Positions 1-34,098 of a DNA stretch of 34,098 bases are shown in pieces. Below the pieces are notes generated by a model. That model saw only the letters and a program-made list of their open reading frames with translations. It made no database searches and was not told the DNA's origin. Numbering within the stretch: position 1 is the first letter of the stretch; every line of letters begins with the position of its first letter. Source of the DNA: Deltaproteobacteria bacterium. Lineage in GTDB: Bacteria > Desulfobacterota > Binatia > DP-6. Location: the NCBI GenBank assembly GCA_005888095.1, contig VBKF01000124.1, forward strand, positions 1 to 34,098, in the 5' to 3' direction. The translations under genes were made by a program, and so were the position numbers.

Positions 1-331
1 TGGGTTGCACGGAGCCCTGGCAATCGACCTGGAACGTCCATCTGACCGCCCCCGTGGCGGCATCGAGAGCATAGAAGAAGCCGTCCCACGATCCGACGTA
101 CACCACCCCGTGGACGACGGCGGGCGAGGCGCTGACCACGTCCCCGGTCGTGAAGTCCCAGGCCGGCGTCAGGAGCCCGACGTTGCCCGCGTTGATGAGC
201 GAGCCGGGGTTCGTGAAGCTGTGCTTCAGGTCCCGCCCGTACATCGGCCAGTCCTGAGCCCTTGCGACGGAGGACACAACGAGCGCGGCAAACGCCAGCG
301 AGACGACGAGCACGCGCTTCGATGGCCGCAT
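1..331 (-). CDS. PQQ-type beta-propeller secreted protein, N-terminal part (runs off left edge)
   Basis: The minus strand reads an open frame from an ATG at 331 to the window edge, 110 codons without a stop. It starts with a signal peptide (MRPSKRVLVVSLAFAALVV..., likely cleaved after ARAQ near residue 26). The mature part begins DWPMYGRDLKHSFTN and continues through SPAVVHGVVYVGSWDGFFYA and LDAATGAVRWTF. The D-W-P-M-Y-G-R-D opening and the VYVGS.DG..YALDA.TG...W blade motif are typical of PQQ-dependent dehydrogenase-like or outer-membrane-assembly-type beta-propellers. A GGAGGT ribosome site lies a few bases upstream of the ATG. It is probably a periplasmic or secreted propeller. Whether it binds PQQ as a true alcohol dehydrogenase or only shares the fold cannot be told from one blade. 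The C-terminus is outside the window. Confidence 0.8.
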   Translation of the reverse strand, partial: MRPSKRVLVVSLAFAALVVSSVARAQDWPMYGRDLKHSFTNPGSLINAGNVGLLTPAWDFTTGDVVSASPAVVHGVVYVGSWDGFFYALDAATGAVRWTFQVDCQGSVQP

Positions 332-429
332 CGACGCACCTCCGTGCGAAAGGCCACCGAGGATTACGTTGGATGCGGGCCGGGTGTGTCAATCACGGAA
401 GCCGGAGGTTCTGCGAAGGCGGTTGCCAC

Positions 430-621
430 TCACCGATGTCGACCTGCCCGTCGCGCGCCGTCCTGACGAGCGGCCTGTGGGGCGGAGTCGGACGCGCCGT
501 GGTCAACGTGCACGGTACCGCGGCCGTTGTTCAAGCGCACGTGTACGTTGTGTCCGCATCCGCTGGAGGCCAGCGCGGCGAGCCAGGCGACGACCGCCAG
601 GGCCCAGCATATCGCGTGCAT
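430..621 (-). CDS. small putative lipoprotein, function unknown
   Basis: Sixty-three codons from an ATG at 621, preceded by GAGGAGG at good spacing; an in-frame ATG at 639 lacks such a site. Residues 3-18 are hydrophobic (AICWALAVVAWLAALA) and are followed by S-S-G-C at 19-22, a weak lipobox. Cys22 could be lipidated, although a Leu at -3 is missing. The mature part is short and polar (GCGHNVHVRLNNGRGTVHVD...) and ends in an Arg-rich tail. I recognise no family. It sits between the propeller gene and the transporter ATPase on the same strand, with 98 bp to the propeller start. The ribosome site and the signal-like start support a real gene; the small size and weak lipobox keep confidence moderate. 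Confidence 0.5.
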   Translation of the reverse strand: MHAICWALAVVAWLAALASSGCGHNVHVRLNNGRGTVHVDHGASDSAPQAARQDGARRAGRHR

Positions 622-691
622 GACGGCCCTCCTCGGCAAAGCCCGGGGACGCGCTACCGTAGCCCGGCCGTTGCCTCGCCTTCAAGCCTCC

Positions 692-1447
692 TCACCGGTC
701 CGCCCCGAGCAACGCCCGCGTCTCCGCCGCCCGCGGGCGCTCGAGGACCTCCTCCGGCGGGCCGCTCTCGACGATTCGCCCGCCCGCGAGCACCACCACA
801 CGGTCCGCCACGCGGCGCGCGAAGCCGATCTCGTGCGTCACGATCACCATGGTCTGGCCGGCCGCCGCCAGGTCTGCCACGACCGCGAGCACCTCGCCCA
901 CCAGGCGGGGGTCGAGCGCGGAGGTCGGCTCGTCGAGCAGCAGCACCACGGGCTCCATCGCGAGCGCGCGAGCGATCGCGACACGCTGCTGCTGTCCGCC
1001 GGAGAGCGTGTGCGGAGAGGCATCACCGTAGGCCGCGAGCCCGACCCGCTCGAGCAGTGCCCGCGCCCGCGCCTCGGCAGCCGCCGGCGTGAGCCCGAGG
1101 ACGTGGCGGGGCGCCTCCGTGACGTTCCCGAGCGCCGTGAAATGCGGGAAGAGATGGAAGCTCTGGAAGACCATCCCGACGCGCGTGCGCACCGCCCGGA
1201 GGGCTGCCGCGTCCGTGCGCTCGTTCATCCCCGGTCGCAGCCGGTGACCCGCGATCTCCACCTCGCCCGCGGCGAACGGCGTGAGATAGTTCATCGCGCG
1301 CAGCAGGGTCGTCTTCCCGCTGCCCGACGGCCCGATGATCGCCACCACCTCGCCGCGCCTCACCTCGAGGTCGATCCCCCCGAGCACGGTCTTGCCGCCG
1401 AGCCGGGTCTCGAGTCCGCGGACCGTCACGACCGCGCCGTCGTTCAT
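692..1447 (-). CDS. polar amino-acid ABC transporter ATP-binding protein
   Basis: A 251-residue ABC ATPase of the GlnQ/HisP type, normal length for the family. Visible motifs: Walker A GPSGSGKTT at 39-47, Q-loop MVFQSFHLFPH with Gln95, signature LSGGQQQR at 148-155, Walker B LLLDEPTSALDP with Asp172/Glu173, and the H-loop VTHE with His205. It powers uptake of an amino acid or similar small polar solute through the permease domain encoded just upstream. Its ATG at 1447 overlaps the TGA of that gene (ATGA, 1447-1444), so translation is probably coupled and the two form an operon. The frame is open further upstream, but ATG 1447 matches the family N-terminus. The substrate cannot be assigned from the ATPase. 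Confidence 0.95.
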   Translation of the reverse strand: MNDGAVVTVRGLETRLGGKTVLGGIDLEVRRGEVVAIIGPSGSGKTTLLRAMNYLTPFAAGEVEIAGHRLRPGMNERTDAAALRAVRTRVGMVFQSFHLFPHFTALGNVTEAPRHVLGLTPAAAEARARALLERVGLAAYGDASPHTLSGGQQQRVAIARALAMEPVVLLLDEPTSALDPRLVGEVLAVVADLAAAGQTMVIVTHEIGFARRVADRVVVLAGGRIVESGPPEEVLERPRAAETRALLGADR

Positions 1448-2946
1448 GCCGGAGCGGGAGCGAGCCGGCGCTCGAGGCGCCGGGCCAGGCGCGAGAGCGG
1501 GTAGCTGAGCGCGAGGTAGAGGGCCGCGCACAGCAGCCCGGGGGCGAGCCAGCCCCGCACGTCGACCGCCGTGATCGTCATCTGCTTCGTGAGCTCCACC
1601 ACCGTGATCACCGACACCAGCGAGGAATCCTTCAGGAGCGCGATGAAGTCGTTGGCGATGCCGGGGAGCGCCACCCGCAGCGCTTGGGGCAGCACGATCC
1701 GCCGGAGCGTCAGCCAGCGCGACATGCCGAGCGCCGCCGCCGCCTCGCTCTGCCCGGCCGGCACGGCCTCCAGGCCCGCGCGGTAGAGCTCGGCCTCGTA
1801 CGCCGCATAGTTGAGCCCGAGCCCCACCACCGCCGCGCTGAAGGCCGTGAGCGGCAGGATGGGGGCGAGCCCGTAGTAGAGCACGTACAGCTGGAGCAGC
1901 ACGGGCGTGCCGCGGAAGAGCTCGACGTACGTCCCGCCCGCCGCCCGCAGCGCCCGCCCCCCGTACCGCCGCGCGACGCTCAGCACGAGGCCGCCGGCGA
2001 CGGCGAGCGCCATCGCGAGCACCGAGATGACGATCGTGAACCCGGTGGCGCGCAGGAAGAGCGGCACGTGCCCGAGCGACAGCGACTCCCGCCCGCGTGC
2101 GTCCACGGCCGTGAGCCCCGCGGAGGCGATCGCCTTCTGCCGCGCGTCCCACAGGTGCCAGCGCGCGAGGATGGCTCGCAGCTCGCCGTCGCCCATCATC
2201 GCGGCCAGGGCGCCGTCCACCGCGGTGAGCAGCGCCGGCGCATCGGGGCGGACGGCGATCGCGTAGGTGCCCTCCCCCACCGTCGCGGCGGCGCGCAGCG
2301 TCGGACGGGGGAGCCCGTAGCGCGCCGCGATGATGTTGTCGAGGAGCACGCCGTCGAGCCGGCCGCGCTCGAGGTCGAGGTACGGCTCCTCGACGCCTTC
2401 ATACAGCACCAGCTCCACGCCGGGCGCCCGGCGCACGAGGTCGTAGGCGAGCGAGCCCTCGAGCGTCCCGACCCGCCGGCCGCGGAGGTCCTCGAGGCCG
2501 CGCGCGCCGCTGGCGTCGCCGCGGCGCACGACGAGCGTCTCCGCGAAGGCGTAGTACGGCCGCGTGAAGGCGACGCGCGCCCGGCGCGCCGGCGTCACCT
2601 CGATGCCGTTCAGCGCCACGTCGAAATCGCCGCGCTCGAGGGATGGGATCAGCGTCTGCCAGTCGTTCTGCACGAACTCGGCCGCCAGGCCGAGGCGGCG
2701 CGCCAGGGCGCCGGCGATCTCCACCTCGAAGCCGCTCAGCCCCGAGGGACTCCCGGGGTCCTGGAAGACGTACGGCTCCCCGCCCTGCATGTCACCGCCC
2801 CAGCGGAGGGTGCCGCGTGCCCGCATGGCGGCAACCCGGTCCTCGACCTGCGGCCGGGTGCAGCCGCAGATCAGGGCCAGGAAGATCAGCGCCGGCACCG
2901 TGCGCTTCGTGACTCTTCGTTTAGCGAAGGGCAGCCGCGCGGGCAA
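1444..2946 (-). CDS. fused substrate-binding protein and permease of a polar amino-acid ABC transporter
   Basis: A 500-residue fusion. Residues 18-29 (PALIFLALICGC) look like a lipoprotein signal with Cys29 as acceptor. Residues 45-270 are a family-3 extracellular solute-binding domain: GTLRWGGDMQGGEPYVF, GLSGFEVEIAGALARRLGL, LERGDFDVALNGIEVTPARR, GRRVGTLEGSLAYDLV. Residues 297-490 are a MetI-like permease with TYVELFRGTPVLLQLYVLYY and the EAA loop AAAALGMSRWLTLRRIVLPQ that docks on the ATPase. It binds solute outside the membrane and passes it through its own permease half, as in GlnP-type fusions. The start is a TTG with only a poor ribosome site; no in-frame ATG precedes the signal. It ends in an ATGA overlap with the ATPase gene. 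A 53-bp divergent gap separates it from the gene at 3000. Confidence 0.9.
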   Translation of the reverse strand: MPARLPFAKRRVTKRTVPALIFLALICGCTRPQVEDRVAAMRARGTLRWGGDMQGGEPYVFQDPGSPSGLSGFEVEIAGALARRLGLAAEFVQNDWQTLIPSLERGDFDVALNGIEVTPARRARVAFTRPYYAFAETLVVRRGDASGARGLEDLRGRRVGTLEGSLAYDLVRRAPGVELVLYEGVEEPYLDLERGRLDGVLLDNIIAARYGLPRPTLRAAATVGEGTYAIAVRPDAPALLTAVDGALAAMMGDGELRAILARWHLWDARQKAIASAGLTAVDARGRESLSLGHVPLFLRATGFTIVISVLAMALAVAGGLVLSVARRYGGRALRAAGGTYVELFRGTPVLLQLYVLYYGLAPILPLTAFSAAVVGLGLNYAAYEAELYRAGLEAVPAGQSEAAAALGMSRWLTLRRIVLPQALRVALPGIANDFIALLKDSSLVSVITVVELTKQMTITAVDVRGWLAPGLLCAALYLALSYPLSRLARRLERRLAPAPA

Positions 2947-2999
2947 GGATTTCCGTCCCCGACGCGACGGCTCCGTACACTCATGCTATGTAGCGGCCC

Positions 3000-3902
3000 A
3001 TGCGAAGGCACTCGATCGTCCTCGCCCTTCTCCTGGCCGCCGGGCTCGGCGGCCCACCCGCGCGGGCCGGCGACGCGACCGGCGCCTTCGCGCCGTACGA
3101 GGACCTGCTCGAGGTCCTCGGCGACCTCACCTGGCACCTCCGCGACGACCTCTACCGCTTCCCGCCTCCGAAGGACCCCACCGGCCACGACCTCTACCGT
3201 CTCGCGCTCAGCCGCCTCGAGAACTGGGAGAAGCGGTACCCGGGACGGCTCCGGGACGTCGTCGGCTACGCCCGCGCCGAGGCGCTCGAGCGTCTCGGCG
3301 AGTACGCGAAGGCGGCGGACGGCTACGGGCGGGTGGTGGCCGAAGGCTCACCGCTCGCCGACCAGGCGCGGACGGCGCGCGAGCGCGCCGCCAGCTTTGC
3401 CGAAGCCGCCGCCCTGCCCGAGGACGGGCCCGACGTCGACGCGACGCTCGCCGCCCTGCGCCGGAAGCTCGACGCGTGGGGACGGCTGGTCGAGCGCTGG
3501 ACCGGCACGCCCTACGAAACACCGGCGCTGGTCGAGGAGGAGCGTCTCGAGCGCGCCGCCGCCGGCGTCGTCGTCCGCAACCGGACCATCGTGCAGGACG
3601 GCACCCTGACCGCCGAGCGCGCCCTGCGCTTCCTCGTCCAGAAGCACGCCGACAGCCGCAACCTCCCGGACCACATCCTGCGGCTCGGCGACCTCTATGC
3701 CGACGTCGCCCGCGACTACGTCGAGCAGCACGAGCGCCCGCTCGCCTTCGAGGAGGACGAGTTCGTCCAGCGGGCCGACCGCGCCCTCGAGATGTACCGC
3801 AAGGTCGCCACCTGGGACGGCGCCCGCGAGAAGCCCGAGGCGCAGGGCCGCTTCGCGGCCTTCGACGCCTACAAGACGTCCGTGCTGGCGCGCTACCGCT
3901 GA
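3000..3902 (+). CDS. exported helical-repeat (TPR-like) protein, function unknown
   Basis: A 300-residue protein starting at ATG 3000 with a clear signal peptide (MRRHSIVLALLLAAGLGG, cleavage near PARAG at 20-24). The rest is charged and helical, with TPR-like segments such as GYARAEALERLGEYAKAADG and DHILRLGDLYADVARDYVEQ, and no catalytic motif I can name. A TATGTA element at 2990-2995 could be a -10 box, but the ribosome site is weak. The gene overlaps the next one by one base (TGATG at 3900-3904), which indicates co-translation of two exported helical-repeat proteins. By analogy it may be a scaffold or assembly factor of the periplasm or outer membrane; this is inference. I do not recognise the family. 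Confidence 0.8.
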   Translation: MRRHSIVLALLLAAGLGGPPARAGDATGAFAPYEDLLEVLGDLTWHLRDDLYRFPPPKDPTGHDLYRLALSRLENWEKRYPGRLRDVVGYARAEALERLGEYAKAADGYGRVVAEGSPLADQARTARERAASFAEAAALPEDGPDVDATLAALRRKLDAWGRLVERWTGTPYETPALVEEERLERAAAGVVVRNRTIVQDGTLTAERALRFLVQKHADSRNLPDHILRLGDLYADVARDYVEQHERPLAFEEDEFVQRADRALEMYRKVATWDGAREKPEAQGRFAAFDAYKTSVLARYR

Positions 3903-6007
3903 TGCTCGCGGCGCTCCTGCTCGTGCTCCTGGCGCTCCCCGCGCGCGCCGACGACCTGGTCGGCGAGGCCGTGTCGGCCGACGCCGCCATCGAGGAGCGC
4001 GTCCGCCTCGTCCTCGCGCACCGGCTGGAGGGCAGCTTCGACGTCCTGGCGGCCGACGTCACGGCGCTCGCCGCCCTCGACGAGGAGCGCGAGGCGAAGG
4101 GCCTTCCGCCGACGGGCCTCACCGACGACGTCCGCTACGTCGCAGCCGGTCTCGCGGCCACCCGCGACGCCCAGCGCGAGGCGCTCCGCGCCCTCCTCGA
4201 CGCGCATCCCGACCCGGTCGTGCGCAAGTGCGCCGAGCGCCGGCTCGAGGCCGACGAGGCGGCACGCGCGGACCAGCTCCTCGCCGACGACCGGCACAAC
4301 CGCCGCGCCGGCGTCGTCAACGACTTCGTTCGCCCGCTCGGCGTCTTCTCGGGCGGCGTTTTGCTGGCCGCGCTGAATCCCTTCCTCCTGGCCGGGAGCG
4401 CCATCGACAGCGTCGCCACCACCGCCGCGAACCTCTGGCACTACGGCCGTCTCTCGCGGCAGGAGCGCGAGGCGCTGGTCCATTACCGGACGCTCCTCGA
4501 GCGCGAACCCCGGACGAGCGACGCGCCCGAGATCGCACGCGCCATCCGGCGGCTCGGGACCAAGCGCGCCGCCGCGCTGTGCGAGGAGACCGTCGCCGCC
4601 GGCAAGCACGCGATCGAGGCCGACGATCTCGACCATGCCGCCTTCTACCTCGTCGACGCGCATCACCTCGAGGGCTGCGCCGGCAAGGCGGAACGCCTCC
4701 TCGCGCGCACCGACGAGGCGCGCGCGCGGCGCGCCGCCCGCGACGAGGCCCGGCGCTGGCCGCTCGACGACGCGCCCTTCCCGCGGGTCGTCGAGCTCGA
4801 CGACTACCGGGCGCTGCTGGTCGCGACGGCGGCCGGGGTGCCGAGCAGCATGATCGCCGCCGCCAGCCGCTTCATCGAACGGCACGAGGGAAGCCGGTTC
4901 GCGTCCTCGGCGCGCTACGCGCTGGCGATCGGACGCGACCTCGCGGGTCATCACGAGGCGGCGCGCGATGCGCTCGCCGACGTGGCGCGCGATCACCGCT
5001 CGTCGGTCGGCCGCCACGTCGCGAACCTGCTCGCGAGCCCCGATTTCAACCGCCTCGCCGCCATCGACGAGGCCGAGCGCCGCCACCGGCGCGAGACCTT
5101 GCGCTACGTATTCCTCGGCGGGCGCCTGGACGGCCGGACCGCCGTCTACAGCGCGGCCCAGCTCGGCGCGACCGGCGTGCAGGCGGCCGAGTCAATCGGC
5201 ATGTTCAACGTGATTGGCGTGCTCACGCGGGGCTGGCAGGCGTGGCGGCACGACCCCGTGTCGAACCAGGGGATCATCGACCGCGGCGAGGAGCTCCTCG
5301 CGCGCGAGCCGAATTCGCCCGAAGCCGCCAACGTGCATGCGCGGCTCGCCGACGCCTACGAGCGCGCGGGCAACTACGGGCGCGCCCTGATGCACTACCA
5401 GGCCACGCCGGGCCCGAATCCGAAGCGCGTCGCCGCGCTCGAGGACAAGCTCGCGGACCGCATGCTCGAGGACGCGGGCCGCACGGGGCCGGGCGACCGG
5501 ACGCTGCTCGAGGCGATCGTTCGCCACCTCGGCGAGACCAAGGCGGCGGACAAGGCGCGCAAGCGGCTCCGCGACCTGCCCGGCACGGGGGAGACGGTCC
5601 TCGCGCGCGACGTCCTCGAGGCCAACCCCGCGCTCCTCGGCCCCGAGGGCCTCGACCTCGACCCGCGACTCCTGGACGGTGACCGTGCGAACGGCGAGCT
5701 CGCCGACGCCGGCGTGACGCTTGCGGCGGGCGAGATGCGTCTCACGCTCTACAACGCGCCGGGCCCTGGCCAGCACGTGGAGACGCGTCCCGTCTCCTCC
5801 GAAGTCTTTGCCCGCGCGCGCGCCGCGGCCGAGGAGGCGCTCTACGCGCGCCTCCTGACGGCCGACCGCCGCGACGCGGACACCGGTCGCTACGAGCGCT
5901 ACATCCCCTTCTTCGTCCAGGGCTCGCTCGGCGACGACGGGGTCGCGGTGTACCCGGGCGTGAAGATGCGCCGTGACCGATCGGAGGACCGGGAGCTGTA
6001 CGAGTAG
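3902..6007 (+). CDS. large exported TPR-like protein, function unknown
   Basis: A 701-residue protein whose ATG at 3902 shares its A with the TGA of the preceding gene. The frame is open far upstream, but only this start gives a signal peptide (MLAALLLVLLALPARADD). A second hydrophobic stretch at about 147-165 (GVFSGGVLLAALNPFLLAG) may insert in a membrane. The remainder is helical repeats: EAANVHARLADAYERAGNYG at about 480-500 is a TPR-like unit, and SRFASSARYALAIGRDLAGH another. The C-terminal 70 residues carry a conserved-looking segment, GRYERYIPFFVQGSLGDDGV. No enzyme motif is visible. It pairs with the upstream gene, and the two likely act together in the envelope. The following intergenic region starts the toxin-antitoxin cluster. 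Confidence 0.8.
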   Translation: MLAALLLVLLALPARADDLVGEAVSADAAIEERVRLVLAHRLEGSFDVLAADVTALAALDEEREAKGLPPTGLTDDVRYVAAGLAATRDAQREALRALLDAHPDPVVRKCAERRLEADEAARADQLLADDRHNRRAGVVNDFVRPLGVFSGGVLLAALNPFLLAGSAIDSVATTAANLWHYGRLSRQEREALVHYRTLLEREPRTSDAPEIARAIRRLGTKRAAALCEETVAAGKHAIEADDLDHAAFYLVDAHHLEGCAGKAERLLARTDEARARRAARDEARRWPLDDAPFPRVVELDDYRALLVATAAGVPSSMIAAASRFIERHEGSRFASSARYALAIGRDLAGHHEAARDALADVARDHRSSVGRHVANLLASPDFNRLAAIDEAERRHRRETLRYVFLGGRLDGRTAVYSAAQLGATGVQAAESIGMFNVIGVLTRGWQAWRHDPVSNQGIIDRGEELLAREPNSPEAANVHARLADAYERAGNYGRALMHYQATPGPNPKRVAALEDKLADRMLEDAGRTGPGDRTLLEAIVRHLGETKAADKARKRLRDLPGTGETVLARDVLEANPALLGPEGLDLDPRLLDGDRANGELADAGVTLAAGEMRLTLYNAPGPGQHVETRPVSSEVFARARAAAEEALYARLLTADRRDADTGRYERYIPFFVQGSLGDDGVAVYPGVKMRRDRSEDRELYE

Positions 6008-6023
6008 ACGGAGGCCGAGGCCC

Positions 6024-6074
6024 CAACCGCAACGGTTGAGCGCATCCGGAAATGTGGCTATAGTTCTGGCCACA
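6024..6074. promoter_or_regulatory. two inverted repeats over the promoter, probable antitoxin operators
   Basis: Two perfect inverted repeats overlap the promoter elements. CAACCG/CGGTTG (6024-6029 and 6033-6038) runs into the -35 box. TGTGGC/GCCACA (6053-6058 and 6069-6074) flanks the -10 box with a 10-bp centre. Phd/YefM antitoxins are known to repress their own operons by binding palindromes at the promoter, so these are good candidates for its sites. The first repeat could also serve as a weak hairpin behind the gene ending at 6007. Confidence 0.5.
6036..6064 (+). promoter_or_regulatory. sigma-70-type promoter of the phd/mazF-type operon
   Basis: TTGAGC at 6036-6041 and TATAGT at 6059-6064 are separated by exactly 17 bp, close to the consensus TTGACA-17-TATAAT. 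The start codon of the antitoxin follows at 6089 with AAGGAGG just before it, so the leader is short. This is one of the clearest promoters in the window. Confidence 0.7.
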
Positions 6075-6088
6075 ATAAGGAGGCTCGC

Positions 6089-6316
6089 ATGCGCTTCGCG
6101 AGCGTAGCGGAAGTCAAGAACCACCTGTCCGCCTATCTGGCCCGTGCACGGAAGAAGAGGGAGCCGATCGTGGTCACGCATCACGGAAGGCCCTACGCGC
6201 TGATCCAGCCGATTTCGGAGCGGGATCTCGAGCGGCTCGAGTGGGATCGTCTCGCGAGGCAGCGCCTGGAGGCGGCGTGGGAAGGGGACGACGATGCCCT
6301 CTACGACTACCTATAG
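6089..6316 (+). CDS. Phd/YefM-family antitoxin
   Basis: A 75-residue protein starting at ATG 6089 with AAGGAGG at 6078-6084. The N-terminal half, MRFASVAEVKNHLSAYLARA followed by REPIVVTHHGRPYALIQPI, is the Phd/YefM DNA-binding fold: a short strand, the S-x-x-E-x-K-N-x-L helix, and the P-I-V-V-T-x-x-G-x-P hairpin. The acidic C-terminus (AAWEGDDDALYDYL) is the type that wraps around and neutralises a toxin. It should both repress the operon and inhibit the toxin encoded next to it. The last 23 bp overlap the toxin gene in another frame, which keeps the two products in step. Pairing of a Phd-type antitoxin with a MazF-fold toxin is less usual than with Doc or YoeB. Confidence 0.88.
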   Translation: MRFASVAEVKNHLSAYLARARKKREPIVVTHHGRPYALIQPISERDLERLEWDRLARQRLEAAWEGDDDALYDYL

Positions 6317-6656
6317 CCGCGGTCAGGTGGCGGTCGTCGAGGTCGGCTTCTCCGAAGGTACGGGATCGAAGCCTCGTCCCGCGGTGGTGGTGAGCACCGA
6401 GAAGTTCCACCGTTCGCTCCCCGACATCATCGTGTGCCCGATCAGCAGCCAGCCCCGATACTACCGCCGCCCGGGACCGGGCGACCGGCCTCTCCGTTCA
6501 TGGCGGACAGTCGGGCTCCGTCATCCCAGCACCGTCCGTGTCTCGAAGCTCCTCTCCGTCGACAAGACCATCGTCAAGCGGGTGATCGGCGATCTCGTGC
6601 CTGACGATCTTGCGGGTGTTGAAACGATCCTTCGGCAGGCGCTTGCGCTGGCGTAG
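6294..6656 (+). CDS. MazF/PemK-family toxin (probable endoribonuclease)
   Basis: A 120-residue protein starting at ATG 6294 inside the antitoxin gene. It shows the MazF/PemK plan: N-terminal strand YSRGQVAVVEVGF, then GSKPRPAVVVSTEKFHRS with the conserved R-P-A-x-V motif, DIIVCPISSQ matching the V-x-P-I-T/S strand, and LRHPSTVRVSKLLSVDKT resembling the L-x-x-x-S-x-V-x-x-D-x-L region. The C-terminal helix (DLAGVETILRQALALA) is intact, so the toxin looks complete. Family members cut mRNA or tRNA at short sequences; the target cannot be read from the sequence. The gene points towards the broken AbrB/VapC pair on the opposite strand. Confidence 0.85.
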   Translation: MPSTTTYSRGQVAVVEVGFSEGTGSKPRPAVVVSTEKFHRSLPDIIVCPISSQPRYYRRPGPGDRPLRSWRTVGLRHPSTVRVSKLLSVDKTIVKRVIGDLVPDDLAGVETILRQALALA

Positions 6657-6714
6657 ACGAACGTCGGTCTGCCGGCTTCACGCCTCTGCGGCGCGTGCGA
6701 TTTTTCCTTGACCA

Positions 6715-6835
6715 CGCGCCGGGAGTGAGCGTAGCCCCCAGGAGCCGGCGCACCGCTCGCCTCCCCCTCGAAGTACGCGAGCAACGCATGCGAGTCGAGG
6801 ACGAAGCCGCCACGCAGCCTAGCGGCGTCGCTCAC
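6715..6835 (-). pseudogene. remnant of a VapC (PIN-domain) toxin, frameshifted and truncated
   Basis: Downstream of the AbrB-type gene a GTG at 6835 opens VSDAARLRGG then FVLDSHALLAYFEGE. This is the first strand and helix of a PIN domain with the first catalytic Asp (D-S-x-A-L-L-A-Y). After the GEGE-like turn the expected next helix (AVRRLLGAT) is found in a different frame, so a one-base shift has occurred near 6760. After about 6715 no PIN sequence is recognisable in any frame; normal VapC has about 130 residues. The later catalytic acids are absent, so it cannot be an active nuclease. The frame overlaps the antitoxin stop by 17 bp, as in working vapBC operons. End points are approximate. 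Confidence 0.6.
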
Positions 6836-7055
6836 GGCGTCGTTCCCGCCGGAGGGCCGTGGTGCTCGACCCGCCGGGGAAGCGCCTGAGCACGCCGAAG
6901 GAGTCCTCGGCTCGCCCGCGGCCGATCGGACGCACGACGATGCATCCATCTCCCTCTTCGACACTCACCTTGGTTCCGGCTTCGATTTTGAACCGCCGAC
7001 GAAGCTCCACGGGGATGACGATCTGGCCCTTAGGGGTAGCTGTCGATACTGACAT
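6819..7055 (-). CDS. AbrB/MazE/SpoVT-family DNA-binding protein (VapB-type antitoxin)
   Basis: Seventy-eight residues from ATG 7055. The first 50 are a swapped-hairpin AbrB domain: MSVSTATPKGQIVIPVELRR, then RFKIEAGTKVSVEEGDGCIV. The T-x-x-x-K-G-Q-x-x-I-P signature and the G-x-x-V-x-V-E-E turn are diagnostic. The tail (RAEDSFGVLRRFPGG then Arg-rich) fits a toxin-binding end. Upstream ATGs at 7097 and 7085 are in frame, but ATG 7055 with GGAAG before it matches the family start. The PIN-toxin frame behind it is broken, making this an orphan antitoxin. It may still bind DNA or counter related toxins elsewhere; that is inference. Confidence 0.8.
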   Translation of the reverse strand: MSVSTATPKGQIVIPVELRRRFKIEAGTKVSVEEGDGCIVVRPIGRGRAEDSFGVLRRFPGGSSTTALRRERRRERRR

Positions 7056-7173
7056 ACTACGCTTCCGGTTTCGTTGTAACATCATAAATCGTATCACTCC
7101 GGATCACGGCGCGCTGGTACCCAGGGAGAGGGATGTCGTACGAGTGACCGCCGCTAGAAGGCGAGCACGCTAC

Positions 7174-7344
7174 CTAACTAATTGCGCAGCATTCGGGAGT
7201 CCACGAAGGCGGACAAGTGTCACCGCCGAACGGGTCGACCGCCAGCTGGTCGAGCTCGGCTCCGAGTCGCTCGCGCTCGGTTCGAGGCGCGCGGCGCACG
7301 ACCTTTCGAGCGCTCGAGGAGATTGAGACGGTCCAGTTCGGCAT
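7174..7344 (-). pseudogene. truncated RelE/ParE-family toxin
   Basis: An ATG at 7344 opens a 56-residue frame: MPNWTVSISSSARKVVRRAP, then RTERERLGAELDQLAVDPFGGD. This is the RelE/ParE N-terminus: the Y/W-x-V-x-I-S-x-S-A-x-K start, two antiparallel helices and the L-x-x-x-L-x-x-D-P-F-G-G-D turn. After that turn it reads TCPPSWTPECCAIS and stops, whereas the family goes on for about 35 more residues with the beta-sheet and catalytic Arg/Lys. The 3' half has been lost, so it is very likely inactive. It lies directly behind a ribbon-helix-helix antitoxin gene on the same strand. Confidence 0.65.
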
Positions 7345-7567
7345 GCAGCTGCGCGAGAGTCAGGTATCGCCCGCGGCGGATCTCCGCTCGACCCCTCTCG
7401 ATGCCCCGGAGCTCGCGCCGGCTGGGTCCGGCGCTCGGCAGGAGATAGAAGCGGAGCGCTTCGCGGATGAGCTCGGAGCGGGTACGGTGCTCGCTCTTTC
7501 GGAGCTTCTCGAGCGCCCGCGCGATGGCCGGCGGGAGCGAGATGGTGAAGGTGGACGTAGAACGCAT
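7220..7567 (-). CDS. ribbon-helix-helix (CopG-type) antitoxin with run-on C-terminus
   Basis: 115 codons from ATG 7567. Residues 1-45 are a ribbon-helix-helix DNA-binding domain: TSTFTISLPPAIARALEKLR, then SEHRTRSELIREALRFYLL. RHH antitoxins for RelE/ParE usually have about 75-90 residues and end at or just past the toxin start. Here the motif GRYLTLAQLHAEL falls at about residue 67-79, right at the RelE ATG (7344, codon 75), and the frame then runs on about 40 residues over the toxin coding region as an Arg-rich tail (RARATRSRARPAGGRPVRR). This suggests that the original stop was lost by mutation or shift. DNA binding is probably preserved. Confidence 0.7.
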   Translation of the reverse strand: MRSTSTFTISLPPAIARALEKLRKSEHRTRSELIREALRFYLLPSAGPSRRELRGIERGRAEIRRGRYLTLAQLHAELDRLNLLERSKGRAPRASNRARATRSRARPAGGRPVRR

Positions 7568-7594
7568 CGAAAGGCAAACGCTCGGACGTCGATC

Positions 7595-7620
7595 AGTATT
7601 ACGCAGTCATACTTCATACT
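7595..7620. promoter_or_regulatory. tandem and inverted ATACT repeats upstream of the RHH antitoxin, possible operator
   Basis: On the plus strand TCATACT occurs twice in perfect tandem (7607-7613, 7614-7620), and AGTAT at 7595-7599 is the inverted copy of ATACT at 7609-7613. The elements lie 28-53 bp upstream of the antitoxin ATG, where its promoter should be. Ribbon-helix-helix repressors typically bind short tandem or inverted repeats of this size. Confidence 0.4.
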
Positions 7621-7745
7621 CGGGGCACGCCATCTGTCAAGGGCGCAGCCTACCAACGCCGTCGCAGTCGGCCAACGACTGGCGAGTGCCTTTGATCGGA
7701 ACGCGAAGAGCCAACCCGGAGGCGGCCCTCGCGATGATCCGTCTT

Positions 7746-10700
7746 CTACAGGCGGACTGCCCGTCCCGTCCGGAGGTAGATGAGCCGAAACTCGGGCGGC
7801 GCCGCAAGGTGGAGCGCCCGCTGCGCCGCGCGTGTATACACGTCGGCCTGCAGCCGGTGGCGCTCCGGGCGCTCGTCCCGGTCGCTCTTGTAGTCGGCCA
7901 CGATCCAGCGCTCGCCGCGGCGGTAGAGCAGGTCGATCTGCCCGCTCCACACCTCGCCGTCGAGCGTGATGACGAAGGGCACCTCGCGGTGGACCTCGTC
8001 CGCGGTCTGGATCTCGCGGAACACCTCGCTCGCGAAGAAGCTGCGCAGGATCGTTCCCGCCTCGCCGGCGGCGGCCACGCGCTCGGGATGCGCGAGGTCC
8101 ATCTCCGCGAGCAGGTCGTGGCAGCGCGACCCGACCGTGAGCGGGTCCGCCTCGCCGTCCTCGCGCTCGAGGCGATAGGTGCGCTCGAGGTCCGGCTCCG
8201 TCCCCGACGACGGCCGGCGCAGCAGCAGCGCCGCCTGGAGGCGCCGGGCCGCCGCCTCGCGCTCCACCCACGCGGCACGCTCGGCCGCGTAATCGGGCGC
8301 GGGCGCCGGCGCGGGCACCGGAGGAGGTCCCCATGCCGGCTCGATCTGGTCGCAGAGGCGCACGGAGACCTCGAAGCCGTCGCCGCGGAGCGTCTGCTCC
8401 GCCTCCTCGCCGAGGACGAGTCCCTCTTCCCGGAGGGCCGCGACGATCATCGCGAGGAGCGTGTCCGACGCGGACTTCCCGCCCGTCAGGAGGAGGCGGT
8501 CCTTCGCGCGCGTGAGCGCCACATAGAGCAGCCGGCGGGTCTCCTCCTTGCGGATGCGCCGGTAGCGTTCCTCGGCGGCGACGCGGTCGCGGTTCCGGAG
8601 CCGCCCGCAGCGGAAGCCGACCACGCCGGTCAGCCACTCGCGCAGGATCGGCCCTTCGGCCGCGTCGCCGGGCCCGCGGTGGAGGTCGGGGACGACCACG
8701 ACCGGGAACTCGAGGCCCTTCGCCTTGTGGATGCTGAGGATGCGGACCGCGTCGAGCTGCTCGTCGGCGAGCGGCGCCTCCCCCTCCTCCTCGCGCTCGC
8801 CGAAGCGCCGGCGGTACTCCGCGAGGGCGGCGGCGAGCGTCGTGCCCTCGGCGGTGAGCGCTTCGACCAGCTTGTCGATGTTCGCGACCGCCTGCTCGCC
8901 CCGGAACGTCGCGCGCGCGATCTCCGCCAGCGGGAAGCGCTCGAGCACCTCGGCGAGCAGGTCGCCGACCGGCACCCGCCACGCGCGCGCGTGCAGCTGG
9001 GCGATCGCCTGATAGAGGCGGCGCACGTCCGGGAGCCCGTGCGGCACGCGGTCGGCGTCGAGGGGACAGAGCGCGTCCGCGTCGCGCAGGTGCAGGAGGT
9101 CGCGGTCGCGGACCGCGCCGAGCGGCGAGCGGAGCACGCCCACCACGGCGAGCTCGTTGGTCGGATCGGCGATGGCGCCGAGCAGGTTCAGGAGGTCGAG
9201 CACCTCCTGGGCGGCGTAGAAGTGCTTCTCGCCCTCGATCGCGAAGTCGATGCCGCGCCGGCGGAACGCGTCGGTGTAGTGGTGCGCCTCGCCGAGCGCG
9301 CGCAGCAGGAGCGCCACGTCACCGGTCGCGAAGCGGCCCGCGGCGACGCCCGCGGCCACCCACTCCGCGATCGCCTCGGCCTCCGACTCGCGCGCCTCCC
9401 CGGCCCCGAGGCCCCGGAAGAGCATCATCTCCACGGTCCCGCCCGGGCCGCGCTCCGGGCTCGGGTCGAGCGGCACGTAGGCGGGCGCCTGGATCGTCCT
9501 CCGGCCGACGACGTTGACGAACGCCACCAGCTCCGGCCGCGCGCGGTAGTTGACGGTGAGCCGCTCGACCTCGCCCGGGAGCCGGCCGACGATCTCCTGG
9601 TACACCTCGAGGTCGGCGCCCCGGAAGAGGTAGATCGACTGCTTCGGGTCGCCGACGATCACCAGCTTCCCCGGCTCCACCTCGATGCGCCGCCAGTCCG
9701 TCTCGCAGGCTCCCTGTCGTTCCGCGAGATAGAGCAGTATCTCGCCCTGCAGCGGGTCGGTGTCCTGGAACTCGTCGACCACGATCAGCCGAAAACGCTG
9801 CTGCAGACGGTCGCGCACGTCGGGATGATCGCGCAGCACGCGGCGGGCGCGGACGAGGAGGCCCTGGAAGGAGACGTGCCCGCGGCGCGCGTACTCGCGG
9901 CGGAACTGCGCGACGAACGGCTGGAGCCACGCGAGCAGGGCCGCCATCTGGCGGTCGTCGACGTCGACGACGGCGCGCGCGAGCTCGCGGAGCTGCCGGT
10001 AGGTCTCCTGCTCCCCGCCCGTCCACCCCGCGACCGTGGGCGCGGGCGGCGTGAGCAAGGACACCTGCCGGGCGAGCTCCGAGGTCGCCTCGCCGGCGCC
10101 GAAGAGGCGGCGCATGTACTCGAGCGCGCGCATCGCCCGCAGCGCGGTGACGCGCGCCTCGCCGGCATGCGCGCGCAGCAACGCCTCCGCCCGGGCCGCG
10201 GCCTCGGCGAGGCGCGCGCGCCAGGCCTCGGCGCGTCCACGGTCCTCCGCGAGCTCGAGCGGCGCGCCGTCCTCGCACAGCGCCTCCGCAAACCGCCGGA
10301 GGTGGGTCAGCTCGAGGCGGCCGAGCAGGCTCTGCAGGAACTCGAGCGCGGTGAGGTCGGCCAGGCGGCCCTCCAGCCAGCGGGGCCAGAGATCCCGAAA
10401 GATCGCGGCGGCCCGCGTCCCGTCGTCCTCCTCGAAGGCGGGGCTCACGCCGCCTTCGAGGGGATACTGGCGGAGCAGGTGCGCGGCGAAGGAGTGGATG
10501 GTCCCGATCTCGATCCGGTCGAGCTCGGCAAGCGCGCGGACTCCGCGGCCGCGGGCCGTCGCCGGGTCGCCGAAGAGCTCGAGACCGCCGTGGAGCTCGT
10601 CGACCGGCTCGCCTGCCACCAGGCGCACGAGCCACGTGCCCAGCCGGTCCCGCATCTCGTTCGCGGCTCGCACGGTGAAGGTGAGGGCGAGGAGCCGCGA

Positions 10701-10802
10701 TGGCTCCGTGCCGGTCGCGAGCAGGCTCTGGAGCAGCAGCCGCACCACCCGGGTGGTCTTCCCGGTGCCCGCCCCGGCCTCGATCGACGACGCGGCACTC
10801 AT
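7746..10802 (-). CDS. AddA-like UvrD-family helicase with C-terminal PD-(D/E)XK nuclease
   Basis: A 1018-residue superfamily-1 helicase. Motifs: Walker A GAGTGKT at 10-16; LLALTFTVRAANEMRDRL (Ia); IGTIHSFAAHLLRQYP (Ic); IVVDEFQDTDPLQG with Asp343/Glu344 (II); VIVGDPKQSIYLFRGADLEV (III); VNYRARPELV (IV); VRILSIHKAKGLEFPVVVV (V); LLYVALTRAKDRLLL (VI). The C-terminal 130 residues carry GSRCHDLLAEMD, then QIDLL and VADYKSD, the D...D-x-K core of a PD-(D/E)XK nuclease (about residues 957 and 970-972). It should unwind and cut DNA at double-strand ends for RecA loading, with the AddB-like partner. The frame is open upstream, but ATG 10802 sits in an ATGA overlap with that partner and gives the proper N-terminus. 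Confidence 0.9.
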   Translation of the reverse strand: MSAASSIEAGAGTGKTTRVVRLLLQSLLATGTEPSRLLALTFTVRAANEMRDRLGTWLVRLVAGEPVDELHGGLELFGDPATARGRGVRALAELDRIEIGTIHSFAAHLLRQYPLEGGVSPAFEEDDGTRAAAIFRDLWPRWLEGRLADLTALEFLQSLLGRLELTHLRRFAEALCEDGAPLELAEDRGRAEAWRARLAEAAARAEALLRAHAGEARVTALRAMRALEYMRRLFGAGEATSELARQVSLLTPPAPTVAGWTGGEQETYRQLRELARAVVDVDDRQMAALLAWLQPFVAQFRREYARRGHVSFQGLLVRARRVLRDHPDVRDRLQQRFRLIVVDEFQDTDPLQGEILLYLAERQGACETDWRRIEVEPGKLVIVGDPKQSIYLFRGADLEVYQEIVGRLPGEVERLTVNYRARPELVAFVNVVGRRTIQAPAYVPLDPSPERGPGGTVEMMLFRGLGAGEARESEAEAIAEWVAAGVAAGRFATGDVALLLRALGEAHHYTDAFRRRGIDFAIEGEKHFYAAQEVLDLLNLLGAIADPTNELAVVGVLRSPLGAVRDRDLLHLRDADALCPLDADRVPHGLPDVRRLYQAIAQLHARAWRVPVGDLLAEVLERFPLAEIARATFRGEQAVANIDKLVEALTAEGTTLAAALAEYRRRFGEREEEGEAPLADEQLDAVRILSIHKAKGLEFPVVVVPDLHRGPGDAAEGPILREWLTGVVGFRCGRLRNRDRVAAEERYRRIRKEETRRLLYVALTRAKDRLLLTGGKSASDTLLAMIVAALREEGLVLGEEAEQTLRGDGFEVSVRLCDQIEPAWGPPPVPAPAPAPDYAAERAAWVEREAAARRLQAALLLRRPSSGTEPDLERTYRLEREDGEADPLTVGSRCHDLLAEMDLAHPERVAAAGEAGTILRSFFASEVFREIQTADEVHREVPFVITLDGEVWSGQIDLLYRRGERWIVADYKSDRDERPERHRLQADVYTRAAQRALHLAAPPEFRLIYLRTGRAVRL

Positions 10803-13732
10803 CGCCCCACGATCTCCCAGTACCGTGTCAAGGCGGGCGTGCGCTCGGGCTTCCGACGCAGCCGCCCGTAGTTCTTCCGGCAGATCGCGCCGAAGTCGCA
10901 GTGCGCGCAGTGGCCGCCCTGCCCGTCCGCGACGTGGATGAAGAACCAGCCGTCGCGGATGAAGGTGGCGAAGGCGGCCACCGCCTGCTCGACGTCGTCG
11001 CGGCAGCCGTCCGACTCCTCGGCGGTGAAGACGCGTACCAGACGCTCCTCGCGGATCTCGTCCACCTCCGGGTCGCCCCGCAGGTAGTCCTCGACGAACT
11101 GGAAGACCGCTCGCGTCGCCACCGCACCGGCCACGCCGTGGCGCGCCGCGACGGCGGGCGCGAGCCGGAGGTAGAGGGGCGCCTGGAGCTTCTCGCCCCG
11201 GCGCGCCTGCGTCGCGAGCGCCGTCTGCCAGTGAGCCCCGAAGCGCCGCTTGTAGTCGACGACGCGGAGCGCGCCCGTCCCGCGGTGCCGGTCGATGCGA
11301 TCGAGCTGACCGCCGAGCACGAGCTCGGCGAACGGGACGGTCGCGCGCTCCTCGAACCAGACGGGCGCCCAGTCGCCGAGCGTTGCGAGGTCGAAGGCGG
11401 CGAAGGCCTCGACCGCGCGCACGATCTCCGCAAAGCGCGCCCGGAGGACGCCACGGAGCGGCAGGTGCGCCTGGCGCTCGAATTCCGCCGCGACGTCGGC
11501 CGCGGCTCGCGCCAGCTCCGCTGCCAGATGATCGGGGTGGAAGTCGCGCGCCGCCAGCCTGCCGTAGAGGCGCTCGAGCAGCGCATGCATGAGCTTGCCG
11601 ATCTCGCGGGGGCTCAGGTCTTCCCCTTCGACGACCTCGTCGGCGGGGAGGACTCGCAGGACCTCCTCGGCGAAGTAGCGGAACGGGCAGGTGGCGAAGC
11701 GCTCGAGGCGGGTCGGCGACAGGCGGCCGATCGAGCGGGCCATCCACTCGGGCGCGAGCGGCCCCACGCGTCCCTCGAACGCGCTCACCTCGCGCTCGCC
11801 ATCGAGCGCGGCGAGGAACGCCCGCGCCCGATCGAAGGCGAGCGCGTCGAAGCCGAACGCCGCGAGCGCGGCCGAGGCGTCGGGCGCGGCGCGCAGGAGC
11901 TCGCGCGGCGTCGCGATCTCCCCGAGGCCCCGCTTCGCCCGGTCCGAGCGCGGGATGGCGTCGATGCCCTCGCGCGCGAGCGGCAGGTACGGCCGCAGGA
12001 AGGGCGACGGGTCGCGCAGGCGCCCGTCGGCGTCGGCGCGCTGGTAGAGGCAGACGAGCCCCTCGGCGGGCGCGCTGCGCATCAGGTGGAAGAGGAGGCG
12101 CTCCTCGTCGTAGGCGTCGAGCCGCACCGGCAGGTGGTGGCCGAGGACGCGGAACACCTCGCGCCGGACCGCGTCGCTGATGAACGGCTCCTCGACGATG
12201 AAGCGGGGAAAGACGCGGGCGTTCAGACCGAGCAGGAAGACGTGGCGGAACGGCAGGCCGCGCGCGGCCATCGCGTCGACGATGGCCACACCGCGCGGCG
12301 CCGGCGCGCCGAGCCGCCGGCGCCGGCACTCCCGCTCGAAGGCCTCGACGAACGCTGCACGCGGGATCGTCTCGCCGAGCGCGTCGAGGCGTGCGAGGGT
12401 CGCGAGCACGTCCCGGATCGCCTCGGCGACCTGCACCTCCTCGTCGAGCAGCGCCTCGAGACGGAAGCAGCGGCGGAGCGCATCGAGGTGCGCCGTGGCG
12501 TGGCGGCCCCAGCCGGCATCGGCGGCGGGGAGCGCGTGCCGGACGCGGCGGATCGCCGCGCGCAGCGCACGGACGGCCGCGGGCGGAACGGCGATCGAGC
12601 GGCGGTCGTCAGCGGTCTCGCGGCCGACCGCGATCCGCCACCCGCGGTGGGTGTAGGCATCGAGGCGCGACCAGTCGTCGCCTCGTCCGATGCGGAGCGA
12701 GCGCGCCAGGAGGTCCCAGTGACGGCGGTCGGCAGGCCCGCGAAAGAGCGGATGGCCGACGACGTCGAGCGCCGCAGTGCGGGGAAGGTCGTCGAGCGCC
12801 GCGCGAAAGAGGCCGAGGATCGCCTGCGCGAGCGGATGATCGAGGAGCGCGCGGCCGGGCGGCGCGTCGCAGGGAATGCGGTGCTCGCCGAAGAGCGCCG
12901 CGAGCGGGGCCAGGTAGGGGTCCAGCGTGCGCGCCACGACGGCGATCTCCTCGGGCCGGCAGCCCTCGTCGAGGAGCCGCCGGATGTGCTTGGCGCACAG
13001 CCACACCTCGTCGCGTTCGCCGACCGCCGTGTGCACCTCGGGTGTCGGCGGTGGTGCGGGCGCGGGAAGCGGCTCGGCAGCGTCCGCCGGGACTGCGGTG
13101 TAGAGCCAGTCGCCGAACCGCCACGTCTCGGGGTCGGCACCCCGAGGCACGAGGAGCGTGACGGGGACTGCTCGCGCGAGCTCGGTGACGAGGTCGGCCT
13201 GCACCTGCGTCATGTCGTAGAAGCCGTAGACGAGGAGCGGGCCGACCACGTGTCGCGCGCGGTCGGCGGCGGCCCGGAAGATGTCCGAGCGGTCCGCGAC
13301 GCCGAGTCGCCGAAGCTCCTCCGCGTAGTGTCGATAGGCGGCGAGGAGGGCGCCGAACTTGCGCAGGTCGAGCGCGCTCAGGCGCGACGCGGGATCGCCC
13401 GTCGCCATGCGAAGCGCGTCGACGAGCAGCTCGGGGTCGCACGGGACCGCGGCGTCCTTCATGTCCCGGATCGCCGCGTGCAGGGCGCCCGCCAGGTCGT
13501 ACGTTCGTACGTCTTCCCCTGCGAACGGACGTTCACCCGGCGATTCGAGCCAGCGGAGAAGGAGACGCTCGTAAAAAAGGACGTCCGGCACGAAGCGCCC
13601 CCCGGCATCCCCCGCCAGATCGAGCGCAAACTGGAAGACATGGGCGAAGCGGACCCCGAACAACCCTTCGGGGAAGCGATGTGCGGCGGCCTGCTTGAGG
13701 TGGCGGACGAGCCGCCCGGAGGGAGCGATCAC
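10799..13732 (-). CDS. AddB-like PD-(D/E)XK nuclease subunit with predicted iron-sulfur cluster
   Basis: 977 residues from GTG 13732. The N-terminal two thirds are helicase-like and degenerate (LLVYGFYDMTQVQADLVTEL; HVFLLGLNARVFPRF; DEERLLFHLMRSAP). The C-terminal part is a PD-(D/E)XK nuclease: SPTRLERFATCPFRYFAEEV, then GKLMHALLERLYG, then LGGQLDRID and RVVDYKRRF. Four Cys (Cys682 in the FATCPFRYF motif and Cys942, Cys945, Cys951 in CAHCDFGAIC) match the 4Fe-4S staple of AddB-type nucleases. The last base group overlaps the AddA-like start (ATGA). The frame is open upstream to a stop near 13872, and residues before the GTG (LRARLILGEYRQLEEALW...AQATVIAPSGRL) look like the family N-terminus, so the true start is probably further up, perhaps a CTG at 13834. 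Confidence 0.85.
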   Translation of the reverse strand: MIAPSGRLVRHLKQAAAHRFPEGLFGVRFAHVFQFALDLAGDAGGRFVPDVLFYERLLLRWLESPGERPFAGEDVRTYDLAGALHAAIRDMKDAAVPCDPELLVDALRMATGDPASRLSALDLRKFGALLAAYRHYAEELRRLGVADRSDIFRAAADRARHVVGPLLVYGFYDMTQVQADLVTELARAVPVTLLVPRGADPETWRFGDWLYTAVPADAAEPLPAPAPPPTPEVHTAVGERDEVWLCAKHIRRLLDEGCRPEEIAVVARTLDPYLAPLAALFGEHRIPCDAPPGRALLDHPLAQAILGLFRAALDDLPRTAALDVVGHPLFRGPADRRHWDLLARSLRIGRGDDWSRLDAYTHRGWRIAVGRETADDRRSIAVPPAAVRALRAAIRRVRHALPAADAGWGRHATAHLDALRRCFRLEALLDEEVQVAEAIRDVLATLARLDALGETIPRAAFVEAFERECRRRRLGAPAPRGVAIVDAMAARGLPFRHVFLLGLNARVFPRFIVEEPFISDAVRREVFRVLGHHLPVRLDAYDEERLLFHLMRSAPAEGLVCLYQRADADGRLRDPSPFLRPYLPLAREGIDAIPRSDRAKRGLGEIATPRELLRAAPDASAALAAFGFDALAFDRARAFLAALDGEREVSAFEGRVGPLAPEWMARSIGRLSPTRLERFATCPFRYFAEEVLRVLPADEVVEGEDLSPREIGKLMHALLERLYGRLAARDFHPDHLAAELARAAADVAAEFERQAHLPLRGVLRARFAEIVRAVEAFAAFDLATLGDWAPVWFEERATVPFAELVLGGQLDRIDRHRGTGALRVVDYKRRFGAHWQTALATQARRGEKLQAPLYLRLAPAVAARHGVAGAVATRAVFQFVEDYLRGDPEVDEIREERLVRVFTAEESDGCRDDVEQAVAAFATFIRDGWFFIHVADGQGGHCAHCDFGAICRKNYGRLRRKPERTPALTRYWEIVGR

Positions 13733-14044
13733 GGTGGCCTGCGCAAGGACGCGGCCCCCCTGCGCCCGCTCGATCTCGCGCCACAGCGCCTCCTCGAGCT
13801 GGCGGTACTCGCCGAGGATCAGCCGCGCGCGCAGAACCCCCGCCCCACGCGCCGCAGCGCACCTGGAAAGCTAGGATGCGACCCCGCCGGACCCATCCGC
13901 CGCTCCTCTCCGGACGTTCTTGCTCCCTTGCGGTACGACCGTCAACCGGATCCGTGCCCGCCCGCCACGCCAGGCAACACTGCAGGCCCGGCTTTTTCCG
14001 AAGAGCAACGGTTCTGGCGGTCTCTGGACGGCACGTTATCTGCT
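13733..14044. other. intergenic region with probable upstream extension of the AddB-like gene
   Basis: On the minus strand 13733-13869 continues the AddB-like frame without ATG, GTG or TTG; only a CTG at 13834 with a G-rich stretch before it is a plausible start. The rest, 13870-14044, lies between divergent genes and must hold both promoters. I see no convincing -35/-10 pair in it. Confidence 0.4.
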
Positions 14045-14314
14045 ATGAGACGCCGCATGGCACGCTCGAGAGCTGTAGTGGGTGCACCGCGGGAACCGGC
14101 CGCCGGGCGCGGTGTGCGGGTGCGGTTCGGGGAGGAATGCCTCGAGCTCGATACCGCCAGTCCCCGCGAGGTCACGCTCCTCAGGCGCTGGATCGGCCGG
14201 GTGAACGGCCCGATGTATCCGCAGCCGTACCTGGTCGAAGGCCCGCCGGGGCGCTTCCGTCTCTACGTCGGACGAGCCGCGGAGCGCGTCAGGACGGCCC
14301 AGGGCATGAGGTGA
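14045..14314 (+). CDS. small protein of unknown function
   Basis: Eighty-nine codons from ATG 14045; an in-frame ATG at 14057 is an alternative. The core reads GVRVRFGEECLELDTASPRE, then VTLLRRWIGRVNGPMYPQPY and LVEGPPGRFRLYVGR, which looks like a compact alpha/beta domain, not shadow coding. The first 22 residues are Arg/Ala-rich and less convincing. There is no signal peptide. The ribosome site is weak. A strong hairpin starts three bases after the stop, which supports a real transcript end here. I do not recognise the family. It converges with the small exported protein gene at 14355-14582. Confidence 0.5.
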   Translation: MRRRMARSRAVVGAPREPAAGRGVRVRFGEECLELDTASPREVTLLRRWIGRVNGPMYPQPYLVEGPPGRFRLYVGRAAERVRTAQGMR

Positions 14315-14316
14315 GC

Positions 14317-14340
14317 CGCGGAGGGGGGGACCCCTCCGCG
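14317..14340. terminator. perfect hairpin between convergent genes, probable bidirectional transcription stop
   Basis: CGCGGAGGGG (14317-14326) and CCCCTCCGCG (14331-14340) form a perfect 10-bp GC-rich stem with a four-base loop, between genes ending at 14314 (plus) and 14355 (minus). No T-run follows on either strand, so it is not a classical intrinsic terminator, but its place fits a stop or mRNA-end stabiliser for both. Confidence 0.45.
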
Positions 14341-14354
14341 ACCCGATCTCGCCG

Positions 14355-14582
14355 CTACTTACTGGGGGTGGCCGGCTTGGCTGCGGACCCTGGCGCTGCG
14401 GTGTGCCCGCGGTACCGGTGGTGAGCCGTCCGCTTCTTCGCCGCAGCCACCTTCTGTCCCGCAGGCTTGCCCTTTGGGGCCTCCGCCTTCGGGGTAGCGG
14501 TGGGCGCGGTGGACTCCGCCGCGAGGGCCGGTGCGGCCAGCAGCGCCGCCGAGAGCAGGGACATTGCAATGCGCTTCCTCAT
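14355..14582 (-). CDS. small exported Ala/Lys/Pro-rich protein
   Basis: Seventy-five codons from ATG 14582 with AAGGAGG ten bases upstream. A signal peptide is clear (MRKRIAMSLLSAALLAAPAL, cleavage near ALAAE at 18-23). The mature 53 residues are low-complexity, rich in Ala, Lys, Pro and Thr (TPKAEAPKGKPAGQKVAAAK), basic and presumably disordered, with a short His/Arg patch (RTAHHRYRGH). Such proteins occur widely as periplasmic or cell-wall-associated basic proteins; no function can be assigned. A strong ribosome site suggests good expression. Confidence 0.65.
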   Translation of the reverse strand: MRKRIAMSLLSAALLAAPALAAESTAPTATPKAEAPKGKPAGQKVAAAKKRTAHHRYRGHTAAPGSAAKPATPSK

Positions 14583-14696
14583 CTCCGGGAAACCTCCTTG
14601 CCCGGCTCGTACACCGGAGCGCCCCTGGCGTTACGCGCTCGGAGCGGGATGCGTTTCGCCGCCACCGGGGTGCGGGGCTGCGCACGCCTGCACGGA

Positions 14697-15071
14697 TCAC
14701 GCAAGGAGTGCCGCCAGCACCTCGCGCAAACGCCCCATCGGGCAGGGTTTGGTCAGGTACGCCGCCCACGGACCGATGCCCGTCGGCGGCTCGGTCGCCG
14801 GGGTGGCACTGAGGACGACGACCGGCACGGCGCGGAGCGCAGCGTCTTCGCGCAACGAGCGGATCAGGTCCCAGCCGCTTTCGCCCGCGAGCATCAGGTC
14901 CACCACGATCGCGGCCGGGCGCTCGGCCGCGGCGCAGGCGAGGGCCTCGGCAACCGTGGCGGCCGTCGCGACGTGGTAGCGGTCGCCGAGCGCGTCGGCG
15001 GTCATCGTCCGCGTATCGAGATCGTCGTCGACGACGAGCACCCGGTGGCGCGGCGCCACGCCGTCAGGCAT
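14697..15071 (-). CDS. stand-alone response-regulator receiver protein
   Basis: A 124-residue CheY-like receiver with no output domain. HRVLVVDDDLDTRTMTADAL contains the acidic pocket (Asp15-Asp17), Asp58 in IVVDLMLAGESGWDLI is the phosphorylation site, and VVVLSATPA and YLTKPCPMGRL supply the switch Ser/Thr and the conserved Lys. It starts at ATG 15071, eight bases inside the end of the histidine-kinase gene, so the two are co-translated and are almost certainly partners. With no DNA-binding domain it must act by protein contact or pass its phosphate onward in a relay. The longer open frame upstream is antisense-free overlap with the kinase and not part of the protein. Confidence 0.9.
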   Translation of the reverse strand: MPDGVAPRHRVLVVDDDLDTRTMTADALGDRYHVATAATVAEALACAAAERPAAIVVDLMLAGESGWDLIRSLREDAALRAVPVVVLSATPATEPPTGIGPWAAYLTKPCPMGRLREVLAALLA

Positions 15072-16644
15072 CCGGCCCGCCGCGGTCTTCCCCTTCCGGC
15101 GCCGGCAGCTCCAGGGAGAACGTCGAGCCCGCGCGCTCGGTGCTGTCGACGACGATGCGGGTACCGAGCATCCGGGCGAGGTCCCGCGCGACGGCGAGAC
15201 CGAGCCCCACCCCGGACTCGCGGTTGGTCCCGTTGCCGGCGCGGTAGAAGGGCTCGAAGATGCGCGCCTGCTCGTGGGCGGGGATCCCGATTCCCGTGTC
15301 ACGCACGGCGAGCATGACGCGCCCGTTCTCGCGGGCCGCGCGCAGCTCGACGCGGCCACGCGGAGTGTACTTCACGGCATTGGTCGCGAGGTTCGTGACG
15401 ATCTGGCGGAGCTTCTCCGGGTCGCTGCGGACCCACTCCGCACCGGGCTCGACTGCCACCTCGACCCGCACGTCTTTGGTCCCGACGAAGGGTGCGGCCA
15501 GCTCCTGCACCCACTGGTAGAGCTCGGGGATGTGAACGGGCTCGTTCCGGACCCAGACCTCGGGAGCGTCCAGGCGAGAGAATTCGATCAGGTCGCTCGT
15601 CATCTGCATGAGCAGGTGCGTCTGCCGCCTGAGCCGCTCGACGAGCGTCTGCTCGACGTGCGGCGCGAGGAGGTCGGTCGTACCGATGATCACGTGGAGC
15701 GGCGCGGCGAGGTCGTGCGCGACGTGGGCAAGGACGCGAGCCTTCTCACGCGTCGCGTCCCGCGCGGCGGCGAACAGCTTCGCCGCGCCGAGCGCGGCGC
15801 CCACGTGGGCGGCGAAGAGCGCCAGGATCTCCCGCGTCGCACGTTCGAAGGGTCGCGGGCCGGCTCGGAAGACGACGAGCGCCGTGTCGGCGCGGCGCCC
15901 ACCGGCGGTGACCGGCGCGGCCATCTGAACGCGCGCTCCGAGCTGCTGGAGGGCCACCTGGCTCCACGGGCTCGTCCCGCTGCGCCAGCGTCCGGGCTCC
16001 CAGGGCCCGAGCGCACGGGGCCACCACACGAGGCTCTGCGCCTCCCACCGGCCGTCGGTGAAGACGCGGTCGGTCCGCCAGTCCCCGTCGGCGGACATCG
16101 CGACGAACCCGCCGTCGGCCCCGGTGAGACGGACGCTCGCCTCGACCGCGCGCCGGAGCGCCGCATCGCTCTCGAGCCCCGTGAGCCCGCGCGCCAGCTC
16201 GCTCATCCGGCGTAACACCCGCGCATGGCGCTCGAGCCGCCTGACCGCCCGGCCGAGCATGCCGGTGCCGACCGCCAGCATGAGGTACTCGGCCAGCATG
16301 AGTGCGCTGCCGGCATAGAGCCACCACGGCCCATAGGCGCGCCCCGCACAGATGCGGCGCAGGATCACGCAGACGACGGACAGCTCGACGCCGAGGCGGA
16401 TGCCGAAGGTGTAGGCACCGAGCGCGATCGGCACGGAGTAGCCGAAGGCGAGCGAGATCCCGGGCCAGAGACGGCCGTCCACCACGGCCAGCACGCCCAC
16501 CATGGCGGCCACCAGCCCGCCGACCCACCGCCGCCAGCGACGGAGCGTCGGCTCGCTCCCGAGTAGGCGATCGAGGAGGCTCGGCACGCCCCCGCCTGTC
16601 GTCAGAGAGAACGGCATCCCTGCCTCCAGCGTCGCGGCCGACAT
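15064..16644 (-). CDS. membrane sensor histidine kinase with GAF-like domain
   Basis: A 526-residue sensor kinase from ATG 16644. Residues 40-130 hold about four hydrophobic segments (VGGLVAAMVGVLAVV, ISLAFGYSVPIALGAYTFGI, LGVELSVVCVIL, LYAGSALMLAEYLMLAVGTG), so it is anchored by its N-terminus. Residues 145-295 look like a GAF sensor domain (LRRAVEASVRLTGADGGFVA, then LALFAAHVGAALGAAKLF). HisKA follows with His310 in LAHVAHDLAAPLHVIIG. HATPase_c has the N-box NLATNAVKYTP (418-428), the G1 box DTGIGIP (449-455) and the G2 box GVGLGLA (478-484). It should autophosphorylate and feed the receiver encoded in overlap downstream. The signal is unknown. Confidence 0.92.
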   Translation of the reverse strand: MSAATLEAGMPFSLTTGGGVPSLLDRLLGSEPTLRRWRRWVGGLVAAMVGVLAVVDGRLWPGISLAFGYSVPIALGAYTFGIRLGVELSVVCVILRRICAGRAYGPWWLYAGSALMLAEYLMLAVGTGMLGRAVRRLERHARVLRRMSELARGLTGLESDAALRRAVEASVRLTGADGGFVAMSADGDWRTDRVFTDGRWEAQSLVWWPRALGPWEPGRWRSGTSPWSQVALQQLGARVQMAAPVTAGGRRADTALVVFRAGPRPFERATREILALFAAHVGAALGAAKLFAAARDATREKARVLAHVAHDLAAPLHVIIGTTDLLAPHVEQTLVERLRRQTHLLMQMTSDLIEFSRLDAPEVWVRNEPVHIPELYQWVQELAAPFVGTKDVRVEVAVEPGAEWVRSDPEKLRQIVTNLATNAVKYTPRGRVELRAARENGRVMLAVRDTGIGIPAHEQARIFEPFYRAGNGTNRESGVGLGLAVARDLARMLGTRIVVDSTERAGSTFSLELPAPEGEDRGGPDA

Positions 16645-16954
16645 CCGAGCGCCGCGGGTCGGAGCAGGCGTTTGCCGGCCCGAGCCGCGGGCAGCCCAGG
16701 TAGTCGGAGAATTCGCGGCGGCAACTCAGCAAAGAGAATGCCTGAGCGCCTGCGAGACACCGCGTGCGCGGGTCGGCCGCATGCGCCGCATGGCTGCACG
16801 ATCCCGCACGGCTGCTGGGATCCGCCCCAGCCGTACGCTCGGCTTGCATGCAAAACTAACTGTTGTCTCTCTGCAAGCCGCTTGCCAGACCGCCCCTCGA
16901 GCGGCCGTCACCCGGGCAGCCCGGGACGATCTTCCGCGGGGACTCGACGAGGAG
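16645..16954. other. intergenic region between tRNA-Ser and the histidine kinase
   Basis: No supported gene lies here. A perfect hairpin CCCGGG-CAG-CCCGGG at 16911-16925 lies 30 bases behind the 3' end of the minus-strand tRNA and may help end its transcript; no T-run follows it. The part near 16645-16860 must hold the kinase promoter, but I see no clear box pair. Confidence 0.4.
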
Positions 16955-17044
16955 CGGAGAGGGAGGGATTCGAACCCTCGGTAGGGGTACTACCCCTACA
17001 CACGCTTAGCAGGCGTGCACCTTCGACCACTCGGTCACCTCTCC
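16955..17044 (-). tRNA. tRNA-Ser (anticodon GCU)
   Basis: On the minus strand the 90 bases fold as a class II tRNA. The acceptor stem is GGAGAGG with CCTCTCC and the discriminator is G at 16955. The anticodon arm GCACG-CCTGCTAAG-CGTGT has anticodon GCT (17010-17008 read on the minus strand), the long variable arm has GTAGGGG/CCCCTAC paired, and the T arm is GAGGG-TTCGAAT-CCCTC. The long variable arm and G73 are hallmarks of tRNA-Ser; it reads AGC and AGU codons. CCA is not encoded. Confidence 0.96.
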
Positions 17045-17261
17045 GAATGTCGAGGGCTCGGGTGTATCACGTCACCCAACACCCTGCCAGGCGAACCCGT
17101 GCGACCGCGAACCGCGCGACGCGCGTGATGTCCGCCCGCGCAGATGATGCGGTGAGCCGCACGGCAACCTCGCTAGGCGGCGCGTCCGGGGCTGCGCGAC
17201 ACATGTGCCACCGTCCGGCGCAACTCGTGCAAGGGGCTCGCGGGACAGGAGGGGGCCCGCC

Positions 17262-17585
17262 ATGGTACCGCGCGGTGAGCGCGCCGTGCTCGCGCTCGTG
17301 CTGGCAAACGTCGCGCTTCAGGTGATCGACGGCGCGGCGACCTTCGCCGGCCTGCGCGCCGGGTTCGCCGAAGGGAACCCGCTGCTCGGGTGGGCGTTTG
17401 CCCAGTTCGGCGCCGGCCCTGCTCTCTGCCTCTTCAAGCTCGAGGCGATCGCGGCGCTCGCCGTGGTCTGGCGGCTCCGGACGAGCCCGCTCGCCATCCC
17501 GGCGCTCGCCTTGAGCGCCGTCCTCTACACCGCCTTCTCGGTCCTGCCGTGGGCCACGGCACTGGCCGGCCTTCAGTACATGTAG
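17262..17585 (+). CDS. small integral membrane protein, DUF5658-like
   Basis: A 107-residue protein from ATG 17262 with AGGAGG upstream; an earlier in-frame ATG at 17205 has no such site. Three to four hydrophobic segments: VLALVLANVALQVIDGAATF, WAFAQFGAGPALCLFKLEAI, ALAVVWRLRTSPLAIPALAL, VLYTAFSVLPWATALAGL. The pattern D-x-x-x-T-x-x-x-L-x-x-G-x-x-E-x-N-P-L-L in the first loop, then F-K in the next helix, resembles DUF5658 membrane proteins, whose role is unknown. The stop overlaps the end of the convergent gene by 13 bp. Confidence 0.75.
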   Translation: MVPRGERAVLALVLANVALQVIDGAATFAGLRAGFAEGNPLLGWAFAQFGAGPALCLFKLEAIAALAVVWRLRTSPLAIPALALSAVLYTAFSVLPWATALAGLQYM

Positions 17586-17956
17586 CGCGCGCGGTACGCG
17601 ATCGAGGTGTCACGCACGTTCGTCGATGGCTGGTCGGCGTAGTCGCTGCCGAAGAATTCGATCGACCGCGTGCCGTCGAAGTGGGCCGGCGTCAGCAGGA
17701 ACGTGCCGCCCGTGGTGGGAACCCAGAGCGCGTAGGCCGCCCGCACGTCGCCGCCCGTCAGCAGTCCGGTAAGCGCGCCGAGCCCGAGCCCGCCTACCGC
17801 CACGACGGTCTTCACGGGCAGATAGATGAGGTTCGCGGCGGCCGCCCCGAGCGCGAGCCCGGCCTCGCCCGCCTGGGTGTGCGCGGCCCCGGCAGGCCGC
17901 GTCTGCAGGATCGTGGCGAGCACGATCCCCAGTGTCACCGTCGTCAACCTCCGCAT
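17573..17956 (-). CDS. exported protein with glycine-rich hydrophobic segment, function unknown
   Basis: A 127-residue protein from ATG 17956, which has AGGAGG seven bases upstream; the longer frame upstream lacks a site. Signal peptide MRRLTTVTLGIVLATILQ, cleavage near AGAAHT. A hydrophobic Gly/Ala-rich stretch follows (LIYLPVKTVVAVGGLGLGAL then TGLLTGGD), a glycine-zipper-like segment. The C-terminal third is polar (GTRSIEFFGSDYADQPSTNV). It may sit in the outer membrane or periplasm. The 3' end overlaps the convergent DUF5658-like gene by 13 bp. No family recognised beyond this general look. Confidence 0.65.
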   Translation of the reverse strand: MRRLTTVTLGIVLATILQTRPAGAAHTQAGEAGLALGAAAANLIYLPVKTVVAVGGLGLGALTGLLTGGDVRAAYALWVPTTGGTFLLTPAHFDGTRSIEFFGSDYADQPSTNVRDTSIAYRARYMY

Positions 17957-18037
17957 CGGATTCCTCCTCGCCGCGACGCGCGCGGCTGCCTCGAGCAGTG
18001 CCACGGGAGGGCAGGAGAGGCAAGCAGCCCTGAGGCC

Positions 18038-18577
18038 TCAGGCGGGCAGCGCCGCGAGCGCCTGCTCGTAGACCGCGAGATCCGGCGCCGAGAAGAGCAC
18101 GAAGCGGACGAGGTCCAGCCATCCGGGACGGTCGCCGACCACGTGCGCCACCGTACCGAGGGCGATCGCCGCCGCCTCGGCGATCGGGAAGCGATAGGCG
18201 CCGGTGGAGATCGAGGGGAACGCGACCGACGTGAGCCCATACGCCAGCACCACCTCGAGGCTGCGCCGGTAGGCGCTCGCCAGCAGGTCCGGCTCCCCGT
18301 GCCGGCCGTCGCGGTAGACCGGTCCGACGGCATGGATCACGTGGCGGGCGGGCAGCCGGCCGGCCCCGGTGATCTTCGCGTCGCCCGTCGCACACCCTCC
18401 GAGGCGCCGGCACTCCTCGAGGATCGAAGGGCCGCCCGCGCGATGGATCGCGCCGTCGACGCCGCCGCCCCCGAGCAGCGTCGTGTTGGCGGCGTTCACG
18501 ATCGCGTCGGTGTCCTGCTTCGTGATGTCCCCCTGCACGAGCTCGAGGAGGGTGCCTGCGATCCTGCGGCTCTTCAT
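18038..18577 (-). CDS. macro-domain protein, probable O-acetyl-ADP-ribose deacetylase
   Basis: A 179-residue single macro domain of the YmdB/MacroD type. LELVQGDITKQDTDAIVNAA is the first strand, N28-A-A-N31 and GGGGVDGAIH (36-45, with Asp41) form the catalytic loop, HVIHAVGPVY follows, and SISTGAYRFP is the phosphate-binding loop. Asn31 and Asp41 align with the catalytic Asn/Asp of YmdB. It should hydrolyse O-acetyl-ADP-ribose or remove ADP-ribose from proteins. The ATG at 18577 gives the family start, although the ribosome site is weak. It stands alone, divergent from the small gene at 18715. No ADP-ribosyltransferase is visible nearby. Confidence 0.92.
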   Translation of the reverse strand: MKSRRIAGTLLELVQGDITKQDTDAIVNAANTTLLGGGGVDGAIHRAGGPSILEECRRLGGCATGDAKITGAGRLPARHVIHAVGPVYRDGRHGEPDLLASAYRRSLEVVLAYGLTSVAFPSISTGAYRFPIAEAAAIALGTVAHVVGDRPGWLDLVRFVLFSAPDLAVYEQALAALPA

Positions 18578-18714
18578 GTCGCGTCAGCTTAGACGTCGCC
18601 GGCGGCATCGAGGATCACGTCTTGCCCCCGCTCCTGTGCCCTGCTCCTGTTGCAGACCTGGCGGGAAGTGAGATAGAGAGGCACGAACGCGAACATCGAA
18701 TCTGGGAGGGAGTC

Positions 18715-19101
18715 ATGTGGAACGCGGTGGAAGGGGAGCCCCAGGCTGTGGTGTTCGTCAGCGACCGTGCCGGCGCCGCCCTCCGGCGGCGCGAGCGGTG
18801 CCTGAAGCTCGCCGGCATCGTCCATGAGATCCGCACCGAGCGGCGCCCTTCGGGAACCTACTACAAGCTCTCCGTGCGCGAGTCCGACACGGTGGCGGCG
18901 CACCTGGCGCTGCAGATGGGCGGCTGCAACCGGTCGCTCAAGCTCAAGGAGAGCCGGCCGAGCGTCACGGCGACGGTCCGGGAGATGAGCCGCACGCTCT
19001 GGGACGAGGCGGTGCTGCTGTTCTGGCGGCTCGCGGACTTCGTGCGGGGCGCGGCCCCGCGGCTGCTCACGGGCCCTGCGACCGCCCAGTCGGCCGACTA
19101 G
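18715..19101 (+). CDS. small cytosolic protein of unknown function
   Basis: A 128-residue protein from ATG 18715 with GGGAGGGAG just before it; an earlier in-frame start at 18622 has no ribosome site. The first 70 residues (AVVFVSDRAGAALRRRERCL, KLAGIVHEIRTERRPSGTYY, KLSVRESDTVAAHLAL) have the beta-alpha-beta plan of small DUF2007-like putative signal-transducing domains, but I hold this only weakly. The C-terminal half is amphipathic (RTLWDEAVLLFWRLADFVRG). TTGCAG at 18650-18655 and ATAGAG 17 bp later may be a weak promoter. It lies 73 bp before clpB on the same strand. Confidence 0.55.
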   Translation: MWNAVEGEPQAVVFVSDRAGAALRRRERCLKLAGIVHEIRTERRPSGTYYKLSVRESDTVAAHLALQMGGCNRSLKLKESRPSVTATVREMSRTLWDEAVLLFWRLADFVRGAAPRLLTGPATAQSAD

Positions 19102-19174
19102 CCGCTGACGTCCCCCGCCTCCCGACCCGCCCGCGCCTTGACCGGACGGCGCGACGTGCGCACCTTCCTGCCCG

Positions 19175-21796
<2,622 letters not shown>

Positions 21797-22374
21797 GCGC
21801 GCGCCCCCCCTGCCACCCCGTTTCGCCGGGGAGCCCGTGGTACGGGCCCCATGCATTCCTGCGTGCCGTGGCAGACGCGCGCGAAAAGGCTGGAGCATGC
21901 GCCTCGGCGGGACGGTGGGACATGCCACGCCTGCTCCACCCCCCGCCGAGACCGCCTCGCCGCCCGGGTCCGCGCCCGCCTGACCCGCCCTGACCTCCCC
22001 GCCCGGCGACCGGCGCCGAAGCAAATGCCTTGTTTTTGCGGGCCCCTACGTTACTCGCGCAGCCTCACCTCGGGGCCGCACTGGCCGCTCCTGCGGGTTG
22101 CCGCCCGAGCAGATCGGCAGCTAGGACACCCGGCCGCTTCCCGGGTCCTTCTCGTCGGCCGGTCATGACCAACGCCGGTCCCGGCCTTGCTACGCCCTTC
22201 CCGCCACGGATCGCGAGATCGTAGACGGGGACGCGAGGTGATGGCCAACCTCTTCCGACGCACCGTCAGCAGGCGCGTGCCGGTCGGCGCGGGCGCCTGC
22301 GTGTCCCCGGCCGCCGCGGCGTATCGCCGGCTCACCAGGCGATAAGCCACGCGGAATCACAAGAGGGGGACGAC
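21797..22374. other. intergenic region after clpB
   Basis: 578 bp without a convincing gene. An imperfect hairpin at 21828-21850 (GGGG-AG-CCCGT / ACGGG-CCCC) 32 bp behind the clpB stop may end its transcript, without a T-run. A 34-codon frame at 22241-22345 starts with ATG after GAGGTG and is very basic (MANLFRRTVSRRVPVGAGAC...); I would not call it a gene without support. The promoter of the gene at 22375 should lie here but is not obvious. Confidence 0.4.
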
Positions 22375-24417
22375 ATGGAGCCGAGGACCAGTCATCCGCA
22401 GGCACGCACCGGCTTGCTCCACCGGTTCCTGCTGGCTCTGCTCATGGTGGCCCTCGGCCCCATCGCGGCGGCAGCTCAGCCTTTCGTCTACGTGGCGAGC
22501 GCCGGGAGCAATTCCCTTTCGGTGGTCGACGCGGCGACCATGGCCGTGCTGGGCGACCCCGTCCCCCTGGGCGTCGAGCCGACGGCGGTGACGGTGGCCG
22601 CGAGGTTCAAGCTCGTCCTGGTCACCGGCCGCGCCCAGAAGGGTCAGTTCGGCCGGCTGGACCTCATCCGCATCGGCGACCACAAGGTGGACCGGTCCGT
22701 GGCCGTCGGCTTCGGGCCCGTCGCCGTCGCCGTCGACCCGCATCGGCCCCTCGCCTACGTCCTCAACCACGAGAACCGCACCGTCGCCGTGTTTCACTTC
22801 GGGCGCCACGGGGTCATCCATATCTTCTGTGAGCCCTGCAACGGCGACTCGGACGGGATCAGGAGATTTCCGGACCTGATGGCCATGACGCCCGACGGTG
22901 CCCGCCTCTACCTGGCGGGGACGGACCAGGTGGTCTCGCATCACGCGTTTGCGTCCGAGCTCAACTTCATAACATTTAATTTTACCGGCTCACCTCATAC
23001 GGCCCTCGCGCACAGCGTCCCGCTGGCGGGCGTGTCTGCCAACGGGATCGCCGTGACGCCCGACAGCCGGTTCGTCGTCATCACCACCTCCGATGCCTCC
23101 GGAGGGTTCGTCAGCGTCATCGACCGCGCGATCAAGCGCCGCGGGAGAAGGCTCCATCCCGTGGCACAGGGCCTCGGCAGCGCTTTTCTCCCTCACGATC
23201 TGGCAGTCGGCGCCAACGGGACCATCGGGACGTTCGGCCTGGTGACGGCGGATCGAGCGATCGTGAGACTCTCCGAATCGGGGACGACGGCTGCGGTCGA
23301 GCCGACCACGGGGCTCTTTCCCGTCAATTTCATCCCCGACAAGGTGGCCATCACGCCGAGCGGGACGCTCGCGTACATAACGGACCGCACGCAGCCGCTC
23401 GTCGCCAGGTTCGACATCCTGAAGGGCGGCGCGCCCGGGGCGGTGAGGGTGCTGCGGCTCGACGGGACCAAGCCCGAGGCGCTCGCGGTCACCCCGGACG
23501 GCAGGTTCGTCTTCGTCGTGCACGGGGATTCGACCGGGCTGAAGGGCATCGTCTCGAGGATCGATGTGGGAACCAACCAGGTGAACAGCGTCGAGGTTCA
23601 AGGGCGGCCCGTGGCGCTGGCCATCAGCACGATCCCGGCCTGTGATGCCCTCACCGGGAACTGCGGATGCCCTTCCGGCCTGCAGGCGTGTGGCGGCAAA
23701 TGCCTGAGCCGCCTGAACCTCGAGAGCGACCCCGCCAACTGCGGCCAGTGCGGGCGCGTCTGTCCCGCCGGCGACATCTGCACCGCCGCCCGGTGCGTGT
23801 GCCCGCAGGGACGGGAAATGTGCAACGGGCGCTGCATCAACATCGCCGCCGACGCGGCCAACTGCGGCGGTTGCGGGAAAGTCTGCCCCGCGGGCGACGT
23901 CTGCACGTCGAGCCGGTGCGTCTGCCCGGCGGGCAAGGATATCTGCAACGGGCGGTGCGTGAGCCTGGACGCCGACCGGAGGAACTGCGGGCGCTGCGGG
24001 ATCGCCTGCCCGACCAACGACGTGTGCTCCTCGGGCCGCTGCATCTGCCCGACGGAGAACGACGTCTGCAATGGCGTCTGCGTCAACCCGGACACAGACA
24101 CCGCCAACTGCGGGAAGTGCGGCCTCGCCTGCAAGCCGCAGGAAACCTGCGACTCCGGAGAATGCGTCTGCCCGGAGGACCACCACGTGTGCAGCGGCCA
24201 GTGCGTCAACCTGGACACCAGTCCTGCGAACTGTGGACAGTGCGGTCACAACTGCATCCCCGGCGACACCTGCGTGTCCGGGCAGTGTGTCTGCCCGGAG
24301 GGCCGCACGGTGTGCAGCAGTCGGTGCGTCAACACCGACACCGACGCGGGTCACTGCGGCCGCTGCGGCAATTCTTGCGCGACCGGAGAGACCTGCGTCA
24401 ACGGACGGTGCGGCTGA
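22375..24417 (+). CDS. secreted YVTN beta-propeller protein with six C-terminal Cys-rich Stig1-like repeats
   Basis: A 680-residue protein. Signal peptide at 1-34 (LLHRFLLALLMVALGPIAAA, cleavage near AAAQP). Residues 36-420 form a beta-propeller of YVTN-type blades: FVYVASAGSNSLSVVDAATM, PLAYVLNHENRTVAVFHF, GTLAYITDRTQPLVARFDIL, RFVFVVHGDSTGLKG, RIDVGTNQVNSVEVQGRPVA. From Cys430 on there are six repeats of about 41 residues with eight Cys each in the plan C-x-C-P-x-G-x-x-x-C-x-G-x-C-V-x(7-10)-N-C-G-x-C-G-x-x-C-x(5)-C-x-x-x-x-C. That spacing resembles Stig1 domains (PF04885), known from plants and myxobacterial-type secreted proteins. It is probably surface-exposed and disulfide-rich; ligand unknown. 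The start is ATG 22375 with AAGAGGGGG upstream. The next gene begins 23 bp after the stop. Confidence 0.85.
   Translation: MEPRTSHPQARTGLLHRFLLALLMVALGPIAAAAQPFVYVASAGSNSLSVVDAATMAVLGDPVPLGVEPTAVTVAARFKLVLVTGRAQKGQFGRLDLIRIGDHKVDRSVAVGFGPVAVAVDPHRPLAYVLNHENRTVAVFHFGRHGVIHIFCEPCNGDSDGIRRFPDLMAMTPDGARLYLAGTDQVVSHHAFASELNFITFNFTGSPHTALAHSVPLAGVSANGIAVTPDSRFVVITTSDASGGFVSVIDRAIKRRGRRLHPVAQGLGSAFLPHDLAVGANGTIGTFGLVTADRAIVRLSESGTTAAVEPTTGLFPVNFIPDKVAITPSGTLAYITDRTQPLVARFDILKGGAPGAVRVLRLDGTKPEALAVTPDGRFVFVVHGDSTGLKGIVSRIDVGTNQVNSVEVQGRPVALAISTIPACDALTGNCGCPSGLQACGGKCLSRLNLESDPANCGQCGRVCPAGDICTAARCVCPQGREMCNGRCINIAADAANCGGCGKVCPAGDVCTSSRCVCPAGKDICNGRCVSLDADRRNCGRCGIACPTNDVCSSGRCICPTENDVCNGVCVNPDTDTANCGKCGLACKPQETCDSGECVCPEDHHVCSGQCVNLDTSPANCGQCGHNCIPGDTCVSGQCVCPEGRTVCSSRCVNTDTDAGHCGRCGNSCATGETCVNGRCG
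23662..24411 (+). repeat. six tandem 123-bp coding repeats (Cys-rich units)
   Basis: Units begin at 23662, 23794, 23917, 24040, 24163 and 24286, each at the Cys of the C-x-C-P motif. The first unit is 132 bp, the rest exactly 123 bp (41 codons), so the period is strict although bases have diverged. They encode the Cys-rich tail of the propeller protein and point to growth by in-frame duplication. Confidence 0.85.
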
Positions 24418-24440
24418 GCCAGCGAGGCCTCGGGGCGACC

Positions 24441-26351
24441 GTGCGCAGGAACCGCGACCTCACCCTGGCGCTCGCCGGCGTGGCGGCCCTCGCCGTCGTC
24501 CTCGACGTGGTCGGCATCGGGTGGGGCCTGCCGCACCCGACCGGCGACTGGGCGACCGACGGGCTGTCGCCGCTCGGCCCGCTGGCGCTCGCCTGGCACG
24601 TGCTGCACGCCGAGAAGTGGTGGGGCAAGTACCCGCCGTTCCACTTCCTGCTGCTCGCGCTCGTCCAGGCCCCGTACGTGGCCTGGCTCCGGCTTCGCGG
24701 GGAGATCGGGGCGATCGGTGCCGTCTACCCGTATGGGCTGGCGCACCCGCTGCTGGCGCTCGGCCGGCTCGCGCTCCTCGCGCGGCTGGTGAGCGTCGCC
24801 ATGGGCGTGGCGACGGTGGTGTTCACGGCGCTCACCGCGGCGGAGCTGTTCGGCCTCCGCGCGGCCGTCCTCGCCGGCCTCGTCCTGCTCTCCTCGCCCG
24901 TCACGGTCTACTACGCCCACACGACCAACCTCGACATCCCGTACCTCTGCTGGACGACGGCAGGGCTCTGGCTGGCGGTGCGCGTCGTGCGCGGGGACGC
25001 CGCGGTCAGGACACACGTGCTCCTGGGCGCGGCTGCCGCGCTCGCCATCGCGACCAAGGACCAGGCCTACGCCTGCTTCGCGCTGCTCCCCGTGCCGATT
25101 CTCTGGCGACGGTGGCAGGCGGGGAGGCCGCTCGACACGGCGCTACTCGCGGCCCTGGCTTCGTTCGCCGCCGTCTACGCCCTGGCATCCCTCCTCGCCG
25201 TCGATCCGAGCGGCTACCTGGGGCACGCGCGCCAGCTGACGGGCCCCGCCAATCCCTACGCGGGCGTCCCGCTCTCGGCTGCGCGCGTGGTGCGCGTCAG
25301 CCTCCGAACCGCCAGCGCCACGGCGAGCACGCTGGGATGGCCATTCGCCCTCGCCGGCGTGGCAGGGCTCGTCCTGGCAGCCGTGCGTCGCACGCCCGGG
25401 GCCGAGATGCCGCTCGCGATGGGCCTCTCTTACTACTTGACGTTCATGATCCCGATCCTCTACGCGGTGCCGCGCTACACGCTCCCCCTGGTCGCCGCGC
25501 TGGCGCCGTTCGCCGGCCTCGGCCTGGCCTCCCTCTGGGGCAAGCCGGGAGCGCGGGGTGTCTCGGCGAGGCGCGCCCTGGTCGGCGTGGTCGTTGCCGT
25601 CGGCGTTGCTCGCGGCGCGTCGATGGACGTGCGCCTCCTGACCGACGCGCGCTACCCTGCCGAGAGCTGGCTCGCCGCCCACGCCCCCTCCGGCGTCATC
25701 GGCACCGACGCGGAGCCGTCCTACCTCCCGCGCCTCGCGCCGACGCGTCCCGTGGTACGCCTCACGCTCGGGCCCGACGGGCTCCACTATCCGGGGTCCG
25801 GACCGCCGGACCTGATCGTGCTCACGAGCGCCCGCTACCGCCAGTACTTCTGGCCCCCTCCACGCCCCGAGCGGCGCGTCCTCGCGGCGCTGCTGCGTGG
25901 CGAGCTCTGCTACGAGCGCGCCGCCGAGTTCCGCAGCCCGCAGCTCTTCGGCCCTCCCCTGGTCCGCGCCGTCTCGCCGCACATCATCGTGCTCCGGCGG
26001 CGCACCGAGCCGTGCGAGGCGGTGACCATTCAGCCGAGCCGCCGCAGCGCTCGCTCGGCCGCGCGCTTGAGCGACGCATCCTCGCTCGCCGCCGCGGCGC
26101 GCAGCGCCGCTACTACCTCCTCCGAGTTCGTGCCGAGCTCGCCGAGCGCGACGGCTGCCGCCCGCCGCACGCCGCCGTCGGGGTCTTCGAGCAGCGAGAG
26201 GAGACGGCGAGACGCCGTCACGCGGTCGACCGCGACCGCCGGCAGGGTCGACAGGGCCGCCAGCCGGACGCCCACGTCGGGATCGCCGAGCGCCGCCGCG
26301 GCGACGCCCTCCGCGTCGGTCGATGGCGCCCCGAGGTCCCGGATGCAGTAG
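24441..26351 (+). CDS. GT-C membrane glycosyltransferase (GT39/ArnT-like), with suspicious 3' run-on
   Basis: From GTG 24441, a multi-pass membrane protein of the dolichyl-phosphate-mannose-type (GT39/PMT_2) fold: DLTLALAGVAALAVVLDVVG first helix, then an exposed loop PHPTGDWATDG holding the acidic residues expected of the catalytic site, TVYYAHTTNLDIPYLCWTTA, AALAIATKDQAYACFALLPV, LSYYLTFMIPILYAVPRYTL, LPLVAALAPFAGLGLASLWG. It would move a sugar from a lipid carrier to a surface acceptor. Homology-like sequence ends at about HIIVLRRRTEPCEAVT (26022). The frame then continues 109 codons antisense to the HEAT gene as Ser/Ala/Arg-rich sequence. A TGA in another frame lies at 26023-26025, so a one-base indel near the end probably removed the original stop. 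Confidence 0.8.
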   Translation: MRRNRDLTLALAGVAALAVVLDVVGIGWGLPHPTGDWATDGLSPLGPLALAWHVLHAEKWWGKYPPFHFLLLALVQAPYVAWLRLRGEIGAIGAVYPYGLAHPLLALGRLALLARLVSVAMGVATVVFTALTAAELFGLRAAVLAGLVLLSSPVTVYYAHTTNLDIPYLCWTTAGLWLAVRVVRGDAAVRTHVLLGAAAALAIATKDQAYACFALLPVPILWRRWQAGRPLDTALLAALASFAAVYALASLLAVDPSGYLGHARQLTGPANPYAGVPLSAARVVRVSLRTASATASTLGWPFALAGVAGLVLAAVRRTPGAEMPLAMGLSYYLTFMIPILYAVPRYTLPLVAALAPFAGLGLASLWGKPGARGVSARRALVGVVVAVGVARGASMDVRLLTDARYPAESWLAAHAPSGVIGTDAEPSYLPRLAPTRPVVRLTLGPDGLHYPGSGPPDLIVLTSARYRQYFWPPPRPERRVLAALLRGELCYERAAEFRSPQLFGPPLVRAVSPHIIVLRRRTEPCEAVTIQPSRRSARSAARLSDASSLAAAARSAATTSSEFVPSSPSATAAARRTPPSGSSSSERRRRDAVTRSTATAGRVDRAASRTPTSGSPSAAAATPSASVDGAPRSRMQ

Positions 26352-26800
26352 AGCGCCATCTTCCGCTGCGGCCCCCGGCCGCGCGCGGCGAGCTCCGCGA
26401 GCATGCGGACCAGCTCGGGCTCGTCCCGCATGCGGACCACGATCCTCGCCGCCGCCCAGCGCAGGTCGCCGTCGTCCTCGCCGAGCGTCTCGAGGAGCAC
26501 GGGCAGCGTGTCGCGCGGGGGCGCGCCGAGGAGCGCGAGCGCGTACGCCGCGCCCCAGCGCTGGCGGGCGGCGGTCGAGCGAAGCGCCGCAGCGAGCACG
26601 GCACGCACGGGCGTCCCGCGACGGTCGAGCGCCGCGAAGGCTTCGGCGGCGCGCCGCTGAACGACCTTGCGGTCGTGCCCGAGGCAGAGGGCGAGCGCCT
26701 CGAGCTCCGCGGTGCCGGCGTCGCCATGGCCAAGCTCGGCGATCGCCGCGACACGGTCCTCGACGCTCGGGCTGCGGAGCCGGTCCGCCACGCCCGTCAT
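26030..26800 (-). CDS. HEAT-repeat protein
   Basis: A 256-residue all-helical protein of HEAT/PBS-lyase-type repeats: SVEDRVAAIAELGHGDAGTA, RKVVQRRAAEAFAALDRRG, RQRWGAAYALALLGAPPRDT, DLRWAAARIVVRMRDEPELV, DPDVGVRLAALSTLPAV, DPDGGVRRAAAVALGELG, DASLKRAAERALRRLG. There is no signal peptide and no catalytic motif; such solenoids bind proteins. Its ATG overlaps the stop of the lipoate-ligase-like gene (ATGA at 26800-26797), so it is the last gene of a four-gene operon. Its 3' end collides with the glycosyltransferase frame, which overlaps 322 bp on the other strand. The partner is unknown; the context suggests a link to the ligase or the ThDP enzyme. Confidence 0.85.
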   Translation of the reverse strand: MTGVADRLRSPSVEDRVAAIAELGHGDAGTAELEALALCLGHDRKVVQRRAAEAFAALDRRGTPVRAVLAAALRSTAARQRWGAAYALALLGAPPRDTLPVLLETLGEDDGDLRWAAARIVVRMRDEPELVRMLAELAARGRGPQRKMALYCIRDLGAPSTDAEGVAAAALGDPDVGVRLAALSTLPAVAVDRVTASRRLLSLLEDPDGGVRRAAAVALGELGTNSEEVVAALRAAAASEDASLKRAAERALRRLG

Positions 26801-27807
26801 GTCGGCACGCCGCGCATGATGGTTGCCGCGATCGTCTCGAGCGGTCCGACGCCCAGGATGAAGTTCTCCGGCCGCGCGAAGACGCGCGTCACGACGTCGT
26901 CCAGCATCCGGCGCTCCGCGCGACAGCCGCGAAGCTCCCGCTCCAGCTGCTCGATCGCCGGGGAGTTCGCGATGAAGTCGCCCGCCAGCGCGAGGTCGGC
27001 GATCCTGACGCCATCCAGCATGAAATGGGCCTCGAGGCAGCCGAGCTGCGTGCGCGTTCTCGCCTGCCGGTCGAGCTCCGGACGCGGCGCCCGCTGGCGG
27101 AGCCAGCGGTCCCCGTCGATGGGCGCTGGCGCGGGCGCCTCCCCGGCCTCGAACGTCAATCCGAACACCTCCTCGTAGCCGCGCCGGACGAGCGCCGCGA
27201 CGTCGTCGAGCGACAGCGTCGCTCCCAGGCGCCCCAGCGACGTCGTGCCGTCGGCGGTGAGCATCTCGGCCGAGACCACCCCGTCCGGATCCAGCTCGTC
27301 CAGGAACGCCGGCAGGAGGCCGAAGTCACGCCGGTTGGCGAGGATCGCCTCGAAGAGGAGCACACCGGTCGGACTGACCTCGAACGTCACGAGTCCGAGC
27401 GGCCGCCGATCCACGGTGATGAGGTCCCGGCCGGGGTAGAACGCCGCCACGCCGGCCGCCTTCAGCCCCTCGAGGATGCCCCGCACGCAGCGGTTCATCA
27501 CCTGGTCGGGGGCGAGCGCGAGCGGCTCCGCCGAGACCAGCGCCGAGCGGTGCGGGAGGGTGAGGGCGAGGCCGACGAACCCGTCGCCGAACGCCGTCGC
27601 GCGGCCGCCGGAGTGGCGGCGGTGCAGGCGGACGCGCGTGCCGGGGCGCCCCGGCGGCAGCAGGTGATAGCGGCCGAGCGAGAGAACGTCGCCGGCGAAC
27701 TCGTAGACGCGCATGACCAGCGCCCCGGCAGCGAGCGCGCCGGCATCCGCACCGAGGCTCGCGGCCGGCGAGATCCCCGGCTGGACGACGAGCGTCACGG
27801 GACTCAC
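26797..27807 (-). CDS. lipoate-protein-ligase-like (BPL/LPL family) protein
   Basis: A 336-residue protein from GTG 27807, seven bases behind the dehydrogenase stop; no ATG is available nearby. Residues 30-200 form a biotin/lipoate ligase domain: VYEFAGDVLSLGRYHLLP, then RLHRRHSGGRATAFGDGFVG (the R-R-x-S-G-G-x-A signature), then GRDLITVDRRPLGLVTFEVS and GVLLFEAILANRRDF. The C-terminal part, LEAHFMLDGVRIADLALAGD then FIANSPAIEQLERELRG, matches the LplA accessory domain. The invariant Lys of classical LplA (usually D-x-x-x-N-G-K-K) is replaced around D-R-R-P-L-G-L, so it may be a non-ligating transferase or a divergent ligase. It probably acts on lipoyl domains; none is encoded in this window. 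Confidence 0.75.
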   Translation of the reverse strand: MSPVTLVVQPGISPAASLGADAGALAAGALVMRVYEFAGDVLSLGRYHLLPPGRPGTRVRLHRRHSGGRATAFGDGFVGLALTLPHRSALVSAEPLALAPDQVMNRCVRGILEGLKAAGVAAFYPGRDLITVDRRPLGLVTFEVSPTGVLLFEAILANRRDFGLLPAFLDELDPDGVVSAEMLTADGTTSLGRLGATLSLDDVAALVRRGYEEVFGLTFEAGEAPAPAPIDGDRWLRQRAPRPELDRQARTRTQLGCLEAHFMLDGVRIADLALAGDFIANSPAIEQLERELRGCRAERRMLDDVVTRVFARPENFILGVGPLETIAATIMRGVPT

Positions 27808-27814
27808 GGCGGCG

Positions 27815-29179
27815 TCAGAATATCGCGACGCTCTTGATGTTGACGAACTCGCGAATGCCGTACTCCGACAGCTCCCGCCCGTAGCCCGACCGCTTGACGC
27901 CTCCGAACGGCAGCCGCGGGTCGGACCGGACCTGCCCGTTCACGAACACGCAGCCCGCCTCGATCTCGCCGGCCAGTCGCTCCGCCCGGCCGTCGTGGCG
28001 CGTCCACAGCGACGCCCCGAGGCCGTACGGGGAGTCGTTGGCGAGCGCGATCGCCTCCGCCTCGTCCCGGGCCCGGATCACGGCCGCGACCGGACCGAAG
28101 GTCTCCTCGTCGAACGCCGGCATCCCCCGGCGGACGGCGACGAGCACCGTCGGCGGATAGAACGCGCCCGGCGCCTCCGGCACCCGCCCGCCGAGCACGA
28201 CCTCGGCGCCGCGCCGCACCGACTCCTCCACCTGGCGATGCAGGTCGTCGCGCAGGTCGTGGCGTGCCTGCGGACCGACCTGCGTCTCGGGGCTGAGCGG
28301 ATCGCCCATCCGCCGCGATCGCATCTCGGCCACGAAGAGGTCGAGGAAGGGCTCGGCCACCGCGTCGACGACGATGAAGCGCTTGGCGGCGATGCAGCTC
28401 TGGCCGTTGTTGATGAGACGCGCCTCGGCGGCGGTGCGCGCGGCGGCCGCGACGTCGGCGTCCTCCAGGACGACGAACGGGTCGCTCCCGCCGAGCTCGA
28501 GCACGGTCTTCTTGAGCTCGCGCCCGGCCTGCTCCGCGACGCGGCTCCCGGCGCGGTCGCTGCCGGTCAGCGTGACGCCGCGCACGCGCGGGTCGGCGAT
28601 GATGGACCCGACCCCCTCCGGCCCGACGAGCACGGTGCGGAACACACCTTCGGGCAGGCCCGCTTCCCGGAAGACCCGCTCGATCTCGAGCGCGCAGCGC
28701 GGCACGTTCGAGGCATGCTTCAGGATCCCCGCATTGCCCGCGACGAGCGCCGGGGCGGCGAAGCGGAAGACCTGCCAGAAGGGAAAGTTCCACGGCATGA
28801 TCGCGAGCACGGGACCGAGCGGGTCGAAGCGGACGTAGCTCCGGCGTGCGTCGGTCCGGCGGGGCTGCGGGGCGAGGAACTCCTCGGCGTGCTCGGCGTA
28901 ATAGTCGCAGCCCCAGGCGCACTTCTCGACCTCCGCCTCGCCCTGCGCGATCGGCTTTCCCATCTCGAGCGCCATGGTGCGGGCGTACGCGGCCTTCTTC
29001 GCGCGCAGCACGCGCGCCGCATCCCCGATCGCCCGCGCACGCTCCTTGATCGGCCGTCGCCGCCAGTCGAGGAAGGCACGGTGCACGTCGTCGAGCAGGC
29101 GCTCGGTCTCCTTCGGAGTGGTTTCGGCGAAGGTCTCCAGCACCTCGCCGGTGGTGGGGTTGACGGACCGGATGCTCAT
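27815..29179 (-). CDS. NAD(P)-dependent aldehyde dehydrogenase, succinate-semialdehyde-dehydrogenase type
   Basis: A 454-residue ALDH starting at ATG 29179 with AGGAGG upstream. It shows SVNPTTGEVLETFAETTP at the start, GPVLAIMPWNFPFWQVFRFA (cofactor entry), GVTLTGSDRAGSRVAEQAG, the general-base Glu228 in TVLELGGSDPFVVLED, the catalytic Cys262 in NNGQSCIAAKRFIV, and EETFGPVAAVIRA near the end. The short length and the NNGQSCIAAKR motif are typical of the GabD/Sad-type succinate semialdehyde dehydrogenases found in cyanobacteria and other bacteria. It oxidises an aldehyde, probably succinate semialdehyde, to the acid. It follows the ThDP enzyme by 19 bp; the pair could convert 2-oxoglutarate to succinate. 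Confidence 0.9.
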   Translation of the reverse strand: MSIRSVNPTTGEVLETFAETTPKETERLLDDVHRAFLDWRRRPIKERARAIGDAARVLRAKKAAYARTMALEMGKPIAQGEAEVEKCAWGCDYYAEHAEEFLAPQPRRTDARRSYVRFDPLGPVLAIMPWNFPFWQVFRFAAPALVAGNAGILKHASNVPRCALEIERVFREAGLPEGVFRTVLVGPEGVGSIIADPRVRGVTLTGSDRAGSRVAEQAGRELKKTVLELGGSDPFVVLEDADVAAAARTAAEARLINNGQSCIAAKRFIVVDAVAEPFLDLFVAEMRSRRMGDPLSPETQVGPQARHDLRDDLHRQVEESVRRGAEVVLGGRVPEAPGAFYPPTVLVAVRRGMPAFDEETFGPVAAVIRARDEAEAIALANDSPYGLGASLWTRHDGRAERLAGEIEAGCVFVNGQVRSDPRLPFGGVKRSGYGRELSEYGIREFVNIKSVAIF

Positions 29180-29198
29180 GGATGCCTCCTGCGGCGCA

Positions 29199-30848
29199 TC
29201 AGACGGGGCACACGAGAGCCCCCAACTTCTCGGTGAGCCGCATGTTCTCGCCGTAGTCGACGGGACAGGCGACCACCGCCGGGACGGCCTGCCGGAAGGC
29301 ATCCTCGAGGATGGGCCCGAGCTCGGCCGCGGCGGTGACGCGATAGCCGCGGCAGCCGAAGGCCTCCGCCAGCGCCACGAAATCGGGGTTGCCGAAGTCG
29401 ACGAAGGCGGGCCGCCCGTAGCGTCTCAGCTGATTCCACTTGATGACCCCGTAGGCGCCGTCCTCGAAGACGACGGTCACGACAGGCGTCCGCGCCCGCA
29501 GCGCCGTCTCCAGCTCCTGCACGTTCATCAGGAAGCCGCCATCGCCGGACGCCGCGAGGACGCGCCTCTCGGGGTGGAGCAGCTTGGCGCCGATCGCGCC
29601 GGGGAGTGCGATGCCCATGCTCGCGAAGCCGTTCGAGATGACGCAGGTGTTCGGCGCCGCACACGGGTACAGACGCGCGATCCAGAGCTTGTGGGCGCCG
29701 ACGTCGCTCACCAGGATGTCGTCGTCGCCGAGCGCCGCGCGCAGCTCCCGTACCACGCGCTGCGGCTTTAGGGGGAAGGCGTCGCTCCCCGACTCGGCCT
29801 CGAGCTCGCTCCGGATGACGTCGCGCAGCTCGCTCGCCCGCGTCATGCCGCGGGCCTCGGCCCGCGCCGACGCGCGTGCGGCGATCCGCGGGAGCGAGGC
29901 GGCGATGGCGCCCTGCACGCCGACGGCCACCTGGTACGCGGTATCCACCTCCGCCGGCGACGGGTCGACGTGCACGATGCGCTTGTCGTGCCCGGGGTTC
30001 CAGCACGCCGGGGCGTACTCGACGAGGTCGTAGCCGACGCAGATGACGACGTCCGCGCCGTCGAGCCCGCAGGAGATGTAGTCGCGCTGCTGGAGGCCGA
30101 CGGTGCCGAGGCAGAGCGGGTGGCGGTCCGGCAGGCTTCCCTTGCCCATGAAGGTCTCCGCCACCGGGATGCCGAGCGTCTCGGCGAAGTGCCTGAGCGC
30201 CTCGTGGGCCCGCCCGCGCGCCACGCCGTTGCCGGCGAGGATGATCGGATCGCGCGCCTCCGAGACGATCCTCGCCGCGCGCTCGATCTGCTGCTCGAGC
30301 GGCTCGGTGGGAAAGGGCTGCTGCGGGAGGAGCGGCCCGAGGCCGGACGGCGCCGTCGCCTCCGCCACGTCCTCCGGCAGGTCGAGGTGCGTGGCCCCCG
30401 GCTTCTCCGTCTGGGCCACCTTGAAGGCCTTGCGGACCGCCTCGGGCACCACGGCCGGACGGACGAGCTGCGCGTTCCACTTGACCGCCGGCCGGAAGAG
30501 CGCGAGCAGGTCGAGGTACTGATGCGACTCCTTGTGGAACCGCTCGGTGCCCGCCTGCGCGGTGATCGCCACCAGCGGCGCGCGGTCCATGCTGGCGTCG
30601 GCGACGCCCGTGAGGAGGTTGGTGGCGCCCGGGCCGAGCGTCGCGAGGCAGACCCGCGCCTTGCCGCTGAGCCGCCCCTGCACGTCGGCCATGAACGCCG
30701 CACCCTGCTCGTGGCGCGTCTGGAGGAAATGGATATCGGAGTCGAGCAGCGCGTCGAGCAGCGCGAGCGTCTCCTCCCCGGGCACGCCGAAGGCCCAGTC
30801 GACGCCCTCGTTCTCGAGGCAGCGGACGAGCAGCTCCGCCGTGGTCAT
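29199..30848 (-). CDS. ThDP-dependent enzyme, acetolactate-synthase-like, candidate 2-oxoglutarate decarboxylase
   Basis: A 549-residue ThDP enzyme from ATG 30848. MTTAELLVRCLENEGVDWAF and GVPGEETLALLDAL open the PYR domain with Glu47 in RHEQGAAFMADVQGR, the residue that activates the cofactor. CLATLGPGATNLLTGVADAS and KESHQYLDLLALF follow. The central domain has IILAGNGVARGRAHEAL. The PP domain has GDGGFLMN (435-442), with E462-D-G where many family members have N-N or N-D. Acetolactate synthase large subunits share this plan, but no regulatory small subunit is next door. A succinate-semialdehyde-type dehydrogenase follows by 19 bp, as in the cyanobacterial 2-oxoglutarate decarboxylase pair, whose member was also first annotated as an acetolactate synthase. 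Substrate assignment is inference. Confidence 0.88.
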   Translation of the reverse strand: MTTAELLVRCLENEGVDWAFGVPGEETLALLDALLDSDIHFLQTRHEQGAAFMADVQGRLSGKARVCLATLGPGATNLLTGVADASMDRAPLVAITAQAGTERFHKESHQYLDLLALFRPAVKWNAQLVRPAVVPEAVRKAFKVAQTEKPGATHLDLPEDVAEATAPSGLGPLLPQQPFPTEPLEQQIERAARIVSEARDPIILAGNGVARGRAHEALRHFAETLGIPVAETFMGKGSLPDRHPLCLGTVGLQQRDYISCGLDGADVVICVGYDLVEYAPACWNPGHDKRIVHVDPSPAEVDTAYQVAVGVQGAIAASLPRIAARASARAEARGMTRASELRDVIRSELEAESGSDAFPLKPQRVVRELRAALGDDDILVSDVGAHKLWIARLYPCAAPNTCVISNGFASMGIALPGAIGAKLLHPERRVLAASGDGGFLMNVQELETALRARTPVVTVVFEDGAYGVIKWNQLRRYGRPAFVDFGNPDFVALAEAFGCRGYRVTAAAELGPILEDAFRQAVPAVVACPVDYGENMRLTEKLGALVCPV

Positions 30849-31257
30849 CCACCTTCGCCTATGGCACAGCCGGCGGGCGTATGCGATCGCGGCAGGTAGG
30901 GGCGGTGATCTCGGACTGCGCGTGCGACGTGCCGAGCTTGGACGTGGAAGGAGCGATGACAACGCGCGCGCCGCTGTCTGTCAGGGCAGGACGACGTGGC
31001 AACCGACGTCGACGGCGATCCCCGGCCGTCGGGCGCGACGTGCGACATCGGGGCCGACGAGTTCGTCCCCTGAGCCGCGATCACGGGCGGGTCGCGCCGC
31101 GACGATCGTCTCGCCGGAAAGTAGGGCGCAGGGGCGCTTCGGGGGCGCGGGCGGCCGCCTCTCTTTTTTACGTTGACGGCGCGCGCACGGGTGGCGTACA
31201 CCCAGTCGTTAGTTCGGAAAAAGAACCGTGAACGAACCGGAGATGGAGAAGACCCCA
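30849..31257. other. intergenic region between divergent genes, with possible promoter for the phosphoesterase
   Basis: 409 bp with no supported gene; frames on both strands have only Arg/Ala-rich shadow character. On the plus strand TTGACG at 31173-31178 with GTACAC at 31196-31201 (17 bp apart) is a possible but weak promoter for the gene at 31258; the -10 is poor. A T-rich run at 31162-31170 lies just before it. The promoter of the ThDP operon must lie in the left part and is not apparent. Confidence 0.35.
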
Positions 31258-33498
31258 ATGCCGAGCTCACGCCCCGCCGTCGCCGCGCTGGCCGCCCTGA
31301 CGCTCCTGTTCGCGACCGCCGGCGTCGTCCACGCCGACGGCAATCTCGGGAACGTCAATCACGTCATCATCGTGATGATGGAGAACCATTCCTTCGACAA
31401 CTACTTCGGCGTGCTCCCCTACGCGACCGGATCGCCCTACCACGGCGGACCGTGCGCCCCGAGCGACCATAGCTGCGTCGACGGGCTCACCTGCACGCGG
31501 GATATGAGCGGGAACTACAGCTGCAGCAACTCGAACCTCGACGACGACGCGTCGCTGGCGTACGCCTTCCACGATCCGCGCTACTGCACCGGGCCCGACC
31601 TCCAGCACAACTGGCAGGGGAGCCACCAGGAGGCGAACTACAGCAGCCCCGCCGGTGCGCTCCTGTTCAGCCCGAACGACGGCTTCGTCCTGGTGAACGA
31701 TGCCCAGGAGCAGATCGACTCCGGCGAGACCCTGACCGACGACGACACGATCGGCTTCTACAACGAGGACGACCTTCCCTTCTATTACGGCATCGCCCAG
31801 ACGTTCGCGATGAACGATCGCTACTTCTGCTCGGTCGTCGGGCCGACGTTCCCGAACCGTTCCTACGAGATGGCCGCGACGTCGTTCGGCCATCTCACGA
31901 CGAACGAGATCATTCCGCCGGTCCCGAACAGCTACAAGCCGATCACCGGCACGATCTTCGACCTCCTCGACGCGAACGTGGTCTCCTGGAAGAACTACTA
32001 CGGGAACCTCCCGACGTCGTTCATCTTCCGGCTCAACAACACCAACGCGGTGCCCGTCACACCGAATTTCTTCACCGACGCGGCGGCCGGAACGCTGCCG
32101 ACGATCTCGTTCGTCGATCCGATCCTCGTCGGCCCGACGGAGAACGACGAGCACCCGCCCACGGACATCCGCGCAGGCGAGTTCTTCGTCTGGCAGGTCA
32201 TCAACGCGGTGCGGAACGGCCCGAACTGGAGTGACTCCGTCATCTTCTTCACGTACGACGAGCACGGCGGCTTCTACGACCACGTCGCGCCGCCGCAAGC
32301 TCCCCAGGGCGGCGCGCTGAATCCCGACGGCATCAACCCGGGGCAGTGCGCGGATCTCTCGAACCCGCCCGCCAGCCAGCAACCCGGAGGAGGGGTCCAG
32401 TGCAGCGTCAGCCAGTCCGACGCCGCGGCGATCTGTCCGGGCTTCACCCCGACGGGGCCGTACCCGGCGGCCTGCGCCAACTTCAATCAGCTCGGCTTCC
32501 GCGTTCCGTTCGTCGCGGTGTCGCCGTTCTCGAAGCCGCAGTACGTCTCCCACACGATCGGGGATCACACCTCGATGCTCGCCTTCATCGAGAAGCGGTT
32601 CCTCGGCTCGCAGTTCCTGACCGCGCGTGACCAGAACGCGGACACGCTCGAAGACCTGTTCGACTTCGACAACTCGCCCTCGCTCACCACCACCGTGCCG
32701 ACGGCACCCGCCCCCCTCCCGAACGACCCGGGCTGCCCGTACACGACCACCACGACGACGGTGGTGGCGGTCACGACGACCACCACGACCACGACGACCA
32801 CCACGACAACCCTGGAAGACACGGGCTACGTCCCCCCAGACGCGACCACGGGGAAGTGCGAGGACCGTGTCGAGAAGGCGCTCGCGAAGTACATGGCGGC
32901 CGTCGTCAGGTGTCACGTGAAGTCGGCCGACGCGGGCGTGAAAGGCGCGCCGCTCGACGACGAGGCCTGCGAGTCGAATCCGTCGACGGGCAAGGGCGCC
33001 AAGGAGAAGTATGACGCCGCCATCGCGAAGCTCGTGGCGAAGGGGTGCGGCGGTTGCGCGACCACGAATGCGCCGGGGCTCCGGGCGGCGGCCGAGTCGT
33101 TCCTCGAGAGCAACAACGGACAGTCCTACTGCGCGGGAAGCACGCCCTTCCTGGGTGGCGACGACAGCGGTTTCGTCCCGCCCGATGCGGGCACCGGGAA
33201 GTGCGAGGACGGGGTGGCGAAAGTGCTCAGCAAGTACGTCGCGAACGTCATCAAGTGCCACATCAAGTCCGCTGATTCGGGCGTGAAGGGCGTTCCGCTC
33301 GACGACGAGCTCTGCGAATCGAATCCGTCGACTGGGAAGGGGGCCAAGGAGAAATACGACGCCGCCATCGGGAAGCTGGTGATCAGGGGCTGCGGGGGCT
33401 GCGCCATCTCGAACGCGCCGGGCCTGCGGGCGGCGGCGGAGTCGTTCCTCGACACCAACAACGGGCAAGCATACTGCGCCGGCTCGGTTCCCTTTTAG
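31258..33498 (+). CDS. exported phosphoesterase (phospholipase C/acid phosphatase type) with poly-Thr linker and two Cys-rich C-terminal domains
   Basis: 746 residues from ATG 31258, with GGAGAAG upstream; earlier in-frame starts at 31228 (GTG) and 31243 (ATG) are less well placed. Signal peptide at 1-27 (LAALTLLFATAGVVHADG). Residues 35-485 are a PF04185-type phosphoesterase: HVIIVMMENHSFDNYFGVLP with the metal-binding Glu42-Asn43, DRYFCSVVGPTFPNRSYEMA, DSVIFFTYDEHGGFYDHVAP with acidic and His ligands, and RVPFVAVSPFS plus GDHTSMLAFIEKRF near the end. It should cleave phosphate esters such as phospholipids outside the cell. A linker of mostly Thr (about 496-518) leads to two 109-residue copies of a Cys/Lys-rich domain. 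Those domains are unknown to me by name; they may attach the enzyme to the surface. Confidence 0.9.
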   Translation: MPSSRPAVAALAALTLLFATAGVVHADGNLGNVNHVIIVMMENHSFDNYFGVLPYATGSPYHGGPCAPSDHSCVDGLTCTRDMSGNYSCSNSNLDDDASLAYAFHDPRYCTGPDLQHNWQGSHQEANYSSPAGALLFSPNDGFVLVNDAQEQIDSGETLTDDDTIGFYNEDDLPFYYGIAQTFAMNDRYFCSVVGPTFPNRSYEMAATSFGHLTTNEIIPPVPNSYKPITGTIFDLLDANVVSWKNYYGNLPTSFIFRLNNTNAVPVTPNFFTDAAAGTLPTISFVDPILVGPTENDEHPPTDIRAGEFFVWQVINAVRNGPNWSDSVIFFTYDEHGGFYDHVAPPQAPQGGALNPDGINPGQCADLSNPPASQQPGGGVQCSVSQSDAAAICPGFTPTGPYPAACANFNQLGFRVPFVAVSPFSKPQYVSHTIGDHTSMLAFIEKRFLGSQFLTARDQNADTLEDLFDFDNSPSLTTTVPTAPAPLPNDPGCPYTTTTTTVVAVTTTTTTTTTTTTTLEDTGYVPPDATTGKCEDRVEKALAKYMAAVVRCHVKSADAGVKGAPLDDEACESNPSTGKGAKEKYDAAIAKLVAKGCGGCATTNAPGLRAAAESFLESNNGQSYCAGSTPFLGGDDSGFVPPDAGTGKCEDGVAKVLSKYVANVIKCHIKSADSGVKGVPLDDELCESNPSTGKGAKEKYDAAIGKLVIRGCGGCAISNAPGLRAAAESFLDTNNGQAYCAGSVPF
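32824..33495 (+). repeat. two direct 327-bp coding repeats (109-residue Cys-rich domain)
   Basis: Copy 1 is 32824-33150 and copy 2 is 33169-33495, equal in length and separated by 18 bp (LGGDDS). Both read G-Y/F-V-P-P-D-A, G-K-C-E-D, K-C/R-C-H-x-K-S-A-D, C-E-S-N-P-S-T-G-K-G-A-K, G-C-G-G-C-A, and end in Y-C-A-G-S-x-P-F. Every Cys is kept. Long stretches are identical, so duplication was recent or the copies are kept alike by conversion. Confidence 0.9.
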
Positions 33499-33835
33499 CG
33501 GCCGCGACCGGGGGGGGACGGATCGTCAACGGCGCGCGCTCGCGCTCGAGCGGGAGCCCTGAAGATTATCCCCGTCGTCGTCGCCAAGTGGCGGCGGTCA
33601 CCGTACCGTGCAGGGTGGTGCCGTCCCGTAGCGGCGCGAGCATAGAACGTCCCCGACGGCATCATCCCTTGCCCGGAGATCGTCGCTGATCATGGCGTGG
33701 AAGAGCCGCGGAGACGGACGAGAAGGCGGGGCGCCCGAGCGAGCCTTAACGATCGGCGCACGGTCTCGCGTGCGACGCCCTCCGGCCGGGCAAGCGGCGA
33801 GGAACGCGCGCGCCGCACATGCCCAGCTTAGTTAG
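33499..33835. other. intergenic region between convergent genes
   Basis: 337 bp between the phosphoesterase stop and the stop of the propeller gene on the minus strand. No gene or RNA is recognised. No clear terminator hairpin with a T-run is seen for either gene. Confidence 0.4.
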
Positions 33836-34098
33836 CTACCGGAGGCGCGCGAGGAAGATATCGTCCATGCCCGCGCCGCCGAGCACCGTGCCGCCGAAGT
33901 CCAGCCCGAGCCGATACGAGCCCGTCACCACCGGCCTCCCGCTGCGATCCACCGCCACCCCGTTGCCGGCGTCGGAATCCGCGCCGCCGAAGCGCTGCGT
34001 CGCGAGCGGGACGCCATCCGCCGAGTACCGCGCCACGAAGATGTCGCTCCGGCCGGCGCTGATGAGGGACCCGGTCCCGAAGTTGACCGCCGCCTGGA
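33836..34098 (-). CDS. SBBP-type beta-propeller protein, C-terminal end (runs off right edge)
   Basis: The minus strand is open from the window edge to a TAG at 33838-33836, 87 codons. It reads NFGTGSLISAGRSDIFVARY, then SADGVPLATQRFGGADSDAG, then NGVAVDRSGRPVVTGSYRLG, and ends GGAGMDDIFLARLR. The pattern F-G-x-x-x-L-x-S-A-G-x-x-D-I-F-V-A-R-Y and x-F-G-G-x-x-x-D-x-G-x-x-V-A-V-D-x-x-G-x-x-x-V-T-G is that of SBBP repeats (seven-bladed propellers of secreted bacterial proteins). The part seen is about one and a half blades. The N-terminus lies outside the window, so length and other domains are unknown. Confidence 0.8.
   Translation of the reverse strand, partial: QAAVNFGTGSLISAGRSDIFVARYSADGVPLATQRFGGADSDAGNGVAVDRSGRPVVTGSYRLGLDFGGTVLGGAGMDDIFLARLR

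Follow-up and report, generated by a model that had tools for sequence, protein, structure and literature searches.

The window is the whole stretch of DNA that was analysed (34,098 nucleotides, forward strand of contig VBKF01000124.1, assembly GCA_005888095.1). The feature under study is a single gene for a secreted phosphoesterase with a paired Cys-rich tail, with the following parts.

31258..33498, + strand: secreted phosphoesterase with paired Cys-rich tail, 746 residues, ATG start (list of open reading frames, PF04185)
31258..31335, + strand: probable Sec signal peptide, MPSSRPAVAALAALTLLFATAGVVHA (read by eye)
31354..32601, + strand: phosphoesterase domain PF04185, residues 33-448 (E 4.9e-70)
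32743..32811, + strand: Thr linker T6-VVAV-T13, 23 residues (translation and ends of tail-less homologues)
32818..33150, + strand: Cys-rich unit 1, 111 residues, six Cys (translation and profile search)
33163..33495, + strand: Cys-rich unit 2, 111 residues, six Cys, ending YCAGSVPF before the stop codon

An alternative in-frame GTG start at 31228 would give a protein of 756 residues. The divergent upstream genes encode a thiamine-diphosphate enzyme (29199-30962, - strand) and an aldehyde dehydrogenase (27815-29302, - strand), and no link was seen between either and the Cys-rich tail. Downstream, a reading frame at the contig end gave a weak match to a beta-propeller family (SBBP, E 0.042) that was below the cut-off.

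The initial annotation had described a phosphoesterase fused through a poly-Thr linker to a duplicated Cys-rich unit, and this architecture was recovered in full. The catalytic part scored 236.9 bits against PF04185 (gathering cut-off 23) and covered profile positions 1-353 of 356. The enzyme scored 168.3 bits against TIGR03396 (phosphocholine-specific phospholipase C, equivalog cut-off 580.25) and 91 bits against TIGR03397 (acid phosphatase, subfamily cut-off 362.75); both scores lie below the cut-offs, so neither model assigns the substrate of the phosphoesterase. Six solved chains matched the enzyme, five of them phospholipases C and one an acid phosphatase, the best being the phospholipase C 8k3g (E 1.2e-38).

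The two units of the tail were identical at 87 of 111 residues (78%), and their DNA at 79% of nucleotides over 300 nt, with a spacing of 345 nt. Alignment of the units confirmed that all six Cys and the motifs quoted in the initial annotation are kept in both. The annotated length of 109 residues did not survive as precisely as the duplication itself: the repeat period was 115 residues and the conserved core about 107. The similarity of the units is far above chance (E 3.0e-58). Between them dS was 0.78 and dN 0.15, and a dN/dS of 0.19 indicates that both look constrained; taken with the dS value, the window units are neither a fresh copy nor decaying. A chance or artefactual repeat was ruled out by the 345-nt repeat, the E value and the dN/dS ratio. 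The 14 Thr codons counted among the 19 of the linker were 7 ACG, 6 ACC and 1 ACA, with no single repeated codon.

The tail had also been called Lys-rich, which is correct by Lys count but not by overall charge, as the window units are slightly acidic (pI 5.4 and 5.8). Binding by a cationic Lys-rich tail was rejected as a candidate, the units of the window's genus having a median pI of 5.9 (n = 64). In the family coded f6, 26 units from five genomes are basic (median pI 9.2), so charge is no common property of the unit.

Relatives of the unit were sought in several sets of genomes. In the own genome (5.46 Mb, 271 contigs), unit 1 as query had 30 matches with E<=1, down to a weakest E of 0.185. 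An iterated profile, applied to the open reading frames of 17 own-genome stretches, found 28 unit matches in 15 proteins, of which 13 carried two units and two were cut by contig ends. A broken copy on contig C105 contains stops and is preceded by a cupredoxin-like stretch and a Thr linker. Counting the own genome each time, the unit was matched in 10 of 19 relatives, in at least 29 of 148 genomes of the class (up to 32 candidates scored per genome) and in at least 3 of 395 genomes sampled evenly across the phylum (up to 12 candidates per genome), all three belonging to the same class. The number of unit-bearing reading frames in rich genomes such as G488 is a lower bound. A contig scan with a seven-unit alignment, which relies on two short patterns and reaches no further than close relatives, located six loci. 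They lie in two MAGs whose record titles read Deltaproteobacteria bacterium (isolates DP_26 and DP_3), bearing out the recurrence of such tails in uncultured lineages of deltaproteobacterial type that the initial annotation had stated. Viral contigs scanned for the unit contained no relative.

No described domain accounted for the unit, and it was present in many other proteins, so that neither outcome named in the initial annotation as counting against it occurred. Nothing credible was matched in Pfam, NCBIfam or PDB sequences: for the 13 two-unit stretches the best E values were 0.037 in Pfam and 0.0074 in NCBIfam, each from a single member and from unrelated families, and a profile of 26 units returned nothing from PDB sequences at E<=10. 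A literature search found no publication on the tail or linker in the portions of the sources available to it. The unit family is undescribed in the libraries searched.

The origin of the tail was approached through the enzyme. The catalytic part alone, used as query, gave matches at E<=1e-30 in 38 of 148 class genomes, the own genome included. Homologues of 50 to 73% identity were compared, comprising 12 of the 14 best matches besides the window's own; the comparison excluded G425:C381, which starts at a contig end, as well as G433:C19. The unit was absent from all 12. Eleven of these tail-less homologues end 1-11 residues past the Cys of a DPGC-like stretch, a Cys whose counterpart in the window protein precedes the linker by three residues, and the twelfth (L169) continues into a short Pro/Thr-rich end. 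The likeness of the window protein to the PF04185 family of phospholipases C and acid phosphatases is that of its catalytic part, whereas its tail and linker are missing from the 12 homologues examined. The closest homologue, in G006, is of the same family and comes from an assembly 80% complete that gave no unit match; a paralogue in the own genome (contig C25, 47% identity) is also without a tail. Since the tail-less homologues mostly end near the start of the linker, the tail is probably a later addition to an enzyme that was already there. The simplest reading of these sequences is that it was gained in the window's lineage; alternatively, tails may have been lost repeatedly.

Across 29 genomes, 90 unit-bearing reading frames were collected, of which 56 had two units, 34 one and none three. 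Two units were present in 28 of the 30 genus frames closed at both ends. The remaining two, with one unit, are pieces of frame-split genes (L094 and L097); because the second piece of L094 is itself counted among the 28, intact two-unit proteins number 27. The intact genus genes seen therefore carry exactly two units. Among closed frames of family f6, 20 had one unit and seven had two; pairing is a habit of the genus and not of the whole family. Single-unit proteins were found mostly in f6, and many are short, secreted and about 150-190 residues long.

A tree was calculated from 127 of 133 units over 109 columns, after dropping rows with fewer than 88 columns filled; it was a quick search with SH-aLRT support only, and many forks were unresolved. 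In the groups listed, 26 of 53 first units formed one group (SH-aLRT 99), which also took in a single unit cut by a contig end and lay separate from the second units; 22 of the 26 came from the genus. This grouping indicates that many pairs, and in the genus the majority, are old and composed of two types. The two units of the window were each other's nearest (98), next to the units of L039 (92), so the window pair was apparently rebuilt out of a single type.

A profile-based check of partners had been proposed with the initial annotation, and the partners it returned were unrelated secreted proteins. Pfam was scanned for 30 of the 90 unit-bearing frames, and 14 gave a match at E<=0.001, some of these being repeats or below the curated cut-off. 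Clear partners included an M35 metallopeptidase (L144), a lipase with Lipase_C (L112) and Lcl_C (L039). A plastocyanin-like domain scored at the cut-off in L048 and slightly over it in L108. L116, L118 and L146 share a stretch resembling chondroitinase B, whose score exceeds the cut-off in L118 only. Single units accompanied calcium-binding EGF repeats (EGF_CA, L143) and RTX repeats (L141 and L148). HExxHxxG was seen by eye in L098, L099 and L105, for which there was no Pfam match (the first two at E<=0.1). In a paralogous group formed by L041, L042, L047 and L096, an N-terminal pair and Thr linker are followed by a long Cys-rich C-terminal part with FCGFC; the three members scanned (L041, L042 and L047) had no Pfam match.

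Sorted by eye, the 27 intact two-unit genus proteins comprised 20 fusions and 7 stand-alone pairs. A linker was scored where a 12-residue stretch with at least 10 Thr/Pro/Ser lay within 45 residues of the pair, and was found in 19 of the 20 fusions (exception L102) and in none of the stand-alone pairs. Some members from f6 and f7 have Pro/Thr/Ser linkers instead (L144, L145 and L151). With 40 of 330 candidates scored, matches in the linker region fell on at least 29 contigs of the own genome, and at least 23 of those contigs carry no unit; with Thr linkers so far from any unit, the linker appears to be a general device of this secretome. Two nearly identical stretches, L052 (G000:C105) and L110 (G004:C181), lie in genomes assigned to different genera; each is a frame-disrupted gene with a cupredoxin-like part, a Thr linker and a partial unit, and the likeness reflects either shared decay or a binning mix-up.

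Recurrence on many unrelated exported proteins would also be expected of an export or sorting signal of the MYXO-CTERM or type IX kind, which is afterwards cleaved off or joined to the envelope. The likeness to MYXO-CTERM and other C-terminal sorting tags is this recurrence on unrelated exported proteins of related lineages. The difference from MYXO-CTERM and PEP-CTERM is that the unit is not tied to the C-terminus and has no visible transmembrane segment. The pair was N-terminal in five of the nine own-genome fusions (C-terminal in four), whole stand-alone proteins exist, and the tail, which ends in YCAGSVPF, showed by eye no membrane-spanning stretch, hydrophobic helix or basic end. A sorting signal is accordingly a very unlikely explanation. 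The earlier description of the tail as a modular surface-attachment unit holds for the modularity, with unrelated secreted partners, placement at either end and Thr/Pro linkers; attachment is a suggestion drawn from this architecture.

The fold of the unit was examined by structure prediction, another check proposed at the outset, and by covariation of its Cys. AlphaFold2 with 14 rows predicted an all-helical unit (pLDDT 75.9, pTM 0.68) with helices at 13-45, 52-56, 65-87 and 89-102. The tandem was modelled as a single chain with 7 rows (pLDDT 73.3, pTM 0.75). From 146 aligned rows, the 133 distinct units that filled 80 or more of the 109 columns were used to score covariation. Cys 32 and 51 were almost invariant (132 and 130 of 133 units). 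Columns 14 and 78 carried Cys together (101 units, phi 0.87), as did columns 28 and 61 (25 units, phi 0.93). Cys 4 and 81 were mutually exclusive (phi -0.78), and 107 and 108 likewise (phi -0.78). C14 and C78 were lost jointly while C32 and C51 remained. Full units, taken as those with E under 1e-6 and extended by three residues at the end, numbered 121; 101 had an even Cys count and 20 an odd one.

From this covariation we infer candidate disulfides C14-C78, C32-C51 and C81 with C107 or C108, with an extra C28-C61 in some units. In the numbering of the AlphaFold2 model the first and last of these correspond to residues 18 and 81 and residues 32 and 65. The nearly constant sums would fit an antiparallel hairpin of the predicted first long helix and third helix. 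The pair C36/C73 (phi 0.91) was kept off the disulfide map, as it occurs in 5-6 units only and its register misfits the C14-C78 hairpin. Independent pairs on supported branches were then counted. C28/C61 gave three, all changing jointly, a number that cannot reach significance; C14/C78 gave two, the second trait having followed in at most one; C36/C73 gave one; and C4/C81 gave four, the second trait being mostly unchanged, so substitution of C81 by C4 was not backed. Correcting for relatedness leaves the Cys covariation weak, and kinship may explain much of it.

The initial annotation had offered metal or heme binding as an alternative, with the Cys and the CH histidine as ligands and the tail as an electron-transfer or metal-storage arm. 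The conserved Cys, the CGGC pair, the retention of the CH His in 60 of 64 genus units and the plastocyanin-like copper domain of two partners are compatible with this. Against it, residues 521-746 contain no CxxCH by eye, which is the mark of a c-type cytochrome, 18 of 35 f6 units have Tyr or Phe in place of the CH His, C14 and C78 disappear together, and Cys counts are mostly even. Pairwise covariation and even counts favour disulfides over metal or heme, and a ligand-binding arm of this kind is most improbable.

Fold searches gave no homologue of known function, and neither did PDB sequences. Foldseek with the unit model (pLDDT 75.9) returned no match at E<=0.001 in PDB or BFVD. The best VIA match of the same model had Z 8.3 (89 aligned residues, rmsd 3.3), and the best match of the tandem was to a PhoU-like protein (Z 8.6, rmsd 5.7); both sets were put aside as generic helical bundles. 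Binding of lipids or other hydrophobic ligands is common among secreted domains that are small, all-helical and rich in disulfides. The unit could on this ground be an independent ligand-binding or enzymatic domain, for a lipid or small molecule for example, with the fusions incidental. The stand-alone one- and two-unit secreted proteins show that it does something without the enzyme and are in keeping with such a domain, but the partners are chemically very diverse, and the fold searches speak neither for nor against it; we consider the idea rather improbable.

A separate motif, SPSGAF[LIV]D, was observed before the stop codon of unrelated, apparently secreted proteins outside the window. Sites include G000:C25:2467-2490 (L053 and L174), G000:C102 (L192 and L208), G000:C106:63166-63189 (L206) and G000:C113 (L207). 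Of 69 matches read, one runs off its contig. Among the 68 distinct pattern matches with the stop in view, 64 lie 0-7 residues from it and the other four 40 to 424 residues away. The DNA pattern was present in 19 of 148 class genomes, 17 of these in families f1 and f6, and the reversed control gave none. In the phylum it was present in 11 of 395 genomes, against 6 control matches; two f1 genomes had 5 and 6 matches and nine others one each, of which eight code other residues and one (G326) codes SPSGAFVD. Both Ser codon families are used in the motif, which suggests selection on the peptide. A literature search for SPSGAF found no publication, and on its sequence the motif looks like an undescribed C-terminal tag. 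It recurs on short single-unit f6 proteins (L126, L135-L138, L142, L147, L149 and L150), which are without C14 and C78, occur several per genome and close with SPSGAF[VIL]D and a handful of further residues; in G488 two of these are nearly identical neighbours (L147). These are possibly abundant matrix or surface proteins.

A probable signal peptide, putative disulfides, a linker and unrelated extracellular partners together point to a module that fixes secreted proteins outside the cell. The tail is best read as a non-catalytic extracellular targeting or tethering module, to which we assign a probability of roughly 0.55; binding is argued from architecture. The protein would be exported by its signal peptide and the enzyme would fold as in the tail-less homologues, with the Thr linker spacing it from the pair. 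Each unit would be a small, mostly helical, disulfide-stapled domain, working in pairs in the genus. The pair would bind an extracellular target, either the cell's own envelope or matrix or the surface of the substrate, and the phosphoesterase would stay local rather than diffusing off.

The target might also be another pair, with stand-alone two-unit proteins forming a scaffold that collects the pair-bearing enzymes. Stand-alone pairs (4 of 13 intact) and fusions (9 of 13) do occur in one genome, and units 1 and 2 are distinct types in many proteins, at least 26 of 53 first units being grouped. The tandem model is single-chain, however, and the stand-alone pairs may have an unrelated role, so that homotypic assembly is unlikely. 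The likeness here is to cohesin and dockerin, but those are two partner families, whereas here there is one kind. Quite doubtful too is the wider proposal that the pairs form an interlocking extracellular enzyme-display system, of stand-alone scaffold and docked enzymes, with an origin unlike that of cellulosomes. If it were true, phosphoesterases, lipases, proteases and other secreted proteins would dock on the scaffold through the same kind of two-unit tail, and an undescribed fold would give the surface or matrix of the lineage a modular organisation.

For the preferred targeting or tethering module the nearest known systems are dockerins and carbohydrate-binding modules. Dockerins resemble the tail in being twofold-repeated modules joined by linkers to different secreted hydrolases. 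Their repeats are calcium loops of about 22 residues and are not known to have the Cys pattern of the unit. The units here, by contrast, are about 107 residues long, appear to be of disulfide type and may be N-terminal or alone; the dockerin profile gave no match at E<=1 in scans of the whole protein and tail, and the repeat spacing is 345 nt. Carbohydrate-binding modules are likewise non-catalytic and movable, occur at either end and use Thr/Pro/Ser-rich linkers, but the unit is predicted to be all-helical rather than the usual beta-sandwich and is paired in the genus. The CBM profiles of Pfam gave no match at E<=1 for the window protein and 13 two-unit stretches. By analogy, the best reading is of a module that would work like a CBM or dockerin, although the profiles tested place it in neither group.

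Movable modules carried on linkers are, as a kind of device, already well known. The unit represents an undescribed family of movable extracellular domains that has a habit of pairing and occurs under seven family codes, all within one class; it provides annotators with a model for some 90 unnamed reading frames. As a compact module, apparently disulfide-stapled, it is one whose ligand can be sought directly. The finding suggests a way in which secreted enzymes are organised in uncultured bacteria of soil type.
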